Of a stretch of DNA of 64,000 nucleotides, positions 1 to 64,000 are shown piece after piece (the stretch's first letter is position 1; each line of letters starts with the position of its first letter). A program made the translations under genes and the position numbers. The notes beneath the pieces are model-generated. The model ran no database searches. It was not told the origin of the DNA and saw only the letters and a list, made by a program, of their open reading frames with translations. Location of the stretch: contig NZ_LNAL01000006.1 in NCBI RefSeq assembly GCF_001483135.1, forward strand, positions 930,003-994,002. The letters run 5' to 3'. The DNA comes from Solirubrum puertoriconensis (GTDB taxonomy: Bacteria; Bacteroidota; Bacteroidia; Cytophagales; Hymenobacteraceae).

Positions 1-125
1 ACGGTAAAGGGCAAAAATGCCCGGGCAAGGCTTGCACCAACCAAACCCACCTACTACTTTTGTCGCCACTTCGCCGCCCTCTACGGCGGAGCGGGCGCAA
101 CCAAAGCGCCGATACAATGTGACCT

Positions 126-207
126 GCGCACATGGTGAAATTGGTAGACACGCCATCTTGAGGGGGTGGTGCCTTCGGGTGTGGGAGTTCGACTCTCCCT
201 GTGCGCA
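126..207 (+). tRNA. tRNA-Leu (anticodon GAG)
   Basis: A complete class II tRNA can be folded. The acceptor arms are GCGCACA and TGTGCGC (200-206). The anticodon stem is CCATC/GGTGG around loop TTGAGGG, giving anticodon GAG. The variable arm is long, with a TTCG tetraloop, and the T arm is GGGAG-TTCGACT-CTCCC. The long variable arm and GAG anticodon identify leucine. The discriminator is A207; the next bases are CACCA, so CCA does not follow directly and is probably added by nucleotidyltransferase. A strong terminator follows at once. No attachment-site duplication or integrase is seen next to it. Confidence 0.93.
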
Positions 208-217
208 CACCAGCTGA

Positions 218-256
218 GTGGCTCGCTTTCTTCGGAAGGCGAGCCACTTTGGTTTT
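218..256 (+). terminator. Intrinsic terminator after tRNA-Leu
   Basis: The 9-bp perfect stem GTGGCTCGC (218-226) / GCGAGCCAC (239-247) has a TTCG apex and is followed by TTTGGTTTTT. It lies 11 nt downstream of the tRNA and points the same way. Confidence 0.85.
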
Positions 257-337
257 TCAGCGCTGCAACCACCCAGTCAAAGCTGTCATGCACTTAAGCT
301 TCACCTAGGTGCTAGAGGCGCCAACCTGAGCGGGCAC

Positions 338-1915
338 CTAGGCGTGGCGCTCGTACGGGTTGGCGGGCACTACCAGCACCACCTTTTCGCGCTCCACTAT
401 TACTTGGCCGGCTGCGGCGCCTTTGGGCTTGCGCACAAACTTTTTGGGCGTAACCGTTACGGGGCACAGCGAGTCGTTTTTGCGCCGCGAATACCACGCC
501 GCCAGCTGCGCTACCCGCTCGAGTACGGGCTCGGGTACGGTTTGGCCGGGTCGCTGCTTAATTACCACGTGCGAGCCGCTTACGTCTTTGGCGTGCAGCC
601 ACAAGTCGTCTTTGTGGGCGTAGCGTTGGGTAAGCAGGTCGTTGTTTTGGGCGTTGCGGCCCACCAGAATGGTAAAGCCACCATCCTCGAACACCTTAAA
701 GGGTAGCTCGTTGGCGGTTTTGGTTTGCGCCGCGGGGTCGAGGCTGTGCTGCTTGCGCCATTGGCGCAGCGTGCGAAGGTCGGCGAGGCCAGGGAGTTCC
801 TCGAGGCGCTCTAGGCACCATAGCGCTTCGGTTTCGCGCTTCTCTACGCGCTCCTGCAGCTGCTGGGTTTCTATCTGTTGATTTTTGGCCTTGCGGTAGA
901 GGTTTTGAGCGGTGCGCTGCGGCGTTTCGCTTGGCTTCAGCTTGATGGTGCGCGGCTGGTCGTGCTGGTAAAAATCGAGCACCTCAACCTGCTCGGCGCC
1001 GGCCGGTATCTGGTGCAGGTTGGCCATAATCAGGTCGGCGGTTTGGCGGTAGCTGGCCTCGTGCTCGAGGGCGTGTAGGCGGCGGCGGGCCAAGGCGGCG
1101 CTGGTGGTGGCTTCGTCGGCGCGTTTTTCCAGCTGCTGCCGCAGTTGGCGCAGCTCGGCCTCGTAAGCCCCGCGGCCCAGCAACAACGGCACAAATGCCC
1201 GGAGCGCTACAACTGGCTCCGGAGCCAAGGTTTGCTCTACGGCGCCTACCGGCAGCAAGCTAAGGCGCGTGCGCCCTTCCAACTGAATTATGTAAAACGC
1301 GTCGGGTGCGCTAAGCCGCTGCAATACTTCGTGCACCAACTCTTTGCGCCTAGGTTGCGGAGCCGTGTCGTAGCCTTGGGCACGCAGCCACAAACGGGGT
1401 ACTTCGCCGAGGGTTGGAAACAGCCGCGCCGGGTCGGGGTGCGCGCTTATTTCCTCGTCGGTCGGGGTGGTATTAGGTTGTCGGTGCAGCAAGCCAGCAT
1501 CCTCGGTTACGCGCTGCTGAAACAACTGCCCCGGCGCCTCGGGGGCGGGGTAGAACACCGCATTGGGCCTAGGTCCGAACAGCTTCAGCAGCAGCACGGC
1601 ACCATCGGCAAAGCCAATGCGCAGCACCCGGTCGTTGGGTACGGTACTTACTTCGGCTACTGCCCGGCCGAGCATGTCGGGCAACAAATCGACGGAGTTC
1701 TGGCGGGCGCGGTGGAAGCTCTCGGGCAACGACAACAGCGGCTGCGTACCGGCCAAATGGGCCTTCAACCAAAACTCCGCCGCGCCATTTGTCAGCCCGA
1801 TTACCAGCTCATCTTTTTCCTGCGAAAAGCACGCCACTACGCGGTAGCCGCCTAGGTGCTGGGTGAGGGCCGGAGCCAGCAAACGCAGAAAGAAGTAGTT
1901 GTTGTGCATGCCCAA
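338..1915 (-). CDS. NFACT-domain RNA-binding protein (RqcH/Rqc2-like)
   Basis: This 525-aa protein belongs to the NFACT family (RqcH in Bacillus, Rqc2/NEMF in eukaryotes). Members bind obstructed 50S subunits and tRNA-Ala and add C-terminal alanine tails to stalled peptides. In order: an N-terminal NFACT-N domain with an N94-D95-R96 motif matching the Asp-Arg pair needed for tRNA binding in RqcH; a long helical coiled-coil middle (about 240-390) rich in Gln, Glu and Arg; and a C-terminal NFACT-R (DUF814) domain from about 395, with the motifs HKDDLWLHAKD and GSHVVIK. Length is close to that of B. subtilis RqcH. The stop codon TAG is the TAG of a CCTAGG site (337-342). It is a single gene on the minus strand. 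Family is sure; poly-alanine tailing activity is inferred. Confidence 0.9.
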   Translation of the reverse strand: MGMHNNYFFLRLLAPALTQHLGGYRVVACFSQEKDELVIGLTNGAAEFWLKAHLAGTQPLLSLPESFHRARQNSVDLLPDMLGRAVAEVSTVPNDRVLRIGFADGAVLLLKLFGPRPNAVFYPAPEAPGQLFQQRVTEDAGLLHRQPNTTPTDEEISAHPDPARLFPTLGEVPRLWLRAQGYDTAPQPRRKELVHEVLQRLSAPDAFYIIQLEGRTRLSLLPVGAVEQTLAPEPVVALRAFVPLLLGRGAYEAELRQLRQQLEKRADEATTSAALARRRLHALEHEASYRQTADLIMANLHQIPAGAEQVEVLDFYQHDQPRTIKLKPSETPQRTAQNLYRKAKNQQIETQQLQERVEKRETEALWCLERLEELPGLADLRTLRQWRKQHSLDPAAQTKTANELPFKVFEDGGFTILVGRNAQNNDLLTQRYAHKDDLWLHAKDVSGSHVVIKQRPGQTVPEPVLERVAQLAAWYSRRKNDSLCPVTVTPKKFVRKPKGAAAGQVIVEREKVVLVVPANPYERHA

Positions 1916-1971
1916 AAGCGTCGGGTTCAGCAGCCCCGACGCAGCCAGAAAAGTACCTGTTCGGAAAGATA

Positions 1972-2739
1972 TTACAGCTGCACCCGCAGGCCATCGTAGG
2001 CCAGCTTTACGTGCGGCGGCAGGGTGGCCTCAACTTCGCGGTGCTTGCCCAATAGGTGGCTTATGTGGGTAAGGTATGCACGCTTAGGTTGCACATCCTC
2101 AATTACTTCCAGGGCTTCGGATAAACTGAAGTGTGAGATGTGCGGCTCGTGGCGCAAAGCGTTTAACACCAGCACATCGGAGCCACGCAGCCGCTCGCGC
2201 GACTCGGGCGAGAGGTGGTTGGCGTCGGTAACGTAGGAGAAGCGCCCCACCCGAAAACCCAGCACGGGCAGCTTGTAATGCAGCGCCCGGATGGGCTGAA
2301 ACTCAATGCCCTCGACCTCGAAACCGGCCGTATCGCTGAGGATAGGAATGGTTTTTACCTGCGGTACGCCGGGATATTTTTGGTCGGCAAAAATGTAGGC
2401 GTACTCGCGCTTTAGCTGCTCGAGCACGCGCGGTTCGGCGTACACGGGCATGTCTTGCCGCTGCTTGAAATTGTACGCCCGGATGTCGTCCATGCCGGCC
2501 GTGTGGTCTTTGTGCTCGTGCGTGAACACCAACGCATCCAAGTGGTCGATTCGATCGCGCAGCACCTGTTGGCGAAAATCAGGGCCCGAGTCGATGATGA
2601 TGCTGCGGCCCTGCACCTGTAAGTGCACCGACACCCGCAGGCGCTTGTCGCGGAAGTCGACGGAACGACACACCGCGCAGTGGCACCCGATTACGGGAAC
2701 CCCCTGCGATGTGCCAGAACCTAGGAAAGTGACCTGCAT
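1972..2739 (-). CDS. MBL-fold metallo-hydrolase (PhnP-like)
   Basis: A 255-aa metallo-beta-lactamase-fold hydrolase. The N-terminus has the PhnP-type sequence LGSGTSQGVP followed by the Cys pair CHCAVC, and the metal-binding HxHxDH motif is seen as FTHEHKDH near residue 95. A further Asp in the SYVTDANHL segment and a C-terminal THISH segment supply the remaining ligands. The nearest characterised family is PhnP (cyclic phosphodiesterase acting on phosphoribosyl cyclic phosphate), but there is no phosphonate operon here. The substrate is therefore unknown and a general cyclic-phosphodiesterase role is only likely. It starts at ATG 2739, 56 bp upstream of the RqcH-like gene on the same strand, so the two may be cotranscribed. 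Confidence 0.85.
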   Translation of the reverse strand: MQVTFLGSGTSQGVPVIGCHCAVCRSVDFRDKRLRVSVHLQVQGRSIIIDSGPDFRQQVLRDRIDHLDALVFTHEHKDHTAGMDDIRAYNFKQRQDMPVYAEPRVLEQLKREYAYIFADQKYPGVPQVKTIPILSDTAGFEVEGIEFQPIRALHYKLPVLGFRVGRFSYVTDANHLSPESRERLRGSDVLVLNALRHEPHISHFSLSEALEVIEDVQPKRAYLTHISHLLGKHREVEATLPPHVKLAYDGLRVQL

Positions 2740-2828
2740 GCGCTAGGGCTTAGCGAATTAGGGCTTAGGTGCCGGGTGCAGTTCTCCGGAACGGAGCTAC
2801 TAAAACCCAAGCACCCAAGCCCTAAAAC

Positions 2829-3206
2829 CTATCCGATGTGCTGCTTTACGGTGCGCACTAGGGCGTCGAAATCGAGCGGTTTGGGCAGGTAATCGGTAAT
2901 GCCGGCCTCGCGGAAGTCGTCCATGGTGTAGTTGTTGGCGTTGCCCGTAATGGCGATGATGGGCACCTGACGGATCTTGTCGTCGCCGTGCTGGCGAATC
3001 TCGCGAGCCACCGTCATGCCGTCTTTCACCGGAATGTTGATATCGAGCAGAATGCAATCGATGGGCTGCGCCTCGAGCTGCTTTACTACCTCGCCTCCAT
3101 TTTTCGCCGACACGATGCGGTACTTCTGCAGCTCCAGGATCTTCTTGGTCAGGTTCAGGATAACGGAGCTGTCCTCCGCAATAAGGATGGTTTTCGAGTC
3201 GGACAT
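2829..3206 (-). CDS. Single-domain response regulator (CheY-like)
   Basis: A 125-aa receiver domain without an output domain. The acidic pair E11-D12, the phospho-acceptor D55 in LLDINIP, T87 in AITG and K109 in the LPKP motif are all in place, so it should be phosphorylatable. It lies 58 bp downstream of the large hybrid kinase gene on the same strand. The kinase carries a C-terminal Hpt domain, and this regulator is a natural downstream acceptor from it (inference). With no DNA-binding domain it would act through protein contacts or as a phosphate sink. Confidence 0.9.
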   Translation of the reverse strand: MSDSKTILIAEDSSVILNLTKKILELQKYRIVSAKNGGEVVKQLEAQPIDCILLDINIPVKDGMTVAREIRQHGDDKIRQVPIIAITGNANNYTMDDFREAGITDYLPKPLDFDALVRTVKQHIG

Positions 3207-3264
3207 GACTGACAGCTAGATTTTTTGGAGTGAGTTGGAAGGGGCGTAAACTAACGGCAGGACG

Positions 3265-7338
<4,074 letters not shown>

Positions 7339-7458
7339 CGCAGAAACTACAGCTGCAGCGGCCCCTAGGTTGGGCCGTAGCCGGTGATAAGCAGGTTAAC
7401 CGCTTAAATTTGTCAAATATATCCTAACCGAACACCCTATTGGGTGTACAGGAGAAGG
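7339..7458. promoter_or_regulatory. Divergent promoter region, hybrid kinase / glycosyltransferase
   Basis: This AT-rich gap lies between divergent genes. Bacteroidota-type -7 boxes (TAnnTTTG) occur on both strands: TAAATTTG at 7405-7412 on + and TATATTTG at 7421-7414 on -. Neither has a TTG -33 box at ideal spacing, so the assignment is weak. The short inverted repeat ACACCC/GGGTGT (7432-7447) overlaps the leader of the + gene. The string AGGAGAAGG directly before ATG 7459 favours that start over GTG 7444. Confidence 0.35.
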
Positions 7459-8574
7459 ATGAATTTATGCATTGCCGTGCGCCGCCTGCTCTTCGCCGTT
7501 ACCTCCGACCTCACCTACGATCAGCGCATGCAGCGCATTTGCACCTCGCTGGCGCAGCACGGCTACCGTGTGCGGTTGGTTGGGCGGCAACTGCCCAGCT
7601 CGCGGCCACTGGGTACGCAACCCTTTGAACAAGTGCGGCTTCGCTGTTGGTTCAACAAGGGCAAGCTGTTCTATGCAGAGTACAACATCCGGCTGATACT
7701 GTACCTGCTCCGGCAGCGCGGCTGGCACGCCTACGGCGCCGCCGACCTCGATGCAGCGCTGCCTATTTGGCTGCGCGCCAAGCTAGGCGGCCAGCCTTTT
7801 GTGTACGATGCCCACGAATTATTTACCGAAGTGCCCGAAGTAGTGCAGCGCCCCCTGGTGCAGCGCGTGTGGCGCGGCGTAGAGCAATGGGTGGTGCCTA
7901 GGGCTAGGCTGGCCTACACCGTAGGGCCCGCGCTGGCGCAGTGGTTTAGCCAGCGGTACAGCCGGCCGTTTGGGGTGGTGCGCAACATCAGCCGCCTAGG
8001 TGCCGAAACACCTAGCACCTCCCCGGCAACTGGTTACATCCTTTACCAAGGCGTGCTCAACGTGGGCCGCGGCCTGGAGGCTTTGATTGATGCCATGCCC
8101 GCTGTGCAAGGGCGGCTGGTTATTTGCGGCGAAGGCGACCTATCGGCCCAACTGCGCCAACGGGCTGCCGACCTAGGGCTAGTGGCCAGCGGCAAAGTAG
8201 AATTTCGGGGGTACGTGGTGCCTGCCGAACTGCGGCAGGTAACCCTGGGTGCTGCCGTGGGCATTAGCGTGCTTGAGCACCTAGGGCTTAGCTACTACTA
8301 CTCGTTGGCCAACAAGTTTTTTGATTATCTGCACGCCGGCGTGCCGCAGCTCATCTCGCCGTTTCCGGAGTACTTGGTCCTGAACGACGAATTCCAAGTA
8401 GCTGAAGTAGTGCCGACGCTAACCCCCAAATGCCTGGCCGCCACGCTCAACCGCCTGCTGCGCGACGCGCCCGAACGCCGCGAGCAATTGGCCCGTAACT
8501 GCCAGCGCGCCCGCCAAGCCCTGAACTGGGAGCACGAAGAGCAAGAACTGCTGCGCCTGTACGCCGCGTTGTGA
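7459..8574 (+). CDS. Glycosyltransferase, GT-B fold (GT4-like)
   Basis: A 371-aa glycosyltransferase from ATG 7459; an upstream GTG at 7444 would add five residues. The N-terminal half has the GT-B pattern of a short beta-strand then a loop (AVTSDLTYDQRM) and the conserved segment VYDAHELFTE. The C-terminal half has LYQGVLNVGRG, VICGEGD and a donor-binding region ending in SLANKFFDYLHAGVPQL, as in family 4 retaining enzymes. Acceptor and sugar are unknown, and there is no polysaccharide cluster around it. The coding end nearly abuts miaA, so the two are probably one transcript. Confidence 0.82.
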   Translation: MNLCIAVRRLLFAVTSDLTYDQRMQRICTSLAQHGYRVRLVGRQLPSSRPLGTQPFEQVRLRCWFNKGKLFYAEYNIRLILYLLRQRGWHAYGAADLDAALPIWLRAKLGGQPFVYDAHELFTEVPEVVQRPLVQRVWRGVEQWVVPRARLAYTVGPALAQWFSQRYSRPFGVVRNISRLGAETPSTSPATGYILYQGVLNVGRGLEALIDAMPAVQGRLVICGEGDLSAQLRQRAADLGLVASGKVEFRGYVVPAELRQVTLGAAVGISVLEHLGLSYYYSLANKFFDYLHAGVPQLISPFPEYLVLNDEFQVAEVVPTLTPKCLAATLNRLLRDAPERREQLARNCQRARQALNWEHEEQELLRLYAAL

Positions 8575-8603
8575 GCAGCCCCAAGTACCCAACCTGTTTT
8601 GGC

Positions 8604-9530
8604 ATGAGTAAACAAGCAACCGCACGGCCGTTGCTGCTGGTAGTAGCCGGCCCCACGGCCGTGGGCAAAACGGCCCTGTGCGTGCGCCTGGCCCAGCACC
8701 TAGGCACCGAGGTAATATCGGCCGATGCGCGCCAGTTCTTCCGCCAAATGAGCATTGGCACGGCCAAGCCCACCGCTGCCGAAATGCAAGGCGTACCACA
8801 CCACTTCATCGACTCGCACTCAGTGGAGGAGGAGTACAGCGCCGGCCGCTACGAAGCCGATTGCCTAGCTTTGCTGCAGGCGTTGTTTCAGCGGCACCAA
8901 GTGGTGATTCTGACGGGGGGCTCGGGCTTGTACCTGCAGGCCATTACCGATGGGTTCGACGACCTGCCGCCCGCCGACACGGCCGTGCGCGAGCAACTGC
9001 AGCAACAGCTAGAGGAGCAAGGCCTACCCGCACTGGTAGCCCAATTAGCCGAACTCGACCCCGTGTGCCACGCCCGCATCGACCGCCAAAACCACGTGCG
9101 CGTGTTGCGTGCTTTGGAGGTAACGCTAAGTACCGGCAAGCCCTTCAGCTCCTTTCATGGCAGCAGCGCTAAAGCCGAACGCCCCTTCGAGGTGCTCAAA
9201 GTGGCCCTTGCCCGCGAGCGGGAAGAACTGTACCAACGCATTGACATGCGGGTAGATCAGATGCTTGCCGAAGGTTTGCTCGAGGAAGTGAAAGCCTTGT
9301 TGCCCTACCGCGAAAAGCAGGCGCTGCAAACCGTGGGCTACCAAGAGATTTTCGGGTTTCTCGATGGCGAGTATGATTGGGAAGAAGCCGTGCGCCTGCT
9401 CAAGCGCAACACCCGCCGCTATGCCAAGCGCCAACTTACCTGGCTCCGCCGCGACCCGGCCTACCATTGGCTACACCCCGATGCCGCTGAAGACTGGATT
9501 CGGGAGCAAATAGCGTCGCGGGCGTTGTAG
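8604..9530 (+). CDS. miaA: tRNA dimethylallyltransferase MiaA
   Basis: MiaA transfers dimethylallyl from DMAPP to the N6 of A37 in tRNAs that read UNN codons. The 308-aa protein has the P-loop GPTAVGKT at about residues 16-23, the ISADARQFF segment, GTAKPT, and the HHFIDSHS motif typical of the family. The C-terminal QTVGYQEI and the basic tail RNTRRYAKRQLTWLR match tRNA-binding parts. The start is set at ATG 8604. A GTG at 8571 overlapping the previous stop would add 11 residues that are not typical of the family. Confidence 0.96.
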   Translation: MSKQATARPLLLVVAGPTAVGKTALCVRLAQHLGTEVISADARQFFRQMSIGTAKPTAAEMQGVPHHFIDSHSVEEEYSAGRYEADCLALLQALFQRHQVVILTGGSGLYLQAITDGFDDLPPADTAVREQLQQQLEEQGLPALVAQLAELDPVCHARIDRQNHVRVLRALEVTLSTGKPFSSFHGSSAKAERPFEVLKVALAREREELYQRIDMRVDQMLAEGLLEEVKALLPYREKQALQTVGYQEIFGFLDGEYDWEEAVRLLKRNTRRYAKRQLTWLRRDPAYHWLHPDAAEDWIREQIASRAL

Positions 9531-9567
9531 GCCATTGCCGAGCTTGTTCTCGCAGTATCTAAATCAT

Positions 9568-9613
9568 AAAAAAAAGCCGGTGCCTGCCGCCAAAACGGTA
9601 AGCACCGGCTTTG
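9568..9613 (-). terminator. Terminator between miaA and pfkA
   Basis: The stem AGCCGGTGC/GCACCGGCT is flanked by an A-run on one side (9568-9575) and a shorter TTTG on the other. Read on the minus strand the stem is followed by eight or more U, so it mainly ends pfkA. It may work weakly for miaA. Confidence 0.85.
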
Positions 9614-9629
9614 CTTGCAAGCGAACCGC

Positions 9630-10601
9630 TTACACCGACAGAATCTCTACCATGCGCATGAAGCCTTGGTTGATGAGCTTCTTCTTGTAGATGGTATCGT
9701 GGAAGGGGGTGTACACCAACTTTCGGTCGACGATGCCGGCCATCACGTTGCGCATGCCGTTCACGAGGCCTTCAACAGCCGCAATGCCGATTTGCGAGGC
9801 CAGCAGGCGGTCGGCAGCCGAGGGGGCGCCCCCGCGCTGAATGTGGCCGATTACCGTTACGCGGGCGTCCATCTCCGGAATGGCTTCCTTCACCTTGTTG
9901 GCCACAATGGTAGCGTTGCCTTCTTCGTCGCCTTCGGCCACGATAATCAGGAACGACGACTTCTGGCGCTTACGTGCGGTTTGGAGCGTTTCGATAACGG
10001 TATCGATGCTTTGCTGCTGCTCGGGCACCAGCACAATTTCGGCACCGCCGCCAATGGCGCACGGAATGGCAATGTAGCCCGAGTCGCGGCCCATTACCTC
10101 CACGAAGAAGGCGCGGTCGTGCGAGTCGGCCGTGTCGCGGATTTTGTCGATGGCGTCGAGGGCGGTGTTCACGGCCGTGTCGTAGCCGATGGTGTAATCG
10201 GTGCCGTACAGATCGTTGTCGATGGTGCCGGGGGCGCCCACCGTCGGAATGCCAAATTCCTCCTCAAATTTCATGGCACCGGTGAAGGTACCGTTGCCGC
10301 CAATGGCTACCAACCCTTCGATCTTGTGATTTACCAGCTGATCGAACGCCTGTTGCCGCCCTTCCTTGGTCATGAACTTCTGCGAGCGGGCCGACTTCAG
10401 AATGGTGCCGCCGCGTTGTACGATGTTGGCCACCGATGTCGTGTCGAGCCGCACGATTTCGCCTTTGATCATGCCCGAGTACCCGCGCATAATCCCGTAA
10501 ACTTCGATACCGTGGTAGAGGGCCGTGCGTACAACGGCGCGGATGCACGCGTTCATGCCGGGCGCGTCGCCTCCGCTCGTAAACACTCCGATGCGTTTCA
10601 T
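9630..10601 (-). CDS. pfkA: 6-phosphofructokinase PfkA
   Basis: Glycolytic phosphofructokinase of 323 aa, the usual bacterial length. The motifs FTSGGDAPGMNA, IMRGYSG, the catalytic PGTIDND, the substrate loop VEVMGRDSGYIA, and IGHIQRGG are all present. The family motif GGDGS reads GGNGT here, so the Asp that helps bind Mg in E. coli PfkA (D103) is Asn. The following Gly (position 104), which marks ATP rather than pyrophosphate enzymes, is kept, so ATP is the expected donor. The leader carries a terminator-like hairpin (10619-10645). Single gene, minus strand. Confidence 0.95.
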   Translation of the reverse strand: MKRIGVFTSGGDAPGMNACIRAVVRTALYHGIEVYGIMRGYSGMIKGEIVRLDTTSVANIVQRGGTILKSARSQKFMTKEGRQQAFDQLVNHKIEGLVAIGGNGTFTGAMKFEEEFGIPTVGAPGTIDNDLYGTDYTIGYDTAVNTALDAIDKIRDTADSHDRAFFVEVMGRDSGYIAIPCAIGGGAEIVLVPEQQQSIDTVIETLQTARKRQKSSFLIIVAEGDEEGNATIVANKVKEAIPEMDARVTVIGHIQRGGAPSAADRLLASQIGIAAVEGLVNGMRNVMAGIVDRKLVYTPFHDTIYKKKLINQGFMRMVEILSV

Positions 10602-10618
10602 GCTAGTAAGAAGGGCAG

Positions 10619-10645
10619 AAAAACGGGCCGACCGGCGGCCCGTTT
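10619..10645 (-). promoter_or_regulatory. Terminator-like hairpin in the pfkA leader
   Basis: On the minus strand, AAACGGGCC (10645-10637), a 7-nt loop and GGCCCGTTT (10629-10621) form a perfect 9-bp stem running into TTTTT. It ends about 18 nt before the pfkA start codon. No minus-strand gene lies upstream that would need a terminator, because the neighbour terB-like gene points away. It is therefore a candidate attenuator or translation-control hairpin. The function is inferred from position only. Confidence 0.5.
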
Positions 10646-10874
10646 AGGTGTGGCAGTTTAGGACAACCACTAACCGTTACGGCGGGTTGCTGATTTAAGC
10701 CTGCAAATATGCGCCATTATTTGACAGTTTTTTTTCAAGTTCCGTATGCAAGCCTAAGAGGGAAAGGATAAATTAACATCACCCTCATTGCCAGCCGGCT
10801 TGGCCGCGGGTTGGCATTAGCCAATTTGGCTTGTGTTGCGGCCGCTGTCCTACACCGTTTCCCTTCCCACCTCT

Positions 10875-11339
10875 ATGTTTGGTTTCTTCGAAAGCGAACA
10901 ATGCAAGAAAGCACGCAGCCACATTCATAACCTGGCTTCGCTGGCCCGCGTCGATGGGCACATCGACGAGCGGGAGATGAACTTCCTGGTGTCGGTAGGA
11001 AAGAAAAATGGGTTGAGTGCCAGCGACGTACGCAACGTAGTGGCGCAGGCGCAGCAACACACCCTCGCGTTGCCCGATAACGACTCCGAACGCTTTGATC
11101 AGATCTTCGACCTGGTGGATATGATGCTGGCCGACGGTGTGGTGGACGACAACGAGATGGACTTCTGCATTGACATGGCCGAGAAGCTTGGCTTCCGCAA
11201 AGCCATTGTGGGCGTGCTGGTGCGCAAGATTTCCATGGGCGTGCGCGATGGCTTGCCCCGCGAGCAGATCAAGAACGAATCAGAAGCTTTTTTAAACTTC
11301 AAAGGCGAAGGCACCGCAACCCACGGCCGCGGATTGTAG
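10875..11339 (+). CDS. TerB-like tellurite-resistance-family protein
   Basis: A 154-aa helical protein starting at ATG 10875. It shows the TerB pattern of two half-repeats with acidic turns: LARVDGHIDEREMNFL near residues 25-40 and MLADGVVDDNEMDF near residues 85-100. TerB-like proteins bind metal through such acidic loops, and the family occurs in stress and membrane-associated contexts. There is no ter operon here, so tellurite resistance should not be assumed. A strong terminator follows. Confidence 0.75.
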   Translation: MFGFFESEQCKKARSHIHNLASLARVDGHIDEREMNFLVSVGKKNGLSASDVRNVVAQAQQHTLALPDNDSERFDQIFDLVDMMLADGVVDDNEMDFCIDMAEKLGFRKAIVGVLVRKISMGVRDGLPREQIKNESEAFLNFKGEGTATHGRGL

Positions 11340-11365
11340 CACCAAGCAAGCCTCGATAATTGCAC

Positions 11366-11411
11366 CGCCCCTAGGTCGCCGGAAGCTCCCGGCGACCTAG
11401 GGGCGTGCTTT
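11366..11411 (+). terminator. Terminator with CCTAGG in both arms
   Basis: A perfect 17-bp inverted repeat (11366-11382 with 11389-11405) has a 6-nt loop and is followed by TGCTTTTT. A CCTAGG site lies in each arm. It ends the TerB-like gene, and by symmetry it could also serve the convergent aminotransferase gene. Confidence 0.85.
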
Positions 11412-11489
11412 TTGTTTGGGGCAGGAGCCTTGCACTCCCAAGCCAATGGGCACCCGCGTTCTGAGTTTGCGGCCGTAGTATCCGGTGCC

Positions 11490-12680
11490 TTACGCGGCAG
11501 CATCAATGGCCCGCAACAAAGCCGCGCAGGCGTAGTCGATTTCGTCGTCGGTGATGGTGAGGGGCGGAGCCAGGCGCAACGAATTGTCGCAGAACAGGAA
11601 CCAGTCGGTAAGAATGCCTTCGTGCGCGAGGGCGTGGTCGATAATCGGCTTCAGCACCGCAAACGATTCAAACTCCACGGCCATCATCAGACCTTGGCCG
11701 CGCACCTCGCGAATGGCCGGGTGCACCAGCAGCTGCCGAAAGCGGGCGGCTTTGTCGGCTACGCCGGCCAGCAAGTTGTCATCCAAAATGGTGCGCAGTG
11801 TAGCTAACGAAGCCGCGCACGACACCGGGTGCCCGCCGAAGGTGGTGCAATGACCTAGGATCGGGTTACTCTTGAAGCCCTGCATAATCTCCTGGCGCGA
11901 AATAAAGGCCCCAATGGGCATACCGCCGCCCATGCCTTTGGCTGTCAGGAGAATGTCGGGCTCGATACCAAACTGCTCGAAGGCCCAGAACGTGCCCGTA
12001 CGGCCAAACCCGCACTGGATTTCATCGAGGATGAGCAAAGCCCCGACCTCCGTGCACCGGCGGCGCAAATGGCCTAGGTAGTCGTTGGTGGGTACGCGCA
12101 CACCGGCTTCGCCCTGCACCGTTTCCACAATTACGGCGGCCGTGCGGGTTGTAATCTGCTCCAGATCGGGCAAGTGGTTGTAGCGGATGTGGCGCACATC
12201 GGGCAGCAAGGGGCGGTAGCTGCGCTTGAAGCTCTCGGAGCCATTTACCGACAGCGCGCCTTGCGTGGAGCCGTGGTAGGCATTGTAGCAGCTAATGAGC
12301 TCGGTGCGGCCGGTGTGGCGCTTGGCCAGCTTTAGGGCGCCCTCCACGGCCTCGGTGCCCGAATTCACGAAGTATACGTTGTCGAGAGCCGAAGGCAAGG
12401 TTTGGTGCAGGGCATGCGCCAGCTCGGCCGGCGGCGCTTGTACCAGCTCGCCGTACACCATCAGGTGCAAGTACTTATCGAGCTGCTGCTGAATGGCCTC
12501 TAGCACACGCGGGTGGCGGTGGCCTACATTGCTCACGCCAATACCCGAAATCAAATCAAGAATCCGCCGGCCATCGGGCGAGTACATCCATACGCCCTCG
12601 GCGCGCTCAATTTCGAGCAGCAGCGGGAAATCGGAAGTTTGGGCCTGGTGGCGCAGAAAGAGCTGGCGAGGAGTAAGCAT
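11490..12680 (-). CDS. Class III aminotransferase (aspartate aminotransferase superfamily)
   Basis: A 396-aa PLP-dependent omega/ornithine-type aminotransferase. It shows the cofactor phosphate-binding region NSGTEAVEGALKLAKRHTGR, the ILDEIQCGFGRTG motif with the Asp that pairs with the pyridine nitrogen, and the Schiff-base Lys in LLTAKGMGGG. The GHCTTFGGHP segment is also typical. The family includes acetylornithine, ornithine, 4-aminobutyrate and lysine aminotransferases, and the sequence alone does not fix the substrate. No arginine genes are adjacent. The start is placed at ATG 12680 (MLTPRQLF); an upstream in-frame extension of 28 residues looks like non-coding sequence. Confidence 0.85.
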   Translation of the reverse strand: MLTPRQLFLRHQAQTSDFPLLLEIERAEGVWMYSPDGRRILDLISGIGVSNVGHRHPRVLEAIQQQLDKYLHLMVYGELVQAPPAELAHALHQTLPSALDNVYFVNSGTEAVEGALKLAKRHTGRTELISCYNAYHGSTQGALSVNGSESFKRSYRPLLPDVRHIRYNHLPDLEQITTRTAAVIVETVQGEAGVRVPTNDYLGHLRRRCTEVGALLILDEIQCGFGRTGTFWAFEQFGIEPDILLTAKGMGGGMPIGAFISRQEIMQGFKSNPILGHCTTFGGHPVSCAASLATLRTILDDNLLAGVADKAARFRQLLVHPAIREVRGQGLMMAVEFESFAVLKPIIDHALAHEGILTDWFLFCDNSLRLAPPLTITDDEIDYACAALLRAIDAAA

Positions 12681-12761
12681 AAGCGTGCAGAACGAGCCCA
12701 CAAAGTTACCACCTAGGCGGGGAGTGCCGCTGTGGCAGGCCAATGCACCTAGGGCAAACAA

Positions 12762-12788
12762 CAAAGGCTGCCCAGCAGGCAGCCTTTG
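12762..12788 (-). terminator. Terminator of the sigma/anti-sigma/Spy-like operon
   Basis: The stem CAAAGGCTGCC (12762-12772) pairs with GGCAGCCTTTG (12778-12788) around a 5-nt loop. On the minus strand it is followed by TTGTTTG. It lies 20 nt after the stop of the Spy-like gene. Confidence 0.75.
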
Positions 12789-12808
12789 ACAGGTAGTGGC
12801 AAGGGAAG

Positions 12809-13294
12809 TTAGTCGTTGGTTGTAGTGGCCTGAGCGGGGCGGTTATCCAGGCGTTTGATGAGGGCCTTGGTAAACTCGCGCTCGGCTTGTTGCAGCTGCG
12901 CTACTTGGCGCAGGGTAATCACCTTCTCGAATTTGCCCACGTATTCTTTCTCGAGGTTCAGCTCGTTTTGGCGCATGGCGAACTGTTGGTTAAGCGCCGC
13001 CCGAATTTCTTTGTCGCCCATAGCGGAGTAATCGGTGCCGCGGCGGGCCTCACCGACTTGCCGGCGCAAAGCCCGACGCTTTTCGGTGTACTCGTTGAAC
13101 AAGGGCCAAAAGCGCTGCGACTGTTCGGGCGTGAGGGCGAGTTTTTCGGTAATGTAGGCCACGCGGGCACTCTCAAGGCGCTCCATGCGGGGGCCGCTGC
13201 CAGGGCCGCCGGGGCGCTGGGCCATGGCCGGTGCGCTGGCACCTAGGGCCAGCAGCACAAGCAGCAGCAAGTGGGGCAATCGGAAAAGCTTCAT
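12809..13294 (-). CDS. Spy/CpxP-like periplasmic protein
   Basis: A 161-aa secreted protein. A signal peptide (MKLFRLPHLLLLVLLALG) ends near APAMAQ. The mature part has a Gly/Pro/Arg stretch, then a helical region with the LTxxQ-type motif LTPEQSQRFWPLF that is characteristic of Spy/CpxP and related stress-sensing periplasmic proteins. It is rich in Glu, Arg and Gln with heptad spacing. It is the last gene of a three-gene operon after an ECF sigma factor and an anti-sigma-like membrane protein, so it probably takes part in, or is controlled by, that envelope-stress circuit (inference). Confidence 0.72.
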   Translation of the reverse strand: MKLFRLPHLLLLVLLALGASAPAMAQRPGGPGSGPRMERLESARVAYITEKLALTPEQSQRFWPLFNEYTEKRRALRRQVGEARRGTDYSAMGDKEIRAALNQQFAMRQNELNLEKEYVGKFEKVITLRQVAQLQQAEREFTKALIKRLDNRPAQATTTND

Positions 13295-13323
13295 ATCAGA
13301 GGGAGGAGGTTGCAAAGATGGGC

Positions 13324-13815
13324 TTACAGGTAAACATCCACGCTGGGTTGTTCGTCGAGGGCGGCCTCCAACTCGGCGCGCGAGGTGCCGGGCAAGAAGG
13401 TGGCCGTAAGGTCGCGGTCGGCGATGGGCGTTTCCGAAAAATCCTGCAGGGTCAGGCGCTCATCGTTGGTGAGCAGGTATTGTACTACTTCGGCGTGCGG
13501 CACGGCCGCCAAGGCCCGCTCCGATGTAGCAGCCGGCACAGTAGCCACGGCCCCGGTTGGGGTGCGGTAGCGCGCAGGGCTATCGGTAAGCCAGTACGTA
13601 CCCACAAAAGCTACCAGCAGGAGCACCGAGGCCAGGGCGGTGCGCAGCGGCGCACTCAGCGCCGCCAGCCAGCCAAACAGCGGGGCAGCTTCGGGCTCGG
13701 CGGGGCGCACGCGCTGCATTACACGCAGCGGCAGCTTATCAAAGTAGCCATCGGGCGGCGAGGCCAGCGGCTGCTGGCGCCGCGGGTGGTCGTCCAAACG
13801 AAAAGGCGTTTTCAT
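13324..13815 (-). CDS. Single-pass membrane protein, probable anti-sigma factor
   Basis: A 163-aa protein with a cytoplasmic N-terminus of about 50 residues (PPDGYFDKLPLRVMQRV), one transmembrane helix at about 58-76 (LRTALASVLLLVAFVGTYWL) and a periplasmic C-terminus of about 85 residues. The layout and its position 30 bp downstream of the ECF sigma gene match Bacteroidota anti-sigma factors. The DGYFDxLP start motif recurs in such proteins. No zinc-binding HxxxCxxC motif is present. The function is inferred from context. Confidence 0.65.
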   Translation of the reverse strand: MKTPFRLDDHPRRQQPLASPPDGYFDKLPLRVMQRVRPAEPEAAPLFGWLAALSAPLRTALASVLLLVAFVGTYWLTDSPARYRTPTGAVATVPAATSERALAAVPHAEVVQYLLTNDERLTLQDFSETPIADRDLTATFLPGTSRAELEAALDEQPSVDVYL

Positions 13816-13845
13816 ATCGGTTAGAGGGCTGCAAAGCCCAGAAGT

Positions 13846-14454
13846 TTAATGGCTGGCTTCGTTTACGTATTGCTCGATTTTCTTGACGGCGTGGTGGTAC
13901 GAGGCCTTGAGGGCGCCCACGCTAGTGCCGGTTACTTCGGCCATCTGCTCGTAGGGCATTTCGTCGTAGTAGCGCAGGTTGAACACCATGCGCTGCTTAT
14001 CGGGCAGGCGCAAAATGGCTTTCTGCAGCTTTAGCTCCACTTCGTCGCCGGCGAGGCTGTCGTCGGCTTCGAGCTTGGCCGAAAGCTCGGCACCCACGTC
14101 GTTGAGCGGCAAGAAGAATTTCCGCCGTTTGCTCTGCAGAAAGTTCAGGCATTCGTTGGTGGCAATGCGGTAAATCCAAGTGTAGAGCGAGGCATCGGAG
14201 CGGAAGTTCTCGAGGTTGTTCCACACCTTCACGAACACATCTTGCACGAGGTCGTCGGCATCGTCGTGGTCGATTACCATCTTGCGCACGTGCCAGTACA
14301 CCTTCTGCTGGTACTTGCGCACCAGCTGGTTGAAGGCCACATTGCGAGCGGCGGGGTCCCGGAACTTGAGGAGGATTTCCTGGTCTTCCAAGCGGGCTAG
14401 GAGAGAGGTGGTAGAGGCGGTTGGCGTGGGGGTTAGACGCTGGCGCAAGCGCAA
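13846..14454 (-). CDS. ECF-type RNA polymerase sigma factor
   Basis: A 202-aa sigma-70 family factor with region 2 (about 40-105: ADDLVQDVFVKVWNNL and WIYRIATNECLNFLQSKRR) and region 4 (about 145-200: LPDKQRMVFNLRYYDEMPYEQMAEVTGTSVGALKASYHHA, split here as family signature elements). Regions 1.1 and 3 are absent, as expected of group IV factors. It is the first gene of an operon with an anti-sigma-like protein and a Spy-like protein, and probably autoregulates it. Confidence 0.92.
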   Translation of the reverse strand: MRLRQRLTPTPTASTTSLLARLEDQEILLKFRDPAARNVAFNQLVRKYQQKVYWHVRKMVIDHDDADDLVQDVFVKVWNNLENFRSDASLYTWIYRIATNECLNFLQSKRRKFFLPLNDVGAELSAKLEADDSLAGDEVELKLQKAILRLPDKQRMVFNLRYYDEMPYEQMAEVTGTSVGALKASYHHAVKKIEQYVNEASH

Positions 14455-14532
14455 GGTTTAACACGCCACCGAAAAAACTACCGAGCTTACAGAGCCGCTT
14501 TTTCAAAATGCTCTGACGAGTCGGTGCAAATC

Positions 14533-14544
14533 ACATGTACATGT
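14533..14544. promoter_or_regulatory. 12-bp palindrome between sigma operon and zinc-ribbon gene
   Basis: ACATGTACATGT is a perfect palindrome in the 228-bp divergent gap upstream of both the ECF sigma gene and the zinc-ribbon gene. The block AAATCACATGT-CA-GT around it recurs, with two changes, at 30583-30600. It is a possible operator. Confidence 0.3.
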
Positions 14545-14682
14545 TATTGCTATGGGTAAAGTGCCACGAATATGCCTTGCGCACCTCGCTGGTGTACAAT
14601 TGCCTACTGTACGGCTAGCGCAGCTACCTACGAAGCCATTACTTTGGGGCTGATACTCGAAAAATTTACCACCGTGAGCACA

Positions 14683-15327
14683 ATGATCCGCTTCGTGGCC
14701 AACCACGATGACTTATCAACCGACAAAGGATTTCAGTTTAAGTTTTACTGCGACAAGTGCCGCAACGGGCATATGTCGCGGTTTCAGCCCAACGCCGTGG
14801 GCATTGCGGGCGAGTTGATGCGCGCCGCCGGCAGCTTGTTTGGCGGTTACTTTTCGAGTGCCGGCAACGCTGCCTACCACGTGCAGCGCGCCATCGGGGG
14901 CAAAGCCCACGACGAGGCCATGGAAAAAGCCGTAGCCGAGGGTAAGCAGTACTTCAAGCAATGCACCCGGTGCGGCCACTGGGTGTGCCCCGATGTGTGT
15001 TGGAACTCCAAAGCCGGCTTGTGCGAAGATTGCGCCCCCGACGAGCACGAGGAACTGGCAGCCCAGCAGGCCTTGGTTGCCCGCGAGCAGATCTATGAGA
15101 AAACGCGCCAGCAGAACTACACGCAGGACCTCGATTTTCTGAACCGCGCAAGCGTGGTGCAATGCAACAGTTGCAACGCCAAGCTGAATCCTGACCAGAA
15201 GTTCTGCCCCGAATGCGGCTCACCCAATGCCGCTGCCAAAAATAAGGAGCGCTTTTGCGGCGACTGCGGCGCGAGCATGAAACCCGAGCAGCGCTTTTGT
15301 GCCGAGTGCGGTGCCAAGCAAGGCTAA
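14683..15327 (+). CDS. Multi-zinc-ribbon protein
   Basis: A 214-aa protein with at least five CxxC or CxxxC knuckles. These are CDKC near the N-terminus, CTRC/CPDVC and CEDC in the middle, and two C-terminal zinc ribbons (CNSC...CPEC and CGDC...CAEC) of the double-zinc-ribbon type. Between them lies a Gly/Ala-rich helical segment (AGELMRAAGSLFGGYF) that could associate with membranes. The start is placed at ATG 14683; the longer reading upstream is Cys-poor intergenic sequence. Function is unknown; zinc-ribbon proteins of this layout often act as nucleic-acid or protein adaptors. Confidence 0.75.
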   Translation: MIRFVANHDDLSTDKGFQFKFYCDKCRNGHMSRFQPNAVGIAGELMRAAGSLFGGYFSSAGNAAYHVQRAIGGKAHDEAMEKAVAEGKQYFKQCTRCGHWVCPDVCWNSKAGLCEDCAPDEHEELAAQQALVAREQIYEKTRQQNYTQDLDFLNRASVVQCNSCNAKLNPDQKFCPECGSPNAAAKNKERFCGDCGASMKPEQRFCAECGAKQG

Positions 15328-15533
15328 CGCACCGGCAGCTACCTGGGCAACGGCCGCCGCGCCACCCGTGCGGCGGCTACAAGGACTTATATGCTGTTCA
15401 GGTTTACTAAGTAGTTAAAAGCGTGTATATTGATAGTACCTGCAAACCAGGCAACCGAGCTGTGCCGCCATAGCTCGAGCGTACGGATCGGTTGGCAGGC
15501 TTATGGTTTCGGAAGAATATTCAGCTTGGTCTT

Positions 15534-16265
15534 ATGCTCCGATTCCGCCTTACCTCCGGCTACGCGGTAGCACTGCTGGCCCTCATGTTCCTCACCCAAG
15601 AGGTACGCATGAGCCTGCGTATGCTGCTGATGCGCGCCGTGTGTGGCTGCTGGGGCAACCGCACTTTTAGCGAGTGGGAAAGCTGCGCTACTTGCGCCGC
15701 CACCGAGGCCGGGCAATTAGGCGGGCAGGCCCTGAGCGCAATACTACCCTATGCGCAAATGTGGGTGGGCTACAAATTGCTCGACGAGGTAAACCAAACG
15801 CGCACGCGGGCGTTCGGGCTAGCTTTGGTATTTGCCGGGTTGCCATTAGCCCGGCTCAGCTCGGCTACCCTGGCCGCCGGCCCCGAAACCTACCTGATGC
15901 AGCAGCTCATGGGCGAATGGGGGGCCAGCTGGCTGGTTACCATCATACTGGTGCTGTTATTGGTGGTGCCGCCTGCCATTCGGGCCCACGATGCGCTAAT
16001 GCACCCCAAGCGCGGAGCGGTGTTTCTAGGAATGTTGCTGGTGCCGCTGGCGGCCAATGCCGTGGTGGTTACGGGCGTACTAAACCCGTTGCTGCACTCG
16101 GGAGTGTTGGTGAGCCATGGGCCGCTGCACATGCCTTGGCTGGCCATGCTCTGGCTGGCTGTGTTAGGGGTGGTGCTGGTAGCCACATGCCGCTGCCTGA
16201 ACCTAGGCGAAGAAGCGAACAGCATTTCCTGGTTGCGGCACCAACGCACTCCTGAGGTAACCTAG
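15534..16265 (+). CDS. Unknown polytopic membrane protein with Cys-rich loop
   Basis: A 243-aa protein of no family I recognise. Four to six hydrophobic segments can be seen (near 8-22, 95-120, 135-155, 165-190 and 205-225). After the first one a short loop carries four Cys (CGCWGNRTFSEWESCATCAA), which could bind metal or form disulfides. ATG 15534 is preferred over a TTG at 15492. The TAG stop (16263-16265) is part of a CCTAGG site. Neighbours give no clue to function. Confidence 0.6.
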   Translation: MLRFRLTSGYAVALLALMFLTQEVRMSLRMLLMRAVCGCWGNRTFSEWESCATCAATEAGQLGGQALSAILPYAQMWVGYKLLDEVNQTRTRAFGLALVFAGLPLARLSSATLAAGPETYLMQQLMGEWGASWLVTIILVLLLVVPPAIRAHDALMHPKRGAVFLGMLLVPLAANAVVVTGVLNPLLHSGVLVSHGPLHMPWLAMLWLAVLGVVLVATCRCLNLGEEANSISWLRHQRTPEVT

Positions 16266-16373
16266 GTGCTGGAGCTTCTGCAACAACGAAGGCAGTAATC
16301 AGGCCCAGTGGAAGCCAGCAACCACTAAAAAAACGGGGCGCTACCGAAAAGCCACACGAGTAGGATCAACTTC

Positions 16374-16658
16374 ATGCCCACAGCTATGCCAAGGTTTGTT
16401 ATTGAAAGAGACCTACCCGGAGCCGGTAACCTGTCGCCCGAGCAGCTTCGGGGTATTTCGCAAACTTCCTGCGACGTACTGCGCGGCATGGGCCCCGAAA
16501 TTCAGTGGCAGCAGAGCTACGTCACCAACGACAAAATTTATTGCGTGTACATCGCGCCCAACGAGGATATGATACGGGAGCACGCCACCAAAGGGGGCTT
16601 CCCGGCCAACTCCATCAGCAAAGTGGCCATGGTTATCGATCCGACTACGGCCGAGTAA
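16374..16658 (+). CDS. DUF4242 family protein
   Basis: A 94-aa protein matching the small DUF4242 family: the PRFVIERDLPGAG start, LRGISQTSC, the WQQSYVTNDKIYCVYIAP centre and a final HATKGGFPANSI region. Members are small ferredoxin-like-fold proteins, some described as nickel-binding. There is no biochemical assignment here. ATG 16386 is an alternative start four codons in. It is followed by a long palindromic terminator. Confidence 0.75.
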   Translation: MPTAMPRFVIERDLPGAGNLSPEQLRGISQTSCDVLRGMGPEIQWQQSYVTNDKIYCVYIAPNEDMIREHATKGGFPANSISKVAMVIDPTTAE

Positions 16659-16667
16659 GCTGCAGCT

Positions 16668-16735
16668 CTCCAACGCTTCGACAACAAAGCCCCGGCTACC
16701 TAGGTAGCCGGGGCTTTGTTGTCGAAGCGTTGGAG
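16668..16735. terminator. Perfect 68-bp palindrome, bidirectional terminator
   Basis: Two 34-nt arms (16668-16701 and 16702-16735) are exactly complementary with no spacer. The centre is CCTAGG and the stem contains a GC-rich core (GCCCCGGC) and outer AT-richer parts with CTTTGTTGT. It separates the convergent DUF4242 and transketolase genes, so it can terminate both. The arm length is far greater than a normal terminator needs. Confidence 0.8.
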
Positions 16736-16747
16736 TAGCCTAACCGC

Positions 16748-17704
16748 TTACTTGCGGCGGCTCATTACTTTCTCAACGGCCGCTACAATGGCCGCTTCGT
16801 TCAGGCCGTACTTCTCCATCAGCTGATCGGGCGTGCCCGATTCGCCGAACGAGTCGTTTACGGCTACCATCTCGAGGGGCAGGGGCTCCTCGCGGGCCAG
16901 TAACTGGGCAATGCTGTCGCCGAGGCCGCCGTGCATCTGGTGCTCTTCGGCCGTTACTACGCAGCGGGTTTTGCGCACCGATTGCAGCACGGCTTCCTCA
17001 TCAAGCGGCTTGATGGTGTGGATGTTGATGATTTCGGCGTTAATGCCTTTTTCAGCCAGCAAGTGCCCAGCCAGGATGGCCTTCCACACCAAATGGCCCG
17101 TAGCGAAGATGCTCACGTCGGTACCTTCGTTCAGCATCAGGGCTTTGCCAATTTCGAACTTTTGATCGGCCGGGGTGAAGTTCGGTACTACCGGGCGGCC
17201 AAAGCGCAGGTACACCGGGCCTTCGTAATCGGCAATGGCGAGGGTAGCGGCTTTGGTTTGGTTGTAGTCGCAGGGGTTGATGACGGTCATGCCGGGCAGC
17301 ATCTTCATCATGCCCACGTCTTCCAGAATCTGGTGCGTAGCGCCGTCTTCACCTAGGGTGAGGCCGGCGTGCGAAGCACAGATCTTCACGTTCTTGCCCG
17401 AGTAGGCAATGCTCTGGCGAATTTGGTCGTACACGCGGCCCGTGCTGAAGTTGGCGAAGGTGCCCGTGAACGGAATTTTGCCACCGATAGTGAGGCCCGC
17501 TGCAAGGCCCATCATGTTGGCCTCGGCAATGCCTACCTGAAAGAAGCGCTCCGGGAAGTCCTTTACGAAGGCGTCCATTTTAAGGGAGCCAATCAGGTCG
17601 GCGCACAAGGCTACTACGTTGGCGTTGGTTTTGCCCAGCTCGTGCAGGCCGGCGCCAAAGCCGGAGCGGGTGTCTTTCTTCTCGGTGTACGGGAAATCTT
17701 TCAT
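16748..17704 (-). CDS. Transketolase, C-terminal subunit
   Basis: A 318-aa protein covering the pyrimidine-binding and C-terminal domains of transketolase. It has the GIAEANMMGLAAGLT stretch with the catalytic Glu that activates thiamine diphosphate, then SHAGLTLGEDGATHQ and LRFGRP. It must pair with the N-terminal subunit (19558-20442) to form the active enzyme. The two genes lie on the same strand but are separated by a von Willebrand A gene and a repeat element, where adjacency is usual. It acts in the pentose phosphate pathway. Confidence 0.92.
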   Translation of the reverse strand: MKDFPYTEKKDTRSGFGAGLHELGKTNANVVALCADLIGSLKMDAFVKDFPERFFQVGIAEANMMGLAAGLTIGGKIPFTGTFANFSTGRVYDQIRQSIAYSGKNVKICASHAGLTLGEDGATHQILEDVGMMKMLPGMTVINPCDYNQTKAATLAIADYEGPVYLRFGRPVVPNFTPADQKFEIGKALMLNEGTDVSIFATGHLVWKAILAGHLLAEKGINAEIINIHTIKPLDEEAVLQSVRKTRCVVTAEEHQMHGGLGDSIAQLLAREEPLPLEMVAVNDSFGESGTPDQLMEKYGLNEAAIVAAVEKVMSRRK

Positions 17705-17744
17705 GTATAAGGTTGGGAGAGGGTTTCAAAAAAGAGGTAGAACA

Positions 17745-17994
17745 AACTCCCCTCCTCAGATGAGGAGGGGATGCGGCAGTTTACCGCCGCTGGGGTGGTT
17801 GACGGACGTTGCTGACGCCCATACCACCTAGGGCAGACCATTGAACAGATAATGCTTTGCTGCAAGTCTGCATCAGCATTACGTTTGCGCATCAGGCACG
17901 AGATAAATGCACGAGCGAAGTTGGTTCTGGCGGCGCGGGCGCCCGTCAACCACCCCGCCCTTCGGGCACCCCTCCTCATCTGAGGAGGGGAGTT
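17745..17994. repeat. REPIN-like element: two inverted REP-type repeats
   Basis: A 26-nt sequence at 17745-17770 recurs exactly in inverted orientation at 17969-17994. Each copy is itself a near-perfect hairpin of CCCCTCCTCA-type. A second shared block, GGGTGGTTGACGG, recurs inverted at about 17943-17955. Inside each copy a second small hairpin has different sequence (GCGG/CCGC in one, GCCC TTC GGGC in the other). About 140 bp of unrelated sequence lies between. The whole unit fills the gap between the von Willebrand A gene and the transketolase subunit gene. This resembles mobile REPIN/MITE units moved by RAYT-type transposases; none is encoded here. Confidence 0.75.
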
Positions 17995-18015
17995 GGTGCA
18001 CGTCGACTACGTTCA

Positions 18016-19422
18016 TCACTTTCCAAAAATGCTGACCGAGGTGGTTTGCCCACTGCGGATGGTAAAGCTGCGCACGTCGGTGAACTTGCTGCCGGTAGCG
18101 GTGCTGGTGCGGAATACCAGGCGGTAGTTGCCGGGCTGCATCGTCAGGTTGATTTTGCTGCTGGCATTATCGCCCAGGGTGTACACCCAGGTTTGGGTGT
18201 CGTCCTGGTTCAGGCGGTAAATGCTGCCGTAGCCTTTTAAATCCGAGAGGATATTGAGGGCACCGGGGGCATCATACGTCACCACGGTTTCTTGACCTTG
18301 CTTGATGCTCACGCGCCGAAACTGCCTAGGTAGCGTCAGAATTTCCACCTCGTAATTGCCTGCCAGCAGCTTTTGCTTGCTGCCGAAGGGCCGCGACACC
18401 AGCGTAGCCGGGTTGCCCTGTTGCCGCACCACGGCGTGCATGGTGCCGTAGGGGTTGGGCGTAAGCTGCGGGTTTTGCAGGTTGAGGGTGCCTTGCGGTG
18501 TTTTGAAGCTCAGTACGTTGGCCTTGCCCGGCTTAATGGGCAAGTTGGCCTGCCGCACCGGCGGCACCGTGTTAATTACGAGGTCGTAGCTCTGCAGCGG
18601 ATCTACGTCGAGCACATCGGCCTGGCCTTTGGCGTCGCGCCAGTGCACGTAGTTGTACTCGGGCGTGTCGGTGAGGCTGTTCAGGAAAGTCAGGTTCACG
18701 TTCGACTCCACGGGCCGGCCGTTCTCATCCGTCAGGTTTACCGCCACCGTGGTTTTGGCCAAGGTTTGGGCAATTACGTCGTTGAGGATGGTCCGGAAGG
18801 TCTTCACATCGGCCGCGTTGTAGTACTGGCCTAGGCACTCCAACTGCTTACCAAAGTCGCGCTCAGCCCCAATGCCAATTACAAACGGCTTCAGAAAGAT
18901 GCGCTTGCGCTGCAAAGCCAACGAGGTAGCACACGGGTCGCCGTTGCACGATTCCAGCCCATCGGTAATCAGAATGAGTACGTTGCGCGAGGTTTTCTCC
19001 GACGGAAAATCCGAAGCCGATTGCATCAGCGAGTACGTGATGGGCGTGTTGCCTTGCGGCTTTAGCTCCTGCAGTTTTTGCTTGATGGCGGCCGCGTTTT
19101 TGCGCGCAAAGGGTACTTCCAGCCGCGAGTCTTCGCAGTTGTTTTCGTCTTTGTCGTGCATGTGGCCGTAGGCGCGCAAACCCAGCTCGAGGTTGGGGTA
19201 GGCGTTGAGCGAATCGGCCATGCGGGCCAGCAAGCGTTTGGCTACGTTCCAGCGCGGCTCGCCCTCCCACGGCGCCAGCATCGAGCCCGAGGCATCGAGC
19301 ACAAACAAGATGCGCGTGGTTTTGGGCTGGCTTTGCGGCCCAGCTTGCTGGGCGCACAAAGGCCCGCCGGCTAGCAAGCCGACGATTACTAAAAGCCAGA
19401 AGGGGAGCGTGCGGAGTAACAT
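18016..19422 (-). CDS. Secreted von Willebrand A-domain protein
   Basis: A 468-aa exported protein. A signal peptide (LPFWLLVIVGLLAGG) ends at about residue 24 (CAQQ). The vWA domain (about 35-215) has an intact MIDAS: DASGS at 43-47, a Thr in QGNTPIT and Asp in LITDG. Three to four small beta-rich modules follow, ending in a Thr/Ser-rich strand (about 235-468), in the style of carboxypeptidase-regulatory repeats. There are Cys pairs in the vWA domain (NNCED, LESCNGDPC). It probably binds a protein partner at the envelope. Placement between the two transketolase halves is odd and suggests insertion. Confidence 0.82.
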   Translation of the reverse strand: MLLRTLPFWLLVIVGLLAGGPLCAQQAGPQSQPKTTRILFVLDASGSMLAPWEGEPRWNVAKRLLARMADSLNAYPNLELGLRAYGHMHDKDENNCEDSRLEVPFARKNAAAIKQKLQELKPQGNTPITYSLMQSASDFPSEKTSRNVLILITDGLESCNGDPCATSLALQRKRIFLKPFVIGIGAERDFGKQLECLGQYYNAADVKTFRTILNDVIAQTLAKTTVAVNLTDENGRPVESNVNLTFLNSLTDTPEYNYVHWRDAKGQADVLDVDPLQSYDLVINTVPPVRQANLPIKPGKANVLSFKTPQGTLNLQNPQLTPNPYGTMHAVVRQQGNPATLVSRPFGSKQKLLAGNYEVEILTLPRQFRRVSIKQGQETVVTYDAPGALNILSDLKGYGSIYRLNQDDTQTWVYTLGDNASSKINLTMQPGNYRLVFRTSTATGSKFTDVRSFTIRSGQTTSVSIFGK

Positions 19423-19557
19423 GCGGTGGAGGCCGGAGCTGCTCCTACAAAGTACAGGTTAGGAGCAGCTTAACCTAGCATTGACAAGCGCAGAAAGCAG
19501 AACTATTAACTAACGCCAAGCGCCCGATAATCGTCTGTGCCGATGCCTTTCGGAGGC

Positions 19558-20442
19558 TTAGTAGTCGGAGTTCTGCTCCACCTCGAGTTGCTGCAGGGCT
19601 TTCTCCAACTGCTCGTCGTTGGGGGCTACGCCGTGCCACTTGTGCGAGCCCATCATGTAATCGACGCCGAAGCCCATTTGGGTATCCATCAGCAGCATTA
19701 CGGGCTTGCCTTGGCCAAGCAGCGACTGCGCTTCTTCCAAAGCTGGCAGCAGCGTTTCGAACTGGTTGCCATCGGCTTCGATTACTTGCCAGCCGAAGGC
19801 CTCGAACTTGGCGCGCAAATCACCTAGGCCCCCCACTTTCTCGGTGGGGCCGTCGATCTGCTGGCCGTTGCGGTCGACTACGGCAATCAGGTTATCCACC
19901 TTGTGATGTGGGGCGTACATGGCAGCTTCCCAAATCTGGCCTTCTTCCAGCTCGCCGTCGCCCATCAGCACGTACACGGTGCGGTTGTCGTTGTTCAGCT
20001 TTTTGGCTTGCGCCGCGCCAATGGCCACGCTCAGGCCTTGGCCCAACGAGCCCGAAGCCACGCGTACGCCGGGCAAGTGCTCGTGCGTGGTAGGGTGGCC
20101 CTGCAGGCGCGAATCGAGCTTGCGGAAGGTAGCCAACTCGCTAACCGGAAAATAGCCCGAGCGGGCCAGCACCGAGTAAAACACCGGCGAAATGTGGCCG
20201 TTGGAGAGGAAAAACAGGTCTTGGCCCACGCCATTCATGTCGAAGGGTTCGGGCGTGTGCTTCATGAACTTGAAGTACAAGGCCACCAGCAAATCGGTGC
20301 AACCCAGCGAGCCGCCGGGGTGGCCCGAGTTAACGGCGTGCACCATGCGCACGATGTCGCGGCGCACCTGCGCGGCAATTTGCTTGAGCTCGGTGATGGA
20401 GCGGGTCGCCGTGGCTTCGGCGGGAGAAGAAGAAGCTGACAT
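19558..20442 (-). CDS. Transketolase, N-terminal subunit
   Basis: A 294-aa protein carrying the thiamine diphosphate-binding domain: HPGGSLGCTDLL, the GSLGQGLSVAIGAA loop, and the GDGELEEGQIWEA motif ending in VDRNGQQ that binds Mg-pyrophosphate. It is the partner of the C-terminal subunit at 16748-17704. Split transketolases are common in Bacteroidota and archaea. Both are on the minus strand, so read-through across the intervening gene is possible. Confidence 0.92.
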   Translation of the reverse strand: MSASSSPAEATATRSITELKQIAAQVRRDIVRMVHAVNSGHPGGSLGCTDLLVALYFKFMKHTPEPFDMNGVGQDLFFLSNGHISPVFYSVLARSGYFPVSELATFRKLDSRLQGHPTTHEHLPGVRVASGSLGQGLSVAIGAAQAKKLNNDNRTVYVLMGDGELEEGQIWEAAMYAPHHKVDNLIAVVDRNGQQIDGPTEKVGGLGDLRAKFEAFGWQVIEADGNQFETLLPALEEAQSLLGQGKPVMLLMDTQMGFGVDYMMGSHKWHGVAPNDEQLEKALQQLEVEQNSDY

Positions 20443-20587
20443 ATGGGGTAAGTGAGGAGAATCGGTGGGTAAGTGGCCGTTTGCGGCGCCTTATGCGGCA
20501 ACGCACTAGCTAAGGTTACAGCAGAGCCTAACGGGAAAGCCCTAGTTGCCAGCAAAAATCGGCAGTGGCTGGCACCTCGCCAAAACC

Positions 20588-20622
20588 AAACCGGCGGGCC
20601 TACAAGAGGTCCGCCGGCGGCT
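20588..20622 (-). terminator. Terminator after bcp
   Basis: On the minus strand GCCGGCGGACC and GGCCCGCCGGT form a GC-rich stem with a 7-nt loop, followed by TTGGTTTTGG. It lies just downstream of the peroxiredoxin stop codon. Confidence 0.7.
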
Positions 20623-20626
20623 GAAA

Positions 20627-21079
20627 TTACTTGAGCAATTGAGCAGCGTGGTTCTTTGTATCGGGTCGGCGGATGATGCGCTCCACGCGGCCCTCGGCAT
20701 CGATCAGGAAAGTGGTACGCACCACGCCCCAATACGTGCGGCCGTAGTTTTTCTTTTCCTGCCACACGCCGTAGGACTGCGCCAACTGTTTATCGGGGTC
20801 GGCCAGCAGCTGGAAAGGCAACTCATACTTTTGGGCAAAGCGCTGGTGCGACTCTTCCGTATCGGGACTGACACCCAGAACGGTGATGCCGGCCGCTTTC
20901 AGCTCCGTCTCGCCATCGCGCAGCGAGCAGGCCTGGGCCGTGCAGCCGGGGGTATCATCTTTGGGGTAGAAGTACAGGGCCACGCGCTGGCCGCGCAAAT
21001 CGGAAAGGCGCACGGTCTGGCCGTGCTGGTCTTGCGACGCGAAGTCGGGGGCTTGGTCGCCGGGGTTCAGCGTAATCAT
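20627..21079 (-). CDS. bcp: Thioredoxin-dependent thiol peroxidase (Bcp/PrxQ)
   Basis: A 150-aa peroxiredoxin of the Bcp/PrxQ class that reduces hydroperoxides using thioredoxin. The peroxidatic Cys C46 lies in DDTPGCTAQAC and the resolving Cys C51 is five residues later, the atypical two-Cys pattern. The YFYPKDDTPGCT and SPDTEESHQRF motifs are typical. The start is placed at ATG 21079 (MITLNPGDQAPDF); the 12 residues upstream are not family-like. Confidence 0.94.
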   Translation of the reverse strand: MITLNPGDQAPDFASQDQHGQTVRLSDLRGQRVALYFYPKDDTPGCTAQACSLRDGETELKAAGITVLGVSPDTEESHQRFAQKYELPFQLLADPDKQLAQSYGVWQEKKNYGRTYWGVVRTTFLIDAEGRVERIIRRPDTKNHAAQLLK

Positions 21080-21151
21080 CGGGGCAAAGGTAAAAGCCTT
21101 AGCCAGATGTAGCACCTCCTAGGTGCCTAGTTGCCCCAGCGGCAGTGGCAC

Positions 21152-21721
21152 CTAGGGCAAGTTGGTTTCGAGCTGCTCGGTGTAAATCAGCTTCTCGACG
21201 GGAAAACCCTTTTGCCGGGCAATTTCGACGAGGTTGTGCAAGGTGGGCAACGAGAGGTGCGGCTTGCGGGCCAAAACCCAGAGGGCTTTGCGGTTGGGCG
21301 TACCTACCAAGGCAAACTGGTACTCGGGGTCGAGCGTCAAGATCCAGTAATCACCCTCAAAGGGCCACTGAAATTGCACCTTCAGCTTGGCATTGGTTTC
21401 GGAATCGGCTACGCGGGCTACACCATGGGCTACCTCGGTGGGGCCGTACACCGAGTTTTTGTGGCAAGTATTTGTCACCTCGATGCGGCCATCGGGCAAG
21501 GGGCGGTACTCGGCTGTTACGTTGGTGCAGCGGCGCTCGAAGCGCTGCGGCAGGCGCGCTATTTCGTACCACAAGCCAGCGTACCGATGCAAATCGACGT
21601 GCGAAACGGTAACGAGCTCGGGTTTTTTGCGGCGGGTAATGGCGTACACGGCCGCTCCGGCAGCCACAGTAGCCGCAGCGGCAGTCCACAGGCTAGGCTT
21701 ACGGATGTTGGGAGTAGGCAT
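21152..21721 (-). CDS. Lipocalin (Blc-like)
   Basis: A 189-aa bacterial lipocalin with an N-terminal hydrophobic anchor (TAAAATVAAGAAVYAI, about 13-28). Lipocalin motif 1 is seen as YAGLWYEIARLPQRFE and motif 3 near LGRPNR-like LVGTPNRKALWVLAR. A Cys pair (C64 region and NTCHKN) matches the usual disulfide. Blc-type lipocalins bind fatty acids or lysophospholipids at the envelope. There is no lipobox Cys, so the protein is anchored by the helix or exported. Confidence 0.87.
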   Translation of the reverse strand: MPTPNIRKPSLWTAAAATVAAGAAVYAITRRKKPELVTVSHVDLHRYAGLWYEIARLPQRFERRCTNVTAEYRPLPDGRIEVTNTCHKNSVYGPTEVAHGVARVADSETNAKLKVQFQWPFEGDYWILTLDPEYQFALVGTPNRKALWVLARKPHLSLPTLHNLVEIARQKGFPVEKLIYTEQLETNLP

Positions 21722-21842
21722 AAAATCGAGGGTGTGGTTGGGGCCCTAGGTGTTAGGTGCCAGCCCTAGGTACGTTAAGCCCGCGTTAACCGTTAGCCTT
21801 TCGGAGCCGCTGGTTTAGCCACGGCTACGAGTTGGCCCACAA

Positions 21843-21872
21843 GAAAAAAGCGAAACCGAGGTTCCGCTTTTT
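21843..21872 (-). terminator. Terminator after M23 peptidase gene
   Basis: AAAAAAGCGAAACC and GGTTCCGCTTTTTT form a hairpin with one mismatch and a 3-nt loop, with A- and T-runs at both bases. It serves the minus-strand peptidase gene, 6 nt away, and could also serve + transcripts. Confidence 0.8.
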
Positions 21873-21877
21873 TCTGA

Positions 21878-23887
21878 TTAGAGCTGGAAGGTGAGCGTCT
21901 TTTCGTTGCCGGCCTGATCGGTAATGTGCAGGCGAGCGGTGCCGCGCAAAGGTGGCCCAAGGGTGTCTTCGCGCTCGGTATAGAGCGTGGCGTTCTTGTG
22001 CTCGAAACGCAGGCGCTTAAACTGCCCGTTAATCTCGAGGCGGTAGCTGGCCAGGCCCGAAAGGTCGTCGCCTACCTTGAACACGAGCCCGCCATAACCT
22101 TTGCTTACAAGCCTGGCCGATGGCGCCGTGGTATCCGTGAGGATGCGGTACTGCCCCAGGATTTTGGTGGAGAACGACACGGCCTCGCCTTCCCACTTGC
22201 TGCCTTGGTAAATGCTTCCGTTGCCGCGGATAAGGTACACCGCCGAGCGGCGTTTATCGGCCACGGGTACTTCGGGCTTCAGGGTCACGCGAATGGGGGC
22301 CAGCAGCGGCGTACGCGGATTTTGCACCGTCCAGAGGCCGTTTTTGTAGCTGGTTTGCAGGTACAGCGTGTCGAACAGTGTGGTAGGACCGAAGGCGATG
22401 TTCAGGTGCTGATTGGAGAACAACTGCTCGGTTTGGGCCGGAATGGCCGCCACCCGATCGAAGCGCTGCGCCAGGCGGATGCCGGGGAAACGCATGGAGT
22501 CGGGCAGGCCGGCGCGCAAGTCGTACAAGTACACCGAGCGGCTTTGGTCGGTGTAGCTTGGCTTCAGCTGCAGCTGGCGGTTGCCACGTAGCAGCGTCAG
22601 GTTGGGCGCCTGGCGGGTGGTGTCGTCGCAGGTTACGCGTAAAATGTTGCGCAGCACATCATAGCGCAGGGTGGGCTTGCGCACCGCGGCCGAGCGCGTT
22701 TGCCAGTACTCGGGCGCCACGCCACGCAGCACCATGCGCAGGGGCGTGGTGTTGCCATAGGAGTCGGAAAGGCGCATTTCAACGGTGTACACCTTGCCCG
22801 GCTCGGTGCGCAGGCGGCCTTTGCTGGGGCCGGTTTCGTAAATCGGCAGGGTGTTGCCCTCGTCGACCCACAACTTTTCCATGGTGCGACCGGCACTCAT
22901 CATGTACTCGTAGTCGGTGTGGTGGTTTACCTGCCGGGTTTCGTCGGGGAACCCAACACCGTTGATGGCGTGCGTGTAGTGCGGCTCGCCGTTGACGCGT
23001 ACCTCCACCCGCTGAATGCCGTTCTTGTTCCAGGCGTTATCGAACCGGTCGAAGCCCTGTAGCAGCAGCCCCACCGTACCCGCCACAGGAATGGTATCGG
23101 CCACGGCAAAGCCCGTGGTGTTGGTGCCCTTGGGGGCAAACAAGCGTTTCTCAAAACGGCCCTGCACGCGGCCGTCGATGCTCAATGGCTCCACGGCTGT
23201 CATCACGGCGGTGGGCGGCACGTGGTCCTGAATTTCGGCAAAGCCACCCCACTGCAGCGGATTCAGCTGGGTGTCTTTGGCGTCGCGCACTTCCCAATGC
23301 AGGTGCGGGCCGGCCGAGCCGCCGGTGTTGCCCGAAAGGGCCACCACGTCGCCGCGCTTCACCTCAAACTCGCCGGGCTTGAAGAACAGCTCAAGCTCGT
23401 AGGTCTGCTTTTCGTACTGACGCTTCAGCAGCTCTTGAGCTACCGGACCTTTAAACTGGTTGAGGTGGCCGTACACCGTTACCAGCCCGTTGGGGTGGGT
23501 GATGTAGAGCACGTTGCCGTAGCCAAACGACGACTGCTTAAGGCGCGAAATGTAGCCATCGGCCGAGGCGTACACGGGCAAGCCCACCACGCCGTCGGTT
23601 TTGATGTCGAGCCCGCCGTGGAAGTGGTTGGGGCGCAACTCACCCATGCTGGCCGCCAGCAAGTTGGGCTTGCCGGGCTTGATGGGGAACAGGAAATAAT
23701 CTTTCGCAACTGCCACCGTGTCGGGGGGCGCAGTAGCGGCTTTTGCAGCGGGTTTTTCCGTTTTATCGGTATCGGTGGTGCAGGCCGAGGGGGCTGCGGA
23801 GGCAAGCAACAGCATGGCTGGGCCAGCCAGCAGCCAGGTAGAGAGCAGGCTATTCTTCAGCACAATCAACAAACGACGATCAACCAA
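21878..23887 (-). CDS. M23 (LytM) family metallopeptidase, exported
   Basis: A 669-aa exported peptidase with an N-terminal hydrophobic signal segment (12-31) and a Cys at about 36 (weak lipobox). The M23 domain lies at about 65-210 with the zinc motifs HFHGGLD (H90, D94) and HLHWE (H195, H197), so it should be an active peptidoglycan endopeptidase. The remaining 450 residues are beta-rich with repeated immunoglobulin-like stretches and a last module near 600-669. The gene for a FAH-family protein ends 7 nt upstream of its start, so the two are an operon. Confidence 0.88.
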   Translation of the reverse strand: MVDRRLLIVLKNSLLSTWLLAGPAMLLLASAAPSACTTDTDKTEKPAAKAATAPPDTVAVAKDYFLFPIKPGKPNLLAASMGELRPNHFHGGLDIKTDGVVGLPVYASADGYISRLKQSSFGYGNVLYITHPNGLVTVYGHLNQFKGPVAQELLKRQYEKQTYELELFFKPGEFEVKRGDVVALSGNTGGSAGPHLHWEVRDAKDTQLNPLQWGGFAEIQDHVPPTAVMTAVEPLSIDGRVQGRFEKRLFAPKGTNTTGFAVADTIPVAGTVGLLLQGFDRFDNAWNKNGIQRVEVRVNGEPHYTHAINGVGFPDETRQVNHHTDYEYMMSAGRTMEKLWVDEGNTLPIYETGPSKGRLRTEPGKVYTVEMRLSDSYGNTTPLRMVLRGVAPEYWQTRSAAVRKPTLRYDVLRNILRVTCDDTTRQAPNLTLLRGNRQLQLKPSYTDQSRSVYLYDLRAGLPDSMRFPGIRLAQRFDRVAAIPAQTEQLFSNQHLNIAFGPTTLFDTLYLQTSYKNGLWTVQNPRTPLLAPIRVTLKPEVPVADKRRSAVYLIRGNGSIYQGSKWEGEAVSFSTKILGQYRILTDTTAPSARLVSKGYGGLVFKVGDDLSGLASYRLEINGQFKRLRFEHKNATLYTEREDTLGPPLRGTARLHITDQAGNEKTLTFQL

Positions 23888-23894
23888 CTACTCC

Positions 23895-24509
23895 TTACTT
23901 CACGGCTACTTCGAGCAGCTTCTCGTCTTCGATGTAGCCCACAAGCTGGTCGCCCACTTGTATGGGGCCTACACCGCTGGGCGTACCGGTAAAAATCAGG
24001 TCGCCCATTTTCAGCGTAATGAACCGCGACACGTAGCTGATGATTTTGTTGAAATCGTGCAGCATCATGGCGGAGCTACCTTGCTGGCGCACCTCGCCGT
24101 TTACCTCCAGCCGGAAGTTGATGTTCTTGAGGTCGGCAAACTCCGATACAGGTTTGAAGGTGGCACCTAGGGGCGCCGAGCCGTCGAAACCCTTGGCAAG
24201 GTCCCAGGGCAGGCCTTTGCTTTTGGCTTTGCTTTGCAGGTCGCGGGCCGTGAGGTCGAGGCCCAGGCCAATGGCATCGTAGTAGGTATCGGCAAACTGC
24301 TCCTCGATGTGGCGGCCGTTTTTGCACACGCGCAGCACCAACTCAATCTCGTGGTGAATGTCCTGGGTGAACTCGGGGTAGAAGAACGGCATGCCGCGCT
24401 GCAGCAGGGCCGTATCGGGTTTCTGAAAGATGACGGGTTCGTCGGGTACTTCGTTATTCAGCTCGGCAATATGTTCGGCGTAGTTGCGGCCGATGCAGAG
24501 AATCTTCAT
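23895..24509 (-). CDS. Fumarylacetoacetate hydrolase (FAH) family protein
   Basis: A 204-aa FAH-fold enzyme. It opens with ILCIGRNYAEHIAEL and has the metal ligands in the HHEIELVL pair and the following GLDLTARDLQ Asp, then the terminal LIFTGTPSGVGP. Family members are acylpyruvases, oxaloacetate decarboxylases or tautomerases (FAHD1/YcgM type); this short form fits the acylpyruvase branch best. Substrate is not assigned. It is first in the operon with the M23 peptidase. Confidence 0.87.
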   Translation of the reverse strand: MKILCIGRNYAEHIAELNNEVPDEPVIFQKPDTALLQRGMPFFYPEFTQDIHHEIELVLRVCKNGRHIEEQFADTYYDAIGLGLDLTARDLQSKAKSKGLPWDLAKGFDGSAPLGATFKPVSEFADLKNINFRLEVNGEVRQQGSSAMMLHDFNKIISYVSRFITLKMGDLIFTGTPSGVGPIQVGDQLVGYIEDEKLLEVAVK

Positions 24510-24767
24510 GAGAGGCGGAGTCGGGATGGGGAGGAAACCGGTAAACGACCGGCCCTAAGCAAAAGTACACCATTGCGGCCGCGCAGAAAACGACGCGCGC
24601 AATGCGGCACCTTACGCAAAAGCTGCTGAGCGCGTTAGGCCGCGGCACAACATTTGGCCTAGGTGCCGACGTATAGCAGCCATACCGCTGAGCTGGGCTG
24701 AAATGCGTATTCTAGCTGTCAGAAGCGGATTTTGCCGTCACCGCATTCCGAAACGCACACCTTTAGC

Positions 24768-25559
24768 ATGGTAAAAAAACTGATGGTAGCCGCGGCCATG
24801 TTCGCGGCCGTGAGCTGCTCCACGGTGCCCATCACCGGTCGCTCGCAGCTAAATCTGGTATCCGACCAGGAAATGAACGCCATGGCCGCGCAGGAGTATC
24901 AAAAGGTGTTGCAGTCGAGCCGCCTTTCCGCGGACGCTGCCCAAACCGCCATGGTACGCCGCGTGGGCCAGCGCATACAGCAAGCCGTAGAGCAGTACTT
25001 CCGCCAAAACAACGCCTCCGCGCAACTCGAGGGGTACCAGTGGGAGTTCAACCTGATTCAGGAAGATCAGCAAAACGCCTGGTGCATGCCCGGCGGCAAA
25101 GTAGCCGTGTACACGGGCATTCTGCCCGTTACGCAAGACGAAGCCGGCCTGGCCGTGGTAATGGGCCACGAGGTGGCGCACGCCGTAGCCAAGCACAGCA
25201 GCGAACGGATGAGTCAGCAAATGGCCACCCAGGGCCTAGGTGGGGTGCTCTCCACGGCCGTGGGTCAAAATCCCTCCGCCACCCAAAATGTGTTTCTGCA
25301 AGCCGTGGGCGTAGGCTCGCAGTTGGGCCTGCTAAAATATGGTCGCAACCAGGAGTCGGAAGCCGACCACCTAGGGCTTATCTTCATGGCAATGGCCGGC
25401 TATAACCCTGATACGGCCGTTTCGTTCTGGCAGCGCATGGCAGCCCAAGAGCAAGGCGGCAACATCGAGTTTTTATCAACCCACCCCTCCAGCTCTACGC
25501 GCATAGCCGATATCCAGCGCGATTTGCCAGAGGCGCGTAAGTATTATACTGCCCGCTAA
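24768..25559 (+). CDS. M48 family metallopeptidase, lipoprotein
   Basis: A 263-aa M48-family zinc protease from ATG 24768. It has a lipoprotein signal with Cys at position 17 (AVSC), then a Ser-rich N-terminus and the active-site HEVAH at 134-138. The third ligand Glu is in the NQESEADHLG segment. Homologues include LoiP/BepA and Oma1-like outer-membrane quality-control proteases, so it probably acts on misassembled envelope proteins. A GTG-started lipoprotein gene follows 14 bp downstream, probably in the same transcript. Confidence 0.88.
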   Translation: MVKKLMVAAAMFAAVSCSTVPITGRSQLNLVSDQEMNAMAAQEYQKVLQSSRLSADAAQTAMVRRVGQRIQQAVEQYFRQNNASAQLEGYQWEFNLIQEDQQNAWCMPGGKVAVYTGILPVTQDEAGLAVVMGHEVAHAVAKHSSERMSQQMATQGLGGVLSTAVGQNPSATQNVFLQAVGVGSQLGLLKYGRNQESEADHLGLIFMAMAGYNPDTAVSFWQRMAAQEQGGNIEFLSTHPSSSTRIADIQRDLPEARKYYTAR

Positions 25560-25573
25560 CGCGGCCCACACCT

Positions 25574-26149
25574 GTGTTTACAACCCGCTTTTCTCGCCTC
25601 TTTACTGCCGCCGCCCTAGGTGTTGCGTTACTATCAGCCTGCGAAACCTCCAGGCAAAATTTTCCCGAAGGCAAAGGCCCCAACCGCAAGGTAGAGGAGA
25701 GCCTGCGCGTACTCGATTCGCCCAACCGGTTGGTAGCGGTGGTAGAGGCCGGAAAAGTGGAGTACAAAGTGCCGCGCCAGCAGCTGATGGTAAACTTTAC
25801 GCGGCAGTTCGCCGACGGCACCGTGGTGAACAACGCCCAAGTGCGCAAGGTGCAAAGTTCGGCTAAGGAGAAGCCCTCGTACTTTTTGGTGGGCATGGGC
25901 CTGCGCAACGGCATGTTCCGGGCCATGGCCATGCCGCTGGAGCTCACCACCGACAACGAGCTGTACCTCAGCTCGGCCACCGAGCGTTACCTGCTGGAGG
26001 GCCGCGGCTGCCAAATGTGCTACTTCAACTTCAACCGCAGCGCCATTACCGGCTCTACGTGCGAAGACAACTCGGGCGGTGGCACCTGCGACCTGGAAAT
26101 CATGGAGAAGAACTCGTTTTTCGCCACTTCCTCCAACAGCAGCAGATGA
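25574..26149 (+). CDS. Hypothetical lipoprotein
   Basis: A 191-aa protein of no family I recognise, with a GTG start at 25574. The signal peptide ends in a lipobox LLSAC (Cys 23). The mature part is mixed alpha/beta with a Cys cluster near the C-terminus (GCQMCYFNFN, STCEDNSGGGTC) that could form disulfides. It is downstream of the M48 protease with a 14-bp gap, so a role in the same envelope process is plausible but unproven. Confidence 0.6.
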   Translation: MFTTRFSRLFTAAALGVALLSACETSRQNFPEGKGPNRKVEESLRVLDSPNRLVAVVEAGKVEYKVPRQQLMVNFTRQFADGTVVNNAQVRKVQSSAKEKPSYFLVGMGLRNGMFRAMAMPLELTTDNELYLSSATERYLLEGRGCQMCYFNFNRSAITGSTCEDNSGGGTCDLEIMEKNSFFATSSNSSR

Positions 26150-26262
26150 GCCGAAAGTGGATTTTGCGCCTGACGCTGACGGCCTTGGCTTTGCTGCTTA
26201 CCACCGACCGGCGTAAGAAACCCAGCGCGCCGCCGTCACCGCCCAAACCCGCCGACGAATAA
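26146..26262 (+). CDS. Small hydrophobic-basic protein (38 aa), tentative
   Basis: ATG 26146 overlaps the TGA of the preceding lipoprotein gene in an ATGA arrangement, as in a coupled operon. The 38-aa product has an 11-residue hydrophobic segment (LRLTLTALALLL) followed by RRKKP and a Pro-rich tail. The stop codon lies at the base of a hairpin (26262-26307). The translational coupling supports it. The length and the absence of homologues that I can recall count against it. Confidence 0.4.
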   Translation: MSRKWILRLTLTALALLLTTDRRKKPSAPPSPPKPADE

Positions 26263-26307
26263 ACGCACGAGCGGCCTGCCCTAGGTGGTGCAGGCCGCTA
26301 GTGCGTT
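26262..26307. terminator. Bidirectional hairpin with CCTAGG in the loop
   Basis: AACGCAC-x-AGCGGCCTGC and GCAGGCCGCT-x-GTGCGTT pair over 17 bp with one internal mismatch around the loop CCTAGGTGGT. It lies between convergent genes and contains a CCTAGG site in its loop. Confidence 0.6.
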
Positions 26308-26318
26308 GGGGGCTGTGC

Positions 26319-27023
26319 TTAAACAGTAGCCGTGGCTTGGGTAAAGGCCCGAATGCGTTGGGCTAGGTCGTCGAGGTTGGCGCGCTCGAAAGGATGCGGG
26401 GTGTTGGGCAGCACATCGAAGCTGGCCGTGGGCAAATACATGGCAAACTGCCGCGAGGGCTCCACGCCCGCGGTTTTGTCGCCGTCGCCCACGAGTACCT
26501 GCACCGGAATAGCCAGTGCCGAGAGGTTCAGCTCGTGCAAAGCCGGGGCGGTGCCCAGCTCCTGCATCATGGCGGCCGTGGAGGTTATTACCGCTTGCCA
26601 GTTGCCTTCGCCGTGGGTGCGCTGGAGTTGCGCTACAAACTGCGGCACTTTGGCTTGCATTTTCTCCGCATCCAGCATCTGCACCTCCTGCGCCGCCACC
26701 TCCGGCGACCAGTCGAATTTGGTACCTAGGGTGGTGATGGAACGAATGCGGCCCGGATCGGACACGGCGCTCAAAATGGCCGCGTAGCCACCCATGCTGT
26801 ACCCAAACACGTGCACATTGTCGAGCTGGTGCTCGGCCAGGAAGTAGCTTACCTCGGCGGCAAAGTGCGTCATGTTGAACTGCTCGGGGTGCAGCTCGCG
26901 CCCGCCGTGGCCGGTAAACGAAAAGGAGTGCACCTCAAAATCAGCAGCAAGCCGCTGGGCAAGGGGCTCGAGTTGGGCCGCCGAACCTAGGGCGCCGTGG
27001 AGTAGCAGAAGAGTGGGTTTCAT
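26319..27023 (-). CDS. Alpha/beta hydrolase
   Basis: A 234-aa alpha/beta hydrolase with the nucleophile elbow GYSMGG (Ser 76), an Asp in VLVGDGDKT and a His in LPNTPHPFE, so the catalytic triad is complete. The oxyanion loop HGALGS is at the start. Single gene, minus strand. Substrate unknown; similar small enzymes are esterases or MhpC-like hydrolases. Confidence 0.85.
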   Translation of the reverse strand: MKPTLLLLHGALGSAAQLEPLAQRLAADFEVHSFSFTGHGGRELHPEQFNMTHFAAEVSYFLAEHQLDNVHVFGYSMGGYAAILSAVSDPGRIRSITTLGTKFDWSPEVAAQEVQMLDAEKMQAKVPQFVAQLQRTHGEGNWQAVITSTAAMMQELGTAPALHELNLSALAIPVQVLVGDGDKTAGVEPSRQFAMYLPTASFDVLPNTPHPFERANLDDLAQRIRAFTQATATV

Positions 27024-27038
27024 AGCACGTTAAATGTA

Positions 27039-27140
27039 TGTAGCGCGAACTTCAATTCGCAGCCCGCGGGTCGTAATTTCCATTCGTTCGACGAATCAGA
27101 AGTTCCTGCCTGCGGGCTGCCGAATGAAGTCCGCGCTACA
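27039..27140. repeat. MITE-like element with terminal inverted repeats
   Basis: A 102-bp unit with imperfect terminal inverted repeats of about 32 nt beginning TGTAGCGCG and ending in CGCGCTACA. The internal part shows near-mirror blocks CAGCCCGCGGG and CCTGCGGGCTG. It lies in the gap between the alpha/beta hydrolase start and the mpl stop, with no ORF. It looks like a non-autonomous insertion. No target-site duplication could be confirmed by eye. Confidence 0.65.
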
Positions 27141-27166
27141 ATTGCGCCAAACTTGCGGGCTAGGTG

Positions 27167-28549
27167 CTAAGCGTTGGTGACTTCGCTGGCTAGCTTGCCT
27201 AGGTCGATGCCATCAAAGGTGCCCGATGTCATCATCAACAGGTTGGTATTCTGCCAGTTCTGCTCTTGCAGAAAGTCGGCCAGCTTGCGGCTGTCGGTAA
27301 ACACGCGCAAATCGGCTCGGTGGAACGCCTCGGCCACTTGCAGGTCGCTGAGCGGAGGCAGACGCTTGTGGGCCAGCACCTGCGGGTTGAAGTACACCAC
27401 GGCCACATCGGGCGAGTCGAAGGTGCCTTCGTACTGCGGCAGAAAATCGGGGTTGAGCGAGCTGAACGTGTGCAGCTCTAAGCAAGCAATCAGGCGGCGC
27501 TGCGGGTACTGCTTCTTGAGCGCGGCTGAGGTAGCTTTCAGCTTGGAGGGAGCGTGGGCAAAGTCTTTGTACACCACCGAGGTAGCGCCTTGCTTTACCA
27601 GCTCGAGACGGCGGGCCGCGCCCTTAAACGTGGCCACTGCTTCGTAAAAATCTTTGCCTTTGATGCCGAGCTGCTTGCACACCTCTTTGGCTGCCGAAAG
27701 GTTGCGCAGGTTGTGCTCGCCGAACACCTGAATGGGCACCAGCTCATCTTTTTTGGTAACAAGCGAAGTGACGCCGTTTTTGATGACGTGCTCGTGCGGG
27801 CCGTAGCCTACGTATTTCACATCGGGGTTCGAGGGCACGCTTACCAGCTGCGCCTGCTCGTCGTCCTGATCGTAAATCAGTACGCCGGCTTTGGGCGTCA
27901 TGCGGGCAAAGATGGCAAACTGCTCGCGGTAGTTTTCCTCCGTCGGAAACACGTTGATGTGGTCCCAGCTGATGCCCGAAATCACCCCGATGTGGTGCTG
28001 GTAGAGGTGAAACTTGGGTCGACGATCCACGGGCGAGGAGAGGTACTCGTCGCCCTCGATGATGATGATGGGCGCGTCGTCGGTCAGCTTCACCATCAGG
28101 TCGAAGCCTTCGAGCTGGGCCCCTACGGCGTAGTCGAACTTGCGGCCGTGGTGGCGCAGCACGTGCAGAATGATGCTGGTGATGCTGGTTTTGCCGTGCG
28201 AGCCGCCGATTACAATACGCTGCTTATCCTTAGAGGCCTCGTAAATGAACTCGGGGAAGGAGAAGATGCGCAAACCTAGCTCCTGCGCACGGTGCAGCTC
28301 GGGGTTGTCGGGGCGGGCGTGCATGCCCACAATTACCGCGTCGAGTTCGTCGGTAATGCGGGCGGCGTCCCAGCCCATCTGCTCGGGCAGTAGGCCGGCC
28401 TGTTGCAGGCGAGTACGCGCCGGATCGAAAATCTCGTCGTCGGAACCAGTGACGTGTACGCCTTGGCGGTGCAGTGCCAAGGCCAAGTTGTGCATAATGC
28501 TGCCGCCCACCGCAATCAGGTGGACGCGCCGATAGTTTGGTAAAGCCAT
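27167..28549 (-). CDS. mpl: UDP-N-acetylmuramate:L-Ala-gamma-D-Glu-meso-Dap ligase Mpl
   Basis: Mpl attaches the recycled tripeptide L-Ala-D-Glu-meso-Dap to UDP-MurNAc, saving cell-wall peptide. The 460-aa protein has a Rossmann-like N-domain (LIAVGGSIMHNLA), the Mur-ligase P-loop GGSHGKTS at about 115-122, and the central IIIIEGDEYLSS. A C-terminal domain holds KDFAHAPSK with the acidic TFSSLNPDFL region. The N-terminal GSIMHNLA and length fit Mpl better than MurC. It is divergent from dnaB. Confidence 0.88.
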   Translation of the reverse strand: MALPNYRRVHLIAVGGSIMHNLALALHRQGVHVTGSDDEIFDPARTRLQQAGLLPEQMGWDAARITDELDAVIVGMHARPDNPELHRAQELGLRIFSFPEFIYEASKDKQRIVIGGSHGKTSITSIILHVLRHHGRKFDYAVGAQLEGFDLMVKLTDDAPIIIIEGDEYLSSPVDRRPKFHLYQHHIGVISGISWDHINVFPTEENYREQFAIFARMTPKAGVLIYDQDDEQAQLVSVPSNPDVKYVGYGPHEHVIKNGVTSLVTKKDELVPIQVFGEHNLRNLSAAKEVCKQLGIKGKDFYEAVATFKGAARRLELVKQGATSVVYKDFAHAPSKLKATSAALKKQYPQRRLIACLELHTFSSLNPDFLPQYEGTFDSPDVAVVYFNPQVLAHKRLPPLSDLQVAEAFHRADLRVFTDSRKLADFLQEQNWQNTNLLMMTSGTFDGIDLGKLASEVTNA

Positions 28550-28757
28550 GCGGGCAGTAGGTGGTACGCTACACAGGGGCGGCTCAAAAGCCGAGCCACA
28601 AAAGTAACAAAGGCCGGGCGCGTCGGCCGCTACACCTGAGCTAATTGGGCCAAAGTAGCGAAAACTCTGTCGGCAATCAACGTCGACAAATCACGCTGGC
28701 GGGCGTAGTTTTGTAGCCCTTTTCTGGTACTTTCGGAATAAGTGGATCTGCCGCACG

Positions 28758-30374
28758 ATGATGGACGAAAGCAACAGCCGCGTTAAACAATTGGCCGCCA
28801 GGGCCCATAAGGCCTGGAACAAGCCCGTGGTAGCCACCAACCCAACCGGCAAGCTCCCTCCGCAGGCTCTCGACCTAGAGTCGGCTGTGCTAGGGGCACT
28901 GATGCTCGAAAAAGATGCCCTCACCAGCGTTATCGACATCCTAAAGCCTAAAAGCTTTTATAAGGAGGCGCATCAACAGATTTTTCAGGCCATTTTGTCG
29001 CTTTTTGACAAAACCGAGCCCATCGATATCCTGACGGTAACGCAGGAGCTACGCACCATGGGCGCGCTGGAAATGGCCGGAGGCCCCCAGTACGTAGCCC
29101 AGCTCACGTACCGCATTCAGTCGGCCGCCAACATCGAAACGCACGCTCGCATCATCACGGAGCATGCGATTAAGCGCGAGCTGATTGCCATTGCCTCCAA
29201 CGTGCACCGCGACGCGTACGAGGACACGATGGACGTGTTTAACCTGCTCGACCAAACGGAGCAGGCCTTGTTTGAAGTGTCGGAATCGAACATTCGCAAG
29301 AACTTCGACGACATGCGCAGCCTGATGGGTAAAGCCATCAAGGAGCTGGAGGAGAAGAGCAAGCAAACCAGCGGCCTCACTGGGGTAACCTCGGGCATGG
29401 TGGCCCTCGACCGCGTAACGTCGGGCTGGCAGAAGTCGGACTTGGTTATCATTGCGGCCCGTCCGGCTATGGGTAAAACGGCATTCGTGCTGTCGTGCAT
29501 GCGCAACGCGGCCGTGCTCGATAAAAAGCCGGTGGCGTTCTTCTCGCTCGAAATGTCCTCAATTCAGCTCGTAAACCGTCTTATTTCGGCGGAAGCGGAG
29601 CTGGATTCAGAAAAAATCAAGAAGGGCAACCTGGCCGATTACGAGTGGCAGCAACTCAACCACAAAATTGCTACCCTCTCGAACGCGCCTATTTTCATCG
29701 ACGATACGCCCGGCCTGAGCATTCGCGAGCTGCGCACCAAGTGCCGTCGTCTGAAGTCGCACCACGACATTCAGATGATCATCATTGACTACCTGCAGCT
29801 GATGACCGGCAACGGCGACGGCAAGCCCGGCGGCAACCGCGAACAGGAAATTGCCTCGATTTCGCGCGCACTCAAAGGCATTGCCAAGGAACTGAACATC
29901 CCGGTAATTGCCCTGTCGCAGCTCTCGCGTTCGGTAGAAACCCGCGGCGGCGACAAACGCCCGCAGCTGAGCGACCTTCGCGAATCGGGCTCGATCGAGC
30001 AGGACGCCGACATGGTAATGTTCTTGTACCGCCCCGAGTACTACGGCATTACCGAAGACGAAATGGGTAACCCCACACAGGGCGTAGGCGAGGTAATTAT
30101 TGCCAAGCACCGTAACGGCGGCCTCGATACCATTCCGCTGAAGTTTATCGGCCGCTTCACCAAGTTCGCCGACCTCGACAGCGGTGGCTTTGCACCTGAA
30201 GCAGCTAACTACAATACTGGCCAGCTACCTGCCAGCAACTTCGATAGTGGTTTCGACGACGACCCGGGTTTCGCGCCGAACACCATCCGCTTGGGTTCGC
30301 GCATGAATGACCTAGGTGCTTCGCCGCAACCTTTCCCGAAGAGCAACTTCGGCAACGAGGATCCACCGTTCTAG
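28758..30374 (+). CDS. dnaB: Replicative DNA helicase DnaB
   Basis: Hexameric replicative helicase, 538 aa. The N-terminal domain starts with an extra basic lead. The RecA domain holds Walker A ARPAMGKT (234-241), Walker B MIIIDYLQLM, the NREQEIASISRALKG helix, and the QLSRSVETRGGDKRPQLSDLRESGSIEQD region, whose pieces cover motifs H3-H4. A Pro/Asp/Phe-rich tail of about 60 residues after the conserved core ends in NEDPPF. There is no intein insertion. Start is ATG 28758; ATG 28761 is equivalent. Confidence 0.97.
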   Translation: MMDESNSRVKQLAARAHKAWNKPVVATNPTGKLPPQALDLESAVLGALMLEKDALTSVIDILKPKSFYKEAHQQIFQAILSLFDKTEPIDILTVTQELRTMGALEMAGGPQYVAQLTYRIQSAANIETHARIITEHAIKRELIAIASNVHRDAYEDTMDVFNLLDQTEQALFEVSESNIRKNFDDMRSLMGKAIKELEEKSKQTSGLTGVTSGMVALDRVTSGWQKSDLVIIAARPAMGKTAFVLSCMRNAAVLDKKPVAFFSLEMSSIQLVNRLISAEAELDSEKIKKGNLADYEWQQLNHKIATLSNAPIFIDDTPGLSIRELRTKCRRLKSHHDIQMIIIDYLQLMTGNGDGKPGGNREQEIASISRALKGIAKELNIPVIALSQLSRSVETRGGDKRPQLSDLRESGSIEQDADMVMFLYRPEYYGITEDEMGNPTQGVGEVIIAKHRNGGLDTIPLKFIGRFTKFADLDSGGFAPEAANYNTGQLPASNFDSGFDDDPGFAPNTIRLGSRMNDLGASPQPFPKSNFGNEDPPF

Positions 30375-30390
30375 TCAGGCACAAACAAGG

Positions 30391-30433
30391 AAAACGACGC
30401 TCAGGAGCTGCTTCTGCGCGTCGTTTGCTTTTT
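30391..30433 (+). terminator. Terminator after dnaB
   Basis: AAACGACGC (30392-30400) and GCGTCGTTT (30418-30426) form a 9-bp stem with a 17-nt loop, followed by GCTTTTT. It lies 17 nt downstream of the dnaB stop codon. Confidence 0.85.
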
Positions 30434-30630
30434 CGGGACCTAGGGACCATTTAGCCGTGTAGGCACAATTAAGGCTGGCGCATATATGGGCACTGGTATG
30501 CCTGTTGGTCGTGAGCTTACAGTACATATGTAGGTTGTTGGATTCGCGACAGGCTCGGATTAGAATCTGGCCGTGTCGTGGAAATCACATGTGCACGTGT
30601 ACCTCAGCAGCAGGCATAACGCTTAAACAC
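30434..30630. other. Gene-free stretch between two terminators
   Basis: About 200 bp lie between the dnaB terminator and the convergent terminator at 30631. No ORF over 60 codons appears. It contains AAATCACATGTGCACGTGT (30583-30601), related to the sequence around 14529-14545. No promoter or RNA gene could be established; a small RNA cannot be excluded. Confidence 0.35.
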
Positions 30631-30669
30631 AACAGCGCCTAGGTTGCTCTGAGCAACCTAGGCGCTGTT
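30631..30669. terminator. Terminator with CCTAGG in both arms
   Basis: Two 19-nt arms (30631-30649, 30651-30669) are exactly complementary with a single unpaired base. Each arm contains CCTAGG. It lies directly downstream of the PepSY gene stop and would end it, with short T- and A-runs at both sides. Confidence 0.8.
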
Positions 30670-30690
30670 TATTAATCCGACGGTTTAGGA

Positions 30691-31953
30691 TTATGCGGCG
30701 GCAGTGGCCACTTGCTTGCGTTGCTTCTTACGTTCCTTCTTTAGGCGGTTTAGCCACAGGATTACGCCCGTAACCGGGAACGTTACACCCAGCACGCACA
30801 CTACCAAAGCAATGATTTTGGAGGGCATGCCGTAAATAGCGCCGGTATGCACGGGCTTGAAAGTGCGCCGTACACGCTGGCCCAAGTTGCGGTCCTCGAA
30901 GGCCAGCTTACCTAGGGGCCGGCCGGTGTATTGGTCGAGGTAGAGCTCATCGGTAGCACCTTCGTAGGCAGCGTTAGCCGTGGTAGTCATCACACGTACG
31001 GCCTCGGCCGAGTCTTTGGGCATCGCAATGGCGTACGACAGCGCATTGGGTACCTGCTGCTGCGCTACAACGTAGGCCTGGTTGAAGCCCAGCTTGCCGC
31101 CAGTCAGCACTACCTCCGATTTGGGTGCTTCGGGGCCTTTGGGATCGGAGTTGGTAACGGCGAAGATGCCGTTGTTGAACCACTCAAACGACCACGCCAA
31201 ACCCGTGAAGGCAAACACGAACAGGAACAACGCCGAGTAAAAGCCGAGCACAATGTGCAGATCGTGGTTGAGGCGCTTCCAGCTGGCATCCCACTTAACG
31301 GTGAGGCGCTGCTTCAGCACTTTGCCGGTAGCCGGGAACCACAGCACCAAGCCCGTAACAATGATGAACAGGAACATCAGAGTGCTTACGCCCACAATCA
31401 TCTTGCCCACGGGCCCACCCACCATACCCCGGTGTAGCGCCATCATGGTGTAGAAGAAGGTTTCGCGGTACACGTAAGGGCCTACTACGGCACCGGTGTA
31501 AGGATTCACGAAGTAAACCGGGCCGCGGCCGCCTTCACCACCGCCTTTGCCGCCTTTCTCGCCCTTGCCTTCTTTACCGCTTTTCGCACCTTGTTCCTTA
31601 CGGGCACCTTCGGGCTTCTCGCCCCCCTGGCCGCCGCGCATTGCAGCTTCCTTACCGCCCTCTTTGCCACCGGGGCCTCCGGCCAGGTTTACCTCGGCCG
31701 TGCGCATGGGGTCGGCGTAGAGCTTAACGCTCGCCACCTTGGCCTTGGGTACTTGGGCCTGCACGGCGGCTACCATTTGCTCGGGCGAGAGGCGCTGCGT
31801 ACCTGGCTGCGTTACAAAGTAGCGTTCGGGATTAAAGGCCTGCTCGAGTTCTTTCTCGAACACGAGCACTGCGCCGGTAAAGCACACAACGGCAATAACC
31901 AGCCCCGAAACAAGGCTCAGGTAAAGGTGAATGTTGCGGAAAAGAACCTTCAT
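30691..31953 (-). CDS. PepSY-domain membrane protein (iron-regulated type)
   Basis: A 420-aa PepSY-associated transmembrane protein. There are four hydrophobic segments (about 7-29, 175-200, 235-255 and 370-395 in the protein from ATG 31953). Family features include HRGMVGG after the first periplasmic part, HDLHIVLGFYSALFLFVFAFTGL and the final GVTFPVTGVILWL. A low-complexity Gly/Lys/Glu insertion of about 55 residues (about 95-150: runs of GGK, KEG, GEGG) interrupts the periplasmic domain. It lies 80 bp downstream of a TonB siderophore-type receptor on the same strand. The family commonly accompanies iron uptake, perhaps as a ferric reductase (inference). Confidence 0.83.
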   Translation of the reverse strand: MKVLFRNIHLYLSLVSGLVIAVVCFTGAVLVFEKELEQAFNPERYFVTQPGTQRLSPEQMVAAVQAQVPKAKVASVKLYADPMRTAEVNLAGGPGGKEGGKEAAMRGGQGGEKPEGARKEQGAKSGKEGKGEKGGKGGGEGGRGPVYFVNPYTGAVVGPYVYRETFFYTMMALHRGMVGGPVGKMIVGVSTLMFLFIIVTGLVLWFPATGKVLKQRLTVKWDASWKRLNHDLHIVLGFYSALFLFVFAFTGLAWSFEWFNNGIFAVTNSDPKGPEAPKSEVVLTGGKLGFNQAYVVAQQQVPNALSYAIAMPKDSAEAVRVMTTTANAAYEGATDELYLDQYTGRPLGKLAFEDRNLGQRVRRTFKPVHTGAIYGMPSKIIALVVCVLGVTFPVTGVILWLNRLKKERKKQRKQVATAAA

Positions 31954-32033
31954 GGTAGTAGGGCACCTGATATGCCGAACCCACCGAACCAATGTGGCCC
32001 GATGGGTTGGCGGCAGAAAAAAGGTTGAGAGGA

Positions 32034-34574
32034 TTAGAGTTTGTAAGAGAAGGTTGCCGAGTAGTTACGCGGCGCGATGGGGTTCACGCTGTTGTCGTCG
32101 TGCATGTTGTAGCTCAACTCATTCAGCAAGTTGGCAAGTTTCACGCGCAACGAAAAGCGGTTGTAGGTGTAACCCAGCGAAGCGTCGAACAAGGTGTAGT
32201 CGGGGATGGAGATGAACTTGTTGGCATCGGCACCGGTGCGCCAAGGTTGGCCAGTCGAGGGGTCGAGCAGGCGCGGGTTGCGGCCGGCGAGCTTGTCGCC
32301 CACGTAGTAGCCCGTTACGCCAGCGCTCAGGCCCTTCAGAACCGTGTTGTCGAAGGTATAGAACACGCTCATGTTGGCGGTGTGCGCGGGGTTGTAGCGC
32401 AGGCGGCTGCCGTTTTCGTAGATGTTGCTGTTGGTGTAAGCGGTGTTGTTGTAGCTGTAGCCCGCAATTACCGACCAGCCCATCATAGGCTTGCTCTGAA
32501 TGTCTACCTCCAGGCCTTTGCTGGTTACTTCGCCCGCCAACTCCTGCGGGTTTACCGTGTTTATAGCACCTTGAATACGCGGATCGGTGGGCAGTACGCT
32601 CTGGATTTGGTTGCTGTTGACGATGCGATAAGCCGTTACGTTGGCCGACAGAGCACCATTAAACAGGTCGTTTTTCACGCCTACTTCGTACTGGTCAATC
32701 ACCGAAGGAGGCAGCGGTTTGCCGTTTAGGTCGGTAGCGGTGTTAGACTGAGGCGTGAACGAATTGGAGTACGAAGCGAACAAGGACATCGTCTTGATGG
32801 GCTGATAAATCAGGCCCAAGCGCGGCGAAAATGCATTGTCGAAGCGGCGGTTCAACGCAAGCGTGCCGGCCGTACGGTTGGCATTGGTGGTTACGTTGGG
32901 GTAATAGTAAATGTCGCTCGGGGTTTCCTGGTAGCTCCAGCGCAAGCCAACCAGGGCTTTGATCTTCTCGGAGAAAGTAAGCAGATCCTGCGCGTAGAAA
33001 CCGGCACGGCGGGTGTTGGCCTGCGTGCGGGTATTGCGCACTAGGTCGTTGAAGCCGCGCAGACGTAGGGCGGGCTGCGTAACCTCCTTGTTGAGGTCGA
33101 TGAGGTTAATGACGTCGTAAGTCGAAACAGCCTGCGTGGGGTTGTTCGGGTTGGCTGGGTTGGTGTAAGCAAGCGTGGTGGTCTGGTACTGGTCGGCATC
33201 GGCGCCCACCAGCAGCGTATGACCTAGGAAACCGGTGTGGAAGTTGCCGGTAAGGTCGAGCTGACCCAGGAAGTAGTTTTCATCTACCTGCGTGCGCTGC
33301 AAGCCGCGGTTCCAGTTGCCGTAGGTGGCACCCGGTGTAATAACACCTACTGGGCGGGTGGCGGAGCGCAACTCGTTGTCGTAGCGTTGGTAACCCGCTA
33401 CGGCGCGCAGTTGCCAAACATCGCTCAGGCGCGAAGTGAGGGTAGCGGTAGCGCTTGTTTGCGTGGTAGCGTTGCGCGCATCGGCTACGTTTAGGAAACG
33501 GCTGCGTGAAGGCTGAAATACGTAATCAACTGCCCCGATGCCGTAGTCCGGCGTGCGACGGTCGCGCAGGTAGTCGCCTTCCACCAGCAGATCGGTTTTG
33601 GGCGTGAGTTTGAAAAGCAGCGAAGGGTTAACGTAGAAGCGGTTCGACTCTACCTGGTCGCGGAAGCTGTTGCCTTGCTCATAAGTAGTGTTCAGGCGAT
33701 AGGCAACTTTGTCGCTGTTGCCAACGGCGCCGTATACATCCACCATCGGCTTCCAGAAACCAAAGGAACCGGTGCGCAGCGCTACCGCGCCGCCGCGCTC
33801 AAACTTGGGCTTTTTGGTTACGAGGTTCAGCACGCCGCCGGCAGCTACGTTGCCGTAAAGAATGGCCGCGCTGCCCTTCAGCACTTCCATGCTTTCGAGC
33901 GACGAAGCCTCGGGCATCACGCCGTTGTTGAAGCGCACACCGTTTTTGAAGGTGTTGTTGGAGCCGTACGCAAAGCCGCGGCTGCCTAGCTCTTCCTGCG
34001 TGCCGCCGGTGGTGCTGGTTACGTACAGGCCGGGGGTATTCACGAGGGCTTCGCTCAAACGCAGTACCTGCTGTTGTTCCAAGGTTTCTTGGTTTACAGT
34101 AACTACCGCCTGAGGCAAATCGAGCGGGCGAATGGGCATCTTGCTCACGCCGGTGGGGCGTTGGTTGATGGTGCGCGTCTCGGTGATTTTTACCTCCGTG
34201 AGCTGCTGCGAGCTTTTCGCCAGGGTAATGGTGTTCAGGCTGATGGTGCTGCGATTGGGCACATCTACCTCAATTTCCTGCGTAATATAGCCCAGGAAGG
34301 CAATAGCCAGGGTTTGCTTGCCGCTTGGCAGGCGTAGGCGGAATGAGCCGTCAGCTTCGGTGCTGGTACCGATAGTAGTGCCCTTTACCATTACCGAAAC
34401 CTGCTCGGCGGCCTGCCCATCGGCCAGCACTACGCGGCCTACTACTTGGCCATGAGCTACGTATGGCGTAGTCGTCGGCTCGTCGGAAGGTTGGTTGTTA
34501 TAGGCTAGTAACGATTGGGCATTAACAGCTACCGGGGCAGCAATCAGAAGCAGGAGGGGTAGGGTACGGCTCAT
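32034..34574 (-). CDS. TonB-dependent siderophore-type outer-membrane receptor
   Basis: An 846-aa receptor. A signal peptide (TLPLLLLIAAPVAVNAQ) is followed by a carboxypeptidase-regulatory beta domain (about 42-115, GQVVGRVVLADGQ then GEVTEAD-like GTSTEADGSFRL). A plug domain follows (about 150-260, VVTVNQETLEQQ, GTQEELGSRGF, SMEVLKGSAAILYG) and then a barrel of about 560 residues ending in the aromatic strand YSATFSYKL. The long plug and GSRGF motif match FhuA/FecA-type siderophore receptors rather than SusC. There is no SusD partner. With the adjoining PepSY protein it is probably an iron-uptake pair. Ligand not predictable. Confidence 0.9.
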   Translation of the reverse strand: MSRTLPLLLLIAAPVAVNAQSLLAYNNQPSDEPTTTPYVAHGQVVGRVVLADGQAAEQVSVMVKGTTIGTSTEADGSFRLRLPSGKQTLAIAFLGYITQEIEVDVPNRSTISLNTITLAKSSQQLTEVKITETRTINQRPTGVSKMPIRPLDLPQAVVTVNQETLEQQQVLRLSEALVNTPGLYVTSTTGGTQEELGSRGFAYGSNNTFKNGVRFNNGVMPEASSLESMEVLKGSAAILYGNVAAGGVLNLVTKKPKFERGGAVALRTGSFGFWKPMVDVYGAVGNSDKVAYRLNTTYEQGNSFRDQVESNRFYVNPSLLFKLTPKTDLLVEGDYLRDRRTPDYGIGAVDYVFQPSRSRFLNVADARNATTQTSATATLTSRLSDVWQLRAVAGYQRYDNELRSATRPVGVITPGATYGNWNRGLQRTQVDENYFLGQLDLTGNFHTGFLGHTLLVGADADQYQTTTLAYTNPANPNNPTQAVSTYDVINLIDLNKEVTQPALRLRGFNDLVRNTRTQANTRRAGFYAQDLLTFSEKIKALVGLRWSYQETPSDIYYYPNVTTNANRTAGTLALNRRFDNAFSPRLGLIYQPIKTMSLFASYSNSFTPQSNTATDLNGKPLPPSVIDQYEVGVKNDLFNGALSANVTAYRIVNSNQIQSVLPTDPRIQGAINTVNPQELAGEVTSKGLEVDIQSKPMMGWSVIAGYSYNNTAYTNSNIYENGSRLRYNPAHTANMSVFYTFDNTVLKGLSAGVTGYYVGDKLAGRNPRLLDPSTGQPWRTGADANKFISIPDYTLFDASLGYTYNRFSLRVKLANLLNELSYNMHDDNSVNPIAPRNYSATFSYKL

Positions 34575-34640
34575 TCAGTTATTTAGACTGATTCAAAAGT
34601 GATGCAAAGCAACAACCTGTTTAGATCTAGTCCAAATAAA
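34575..34640 (-). promoter_or_regulatory. Candidate Fur-type region upstream of the receptor
   Basis: Two TTTAGA half-sites occur in the leader (TTATTTAGACTGATTCAAAAG near 34569-34589 and GTTTAGATC near 34619-34627). Each is followed by an imperfect inverted partner. Such TTTAGA-type dyads resemble iron-box-like elements, but neither is a full consensus and the -7 box is unclear. The AT-rich stretch extends to about 34700. Confidence 0.25.
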
Positions 34641-34737
34641 AATAAGCTGGGCAGTAACTTTTTTTGGCTTAACTGATAAAAGTCATCTTTCAACGTCTTG
34701 GAAGTCAAGTTGCTTGGCCTCCGCTGGCATCATAAAA

Positions 34738-34769
34738 CAGGGGCCTAGGTCAGCTAATCCAGGCCCCTG
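34738..34769 (-). terminator. Terminator after luciferase-like gene
   Basis: CAGGGGCCT (34738-34746) pairs with AGGCCCCTG (34761-34769) around a 14-nt loop. On the minus strand it is followed by TTTTA. The left arm overlaps a CCTAGG site. Confidence 0.7.
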
Positions 34770-34798
34770 CTCGGAGCATAGAGGGGATTGTTCGGTAG

Positions 34799-35830
34799 CT
34801 AAACTGCTACAGCTGGGGTAAGCTCAAATGCTTCGGCCAATAGTTGGTACGAACGCAAAAGGTCTGCAAAGTCCGCCGTGATGGTCACGATTACCAACTC
34901 GTTCACGCCATAGCTAGCAGCTAGCTGTTCGAGTTGCTCTCGCAACTGTTCGGGCGTGCCGCTGATCATGCGGTGGCGGTTGAACTCGAGACGGGTTTGC
35001 TCTTCGGGCGTGTACTGGTAAACCTTGGCTTCTTCGTAGGTAGGGAAAGGGCCGCGCTTGCCTTGCTCGATGCGCAGCATCTGCAGCTCGAGGGAGGCGC
35101 GCAGCTGCTGGGCCTTTTCGTCGGTATCGGCGCAGAGTACGAATAAGGCAACATTGGCCGTGGGCACCTGAAAGAACTCCGAGGGCCGGAACCGCTCCTT
35201 ATATAACTGTACCATTTCAGGCCCACCTAGCGGATTGATGAACTGCGCAAAAGAAAAGGCCAGCCCTAGGTGCGCCGCAAACAAACCGCTCTGGCCACTC
35301 GAGCTCAGCAGCCAGGGCTCGGGCACGGTATCGGCCTGGGGCATGGCTTTTACTTTGGCGTGGATGGTGTCCTCTACTACTTCGTCGCGCAAAAAGGCTT
35401 TAAGGTCCATCAGCTGCTCGGCAAAGTCTTCGTCGCGGAAGGTGTTGTTGGGGTTAAGCACATGTGCCGTAAAGCGGTCGGAGCCGGGGGCGCGGCCAAT
35501 GCCCAGGTCGATGCGGCCCGGGAACAGCGTTTCGAGCATGCGGAAGTTCTCGGCCACTTTCAGGGCCGAATAATGCGGCAGCATTACGCCGCCCGAACCC
35601 ACCCGAATGCGCTCGGTTTGGCCGGCCAAGTGGGCAATAAGCACCTCGGGCGTAGAGCTAGCCAGTGAGGCCGTGTTGTGGTGTTCCGATACCCAGTAGC
35701 GGTGGTACCCCAGGCGGTCGGCAAGGCGGGCTAGCTCGATGGTTTCTTGTATGGCTTGCCGCGGCGTAGCCCCGGCCCGGATGGGCGACTGATCGAGCAC
35801 GCTGAGGCGGAGGGGCGAATTGCTTTCCAT
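34799..35830 (-). CDS. LLM class flavin-dependent oxidoreductase
   Basis: A 343-aa luciferase-like monooxygenase of the MsnO8/YhbW type. Signatures are SVLDQSPI at the start, WVSEHHN, IRVGSGGVMLPHYSALKVAENF, and the FPGRIDLGIGRAPG motif. The C-terminal half has PEPWLLSSSGQS. It should bind FMN and oxidise a small aldehyde or similar compound; the substrate is unknown. Single gene. Confidence 0.88.
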   Translation of the reverse strand: MESNSPLRLSVLDQSPIRAGATPRQAIQETIELARLADRLGYHRYWVSEHHNTASLASSTPEVLIAHLAGQTERIRVGSGGVMLPHYSALKVAENFRMLETLFPGRIDLGIGRAPGSDRFTAHVLNPNNTFRDEDFAEQLMDLKAFLRDEVVEDTIHAKVKAMPQADTVPEPWLLSSSGQSGLFAAHLGLAFSFAQFINPLGGPEMVQLYKERFRPSEFFQVPTANVALFVLCADTDEKAQQLRASLELQMLRIEQGKRGPFPTYEEAKVYQYTPEEQTRLEFNRHRMISGTPEQLREQLEQLAASYGVNELVIVTITADFADLLRSYQLLAEAFELTPAVAV

Positions 35831-36036
35831 GTCGGAAGAATGCAGATGAAAGTAGGCTAAACCAGCGTGGCGCGGCTTGGGTTTGCGTGCCTAGGTACCG
35901 GCAGCTTGCGCACGGGCTTTGCTGCCGATATTGCTGGCATGAACCTAGGTCAGCGGAGGTATTACGAGCCTACTGTGCCGCGCGGCTGCTACTCAGCGAA
36001 ACGCAGCTTACGGCCGTGGAGGCGTTGTTTGAGCCG

Positions 36037-36400
36037 CGCCTTTGCCTTGGCTGTCCAATTGCAGGAGCTGCGCAAGCGCGGCGTACTAATTGTGGGCTCG
36101 GGCAATGTGGTGCACAACCTCCGCCAGAGCATGCCTAAGCTAATTGCGGGCGATGCACAGCCGTTCGCCTGGGCCACGGAGTTCGACAAATGCGTAAAGC
36201 AGCGCACCGATCGGCGCGAATTCAGCACTCTGTTGGATGTACAGAAGGCCGGCGCCAGCGGTGCACTGTCGGTGCCCACGCCCGACCACTACTGACCACT
36301 GTTCTACACCTTGGCCTTGGCCGACCAAGATGAACCCATCACGCACTTGTTCGAGGAGGTGTCGTAGGGCGGCATTAGCATGCGCACCGTGGCGGTGGGG
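36037..36400 (+). pseudogene. Decayed LigB/YgiD-type dioxygenase remnant
   Basis: Translated in one frame, this stretch gives LRKRGVLIVGSGNVVHNLR, then WATEFDKCVKQR, then VPTPDHY, and after two in-frame stops (TGA 36293-36295, TAG 36365-36367) continues as PLFYTLALADQDEPITHLFEEVS and GGISMRTV. This is the C-terminal half of the extradiol dioxygenase family (YgiD, 4,5-DOPA type). The N-terminal half with its metal-binding His is absent: upstream sequence in any frame shows no family similarity. The gene is therefore both truncated and interrupted. A terminator after it is still intact. Confidence 0.75.
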
Positions 36401-36424
36401 TTAATACCCAGTGGCTGGTACATA

Positions 36425-36460
36425 CAAAAGCCCGCGGCTACTGCTGCGGGCTTTTGCTTT
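36425..36460 (+). terminator. Terminator following the dioxygenase remnant
   Basis: CAAAAGCCCGC and GCGGGCTTTTG form an 11-bp stem (36425-36435, 36446-36456) followed by CTTTTGG. Confidence 0.75.
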
Positions 36461-36509
36461 TGGTGTTTTGGTTGCAGAGATGAACAGAGAAAGGAGCGTA
36501 GGGGGAGAA

Positions 36510-36749
36510 TTAATTGGTGCGATTAGCTAAGTAGCGCAGCTGCGCGGCTTCGGCGGCAGGGCCACGGTACACCAAGCGGCCGTTCTTCAGGTCGCCGGCG
36601 TACACCTCTACCTCCAGCGCATCATCGGGCAGAAATACCCGCACCGACTCGCGCACGCCGGGCCGTACGTAGGTTACTCCGCCCACCACTTCTGTGTTGG
36701 GCCAATTTACTTCGTAAAAACCTGCCCCACTCAACTGCACCTGTAGCAT
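36510..36749 (-). CDS. Small conserved-looking hypothetical protein
   Basis: A 79-aa protein read from ATG 36749 (LQVQLSGAGFYEVNW). An in-frame extension to 36869 would add 40 residues, but that DNA is AT-rich and holds the promoter box below, so I favour the short form. The product is mostly beta strand with WPNTEVVGGVTYVRPGV. I do not recognise a family; no membrane segment or signal. Confidence 0.5.
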   Translation of the reverse strand: MLQVQLSGAGFYEVNWPNTEVVGGVTYVRPGVRESVRVFLPDDALEVEVYAGDLKNGRLVYRGPAAEAAQLRYLANRTN

Positions 36750-37113
36750 ATTCTTGTTTCTATGTTTGACGGGATAAGGCAAAATTAGCTTAGATAGTTC
36801 ATGTTCGTGGCTGCGAATTTTACTGAGATTCGTCATGTATAAACACGGATTTATTCTGCGGTTAATCATTGCGTATCAGGAGGTTGATTATAAGCTGGGA
36901 CTATAAATCGGCGTTTAGATGCGCCCAAGCAAGGTTTGATTAGGGTTTGCCAACCGCAGGAGGCATTAAGAGGGCGCAACCCGGTTCCGATTGGCATAGT
37001 TGGGCTGAAGTCGGCTGGGCTGCTCAACTCGCCGTAACTTTTCGCCGTTTTTGCCTTAGCTAACCTGCTGTATTGGGTTAACTCCTTTTGTTCCGCATTC
37101 TCCCGACACACCG
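36750..37113. other. 364-bp gap with a divergent promoter region
   Basis: On the minus strand a TAATTTTG box (36787-36780) fits the Bacteroidota -7 pattern TAnnTTTG and lies about 30 nt before ATG 36749. The TTG -33 partner is unclear. The rest is the leader of the acyl-CoA ligase gene and holds no ORF I would support. Confidence 0.4.
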
Positions 37114-38877
37114 ATGCGTTTTCATCGCACTTTCGAAATCCTGAATCAGCGCGCTGCCGAAGCACCGCAAGCTGATTGCCTCGTGGCCAAAACCGGCGGC
37201 AAGTGGCTGCCGCTCAGCAACCAACAAGTGCAGGAGGCGGCCAACGCTTGCAGCCTGGGCCTGCGCCACCTAGGGGTAGAGCGCGGCGATAAAGTAGCCA
37301 TCATCTCAAACAACCGCCCCGAGTGGGTGCAAGCCGACTTCGGCATTTCGCAGCTGGGAGCCGTGAGCGTGCCCATGTACCCCACCATTACGGTGGAGGA
37401 TTACCGCTACATTTTCCAGGATGCGGCCGTGAAGGTGGTGCTGGTATCGGACCGCAAGCTGCACGCCCGAGTGAAGGAGGCCCTAAAGGACCTAGACCAA
37501 GCCCCCGAGCACGTTTTTACCTTCGACCAGGTGGCTGGTGCCCACCATTTCGACGAGCTGCTGGCCCTAGGTAAGCAGGCCAACGCGGCCGAGCTGGAGC
37601 CCTTGAAAGCCGCCGTGCAGCCCGATGATTTGCTCACGCTCATTTACACCTCAGGAACCACGGGCCGGCCCAAAGGCGTGATGCTCTCGCACGGCAACAT
37701 CCTGAGCAACTGCCACTCGTTGCGCGAGTTTATACCCGTAGTGCCCGGCGAAAAGGCTTTAAGCTTTTTGCCGCTGTCGCACATTTTCGAGCGCACGGCC
37801 ACGTTCCTGTACCTCAAGCTGGGCTTGGCCGTGTACTACGCCGAAGGCCTGGAGGTAATAGCCGATAACCTGCGCGAAGTGCAGCCCCAGGTATTTACCA
37901 CGGTGCCGCGCTTGCTCGAAAAGATTTACGATAAGATTGTGGCCAAAGGCCAGACGCTTGAGGGCATTAAGAAGAAGCTGTTCTTCTGGTCGCTCGACCT
38001 AGGCTTGCGCTACGACCCGCAGCGCAGCCTCGGGCCGGTGTACAACGCGCAATTAGCCTTGGCCAACAAGCTGGTGTTTAGCAAGTGGCGCGAGGCCCTG
38101 GGTAGTAAAGTGAAATGCATTATCTCGGGTGGTGGGGCGCTGCAGCCGCGCCTGGCGCGGGTGTTCTGGGCCGCGGGCATCCACGTAATGGAGGGCTACG
38201 GCCTGACGGAAACCTCGCCGGTAATTGCCGCTTGCCGCTACAACCGCGAAGACAACATGCCCGGCACGGTGGGCCCCGTAATTCCGGACGTGGAGGTGAA
38301 AATTGCGCCCGACGGGGAGATTCTGACCAAGTCGGCCTCGGTGATGAAGGGCTACTACAACCGGCCGGATTTGACGGCGGAGGTGATTGACCAGGAAGGC
38401 TGGTTCCACACGGGCGACATCGGCGAGTTTGTGAACGGGCGCTTCCTCAAAATCACCGGCCGCAAGAAAGAAATGTTCAAGACCTCGGGCGGCAAGTACG
38501 TGGCCCCGCAGGTCATCGAAAACAAACTAAAAGAATCCCCCCTCATCGAGCAGGCCATGGTCGTCGGCGACGGGCAGAAGTACGCCGCTGCCCTGTTGGT
38601 GCCCGCCTTTGAGGAGTTGCGCAACTGGGCCAAGCAACAGCAAATCAGCTTTGCCAACGATGCCGCCCTGGTAGCCCACGAGCGGGTGCAGAAGCTGTAC
38701 CGGGAGCTGGTAAGCCAGTACAACGCAGCGTTTGCGCAGTGGGAGCAGGTGAAAAAAGTAGCCGTGCTGCACAACCCCTGGACGGTAGAAACCGGCGAGT
38801 TGACGCCCACCATGAAGCTCAAACGCAAGATCATCAGCGCCAACAACGAGCAGCGCATTGCCGGGCTGTTTCAGTAA
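37114..38877 (+). CDS. Long-chain fatty acid-CoA ligase (AMP-forming)
   Basis: A 587-aa adenylate-forming enzyme. It shows the phosphate-binding motif YTSGTTGRPKGVMLSHGN near 175-192, then EGYGLTETSPV, HTGDIGEF, and the KITGRKKEMFKTSGGKYVAP region with the C-terminal Lys (in TMKLKRKI). The closest type is the FadD15/long-chain group (length, GRKK.. and helical insert LGLRYDPQRSLG). It activates fatty acids to acyl-CoA for lipid synthesis or breakdown. No beta-oxidation gene is adjacent. Confidence 0.93.
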   Translation: MRFHRTFEILNQRAAEAPQADCLVAKTGGKWLPLSNQQVQEAANACSLGLRHLGVERGDKVAIISNNRPEWVQADFGISQLGAVSVPMYPTITVEDYRYIFQDAAVKVVLVSDRKLHARVKEALKDLDQAPEHVFTFDQVAGAHHFDELLALGKQANAAELEPLKAAVQPDDLLTLIYTSGTTGRPKGVMLSHGNILSNCHSLREFIPVVPGEKALSFLPLSHIFERTATFLYLKLGLAVYYAEGLEVIADNLREVQPQVFTTVPRLLEKIYDKIVAKGQTLEGIKKKLFFWSLDLGLRYDPQRSLGPVYNAQLALANKLVFSKWREALGSKVKCIISGGGALQPRLARVFWAAGIHVMEGYGLTETSPVIAACRYNREDNMPGTVGPVIPDVEVKIAPDGEILTKSASVMKGYYNRPDLTAEVIDQEGWFHTGDIGEFVNGRFLKITGRKKEMFKTSGGKYVAPQVIENKLKESPLIEQAMVVGDGQKYAAALLVPAFEELRNWAKQQQISFANDAALVAHERVQKLYRELVSQYNAAFAQWEQVKKVAVLHNPWTVETGELTPTMKLKRKIISANNEQRIAGLFQ

Positions 38878-38904
38878 GCAACCCGATTAGCCACCTAGGC
38901 GCAG

Positions 38905-38937
38905 CGGCGCGGCCATTTGGTCGCGCCGTTTTGTTTT
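38905..38937 (+). terminator. Terminator after acyl-CoA ligase
   Basis: CGGCGCGGCC and GGTCGCGCCG form a 10-bp stem with one G-U pair and an ATTT loop, followed by TTTTGTTTT. The T-run reaches the stop codon of the convergent moeA. Confidence 0.85.
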
Positions 38938-40156
38938 ACCACCGAAAGCGCCACACCGGCAGCACCTCGCCGGCCGCAAACTGCTCGCGCTCGGCGGGCA
39001 GCTCCAGAAAACCGTCGCTGGGGAGCAAACTGGCTAAGTCGCCCGAGCCGTGCGCCCGCTCGGGGTAGGCGAGCAGCTGGCCGGTGGGGCTGCTCTGCAG
39101 GCTTACCAGCAGAAAGTGCGTGAGCTTGGGTTTGAAAACGACATCGGTGGCCAGCACGGCATAGGTGGGCGCTGCGAATGTGGGTTCGGGCAACTGCACG
39201 GCTCGCAGCCATGGCGCTGCGTAGCGGAAGTAGTTGACGAATGTAGACACCGGATTGCCGGGCAAGGCAAATACCACCGCGCCCTGCGGGTGCCGCCCAA
39301 ACCAGAACGGCTTGCCCGGGCGCTGCTGCACCTCATGAAAAATCTGCTCGGCGCCGCTTTCGCGCAAGGCCTGCGGCAGGTAGTCGGCTTTGCCTTTTGA
39401 TACACCGCCGCTGAGCAGCACGGCATCGAACTGCTGCAGCAAGGCAGGCAGGCCCGCGCGTAGGGAGTCGAGGTCGTCGTTGAAGTGGAAGGCCTCGGCT
39501 GTGGCGCCAACTTGCTGGGCGGCCGCTTGGAGCATTTGCGCGTTGGAGCGCCGAATCTGGTGCGGCAGCGGCGTTTCGGTTACTTCTACCAACTCGTCGC
39601 CGGTGCTTACTACCGCTACCCTAGGTGCCCGCGACACGAGTAGCTGCGCGGCACCAATGGTGGCTGCTACGGCTACTTCGGCGGGGCCGAGCAGCGTGCC
39701 GGCGGGCAGCAGCAGCTCGCCCTGTTGGCGGTCGGAAGCGCGGCGATGTACATTAAAGCCGGGCCCGGTGGGCGGCACTTGCACCGTAACGGTGCGGCGG
39801 CCGTTGTTGTCTTCGGCAATCAGCAAATCCTCGTAGCGCACCACGGCATCGGTGCCGGGCGGCATGGCCGCACCCGTCATTATCTCGATGGCCGCTTGCG
39901 GGTTGTGCAGTGGGCGAGGCGCCTGGCCGGCAAACTGCGTGTGCTCAATCTCAAACACCTGCTGCCCAGCGGCTACGGCGGCGTAGCTCAGGGCAATGCC
40001 ATCCATGGCAACCCGGTCGAAGGGCGGGAAGTCGCGGTCGGCGTGCAGGGGCTCGCGCAGTACCCGCCCTAGGGCTTGGGCCAGTGGAACAGTTTCGGTG
40101 TGCAGCGGCTGGGCGGTGCTCTGAACAAGGCGGGTAGCTTCGTCGACGGAAAGCAT
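38936..40156 (-). CDS. moeA: Molybdopterin molybdotransferase MoeA
   Basis: MoeA inserts molybdate into adenylylated molybdopterin. The 406-aa protein has the N-terminal helical lead, the PPFDRVAMDGIA motif with the Asp that is characteristic of MoeA, and the TGAAMPPGTDAVV stretch. The GDELVEV segment and the SGGVSKGKADY motif of the MogA-like domain are present, with a last LPGNPVS. Length matches E. coli MoeA (411). It is convergent with the acyl-CoA ligase and divergent from moaC. A Mog/MoaB adenylyltransferase, which MoeA needs as a partner, is not encoded in this window. Confidence 0.95.
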   Translation of the reverse strand: MLSVDEATRLVQSTAQPLHTETVPLAQALGRVLREPLHADRDFPPFDRVAMDGIALSYAAVAAGQQVFEIEHTQFAGQAPRPLHNPQAAIEIMTGAAMPPGTDAVVRYEDLLIAEDNNGRRTVTVQVPPTGPGFNVHRRASDRQQGELLLPAGTLLGPAEVAVAATIGAAQLLVSRAPRVAVVSTGDELVEVTETPLPHQIRRSNAQMLQAAAQQVGATAEAFHFNDDLDSLRAGLPALLQQFDAVLLSGGVSKGKADYLPQALRESGAEQIFHEVQQRPGKPFWFGRHPQGAVVFALPGNPVSTFVNYFRYAAPWLRAVQLPEPTFAAPTYAVLATDVVFKPKLTHFLLVSLQSSPTGQLLAYPERAHGSGDLASLLPSDGFLELPAEREQFAAGEVLPVWRFRW

Positions 40157-40361
40157 GCGGGTTGCGTAGCAAGCTAGTAGGAGAGAGGCCGCCCTAGGTA
40201 GCTAAACCCCGGGCAGCGCGCTAAGGTAAAGGGTGACGGGGCAGTAGCCGGTTGGCCGCCGTAACTTGCCAGCCGCGGGCAGCACTACGCAACTCGGGGC
40301 GCGGCGGTCGGTTTGTAAGCTGATTGCAAATGCCTGCCCTGCCTGTATTCGACTTCAGAAC

Positions 40362-40856
40362 ATGTCCGATTCAAACTCCAAACTCACGCACCTCAACGAC
40401 GCCGGCCAGCCTGCTATGGTTGATGTGGGCGGCAAGGCCGTAACGCGCCGCGTGGCCCGCGCCCGCAGCCGCGTGGTGCTCGGAACCGATATTCTGGCCC
40501 TGGTGCAGCACGGCGACTTGCCCACGCGCAAAGGCCCCGTGTTCCAAACGGCCATTTTGGCGGGAATTATGGCCGCTAAGAAAACCGCCGACCTCATTCC
40601 GCTGTGCCACCCCCTAGGTCTGGACGACTGCCAGGTTACCATACAGGTGGCGCCGCCCGAGGCCGTGGTAATTGAGTGCACGGCCACCGTAACGGGCAAA
40701 ACCGGCGTGGAAATGGAAGCCCTGACGGGTGCCTCCGTGGCGGCCCTTACCATTTACGATATGTGTAAGGCCTTGTCGCACAACATTGTGATTGAGCATA
40801 CGCGCTTACTGTCGAAAACCGGCGGCAAAAGCGACTACCACTACCAGGATGAATAA
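40362..40856 (+). CDS. moaC: Cyclic pyranopterin monophosphate synthase MoaC
   Basis: MoaC converts 3',8-cyclo-GTP to cyclic pyranopterin monophosphate with MoaA. The 164-aa protein has the family segment MVDVGGKAVTRRVARA, the IPLCHPLGLDD motif, VEMEALTGASVAALTIYDMCK and the terminal Lys-rich SKTGGKSDY. The start is ATG 40362; the upstream reading frame is not family-like. It overlaps the start of the mobA-type gene by 8 nt. Confidence 0.95.
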   Translation: MSDSNSKLTHLNDAGQPAMVDVGGKAVTRRVARARSRVVLGTDILALVQHGDLPTRKGPVFQTAILAGIMAAKKTADLIPLCHPLGLDDCQVTIQVAPPEAVVIECTATVTGKTGVEMEALTGASVAALTIYDMCKALSHNIVIEHTRLLSKTGGKSDYHYQDE

Positions 40857-42024
40857 GCCCGCCCACAGCAAACACGCTGCCTTGGCCCGGCCCGACCTAG
40901 GCGAGTTTGGTCGCCATGAACTGGCCGTGCTAGGTGCCCCGTGCGGGGTTATCAAGGACTTAGTAACGCGCCTGCTGCCCGAGTTGGGCACTGCTTTGCG
41001 CGTAGCCTACGTAGATGCCGACCACGCCGCCGGTGACGATGCCGAGCAGGGCGGTGCGGGCGGGGCTGATGCCATTCTGCAAGCCGGAGCCGCTGCCGAA
41101 CTGACCGACAAAATCCATTTTAGCCGGCTTGATGCGCGGCAGGGCATGGACAAGTTCAGCCAGCAACATTGGCTGGCCGGGCAAAGCCTGGTGCTGGTAA
41201 ACGGCAACCACTTCCGGGCTAAGCAGCAGGCTATCATTCTCGATCCGCGCAAGCCGCTGGAGAAGAAGCTCGACCGCCTGACCGATGTGCAGTTGGTGCT
41301 GACCACTGAAGGCCAAACCGAATTGCCCGATTACCTGCGGGCGCACTTGCCCAATGCCGCCGATCTGTCCGTGTTGGCCCTAGGTGATACCGCCGGCATA
41401 GCCGCGTGGGTGCGGCAGTGGTGGCAGCAACGCGTGCCGTTGCTGCGCGGGTTGGTGCTAGCCGGCGGGCAAAGCCAACGCATGCAAACCGACAAAGGCC
41501 GCTTGCACTACCACGGCCGCGAACAGCGCGAACACGCCGCCGCGTTGCTGGCTCCGTGGTGCCAGGAGGTATTCGTATCGTGCCGGGCAGAGCAGGCCGC
41601 CGAGTTGCCGGCCGGCCTGCAGCCGCTGCCCGATCAGTTTCTTAACCTAGGGCCGATGGGCGGCATTCTGTCGGCACTACGCCACGACCCTAATGCGGCG
41701 TGGCTAGTGGTGGCCTGCGACCTGCCTTTCCTTTCCGAAACCACGTTGCAGCACCTGGTGCAGCACCGCAACCCGGCCCGCGTGGCAACCGCCTTCCAAA
41801 GCCCCGAAAACGAGTTTCCGGAGCCGCTGATTACCATTTGGGAGCCGGGCAGCTATGGCGTGTTGCTGCAGTTCCTGGCGCTGGGGTATTCGTGCCCGCG
41901 CAAGGCGCTGATCAATTCCAATGTAGAGCTGCTGCAGGCCCCGGTACCGCAGGAGTTGCGCAACGTAAACACACCTGCGGAACGCGACGCTGCGCAGCAA
42001 GAATTGGCGGAGCACCCTAGGTAA
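40849..42024 (+). CDS. mobA: MobA-type guanylyltransferase with N-terminal extension
   Basis: MobA adds GMP to molybdopterin. The C-terminal part (about 200-391) has LAGGQSQRMQTDKG and the DQFLNLGPMGGILSAL and VACDLPFLSETTL motifs, all typical of MobA. About 195 residues precede it. That extension begins with a beta strand and loop LAVLGAPCGVIKDL at 25-38. It is placed like the MobB P-loop but lacks the GKT of a Walker A box, so it looks like a degenerate MobB-like or otherwise unassigned domain. ATG 40849 overlaps the moaC stop by 8 nt, so translation may be coupled. Confidence 0.85.
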   Translation: MNKPAHSKHAALARPDLGEFGRHELAVLGAPCGVIKDLVTRLLPELGTALRVAYVDADHAAGDDAEQGGAGGADAILQAGAAAELTDKIHFSRLDARQGMDKFSQQHWLAGQSLVLVNGNHFRAKQQAIILDPRKPLEKKLDRLTDVQLVLTTEGQTELPDYLRAHLPNAADLSVLALGDTAGIAAWVRQWWQQRVPLLRGLVLAGGQSQRMQTDKGRLHYHGREQREHAAALLAPWCQEVFVSCRAEQAAELPAGLQPLPDQFLNLGPMGGILSALRHDPNAAWLVVACDLPFLSETTLQHLVQHRNPARVATAFQSPENEFPEPLITIWEPGSYGVLLQFLALGYSCPRKALINSNVELLQAPVPQELRNVNTPAERDAAQQELAEHPR

Positions 42025-42337
42025 ACTTAGCCTAGAGTCGGTAATCCGTATTGGCTGATTTGGCAGTTGGTTACGCGCAAGTAGCTGGCTACCGAATCAG
42101 CCAATTGTGTTTTGAGGTGCGTTGGCTTTCGGATGGCTACTTCATGCGATGTGTGATAAAGATCTGATAAACAAATAATAATGATTTAGGTAACTGAGCC
42201 GAGAGGCCAGCGTTATGGCCAACCGAATAGTACGCTAAGGCCAACGTAGGCCAGGCAAAAGCGTAAGTCCCACTATTGGGCGCTGGTAGTTAGCCTGCCA
42301 AAGCGCCCGGGTATCAAGCCGCCTAACCCTAGCTTGT
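42025..42337. other. 313-bp gap with hairpin and AT-rich promoter region
   Basis: TTGGCTGATT (42051-42060) and AATCAGCCAA (42095-42104) form a 10-bp stem with a long loop, followed by TTGTGTTTTG; it may terminate the moaC-mobA transcript. After it an AT-rich stretch (42160-42195) precedes the first hydroxylase gene and probably holds its promoter, though no clear -7 box is seen. Confidence 0.4.
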
Positions 42338-42871
42338 ATGAGCAACTCAGCCACACCAAACACCACCGACAGTCCAGCGCTGGCACCGCCCGCTACCTCG
42401 CCAGTCACGTTGCGCATCAACGGCAGCGACATGACGCTACAGCTCGCCCCTTGGACGACGCTGCTCGACGCCCTGCGCGAGTATGCGGGCCTAACGGGCA
42501 CCAAGAAGGGCTGCGACCACGGCCAGTGCGGCTCCTGCACAGTACTCGTTGATGGCAAGCGCATTAACTCGTGCCTTACGTTGGCCATGCTGCACGAAGG
42601 GGCCGAAATAACCACCATCGAAGGCCTAGGCCAAGAAGATAACCTGCACCCCTTGCAGCAAGCTTTCCTCGACCATGATGCTTTCCAGTGCGGCTACTGC
42701 ACGCCGGGCCAAATCTGCTCGGCGCAGGGGCTCATCAACGAAGGCAGAGCCCACACCGAAGATGAAATTCGGGAGATGATGAGCGGCAACCTGTGCCGCT
42801 GTGGGGCCTACGTGGGCATTCTGAACGCCGTGAAGGAAGTAGTGGACGCCCAAACCGCCCGTCGCCAATGA
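42338..42871 (+). CDS. 2Fe-2S subunit of Mo hydroxylase (PaoA/YagT-like), no Tat signal
   Basis: A 177-aa ferredoxin-plus-helical-domain subunit. The plant-type cluster uses C59, C64, C67 and C79 (CDHGQCGSC...), and the second cluster uses C118, C121, C153 and C155 (CGYC...CRC). This layout matches the iron-sulfur subunit of xanthine oxidase-family enzymes. The N-terminus (about 25 residues) is Ser/Thr/Pro-rich and has no twin-arginine motif, so the enzyme should be cytoplasmic, unlike the second copy at 58817-59458. An ATGA overlap leads into the FAD subunit. Confidence 0.92.
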
Positions 42872-43887
42872 ACCCGTTTACCCTGACCCGCGCCGAAACG
42901 GTGGAAGGAGCTGTGCGCGATTTCCGCGACAGCGACAGCCCGGCCTTTATTGCCGGCGGCACCAACATCATCGACCTGATGAAGGAAAACGTGGCGCGGC
43001 CCACGCACCTCATCGGGCTGAACAAGCTGCCGCTCAACACCATTGAGCCCACAGCCGAGGGCGGGCTGCGCCTAGGTGCCACTGCCACCAACGCCGACAC
43101 GGCCTGGCACCCCGAGGTGCAGTGCCGCTACCCCTTGCTGAGCCAGGCAATTTTGGCCGGCGCCTCGCCGCAGCTGCGCAACATGGCCACCAACGGCGGC
43201 AACCTGATGCAGCGCACCCGTTGCTACTATTTCTACGACACGGCTACGCCCTGCAACAAGCGCGAGCCGGGCTCGGGCTGCGGCGCCATAGGCGGCTACA
43301 ACCGCATTCATGCCATCTTGGGGGCCAGCGAGCAATGCATTGCCACGCACCCTTCGGACATGTGCATTGCCCTGGCCGCGCTCGAAGCCGAGGTGCACGT
43401 GGTGGGCCCCGGGGGCAGCCGCGTTATCAAGTTTGAAGACTTTCACCGGCTGCCAGGCAACACGCCCGAGCGCGACAACACCCTGGAGCCCGGCGAGCTG
43501 ATTGTGGCCTTGGAGCTGCCCAAAAAAGGCTTTGAGAAGCACTTCAGCTACCTAAAGCTGCGCGACCGAACCAGCTACGCGTTTGCGTTGGTGTCGGTAG
43601 CGGCGGTGCTGGAGCTCGATGGTAGTACCATCGAAGATGCCCGGCTGGCCCTAGGTGGCGTGGCCCACAAACCCTGGCGCGACAAAGCCGCCGAGGCCCT
43701 GCTGATTGGCCAGCCCGCTACCACCAGCACCTTCAAGAAAGTGGCCGAAGCCGTGCTGAAAGACGCGGTAGGGCAGGGCACCAACGATTTCAAGATTGAG
43801 CTGGGCCGGCGCGCTATTGTGCGGGCGCTGCAGCAAGCCACCGCAGGCGGAAAAGCATCCGACGTATTTCTGAACAGCAACCCATGA
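42868..43887 (+). CDS. FAD subunit of Mo hydroxylase (PaoB/YagS-like)
   Basis: A 339-aa FAD-binding subunit starting at ATG 42868, which overlaps the previous TGA. It has the FAD motif [10 protein letters not shown] near residue 30 and [12 protein letters not shown] near 105. A four-Cys set in the insertion RTRC, TPCNK, GSGCGA and SEQC matches the extra [4Fe-4S] cluster of E. coli PaoB. This supports an aldehyde oxidoreductase of the PaoABC type over a xanthine dehydrogenase. Middle member of the three-gene operon; the Mo-subunit gene overlaps its end by 4 nt. Confidence 0.92.
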
Positions 43888-46115
43888 CCATCAATACCAA
43901 ATACGTCGGCAAAGCGCCCAACCGCGTGGAGGGCCCGGCGAAAGTAACCGGCACGGCTAAGTATTCGGCGGAGTTTGAGGTGCCCAACCTGGCTTACGGC
44001 GTGGTTGTCAGCAGCACCATTGCCAAGGGGCGCATCAAAAGCATTGGGGCCGATAAGGTGCTGGCGCTGCCGGGCGTGCTGCAGGTGTTCTCGCACGAAA
44101 ACGTACCTAGGCAGGCCTGGTTCGACCGCGCCTGGAAAGACGACATTGCGCCCGGCGGCTCGCCCTTCCGGCCCCTGCACGACGACGAAGTAAAGTTCAG
44201 CCAGCAGCCCGTGGCGCTGGTAGTAGCCGAAACCTTCGAGCTGGCCCGCTACGCCGCCGGCATTCTGGAGGTGGAGTACAAAGAGGAGAAGCACGAAACC
44301 GACATCGAGCAGAAGCGCGACGAGGGCCACGCGCCGGGCAAGGGCAAATCGGGCTATAAGCCACCCAAAAGCCGCGGCAACGCCAACAAGGCCCTCGACG
44401 AAGCCGAGCACCGCATCCGGGAGGAGTACATCCACGGCACGCAACACCACAACCCCATGGAACTGTACGCCTCCACGGTGCACTACCACCCCGATGGCAA
44501 GCTCACCATCTACGACAAAACCCAGGGCGTTTACAACTGCCAGCAGTACGTGGCCAAGGTGTTCGGGCTGAGCAAGGACGACGCCCGCGTCATCAACCTC
44601 TACAACGGCGGCGCCTTCGGCTCGGGGCTGCGGCCGCAGTACGAGCTGTTTTTGTCGGTAATGGCAGCTTTGGAGCTGAAGCGTTCGGTACGTGTCACGC
44701 TCACGCGGCAGCAGATGTTTTCCATCGGGCACCGACCGCACACGCTGCAAACGCTGGAGATGGGCACCAACCCCGATGGCACCCTGGCCGCCCTAAAGCA
44801 CTATTGCCTGCACGAAACTTCGCGCTTCGAGGAGTACACCGAAAACGTGGTGAACTGGTCGGGCATGTTGTACCAGTGCGACAACGTGCACCTGAGCAAC
44901 CAGGTGGCCGCCTTGGATGTGTACACCCCGCAGGACATGCGCGCCCCCGGCGCCGCCACCGGCTCGTTTGCCCTCGAAGTGGCCATGGACGAAATGGCCT
45001 ACGCCGCCGGCCTCGACCCGCTGGACTTCCGCATTCGCAACTACGCCGAAACCGACCAGAGCGAGAACCTGCCCTTCAGCAGCAAGCGCCTGCGCGACTG
45101 CTACCACCTAGGGGCCGAGAAGTTTTGCTGGAGCAAGCGGCCCATGGCCCCGCGCTCCATGCGCGAGGGCAACCGGCTGATTGGTTGGGGCGTGGCCGGC
45201 GGCGTGTGGGATGCGCAAATGAATAAGGCCTCGGCCAAAGCCACCATCACGGCCGACGGGTACCTGACCGTGGAAAGCGCCGCGGGCGAAAACGGCACCG
45301 GCACCTACACCATCATGACGCAGATTGCGGCCGAAACCCTGGGCCTGCCGCTCGAAGCCGTAACCTTTCGCCTCGGCGACACCAACATGCCCGAAGCGCC
45401 CGTGCAAGGCGGCTCCTGGACGGCCGCTACCGTGGGCACCGCCGTGCAGAAGGCTTGCCAGGCCCTAGGTGAAAAACTGCTGAAGCTGGCCCAGAAGATG
45501 GACGACTCGCCCCTGAAGGGCGCCAGCCTCGACGACGTGGAGTTCGTAAACGGCCAGCTGCGCCTGCGCACCGCTCCTGAGCAATCGGTGGTGCTGCGCG
45601 ATGTGCTGCAAACCAGCGGCGAGCGGGAAATAGCGGCCGACTCCACGGCCATTCCCAACCTCATCAACATGGCCAAGTACTCCATGCACTCGCACAACGT
45701 GGTGTTTGCGGAGGTGATGGTGGATGAGGACCTAGGCACCGTGCACGTGTCGCGCGTGCTCAATGTGTGCGCCGCGGGCCGCATCCTCAATCAAAAAACG
45801 GCCCGCTCGCAGGTGCTTGGTTCGGTGGTGTGGGGCATCAGCATGGCCCTGATGGAGGAAACCGTGCCCGACCACCGCTTCGGGCGCTACATGAACCACA
45901 ACTATGCCGAGTACCACATTCCCGTCAACGCCGACATTCACAATATCGAGGTGCTGTTTGTAGAGGAGGAGGACCCCTACGTAAATCCCTTAGGTGTGAA
46001 AGGCATCGGAGAGTTGGGCCTGCTGGGCGTAGCTGCCGCCATTACCAACGCCGTGTACCACGCCACCGGCAAGCGCGTGCGCCGCTTGCCTATTTATTTG
46101 GACAAGCTGCTGTAG
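43884..46115 (+). CDS. Molybdopterin-binding subunit of Mo hydroxylase (PaoC/YagR-like)
   Basis: A 743-aa large subunit. It begins with the family lead [20 protein letters not shown] and has the substrate-channel segment [16 protein letters not shown]. Further on are the Mo-proximal motif [17 protein letters not shown] and the catalytic Glu in GVKGIGELG (about E710). A Lys/Asp-rich insertion (about 140-175) is less usual. It forms a heterotrimer with the two preceding products. An inverted repeat at 46126-46167 ends the transcript. Substrate is likely an aldehyde or N-heterocycle; sequence alone does not decide. Confidence 0.93.
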
Positions 46116-46125
46116 AGGAAACCTT

Positions 46126-46175
46126 CCTTGCACGTCATGCTAGCCAGGCAAAGCATGACGTGCAAGGGAAATTTT
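46126..46175. terminator. Perfect inverted repeat between hydroxylase and arr
   Basis: CCTTGCACGTCATGCT and AGCATGACGTGCAAGG (16 bp each, 46126-46141 and 46152-46167) flank a 10-nt loop, followed by AAATTTTA. It lies between convergent genes and could end both. The GTCATGC-type sequence looks like a dispersed repeat. Confidence 0.65.
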
Positions 46176-46192
46176 AGCGAAAGAGCTAAATC

Positions 46193-46633
46193 TTAGTCCT
46201 CAATGGCTTCAATGCCTTGCTCTTTTAGCTGCTCTAAGTGCGCTTTCATAGCGTTGAGGTGTTCGGGAGAATGGCCTTGCCAATTGGTAACTTCCCCAAC
46301 CACTCGCAGCGGGTGTTGCGTGCGGTAGGATTTGGTTGGGTTGCCCGGAAACTTCTTGTCCGTCAGGTTCGGGTCGTCTTCGAAAGGGCCGGTTGGCTCC
46401 ACTATGTAAATGCGGCCGGGCCCGTCGCCTAGGGCAAGTTCAGCGCCCCAAGTGGCCGCGTCCAGGGTGGCAGTGAGGTACACGTACGCTGCCTTTTTGC
46501 GCTGCCCATAGTTCGAGTTGAAGCCGGGCTGTATCAGGTCGCCTAGGTGCAGGTTGGCCTTGGTGCCATGATAGAAGGGCGGCTCGTTCTGGTTGTGGAT
46601 AGCGGCTGTGCTCATGTCCTCGTATTTGCTCAT
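46193..46633 (-). CDS. arr: Rifampicin ADP-ribosyltransferase Arr
   Basis: Arr inactivates rifamycins by ADP-ribosylation with NAD. The 146-aa protein, read from ATG 46633, has the family start PPFYHGTKANL with its NAD-contact His, the GFNSNYGQR motif, and the core YLTATLDAATWGAELA. The RIYIVEPTGP, DDPNLTDKKFPGNPT and SYRTQHPLRVVGEV stretches are near-diagnostic of Arr. Longer upstream starts exist but look like leader sequence. It interrupts the molybdenum genes between the first hydroxylase and xdhC, on the opposite strand. Chromosomal arr genes are common in environmental bacteria. Confidence 0.94.
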   Translation of the reverse strand: MSKYEDMSTAAIHNQNEPPFYHGTKANLHLGDLIQPGFNSNYGQRKKAAYVYLTATLDAATWGAELALGDGPGRIYIVEPTGPFEDDPNLTDKKFPGNPTKSYRTQHPLRVVGEVTNWQGHSPEHLNAMKAHLEQLKEQGIEAIED

Positions 46634-46921
46634 TATGATTGTAGCCTTGGCTTCTGTTGCGCTTACGGATAACCGCTGAACAGCTGGCATATATGTGCCC
46701 AACGACGGTGTTGATGCTTCAAGGCAAGCATATGTAACCCGGCTACTGCGCGTTATCTGCTACCTCCACACCTAGCGGGGAACCGTGCCGATGCTGCCTT
46801 AGTGCACAACCGCTAGCCTTGGACCGGCGTACTGCCCAAAGCCGCTTTCTTTACCAAGCTTATCATGGCAACAGGCACCCGCGGCGGGCTTTTGCCGGTA
46901 CCTGTCGCTTTTTATCACCCG

Positions 46922-48142
46922 ATGACCGAACTTCAACGTCTGCTTGCTGCCTACGACGACTACCTTGCCGCCGGCCGCGCCTGCGCCCTGGCCACGGTGG
47001 TAGAGGTTGAGGGCTCGGCCTACCGCCGCCCCGGTGCCCGCATGCTCGTTACCGACGACGGCCAGCTTACCGGTGCCATCAGCGGTGGCTGCCTCGAGGG
47101 CGACGCCCGCCAGCGCGCCCGGCAGGCGTTGCAGCAACAGCGCCCCACGCTTGTTACCTACGACACCAGCGACGAAGACGACCCGCGCCACGGCCTCGGC
47201 CCCGGCTGCCAGGGAGTAGTGCGCATCCTGCTCGAACCCCTCGATTTCACCGACCCCGACAACCCCTTGGAGCTGCTGCGCGGCTTCGCCCTGCACCCCG
47301 AGCCAGCCGTACTAGGTACGGTTGTCAGGTGCGCCGCCGGGCAGGCCGTAGCCGACCTAGGCCAACGCCTGCTGCTAATGCCCGACGGACAGGTGCGCGG
47401 CTCGGCGCTCGATAATCTTCCCCTTACGGCCCAATTGCGCCGCGACGCTGCTCAGGCCCTAGGTCAAGATCAATCACTGATTCGCGAGTACCCAGCACCG
47501 GCGGGCGGCACCGTGCGCGTGTTTCTGGAAGTGCTGCGCCCACCGTTGCGCCTTACCGTGTACGGCGCCGGCAACGATGCCCAGCCGCTCGTTCGGCTGG
47601 CGGCTTCCCTAGGTTGGCAGGTAAGCGTAGTAGATGGCCGGCCCCGCCAGGCCGCGCCGGAGCGCTTCCCCGAAGCTGCCGAAGTGCGCGTGGTGCCCCT
47701 GGCCGAAGTGCCCGCATTGCCGCTTTCGGCCGATTACGCCGTGCTACTTACGCACAACTATGCCTACGATTTGGCCGTGCTGCAGCGCCTGCTCGAAGCA
47801 CCCACGAACTATATCGGCCTACTAGGCCCGCGAACCAAGGCTGCCCGCCTACTCGAGGAGCTAAGCCAGGAGGTAACCGACGCCGAAACCCGTTTGCAAG
47901 GTCGCCTCTACAGCCCCGTTGGCCTGAACCTAGGGGCCGAAACCCCCGAAGAAATTGCCTTATCGATTGTGGCTGAGATACAAGCCGTGCGGCAAGGGCG
48001 GCCGGGCGGTATGCTCACCCACACCACCGACCCAATCCATGCCCGGCCAACCAACGTAGCCAGCCCCGATTCTGAGGAAGCTTCTGACAGCAAAGCCCGC
48101 TACCGCCACGTGGTGGTTACTGAACCCAGCTGCGGAGTGTAA
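46922..48142 (+). CDS. xdhC: XdhC/CoxI family molybdenum cofactor maturation factor
   Basis: XdhC-family proteins bind molybdenum cofactor, protect it and pass it, sulfurated, to hydroxylases such as xanthine dehydrogenase. The 406-aa protein from ATG 46922 has the N-terminal XdhC domain (ALATVVEVEGSAYRRPGARM, ISGGCLEGDA) and a C-terminal Rossmann half (LTVYGAGNDAQPLVRLA) with LLTHNYAYDLAVL and GLLGPRTKAARLL. The PaoD partner of PaoABC belongs to this family. It lies near, but not in, the first hydroxylase operon; arr is between them. Confidence 0.9.
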   Translation: MTELQRLLAAYDDYLAAGRACALATVVEVEGSAYRRPGARMLVTDDGQLTGAISGGCLEGDARQRARQALQQQRPTLVTYDTSDEDDPRHGLGPGCQGVVRILLEPLDFTDPDNPLELLRGFALHPEPAVLGTVVRCAAGQAVADLGQRLLLMPDGQVRGSALDNLPLTAQLRRDAAQALGQDQSLIREYPAPAGGTVRVFLEVLRPPLRLTVYGAGNDAQPLVRLAASLGWQVSVVDGRPRQAAPERFPEAAEVRVVPLAEVPALPLSADYAVLLTHNYAYDLAVLQRLLEAPTNYIGLLGPRTKAARLLEELSQEVTDAETRLQGRLYSPVGLNLGAETPEEIALSIVAEIQAVRQGRPGGMLTHTTDPIHARPTNVASPDSEEASDSKARYRHVVVTEPSCGV

Positions 48143-48227
48143 CCTCGGTTAAATTGCTCGCCTAGTGTTACCAGGCGTAGGGGTGGTATGAGGTGATGCT
48201 ACCTGACCAACTCCTGCACGCATGCAC

Positions 48228-48644
48228 CTAGGGGTGCGCTGCTACCCACACAGTGCCGTCTTCGTACTCCTCTTTTTTCCAGATTGGCACCACTTCCTTC
48301 AGCGTGTCGATGATGTACTGGCAGGCGGCAAACGACTCGGCGCGGTGCGGCGTCGAAACGGCCACTACCACGGCCACATCGCCAATTTCGAGGGTGCCTT
48401 TGCGGTGTAGCACGGCCACTTGCTGCAGCATCGGCCAACGCTCCTGAGCTTGCTCGGCCACGCGGCGAAGTTGGTGCACGGCCATGGCATCGTAGGCTTC
48501 GTAGTGCAGGCGCACCACGCGCCGGCCCGTGCTTTGGTTGCGAATAGTGCCGATAAAGGAGTTTACCGCGCCGGCGCCATCGGCTTGCACGGCCTGCAGT
48601 ACGGCCGCAACGTCAATGGGCTGGTCGGTGAGCTGGATGAGCAT
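48228..48644 (-). CDS. moaE: Molybdopterin synthase catalytic subunit MoaE
   Basis: MoaE with MoaD converts cyclic pyranopterin to molybdopterin. The 138-aa protein has the VNSFIGTIRNQS segment, the central LHYEAYDAMA and the catalytic Lys pair at about K116 and K123 (DTLKEVVPIWKKEE). The TAG stop (minus strand) is part of a CCTAGG site at 48227-48232. The moaD gene lies 85 bp downstream of its start side, upstream in transcription. Confidence 0.94.
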   Translation of the reverse strand: MLIQLTDQPIDVAAVLQAVQADGAGAVNSFIGTIRNQSTGRRVVRLHYEAYDAMAVHQLRRVAEQAQERWPMLQQVAVLHRKGTLEIGDVAVVVAVSTPHRAESFAACQYIIDTLKEVVPIWKKEEYEDGTVWVAAHP

Positions 48645-48729
48645 GTTGTTGATTCTGGATTGGGAATTCTGAATCAGGAAGTGGGCGTAGCCACTGGTTG
48701 AAACCTAATTCATCAGGAGCAATTGTCCG

Positions 48730-48972
48730 TTAGCCACCACTCACGGGCGGAATCAGGGCTATTTCGTCGCGCTCCTGCAGCAGGGCGTCGGCGGGGGCGT
48801 ACTCATTGTTCACGGCTACGGCCAGGCTGCGGAGCTCACCTAGAGCCGGGTAGGTTTGGTGCAGCTGCTCGAGCAGCTGCTGCACCGATTGGCCGGGCTG
48901 CAGCGCAACCTCGAGCGTAGGCGCGCCAACGATTTCGCGGGTAATGCCGAACAGGGCAATGGATAAGTTCAT
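48730..48972 (-). CDS. moaD: Molybdopterin synthase sulfur carrier subunit MoaD
   Basis: A ubiquitin-fold carrier of 80 aa that ends in Gly-Gly (PPVSGG), the thiocarboxylated tail that MoeB activates. It starts MNLSIALFGITREIVG; an in-frame upstream extension is discounted because the family begins this way. It is in the same direction as moaE and likely cotranscribed, and it is divergent from moaA. Confidence 0.92.
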   Translation of the reverse strand: MNLSIALFGITREIVGAPTLEVALQPGQSVQQLLEQLHQTYPALGELRSLAVAVNNEYAPADALLQERDEIALIPPVSGG

Positions 48973-49097
48973 GAGTGCAACGGAAGAAATGCGCGGCAAA
49001 TGGCAAAGAAAAAGAACGGAAATGCCAGCTTTACGTTTTTCTGACGCGGAGCCGACAAACCCAGGGCAACTGGGGGAGCGGCTCGTGCCTGTAGTAC

Positions 49098-50111
49098 ATG
49101 CCTAACTCTGCCACACCGGTGCTATACGACAACCACGGGCGTCCGCTCGAATACGTACGTGTGGCCGTTACCGACCGGTGCAACCTACGCTGCTTTTACT
49201 GCATGCCCGAAGAGGGCATCAATTACGTACCCCGGCAGGCGCTGCTAAGCTACGAAGAGCTGGAGCGCGTGGTGCGGGTGTTGGCGAGCTTAGGCGTGCG
49301 CAAAGTACGCCTAACCGGCGGCGAACCGTTTGTGCGCCGCGGGTTGCTCCCGTTTATCGAGCGCCTCAGCAGCATTGCCGGCATCGATGATATTGGCCTG
49401 ACCACTAACGGTGTACTCACGGCGCCCCACGTGCCCGAGCTGGCGCGGCTGGGCGTGCGCTCCGTCAACCTCAGCTTGGATACGCTTGATCGGGAACGGT
49501 TTCTGCGCATTACGCGCCGCGACGAGCTACCTCGGGTGCTCGAAACATTCCATGCCCTGCTGGCGGCTGGTATCCGCGTGAAGATCAACGCCGTGGTGAT
49601 GGACGGCCAAAACATCGAAGACCTGGTGCCCTTGGCCGAGCTGACGCGCGAACTGCCTGTGGAGGTGCGCTTCATCGAGGAAATGCCCTTCAACGGCGGC
49701 AGCCACGCCACCCCGGCTTTGCTGCCCTGGAACCACGTGCGCATTCGCGAGCATTTGGCCGCGCATTTTGGCCAGTTGCTGCCGCAAAACTCTGCTCCGG
49801 GCGCTACCGCCACAAGCTACCTTGTGCCGGGCCACGCCGGGCGCCTTGGCATTATTGCGGCGTACACGCGTACGTTTTGCGGCACCTGCAACCGCATCCG
49901 CCTCACGGCCGAAGGCGGCCTGAAAACCTGCCTTTACGACCAAGGCGTGCTTGATGTGCGGGCTTTATTGCGCGGTGGCGCTTCGGATGCCGAACTGGGC
50001 GCGGCCCTCGCCAATGCCTTCCGGTACCGGGCAGCCAACGGCTTCGAGGCCGAGCAGCGCCGCCCGGTGCACCAAATCAGCTTTGAATCGATGTCGACGA
50101 TAGGCGGCTAA
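49098..50111 (+). CDS. moaA: GTP 3',8-cyclase MoaA
   Basis: The radical SAM enzyme for the first step of molybdopterin synthesis. The 337-aa protein has the radical SAM cluster Cys C28, C32 and C35 (CNLRCFYC), the SAM-binding TGGEPFVRRG and SLDTLDRERF. The second [4Fe-4S] cluster Cys lie in FCGTCNRIRL and KTCLY. It ends in Gly-Gly, needed in the MoaA family for catalysis. Divergent from moaD, with a promoter gap of 125 bp. Confidence 0.96.
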   Translation: MPNSATPVLYDNHGRPLEYVRVAVTDRCNLRCFYCMPEEGINYVPRQALLSYEELERVVRVLASLGVRKVRLTGGEPFVRRGLLPFIERLSSIAGIDDIGLTTNGVLTAPHVPELARLGVRSVNLSLDTLDRERFLRITRRDELPRVLETFHALLAAGIRVKINAVVMDGQNIEDLVPLAELTRELPVEVRFIEEMPFNGGSHATPALLPWNHVRIREHLAAHFGQLLPQNSAPGATATSYLVPGHAGRLGIIAAYTRTFCGTCNRIRLTAEGGLKTCLYDQGVLDVRALLRGGASDAELGAALANAFRYRAANGFEAEQRRPVHQISFESMSTIGG

Positions 50112-50151
50112 GTCAGCTGGGCAACCTGCTGTCAGTATCCCCGGGCCTAGG

Positions 50152-50337
50152 TCAGGAGGACTGCTCGAGGCGTTGTAGCACCTCATCCAGCGTAAGCTGC
50201 CCCAGGATAAACCGCGCCAGCAAGCGGCGCTCCTGCTTATTGGGGTCGAGGGCGGTTTGCCGAGCTACGCGCAATGCCCACAACACCGCCCGTCGGCGTT
50301 GCTCAGCACTTTGCAAGGGGGGGTAGTTCGGGCACAT
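50152..50337 (-). CDS. Small helical protein of unknown function
   Basis: A 61-aa protein, mostly helix and rich in Arg, Leu and Gln, with a C-terminal stretch ARFILGQLTLDEVLQRLEQ. This pattern is faintly like short antitoxin-type helices (VbhA-like), but no Fic toxin is adjacent, so that reading is weak. It is convergent with moaA and in a gap of its own. Confidence 0.45.
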   Translation of the reverse strand: MCPNYPPLQSAEQRRRAVLWALRVARQTALDPNKQERRLLARFILGQLTLDEVLQRLEQSS

Positions 50338-50569
50338 TGCAAACTAAAAAGCCTAGCCCCTTGCCCGCAACCGAGGAAATACTGCTTTTAGCGACTACGA
50401 GTACGTATAGATAATTACGAATATACCTGCGTGATTAAGTACTTATGCAGGCCTTGGTATGGCACGCATGAGCTTGGCAAGTCGTGCGTTATGTTATGTA
50501 AGCACCTCACTAGGTTGCAGCGACCCAAAGTTTTGCGTAGGCTTTACCAGACTATTTGCAGGTGCTGCT

Positions 50570-51361
50570 ATGAAAGCTTTGCTGATTACCCTAAGCGTAG
50601 CCGCGGGGCTTTACGCGCTGGTGTGCTTACTGCTGTACTTCGGGCAAGAGCGCATGCTTTTCTTTCCTGATAAGCTGCCCGCCAACTTTCGGTTTTCCTT
50701 CCGCACCCGGTTTGAGGAACGCTGGATTACCGCGCCCGATGGGGTTCGGTTGCACGGGCTGCTCTTCCGCGCCGCGGCACCTAGGGGCGTAGTGTTTTAC
50801 CTGCACGGCAACGGCGGCGCCCTCGACAATTGGGGCTACGTGGCCGATGCTTACACGCGCTTGGGTTACGATGTGTTTATGCTCGATTACCGCGGCTACG
50901 GCAAAAGCCAGGGCCGCATCAGCAGCGAGCAGCAACTACTCGAAGACGTACGGGCCGCCTACCAGCACGTGCTAGCCGAATACCCCGAAAACCGCACGGT
51001 TGTGCTGGGCTATTCGTTGGGCACCGGCCCTGCGGCTTGGCTGGCGGCCAATTACCAGCCCCGCCTGCTGATTTTGCAGGCGGCTTACTACAGCCTCGAG
51101 CGCGTGGCGCGTCACCATTTTCCGTGGGTGCCGGGCTTCTTGGTGCGCTACCCGCTGCGCACCTATCAGCTGCTGCCGCGCATCAAAGCGCCCATTGTGC
51201 TTTTCCACGGCGACCACGACGAAGTTGTGCCCTACACCTCGGCTACCGAATTAAAGCCGCTGCTCAAGCCCCACGATCAACTGATTACCCTAGCAAATGC
51301 TGGGCACAACGGCATTACCGAAAACCCGAAGTACTTGCGCGTTCTGGCCGAGGTGCTGTAG
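50570..51361 (+). CDS. Alpha/beta hydrolase, membrane-anchored (Bem46/ABHD13-like)
   Basis: A 263-aa hydrolase with one N-terminal membrane helix (5-25, LLITLSVAAGLYALVCLLLYF). The catalytic parts are VFYLHGNGG, the nucleophile Ser in VVLGYSLGTG, an Asp in LFHGDHDEVVP and a His in ANAGHNGI. The PDGVRLHGLLF start is shared with the Bem46/ABHD13 group. ATG 50570 is chosen; the longer reading upstream is not protein-like. Substrate unknown. Confidence 0.84.
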   Translation: MKALLITLSVAAGLYALVCLLLYFGQERMLFFPDKLPANFRFSFRTRFEERWITAPDGVRLHGLLFRAAAPRGVVFYLHGNGGALDNWGYVADAYTRLGYDVFMLDYRGYGKSQGRISSEQQLLEDVRAAYQHVLAEYPENRTVVLGYSLGTGPAAWLAANYQPRLLILQAAYYSLERVARHHFPWVPGFLVRYPLRTYQLLPRIKAPIVLFHGDHDEVVPYTSATELKPLLKPHDQLITLANAGHNGITENPKYLRVLAEVL

Positions 51362-51393
51362 CTAATTTGGGCATGGCCATACGCCGGCAGGCG

Positions 51394-52557
51394 CTACTTG
51401 CCCAAGCCTACCCAGCCCCGCTGCATGGCATAGTAAAGCGCCGTGCCCACCACCAAGCCAACCAAGTAGCCATAGGGCAAACCACTGCACAGAAGGCCCA
51501 CCAACAAAGCTACCAGTAGGTTGGCTTTCGAATCGGCGATATCGCGCAACAATCCGGCCAGCGCTAACGCCTCAAACAACAAAATGACACCTAGGATAGG
51601 CAGCGGAAAAAGCTGCACCACCTGCTGAAAACCCTGGCTGAAGAACAAGCCCATCGTGAGGAACAGGCACCCGTAGAGCACCGCCGAGCCTCCGGTGCGG
51701 GCCCCAAAGGCGTAGTGGCCCACCAACCCGCCCGAGCCGTGGCACACCGGAAAACCACCCAAAAAGGGATTCACGATATTCATGAGGGCGTAGGTAAAGC
51801 TGATTTGCCGCACGGTGATGTTCCGCTCCGGAAAGTGGTCGTGCAGCACTTGGCGAGTGGCCAGCACCGAGTTGCCCAACGACAAGGGTATTTGGGGCAG
51901 AGCCAACAGCACCGCCCCGGTAAGAATATCGGCCGTGTTGGGCAGGTGCCACGTGGGCAAACGCAAGCCAAAGGCCTTTTGGGCCGTGGCCAAATCGAGC
52001 TTGAAGAGCAAAGCATAAGTGGCACCTAGGGCAATTACCACCAACGCCGCCGGCCAGCGGCGGTTGCCCAGCAGCACCACCGTAATCAAGAAACCCGCCG
52101 CTGCCAGGGCGTAACCAGCGGCGCCGTCGGCGGGTACGTACTCCTTAAGGGCCAGCGTAGTTAGCTGCATGGCAAGCCCAAACTGAATGCCGCGCACCAC
52201 GGGTTTGGGCACCAGCCGCGCCAGCGCATCAATCAGCCCCGTAACCGACAGCAGCAGCATGCCCAGGCCCACGGCCAACCCGCCGCCCAAAATGGTGCGC
52301 TCCGGAATTTTCTGGGCAATTACCAGCGCGGCAAAAGCTTTCAATGGTTGCACGGGCATAGGCAAGCCGTACCACAACCCCGAGAAAACCTGCATCAGCC
52401 CGAACATGACCAGCACGCCCGCGCTATCGATGCCCGAGGCTGCAATAATGCCAATGAGCAGTGGCAGATCGGTGCCTAGGTCGCCGAAGGCCCCGGCCAG
52501 CTCGTTGCGGTCGAAACGCAGGCGGGGGCGCGATGGAGAAGTAGCGGTAAGCGGCAT
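51394..52557 (-). CDS. MOT1-family molybdate permease
   Basis: A 387-aa polytopic permease of the MOT1 branch of the sulfate-transporter superfamily. It carries the two MOT1 motifs: the first near the N-terminus, GAFGDLGTDLPLL, and the second, GGFPVCHGSGGLVGHY with FGARTGG. About ten hydrophobic segments are visible. MOT1 carriers move molybdate with high affinity, which fits its place among cofactor genes. No ModABC genes are seen. The start is put at ATG 52557; 110 upstream in-frame residues look non-coding. Confidence 0.88.
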   Translation of the reverse strand: MPLTATSPSRPRLRFDRNELAGAFGDLGTDLPLLIGIIAASGIDSAGVLVMFGLMQVFSGLWYGLPMPVQPLKAFAALVIAQKIPERTILGGGLAVGLGMLLLSVTGLIDALARLVPKPVVRGIQFGLAMQLTTLALKEYVPADGAAGYALAAAGFLITVVLLGNRRWPAALVVIALGATYALLFKLDLATAQKAFGLRLPTWHLPNTADILTGAVLLALPQIPLSLGNSVLATRQVLHDHFPERNITVRQISFTYALMNIVNPFLGGFPVCHGSGGLVGHYAFGARTGGSAVLYGCLFLTMGLFFSQGFQQVVQLFPLPILGVILLFEALALAGLLRDIADSKANLLVALLVGLLCSGLPYGYLVGLVVGTALYYAMQRGWVGLGK

Positions 52558-52869
52558 TGGCAGAGGTATACGCAGTCGGCTAAGTAGCAGCGAAATTGGT
52601 TTGGCAACAAGATGTAGTTGGCGCTGCCCGAACCCTGAGGCCGCGAGCGGATTAGCCAATACGAATGGATGAAGGTAAGCGGTAGGGCTGTGTTTGTACG
52701 GCTGCTTCGCCGCCGTGCGTGCAAACCGGCGTGCCTTGGTGCGGTTATAAGCTGAGACTTTGAAGCACATCTTCAGCTCGAAGCAAAAGCCTAATCCCAA
52801 CACTAGCGTACTTTGGTGCAGCAGGCAAGTAAGGTCGTATCGCGCACCAGCGTTTAGCATTTCACGCCC
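52558..52869. other. 312-bp gap between permease and methionine aminopeptidase
   Basis: A shared upstream region of the divergent permease and map genes. Reading frames across it are unconvincing. No clear promoter, riboswitch or terminator was found; TACTTTGG near 52812 is an imperfect -7 box for map. Confidence 0.35.
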
Positions 52870-53634
52870 ATGTCCATCACCTCCCAAGCCGATTTAGCTG
52901 GGCTTCAGCTTATCAGCGAAGCCGTTGGTACCACCCTCAAGCAAATGCGCGAGTATGCCAAGCCGGGCATGAGCACCAAAGAGCTGGACGAGTACGGCGG
53001 CAGCATCCTCAATGCCTTAGGTGCCAAATCGGCCCCGCGGCTAACCTACGGTTTTCCGGGCTGGACGTGCATCAGTGTGAACAACGAAGTGGCGCACGGC
53101 ATCCCGTCGGCTCGCAAGGTGCTGCACGAGGGCGACTTGGTGAATATTGACGTATCGGCCGAGTTGGGCGGCTACTGGGCCGACAACGGCGGCTCGTTCG
53201 TGCTCGGGGCTGATATCCATAACCACCAACCGCTGGTTGATGCTTCGCGGCAGATCTTGCGCACGGCCCTCAGCCGCATTCGGGGCGGCGTACGCATTGC
53301 CGATGTGGGCGGGCTGATTGAGGCCGAAGCCCGAAAAGCAGGATTTCGGGTGATTAAGAACTTGGTAGGGCACGGTGTGGGGCGCAGCCTGCACGAAGAG
53401 CCCACCGAAATACCCTGCTACTACGACCGACACAACTTAAAACGCTTCAAGAAGAACTCGGTGGTGGCCGTCGAAACCTTCATTTCTACCCGCGCTACCC
53501 TGGCCCACCAGCTCGGCGACGGCTGGACGCTGGCCACCAAAGACGGCTCGTTCGTAGCTCAGCACGAGCACACCATCGTCATCACCGATGGCCAGCCGAT
53601 CATCCTCACGGAGGCAAATAGCATTTGGGCGTAA
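52870..53634 (+). CDS. map: Type I methionine aminopeptidase
   Basis: A 254-aa enzyme that removes N-terminal methionine. Metal ligands are in place: D94 (NIDVSAE), D105 (WADNGGS), a His in VGHGVGRSLHEEP, a Glu in AVETFI and a Glu in AQHEHTI. The substrate-side His is in NNEVAHGIPS. The length and the absence of the N-terminal zinc extension fit bacterial type Ia. Its position among molybdenum genes looks incidental, and a second copy elsewhere is likely (inference). Confidence 0.93.
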   Translation: MSITSQADLAGLQLISEAVGTTLKQMREYAKPGMSTKELDEYGGSILNALGAKSAPRLTYGFPGWTCISVNNEVAHGIPSARKVLHEGDLVNIDVSAELGGYWADNGGSFVLGADIHNHQPLVDASRQILRTALSRIRGGVRIADVGGLIEAEARKAGFRVIKNLVGHGVGRSLHEEPTEIPCYYDRHNLKRFKKNSVVAVETFISTRATLAHQLGDGWTLATKDGSFVAQHEHTIVITDGQPIILTEANSIWA

Positions 53635-53710
53635 GCCGCGGGCACTAGCGCCATGTGCTTGCCCTAGGTAGCAGCTGAGCTGCCAGTCAAACAAAGCAAA
53701 ACGCGACGCC

Positions 53711-54817
53711 CTAGTACCTAGGCATCTGCTTGTCGACCTCGGTAGCCCAGGCATCAATGCCGCCTTCGAGGTTGAGCAGGTTGCTGAACCCTTGCTGCTC
53801 GAGTTGCTGAATGGCGCGGGCGCTGCGGCCGCCGCGGTGGCAGTACACCACAATAGTGCCTTGGCGGGGTAGCATGGCTACGCCATCGGCAAGGTGCGAG
53901 AGGGGGAGCAGAGTGGCTTGGGGCAAGTGGCAAAGCTCGTACTCGTCGGGCTCGCGCACATCGAGCATATAAGGCGCTTGGCCGGTTTGCAGTAGCTGCT
54001 GCAACTCGCGCGGTTTGATGCTGCCCATAGTGGGGGCGCACACCTGCTGGTAGGCCGTAGCGTCGGCCGTATCGAGGTTGATGAGGCTGCGCTCGGGGTG
54101 CCGCGCGAAGCGCAAGGTGCGCGTTTGAAACGTGAGGGCATCGAGCACCCACAGGCGGCCGCTTAACACGTTGCCTAGGTGCAAAATCACCTTCAGGGTT
54201 TCGAGGGCTTGCGTGGTGCCTACTACCCCGGGCAGCACGCCCAGTACGCCGGTAGTATCGCAGTTGGGGGCTTCGTGGGGGCCGGGTGGCTCCGGAAACA
54301 GGCAGCGGTAGGTTGGGCCTCCTTGGTAGTTGAAAACCGACACCTGCCCCTCGAACTTGTAAATAGCCCCCGAAACCAACGGCTTGCTCAGGCTTACGCA
54401 AGCATCGTTGAGCAAGTACCGGGTGGCGAAATTGTCGGAGCCGTCCACCACTACATCGTAGGCAGCCACCAGCTCGCGCACGTTGCCGGGGCCAACGCGC
54501 AGGGTATGCACCTCGCACTGCACCAGCGGGTTGAGGCGCTGCACCTCGCGGGCGGCCGTGGTGGCTTTGGGTTGCCCTAGGTCGGCGGGGCCGTAGAGGA
54601 TTTGCCGTTGCAAGTTGCTGAGCTCCACTTGGTCGGCATCGGCAATGCCTAGGGTACCCACGCCTGCCGCGGCCAAGTATTGCAGCACGGGGCAGCCCAG
54701 GCCGCCGGCGCCTACCACCAGCACCCGGGCCGAGCGCAGGCGCAGTTGGCCGGCCTCGCCAATTTCGGGCAGTTGCAAATGGCGGCGGTAGCGGTGGCGT
54801 TCGTCGGGAGTAAGCAC
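53711..54817 (-). CDS. moeB: MoeB-rhodanese fusion (MoeZ/MoeBR-like)
   Basis: This enzyme adenylates the MoaD C-terminus and supplies its sulfur. The 368-aa protein has a ThiF/MoeB domain (about 1-260) with VVGAGGLGCPVLQYLA for ATP and QRQILYGPADLGQPKA. A C-terminal rhodanese domain (about 270-365) has the active-site Cys in YCHRGGRS. The zinc-binding CxxC of E. coli MoeB is not kept: the first position is Thr in TYRCLFPEPP and the second pair is absent. The Cys in APNCDTTG is kept. It follows mocA by about 130 bp on the same strand. Confidence 0.9.
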   Translation of the reverse strand: MLTPDERHRYRRHLQLPEIGEAGQLRLRSARVLVVGAGGLGCPVLQYLAAAGVGTLGIADADQVELSNLQRQILYGPADLGQPKATTAAREVQRLNPLVQCEVHTLRVGPGNVRELVAAYDVVVDGSDNFATRYLLNDACVSLSKPLVSGAIYKFEGQVSVFNYQGGPTYRCLFPEPPGPHEAPNCDTTGVLGVLPGVVGTTQALETLKVILHLGNVLSGRLWVLDALTFQTRTLRFARHPERSLINLDTADATAYQQVCAPTMGSIKPRELQQLLQTGQAPYMLDVREPDEYELCHLPQATLLPLSHLADGVAMLPRQGTIVVYCHRGGRSARAIQQLEQQGFSNLLNLEGGIDAWATEVDKQMPRY

Positions 54818-54951
54818 GGCAGCTAAGGCAGATTTCTGCCGAATACGTGAGAAAACAAGGGTAAGCTAAGCGGCCCGCTGGCCTTAAGGCCGGTGCACCA
54901 ACCTAGGGCTGCACAGCGGCCAACACCCTCAGCAAAGGTAGAAGCACGGGG

Positions 54952-55575
54952 CTAGCTGCTGGCGAGTAGCGCGGCGTACTGCTCGGGCGTATCGATATCG
55001 AGGGCGGCGGGGGCAAAGTCGATGGTTGCTACCTCCGGACCTAGGTGCTCGAGTAGCTTTTTGGCGCCTTGCTGCGGTGGCAAGCTGGCCAAGCGCTGCA
55101 ACTGACTACGGGCGAATACAGCGGGCACGCCAATGCTGCCCGCGTACCGCGTAGCTACCGCCGGGGCATCGGTTGTGCAGTGCAAGGCTATAAGGCTTTG
55201 GAGCAGCTCGGTAGTTACCAGCGGCTGGTCGCTGAGCAGCACCAGCACGCCGCTAAGCTGCTCGTAGGCGGTATGCTGGTCCAATGCTTGCAGGCCAATC
55301 CGCAGCGAGCTGCCCATACCTAGGGCCCAAGCGGGATTATGCACGCTGATGATGGGTAAGCCGTGCACCTCGCTCAGCAGCGGCTCGTGCAGATGGCCCG
55401 TAACGAGTACTATCGGCGCGCAGCCCGCTGCCACCGCCTGCTCCGCCACGCGGCGGAGCAGGGTAGTGCCTTGGTAGTTAAGCAGCTGCTTGGGCTTGCC
55501 CATGCGCGATGAGCTGCCGGCCGCCAGAATGATAGCCGCAACCGCATGCGGCGCCCTAGGTGAAAACTCGCTCAT
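54952..55575 (-). CDS. mocA: Molybdenum cofactor cytidylyltransferase MocA
   Basis: MocA adds CMP to the cofactor for hydroxylases such as PaoABC. The 207-aa protein has the nucleotidyltransferase motif LAAGSSSRMGKPKQLL near residue 17. A following LSDQPLVTTELL with its metal Asp, and LDIDTPEQYAAL at the end, complete the pattern. It is 16 nt downstream of the second hydroxylase large subunit, same strand, so it is part of that operon. This links the cytidylyl branch to the hydroxylases. Confidence 0.9.
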   Translation of the reverse strand: MSEFSPRAPHAVAAIILAAGSSSRMGKPKQLLNYQGTTLLRRVAEQAVAAGCAPIVLVTGHLHEPLLSEVHGLPIISVHNPAWALGMGSSLRIGLQALDQHTAYEQLSGVLVLLSDQPLVTTELLQSLIALHCTTDAPAVATRYAGSIGVPAVFARSQLQRLASLPPQQGAKKLLEHLGPEVATIDFAPAALDIDTPEQYAALLASS

Positions 55576-55591
55576 GAAGTGGAAGGCGCCA

Positions 55592-57826
55592 TCAGATCAG
55601 CTTATCGGGCGTAATGGGCAGCTCGCGGATGCGCTTGCCGGTGGCGTTGAAGATGGCGTTGGCAATGGCGGGGGCCACGCCGATGGTCGCAATTTCGCCG
55701 ATGCCTTTGGTGCCCAGCGCGTTCACGTGCGGGTCGGGTTGGTTCACGAAGTACACCTCCACGGCCGGCGCGTCGGCGTGCACGGGCACGTGGTATTCGG
55801 CCAGGTCTTTGGTTACGTAACGGCCAAACCGGTCGTCAATCACCGCCGCTTCCGTAAGGGCCATGCCAATGCCGCCCACGGCGCCGCCTTTCATTTGGTT
55901 GCCGGCCGTTTTCTCGTTGATGATGGTACCCGCATCGGCGCACGACACCAGCTTGCTCACCCGGACCTCACCCGTGAGTTGGTGCACCCGCACCTGGGCA
56001 AAATGCACCGAGAAGGAATACATCGAGTACTCGCGGCCCTTGTCGCTGGGCTTGGACTCTACGGTTACGGCCTGCCCGCCCGCTTGCTTTACTAGGTCGG
56101 TGTAGGTAACGCGGGCGGTAGCGTTGCCGGCCAGCGTGAGGTAGCCGTCGGCAAACGTCACGTCTTCCTTGCGGGCCGCGGCAAAGGCGCCGTTGCCGGC
56201 TGCGGCCAGCTCGCGCAGCTTATCCTTGAGGGCCAGGCAAGCTTCCTGCACGGCCGGGCCCACGGTATTCACAATGGCCGAGCCACCCTGCGTAGGAGCC
56301 CGTGCGAAATCGGAATTGCCCCATTCAAACCGAACCTTTGCGGGAGTTACGCCCAGCGTGTCGGCGGCAATTTGGGTCATGGCGGTGCCGGTGCCCGGGC
56401 CAATGTCGGTTACAGCGCTTTGCAGCAGCACGGTGCCGTCGGGCAGCAGCTTAGCGGTGGCTTTGGAGGTGCCGCGGTGCGCCCCGAAGGTGCCCACACC
56501 CATGCCGTAACCAATCAGCCAGTCGCCCTCGCGTACGGAGCCGGGCTTGAGCTGCCGCTTGTTCCAGCCGATGCGCTCGGCGCCGGCCTGGTAGCACTCT
56601 TTCAGAAACTTGCTCGACCAAGGCTTGCCGTTTTCAGGGTCCTTATCGGTGTAGTTGCGCAGCCGAAACTCCAGCGGGTCAATGTTCAGCAGGTAAGCCA
56701 TTTCATCCATAGCCGACTCCAAAGCAAAAGCGCCGGTGGCCTCGCCGGGGCCCCGCATCCAAATGGGCGAGCCGATATCCAGCGCCGCCAGCCGGTAGCG
56801 CGTCGTCATGTTCGGGGCTTGGTACATCATGCGCGTCTGGCCCAGCGTCGCTTCGGTAAACTCCTCGTAGGTCGACGTCTGCCCAATGGCCTCGTGCGTG
56901 ATGGCCGTGATTTTGCCATCCGGCGTGGCGCTCATCCCAATTTTCTGCCAGGTGTGAGGCCGGTAGCCCACCATCGTAAACATTTGCTCGCGGGTGAGCA
57001 TCAGCTTAACCGGCCGGTTTACCACCTTGGCCGCGACGATGGCGGCCGACTCGTGCGGCCAGCTGTGCAGGCCGTTGCCGAAGGCGCCGCCCACGTAGGT
57101 GGCAATTACCTTCACGTTTTCCTCGGGCAAGCCCCATTCCCGGGCAAAGTCGCGGCGGGTGGCCATGGTGCCCTGAGTTTTATCGTAGAGGGTGAGCCGG
57201 TCGGGTGCTTCCCAGTGCGCCGTGATGGACTGCATCTCGATGGGGTGATGCACCTCTGTTGGAATCACGTACTCGGCTTCAAGTTTGAGCGCGCCGGTTT
57301 TGTAGGCATCCACTTGGCCGCGCTGGTAATCGGCTACCGGCGACTTGGGATTCTTTTTGGCTTGGGTGGGCAAAAAGGCGTTCGGCTTGTTGGCCTCCAG
57401 GTTGGTCTGGTGCGCTTCCTGCGCGTACTGCGCCTTCACCAAACGCGCCGCGTAGCGGGCCCGCTCCCACGAATCGGCCACCACCACGGCAATGGGCTGG
57501 TCGTTGAAGCGGATTTTGTCGTCGGTAAACACGCGCAGGGCGCTGCCTACGGTTTGCGGCTGCGAGGGGTCTTTGCCTACCGGCTTGTGGCCGGGCAACT
57601 TGGGCCCGTTTTGGTGGGTTATCACCGCCAGCACGCCAGGGGCGCGTTCAGCCGCTTTCGTGTCGATGCTGCTGAGGCGGCCTTTGGCTATGGTGCTGCC
57701 CACCAGCACGGCGTAGGCCATGTTCGGCAACTGGTACTCAGCCGAGTACTTGGCCGCACCTGTCACTTTCTGCCGGCCGTCCACCCGGTTCATCGGGGCT
57801 CCGATTTGCTTCTGTGGTGTATTCAT
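55592..57826 (-). CDS. Molybdopterin-binding subunit of second Mo hydroxylase
   Basis: A 744-aa large subunit, similar in layout to the one at 43884-46115 (lead GAPMNRVDGRQKVTGAAKYS, substrate motif GGAFGNGLHSW, MRGPGEATGAFALESAMDE, catalytic Glu near E711 in GTKGIGEI). The Lys/Asp-rich insertion of the first paralogue is replaced by a shorter one. Third gene of an operon with its FAD and 2Fe-2S subunits, and upstream of mocA and moeB. The associated 2Fe-2S subunit carries a Tat signal, so the complex is predicted to be periplasmic. Substrate unknown. Confidence 0.93.
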   Translation of the reverse strand: MNTPQKQIGAPMNRVDGRQKVTGAAKYSAEYQLPNMAYAVLVGSTIAKGRLSSIDTKAAERAPGVLAVITHQNGPKLPGHKPVGKDPSQPQTVGSALRVFTDDKIRFNDQPIAVVVADSWERARYAARLVKAQYAQEAHQTNLEANKPNAFLPTQAKKNPKSPVADYQRGQVDAYKTGALKLEAEYVIPTEVHHPIEMQSITAHWEAPDRLTLYDKTQGTMATRRDFAREWGLPEENVKVIATYVGGAFGNGLHSWPHESAAIVAAKVVNRPVKLMLTREQMFTMVGYRPHTWQKIGMSATPDGKITAITHEAIGQTSTYEEFTEATLGQTRMMYQAPNMTTRYRLAALDIGSPIWMRGPGEATGAFALESAMDEMAYLLNIDPLEFRLRNYTDKDPENGKPWSSKFLKECYQAGAERIGWNKRQLKPGSVREGDWLIGYGMGVGTFGAHRGTSKATAKLLPDGTVLLQSAVTDIGPGTGTAMTQIAADTLGVTPAKVRFEWGNSDFARAPTQGGSAIVNTVGPAVQEACLALKDKLRELAAAGNGAFAAARKEDVTFADGYLTLAGNATARVTYTDLVKQAGGQAVTVESKPSDKGREYSMYSFSVHFAQVRVHQLTGEVRVSKLVSCADAGTIINEKTAGNQMKGGAVGGIGMALTEAAVIDDRFGRYVTKDLAEYHVPVHADAPAVEVYFVNQPDPHVNALGTKGIGEIATIGVAPAIANAIFNATGKRIRELPITPDKLI

Positions 57827-57839
57827 CGAAAATCGGGGG

Positions 57840-58820
57840 TTAGGCGGCAGCGGCGTTTTTAAGAGCCTGCACGATGGAATTCGGGCCCAGCTTCAGCTTG
57901 TAAGCATTGTGCTGGAAGGCTTTGGCACCGCGCATGGCTACCTCGGCCGCCTGCCGGAAGGTTTCGTCGGTGGCGGGTTTGCCTACCAGCGTCTTTTCGG
58001 CATCGGCGAGGCGCCAGGGTTTGTGGGCCACGCCGCCCATGGCTAGGCGCGCATCTTTGATGGTGCTGCCGTCGAGCTGCAAAGCCGCAGCCACCGAAAC
58101 CAGTGCAAAAGCGTAAGAGGCTCGCTCGCGCACTTTCAGGTAGTGCACGTGGCGGGTGAAGGCGTTGTCGGGCACCTCCACGGCTGTTATCAGCTCGCCG
58201 GCACCTAGGGTGGTGTCGATGTGGGGCTGGTCGCCGGGCAGGCGGTGCAGCTCAGCAAACGGAATGCGCCGGTCGCCTTTAGGGCCGCTTACCAGCACGG
58301 TGGCATCGAGGGCAGCCAAGGCCACGCTCATGTCCGAGGGATGCACGGCAATGCACTTGTCCGAGAAGCCGAAGATGGCGTGCATGCGGTTGTAGCCCTC
58401 GAGTGCGCCGCAGCCCGTGCCGGGTTCGCGCTTGTTGCAGGGCATGGCTGTGTCGTAGAAATACGGGCAACGCGTGCGTTGCAGCATGTTGCCGCCCACC
58501 GTGGCCATGTTGCGCAGCTGCGCCGAGGCGCCAGCATTGAGTGCCTGGGCCAGCAGCGGCAGTTTTTCGAGCACCAGCTTGTCCTCGGCTACGGCGCCGT
58601 TCAGCGCCAGGGCGCCAATCCGGATGTTGCCTTCCTGCCGTTCAATCTTGTCGAGCGGCAGCTTGTTGATATCGATGAGCTTTTGGGGCGCCATTACGCC
58701 GCGCTTCATCAGATCGAGCAGGTTGGTACCGCCGGCAATAAACTGCGCGTTCGGGTCGCGGGCCAGGGCCTCGATAGCCGCCTTGGGCTTGCTGGCCCGC
58801 ACGTATTGGAACTGGTTCAT
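57840..58820 (-). CDS. FAD subunit of second Mo hydroxylase (PaoB-like)
   Basis: A 326-aa FAD subunit starting at ATG 58820, overlapping the TGA of the 2Fe-2S gene. It shows FIAGGTNLLDLMK and TVGGNMLQRTRC. The extra Cys set (RTRC, MPCNK, GTGCGA, SDKC) implies the PaoB-type [4Fe-4S] cluster. It ends 13 bp before the large-subunit start. Close paralogue of the protein at 42868-43887. Confidence 0.92.
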   Translation of the reverse strand: MNQFQYVRASKPKAAIEALARDPNAQFIAGGTNLLDLMKRGVMAPQKLIDINKLPLDKIERQEGNIRIGALALNGAVAEDKLVLEKLPLLAQALNAGASAQLRNMATVGGNMLQRTRCPYFYDTAMPCNKREPGTGCGALEGYNRMHAIFGFSDKCIAVHPSDMSVALAALDATVLVSGPKGDRRIPFAELHRLPGDQPHIDTTLGAGELITAVEVPDNAFTRHVHYLKVRERASYAFALVSVAAALQLDGSTIKDARLAMGGVAHKPWRLADAEKTLVGKPATDETFRQAAEVAMRGAKAFQHNAYKLKLGPNSIVQALKNAAAA

Positions 58821-59458
58821 ACTCGTTGGCCTCCGTTTTTCACCTCCTGAATGGCCGCCACGATGTTGGTGTAGGCCCCGCAGCGGCAGATGTTGCCGCT
58901 CATGTACTCGCGTATTTCGCCTTCCGAATCGGCGTGCCCCTCGCGGATGCACGCCACCGCCGACATAATCTGGCCCGGCGTGCAGTACCCGCACTGAAAA
59001 CCGTCGTGCTTAATAAAAGCCTCCTGCATGGGGTGCAGCTTGTCGCCGCCCGGGGCCAGGCCCTCGATGGTGGTAACCTCTTTGCCTTCCTGCATCACGG
59101 CCAGCGTAAGGCACGAATTAATGCGCTTGCCATCGACGTGCACCGTGCAGGCACCGCACTGGCCGTAGTCGCAGCCTTTTTTGGTGCCCGTAAGGTGTAG
59201 TTGCTCGCGCAGCAAATCGAGCAGGGTGGTGCGGGGCTCTACTTGCAGCTTGTAGCGCTTGCCATTCACGGCGAGCTTCAGCGGCACCTTCTCAAAAGCC
59301 GCGGCCACTTTCTCATCCAACTCGGCTGCGGCGGCGCGTACCACGGGCCCAGGCGTGAATGCAAGCGCCGTGAGCAGCGAGGATTGCTTCAGGAAGGTGC
59401 GGCGGGCCTGGCTGTGCTCGTCGTGGTCGAGCGAAAGTCCTGGTTGTTCGTCTGCCAT
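58817..59458 (-). CDS. Tat-exported 2Fe-2S subunit of second Mo hydroxylase
   Basis: A 213-aa iron-sulfur subunit. A twin-arginine motif ARRTFLKQ lies at residues 18-25, followed by a hydrophobic stretch and an Ala-rich cleavage region near 42. Cluster Cys follow the hydroxylase pattern, CDYGQCGAC... and QCGYC...CRC. In the PaoABC type only this subunit carries the Tat signal, and the others are exported with it. First gene of the five-gene operon that continues with FAD, large subunit, mocA and moeB. Confidence 0.92.
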
Positions 59459-59800
59459 GAGTTGATATTGGAGTGTCCCCGGCTGGGCAGGCCAGTAGGG
59501 TAGTGGTCGAAACGTAAGGTAGCCAAAACAGCGGCCCTAGGTGGCGGCTTCGCGCGGTAGGCAAAGGACCTGGACGCGCCCGAGTGTAGTAGCCTGAAGC
59601 TAGTATGTACGGCTAAAAAAACAAGTCGTTGGGGCGGTGCTGGCTGTTTCTTGGATAGCTGCTGGCATCTTGGGCAGGCGGCGGCCCTGCACCAATAATG
59701 TTACCTTGCCCGCAGGGTTCGGCCTTGCGTAAACTTGGGCCACAGGGGGCCAGATTTTCCCTACCGCAACCTTCACCCTACAACTGCTTACTTGCTCGTG
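59459..59800. other. 342-bp divergent gap upstream of hydroxylase operon and fdhD
   Basis: The two transcription units fire away from each other here, so promoters for both should lie inside. No clear TAnnTTTG box or operator could be found. It contains one CCTAGG (59538). The frames across it look non-coding. Confidence 0.35.
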
Positions 59801-60679
59801 ATGGATGTTTTTTTGCCGCCCACCAGCTACGAGTACGCCACCGTGCATAAGGTGGTAGGCGGCACTATTGCCCCAGCTACCGACGTGCTGGCTGCCGAGG
59901 AGCCGCTGGAAATACGGGTGGGCTTTGGGCCGGCTGCTGCCCGTACGCACCGTACCCTGGCCATAACCATGCGCACCCCCGGCCACGACATGGAGTTGGC
60001 CGCCGGCTTCTTGCTCTCGGAAGGCATCATCAGGCGGCGCGACGACCTGACCGGACTAGTTTATTGCCCCGACGTGCAAAAGCCCGAAGAGCGCGAAAAC
60101 GTAGTGCGGGCCGAGCTAGCTGCTTCCGTACCCCTCGATTTGCCTAGGTTGGAGCGGCACTTCTATACCTCGAGCAGCTGCGGCGTCTGCGGCAAAACCA
60201 GCATCGAGGCAGTGCATGCGGCTGCCTGCCCAGTACTGCCTACCACTGGCCCCAGGGTAGCTGCCGAGGTAATCCACGCCTTACCCGAACGGCAGCGCGC
60301 TGCGCAGGCCGTGTTCGAGCAAACGGGCGGCTTGCATGCGTCGGCGTTGTTTGATGCCCACGGCGAGTTGCTGCTGCTGCGCGAAGACGTAGGCCGCCAC
60401 AATGCTTTGGATAAAGTAATTGGTGCCGCCTTGCTCGCCAACCAGCTGCCCTTGCACCAACACGTGCTGCTGGTAAGTGGGCGTGCTTCCTTCGAGCTGG
60501 TGCAGAAGGCCGCTGTGGCGGGTATACCCGTGCTGGCTGCCGTGGGCGCCCCTAGCAGCCTGGCCGTGCAGGCTGCGCACAACTTTGGCATGACGCTGCT
60601 GGGCTTTGTGCGGCAGCAGCGCTTCAATATTTACACGCATCCGTGGCGCATCCAGCCCGAAGCCACTGCGTTATTCTAG
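59801..60679 (+). CDS. fdhD: Formate dehydrogenase accessory sulfurtransferase FdhD
   Basis: FdhD transfers sulfur from IscS to the molybdenum cofactor before it enters formate dehydrogenase. The 292-aa protein has EEPLEIRVG, the LAAGFLLSEGII segment, and the Cys pair CGVCGK (C127, C130) whose Cys carry the persulfide. A C-terminal REDVGRHNALDKVIG motif and the LLVSGRASFELVQKA run follow. ATG 59801 is preferred over a start 22 codons upstream. The next two genes follow closely, so it serves the FdhF-type enzyme downstream. Confidence 0.95.
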   Translation: MDVFLPPTSYEYATVHKVVGGTIAPATDVLAAEEPLEIRVGFGPAAARTHRTLAITMRTPGHDMELAAGFLLSEGIIRRRDDLTGLVYCPDVQKPEERENVVRAELAASVPLDLPRLERHFYTSSSCGVCGKTSIEAVHAAACPVLPTTGPRVAAEVIHALPERQRAAQAVFEQTGGLHASALFDAHGELLLLREDVGRHNALDKVIGAALLANQLPLHQHVLLVSGRASFELVQKAAVAGIPVLAAVGAPSSLAVQAAHNFGMTLLGFVRQQRFNIYTHPWRIQPEATALF

Positions 60680-60683
60680 GTTC

Positions 60684-61025
60684 ATGAAGCTCCGCCTCGA
60701 AGACAACACCTTGCGCTTGCGCCTCTCCGATGAGGAAGTGCAGCAGTTTGCCCAAACCGGCCACTTGGCCTCGGTAGTGCCGCTGGCGCCCGGCCCCGAT
60801 GGCCGCCTGACCTACGCCCTGCAAGTAGCCGACGACGACTCGACGGCGGCCGAGCAAACCTTGCGAGTAGCCTACACGCCGGGTACGCTCTCGGTGCTGG
60901 TGCCGGCCTCGTTGGCGCAAAGCTGGCTGGCGCCCGACCAGATTGGCCTAAGTGCTACCATGCGCCTGACCGACGGAAACGAATTGCGTATACTGGTGGA
61001 GAAGGATTTAGGCTGCCGGCATTGA
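60684..61025 (+). CDS. Small conserved protein between fdhD and fdhF-type gene
   Basis: A 113-aa protein beginning MKLRLEDNTLRLRLSDEEVQQF, 4 nt after the fdhD stop. It is beta-rich and acidic with no Cys motif or membrane segment except a C-terminal GCRH. Gene order strongly suggests a role in the same formate dehydrogenase-like pathway. I do not assign a family. Confidence 0.6.
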   Translation: MKLRLEDNTLRLRLSDEEVQQFAQTGHLASVVPLAPGPDGRLTYALQVADDDSTAAEQTLRVAYTPGTLSVLVPASLAQSWLAPDQIGLSATMRLTDGNELRILVEKDLGCRH

Positions 61026-61040
61026 GTGGGGTGACAGGTT

Positions 61041-61060
61041 ACACGTAACACGTAACACGT
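61041..61060. repeat. Short tandem repeat (ACACGTA)
   Basis: Almost three copies of ACACGTA in tandem lie in the fdhD-fdhF spacer. Probably incidental. Confidence 0.5.
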
Positions 61061-61121
61061 CTTCATCAGGTGAGCACAGTCCAGTTCTTGCTTTTGTATC
61101 ACAATAAAAACCTCCCTAGGT

Positions 61122-61177
61122 CGTCAGGCTCCCCTCTCCCTCGGAGAGGGGGTTGCGCCCCGGAGGGGTCCCGTGAG
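61122..61177. repeat. REP-like double hairpin before the fdhF-type gene
   Basis: A GC-rich block with CCCCTCTCC and GGAGAGGGG arms, followed by GCGCCCCGGAGGGGT. It resembles the CCCCTCCTC-type hairpins of the REPIN-like element at 17745-17994 but is not the same sequence. It directly precedes the gene and includes the GTG that would otherwise be the upstream start. Confidence 0.55.
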
Positions 61178-61184
61178 GCCACCC

Positions 61185-63740
<2,556 letters not shown>

Positions 63741-63761
63741 GGCCGAACGAGCGCCGCTTGC

Positions 63762-63799
63762 AGCCACCGCGCCGCCAATTAACCGGCGGCGCGGCTGGC
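63762..63799. terminator. Bidirectional GC-rich hairpin
   Basis: CCGCGCCGCC and GGCGGCGCGG pair around AATTAACC between the FdhF-type gene and the partial minus-strand gene. The T-run is poor; assignment rests on position and stem strength. Confidence 0.6.
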
Positions 63800-63800
63800 C

Positions 63801-64000
63801 TTACTTCTGGCTGCGCTTGGTGCTGTATTTTGAGCTGGCAGGCGGCACCTGCTCGAAGAACTTGTGCTGGTGTTCGGAGACGGGCCACACGTATTCGCCG
63901 TATTTGGCCGCTACCAGCCCGGTGCCAGGACGGTAGATAAAATCTTCTGCCCCGCTGAAACCCAAGGGTGGGTGCGAGTAGCCCGTAGGTACGGTGGAGA
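63801..64000 (-). CDS. Partial CDS, C-terminus of an unknown protein
   Basis: The reading frame runs off the window. The last 66 residues, ending before TAA at 63801-63803, include GYSHPPLGFSGAEDFIYRPG, AAKYGEYVWPVSEHQHK and a final basic YSTKRSQK. I recognise no family. The rest of the gene lies beyond 64000. Confidence 0.6.
   Translation of the reverse strand, partial: STVPTGYSHPPLGFSGAEDFIYRPGTGLVAAKYGEYVWPVSEHQHKFFEQVPPASSKYSTKRSQK

Follow-up and report, generated by a model that had tools for sequence, protein, structure and literature searches.

Bidirectional terminators flanked by A-rich sequence on the left and T-rich sequence on the right are described in a part of PMC1852404, and near the gene ends of Escherichia coli most inverted repeats with units of at least 8 bp and spacers of at most 8 bp are parts of intrinsic terminators, according to a passage of PMC6060812. 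Hairpin stems can be both created and mended by template switching, as an excerpt of PMC8794818 describes. Here we report on a locus of Solirubrum puertoriconensis, found in a window of 64,000 nucleotides (the whole stretch of DNA that was analysed), where a perfect palindrome at 16668-16735 very probably forms a bidirectional Rho-independent terminator common to two convergent genes, judging from its sequence, its folds and the hairpins at the equivalent place in related genomes. The function of this element is probably ordinary and its form extreme, and the expansion of its central hexamer CCTAGG throughout the genome is the more interesting lead.

Anatomy and Gene Context of the Palindrome

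An inverted-repeat search of the window recovered the palindrome exactly as the first-pass annotation had described it, 68 bp long with two fully complementary 34-nt arms that meet without a spacer at a central CCTAGG. It is the only 100% complementary one among the 16 inverted repeats listed for the window (at least 20 nt, arms at most 300 nt apart). With the base composition of the window, a spacerless palindrome with mismatch-free arms of this length is expected by chance about 10^-15 times per 64 kb, and first-order random versions of the 704-kb sample described below held 15 hairpins with arms of at least 10 nt, one with arms of at least 12 nt and none with arms of at least 16 nt. The predicted RNA fold of 16660-16745 is almost fully paired (-71.8 kcal/mol, z -14.8), and so is the single-stranded DNA fold of 16668-16735 (-43.6 kcal/mol, z -14.2).

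Going outward from the centre, each side starts with 13 nt of GC-rich half-stem (GCCCCGGCTACCT), continues with a tract of 8 nt, ACAACAAA to the left and TTTGTTGT to the right, and ends in an outer part of 13 nt. The GC-rich core stem GCCCCGGCTACCT/AGGTAGCCGGGGC occupies 16689-16714 and closes on a 4-nt CTAG loop in the folds. It is followed on the plus strand by the T-rich tract TTTGTTGT at 16715-16722, which starts 13 nt from the centre and is the predicted tail for the plus-strand gene, and on the minus strand by the mirror tract at 16681-16688, which reads ACAACAAA on the plus strand and is the predicted tail for the minus-strand gene. Hence TTTGTTGT comes after the GC-rich half-stem on both strands, with 6 T in 8; G breaks up the T run, and the tract itself is base-paired within the full stem. 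The left outer arm CTCCAACGCTTCG (16668-16680), not alignable to the sister genomes, and the right outer arm CGAAGCGTTGGAG (16723-16735), poorly alignable to them, lie outside the terminator proper. The core was also considered as an element family of its own and rejected, as a pattern with two free pairs matched 16 stretches across unrelated taxa (one of them Hymenobacter).

The palindrome sits between two convergent genes and fills 68 of the 89 bases in the intergenic gap. On the plus strand, a gene for a 94-aa SCO4226-like protein (16374-16658; PF14026, E 1e-27) ends with a stop codon 9 nt before the palindrome, and on the minus strand the gene for a transketolase C-terminal subunit (16748-17704; PF02779 and PF02780) has its stop codon 12 nt after it. 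Directly upstream of the SCO4226-like gene lies a DUF805 RNA motif on the plus strand (16303-16370; Rfam RF03081, 71.5 bits against a gathering score of 51.1). The SCO4226-like gene has no counterpart in the corresponding interval of two sister genomes (G005 and G006), nor has the DUF805 RNA (window 16250-16686), and DNA similar to the gene is found elsewhere in two other genus members (G002 and G007). Another inverted repeat, with 29-nt arms that are 97% complementary and 198 nt apart (17742-17770 and 17969-17997), lies between the transketolase C-terminal gene and a VWA-domain gene.

In the proposed mechanism, a polymerase arriving from either side would transcribe the GC-rich core, which would fold while the U-rich UUUGUUGU is being made, and the transcription complex would then fall apart. 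A two-way terminator would be near-palindromic by design because both strands need a GC-rich stem followed by T's, and the additional 13 bp on each side would be superfluous for termination. A consensus terminator scan did not report the palindrome, which we attribute to the T tract being base-paired within the stem.

Hairpins at the Same Place in Related Genomes

The genome of the window (G000; 4.80 Mb in 8 contigs) was compared with seven other members of the genus (G001-G007). All seven carry a hairpin at the aligned 3' flank of the transketolase gene, each of them different and none of them perfect, with arms of 15 nt and two mismatches in G005, 17 nt and one in G006, 22 nt and two in G007, 22 nt and one in G004, 17 nt and one in G003, 25 nt and one in G001, and 22 nt and two in G002. 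The core shows a paired change between G000 and G006, GGCTACC/GGTAGCC against GGCCACC/GGTGGCC, and that of G006 carries one unpaired change besides. Since a hairpin is present in every relative and differs in each, the predicted terminator at this flank appears to be old, and the perfect 34-bp form, seen in G000 only among the eight genus genomes, belongs to the G000 lineage as far as these alignments tell. The recent formation that the first-pass annotation had offered as one explanation fits in part, for the perfect form, while the hairpin as such is common to all.

Long Perfect Hairpins as a Genome-Wide Class

To describe the class to which the palindrome belongs, we define it as perfect hairpins whose arms reach 16 nt and whose loop does not exceed 12 nt, counted in a main sample of 704 kb (464 kb from G000 plus 120 kb from each of the sisters G005 and G006) with heuristic gene calls and with regions taken for alignment alone excluded. 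The sample holds 51 such hairpins, 25 with arms of at least 20 nt and three with arms of at least 30 nt, and a second palindrome with mismatch-free 34-nt arms occurs in G005 and one with 30-nt arms in G006. Of the 51, 38 are flanked by convergent genes, 11 by tandem genes and none by divergent genes, with one inside a gene and one far from genes. Convergent arrangements make up 132 of 597 gene pairs in the background, against 38 of 49 for the hairpins (binomial p 2.5e-16). At least 5 T in 8 were found on both sides of 28 of the 51 hairpins, and the same test at random intergenic places gave a mean of 2.3 and a largest value of 7 in 200 trials. That said, a T-rich tail is missing on at least one side of the other 23, so the class may be non-uniform and not all of its members need be classical terminators.

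Outside the main sample, too, there are perfect hairpins whose arms reach 20 nt, 13 of them in nine other family genomes (360 kb) and three in five other genus members (160 kb). In all, the samples of G001, G003, G005, G006, G009, G010, G011, G016, G017, G021 and G027 contain them; the 40-kb sample of G027, from another family and with one such hairpin, is left out of the group totals. In 200 kb of E. coli K-12 there was no perfect hairpin with arms of at least 16 nt, the longest perfect arm being 14 nt. Extrapolated from 13 in 464 kb, with samples all drawn from a single contig, the window among them, the G000 genome would hold about 135. Long perfect hairpins are thus frequent both in this bacterium and among its relatives, which makes the palindrome an extreme case of an ordinary element. 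Such a context of convergent genes and terminators had escaped the first-pass annotation, as had the over-representation of CCTAGG, and its interpretation as a whole stands in part.

Alternative Readings of the Palindrome

It is improbable that the palindrome is an operator, a recombination site or the end of an inserted element, for instance one that brought in the SCO4226-like gene. The palindrome does abut that gene, whose interval is missing from G005 and G006, as such an insertion would have it, but the hairpin at the transketolase 3' flank is found in all seven other genus members and 38 of the 51 hairpins of the class lie at convergent gene ends. A sequence search of 38 genomes found no second full copy; it found partial matches centred on the core, about 35-43 nt long at 84-93% identity, in G000, G003, G005, G006 and G011, and a single weak match (62 nt, 76%) in G016. 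In viral contigs, no exact match to the outer arm was found.

Equally hard to favour is a role at the RNA level beyond termination, whereby a double-stranded 3' end of 34 bp would protect both mRNAs, serve as a substrate of RNase III or form an antisense pair. The full pairing and the -71.8 kcal/mol of the RNA fold would suit such a role, as would a stem that far exceeds the length needed for termination, but both the sequence and the length of the stem differ in each of the seven relatives. Rfam gave matches to miRNA and sar families that all fall below their gathering scores and would be expected of any long hairpin.

The least probable reading is an assembly or library artefact that turned an imperfect terminator hairpin into a perfect one (the first-pass annotation had raised an assembly artefact): inverted-repeat artefacts do occur in sequencing libraries, but the site is internal to a 1.29-Mb contig, all seven relatives have a hairpin there, and perfect hairpins whose arms reach 20 nt recur in the samples of 11 other genomes, other genomes of the family among them.

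Perfection and Turnover of the Arms

With the palindrome read as a bidirectional terminator, the perfection of its arms still calls for an explanation. When mismatches are allowed, the 704 kb contain 41 stems whose arms reach 20 nt, of which 24 have no mismatch, ten have one, four have two and three have more, under a score that penalises mismatches and hence favours perfect stems. About 11% of the sites aligned between G000 and either G005 or G006 are different, and because arms are perfect despite this divergence, their number suggests active correction or strong selection. Turnover is mixed at the counterparts of three further long hairpins. The 34-nt palindrome of G005 has counterparts with 23-nt arms and no mismatch in G006 and with 19-nt arms and one mismatch in G000, and a G000 hairpin with 28-nt arms corresponds to one with 24-nt arms and no mismatch in G005. 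For a further G000 hairpin with 29-nt arms (L055), the aligned gap is free of hairpins in both G005 and G006, so that, going by these alignments, gain or loss of a whole element occurs as well.

We infer that the arms are probably kept perfect by template-switch correction. Such quasipalindrome correction at replication would drive the arms to perfection and sometimes lengthen them, and the core would be maintained by selection. The outer arms of the palindrome align poorly with the sister genomes and could not be polarised against them.

SbcCD and Tolerance of Long Palindromes

The first-pass annotation had pointed to cleavage by SbcCD as a general source of instability of long perfect palindromes in bacteria, had named tolerance in this lineage as a second explanation and had proposed looking for sbcCD in the genome. 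We found sbcD above its curated cut-off (G000:C3:619827-620603) and beside it a frame of 1162 aa that is sbcC-like and below the family cut-off, which none of the 38 genomes reaches. Loss of SbcCD as the cause of tolerance is thereby ruled out, and tolerance is borne out as an observation, many long perfect hairpins being present despite sbcD and the sbcC-like gene. As to instability, cleavage of perfect palindromes by SbcCD does kill E. coli, as stated in a part of PMC8053094, but the perfect palindrome that is lethal with SbcCD in E. coli measured 460 bp, and the lower size limit in vitro corresponds to palindromes of 20-36 bp, according to sections of PMC4245961; the part of PMC7999016 consulted gives no size limit. 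At 68 bp, the palindrome falls between these lengths, and its persistence is notable, not paradoxical.

Abundance of CCTAGG

The central CCTAGG of the palindrome (16699-16704) is one of 101 copies counted in the window (others are at 16202 and 16261), against 13.7 in shuffles. Whole genomes contain 6212 copies in G000 (4.80 Mb), 5678 in G005 and 5325 in G006, against 123 in G001, 249 in G002, 163 in G003, 201 in G004 and 220 in G007, a density about 30-65 times higher in the three rich genomes than in the five other genus members. The three presumably form a clade, since identity to G000, used here in place of a tree, is 88-89% for the two sisters and 78-80% for the others. Of 644 copies in the sampled genes, 573 are read as C-CTA-GG; in this context CTA makes up 573 of 981 leucine codons, as opposed to 1182 of 21388 elsewhere. 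Of the aligned CCTAGG sites of the window, G005 keeps 59 of 86 and G006 61 of 88; for other palindromic hexamers the figures are 574 of 970 in G005 and 527 of 994 in G006. In the five other genus members CCTAGG stands at one of 133 aligned sites, and the commonest alternatives listed are CCCAGG, CCCAGC, CCGAGG and CCTGGG. Two further palindromic words, CGATCG (96 against 0) and CTCGAG (538 against 14; both strands counted), are commoner in the rich genomes (704 kb) than in the five others (160 kb), at lower absolute frequency than CCTAGG.

The hexamer is also found in hairpins, in 13 of the 100 whose arms reach 12 nt and in 9 of the 51 whose arms reach 16 nt. Its density per kb is 4.9 in hairpins, 3.2 in the rest of the intergenic DNA and 1.1 within genes. 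CCTAGG as a hairpin-specific feature was nonetheless rejected, as its place at the centre is largely explained by its genome-wide abundance. Among the three methyltransferase families searched (C5, N4/N6 and D12), none is shared by G000, G005 and G006: PF00145 occurs in G006 only, PF01555 in G000 and G006, PF02086 in none of the rich genomes, and G005 has none of the three. Vsr endonuclease was likewise rejected as the driver, as G006 alone of the rich genomes has it and it occurs also in G001, G011 and G016. A search of the open-access literature found no paper on CCTAGG expansion, nor one that names CCTAGG together with Hymenobacter, and nothing recognised as dealing with the hairpin class. 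In a part of PMC1939737, GCCTAGGC is given as a palindrome of unknown effect, and the exact word is below expectation there, the opposite of what we see here.

Comparison with Known Systems

A reading that joins these observations, which we offer as tentative and rather doubtful, is that in this family on the order of a hundred or more terminators per genome, by extrapolation, would be kept long and perfect by template switching despite SbcCD, and that a CCTAGG fill resembling that of the cyanobacterial highly iterated palindromes (HIPs), in one group of the genus and with no shared methylase of the searched families, would enter terminator hairpins in the manner of Neisseria uptake sequences. 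In this hairpin class, bacteria with SbcCD genes supply naturally occurring perfect palindromes of as much as 68 bp, on which one can ask how long and how perfect a palindrome SbcCD will tolerate and how hairpin arms keep their perfection. The contrast in CCTAGG within one genus could open the origin of iterated palindromes to testing outside the cyanobacteria.

CCTAGG resembles HIP1 and the alternate HIPs of cyanobacteria as a lineage-specific iterated palindrome, its density of about 1290 per million bases lying within their range of about 500-2500, and like them it is confined to some close relatives and present inside genes, as far as the consulted part of PMC4390886 describes them. It differs in its host, which belongs to another phylum, the Bacteroidota, and in that the cyanobacterial HIPs have a matching methylase (a passage of PMC4390886), whereas the CCTAGG-rich genomes share none of the three families searched. 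Quasipalindrome correction predicts perfect arms together with multi-base compensatory change in hairpins, according to a section of PMC8794818; here the process is putative, as the ancestral arms cannot be reconstructed from the relatives compared. The closest likeness is to bidirectional intrinsic terminators, which in the parts of PMC1852404 and PMC5381666 consulted share with the palindrome a GC-rich hairpin, A-rich left and T-rich right flanks, tail-to-tail genes and compensatory change in the stem; what sets the palindrome apart is a mismatch-free stem of 34 bp, against a maximum arm of 14 nt in the 200 kb of E. coli K-12.
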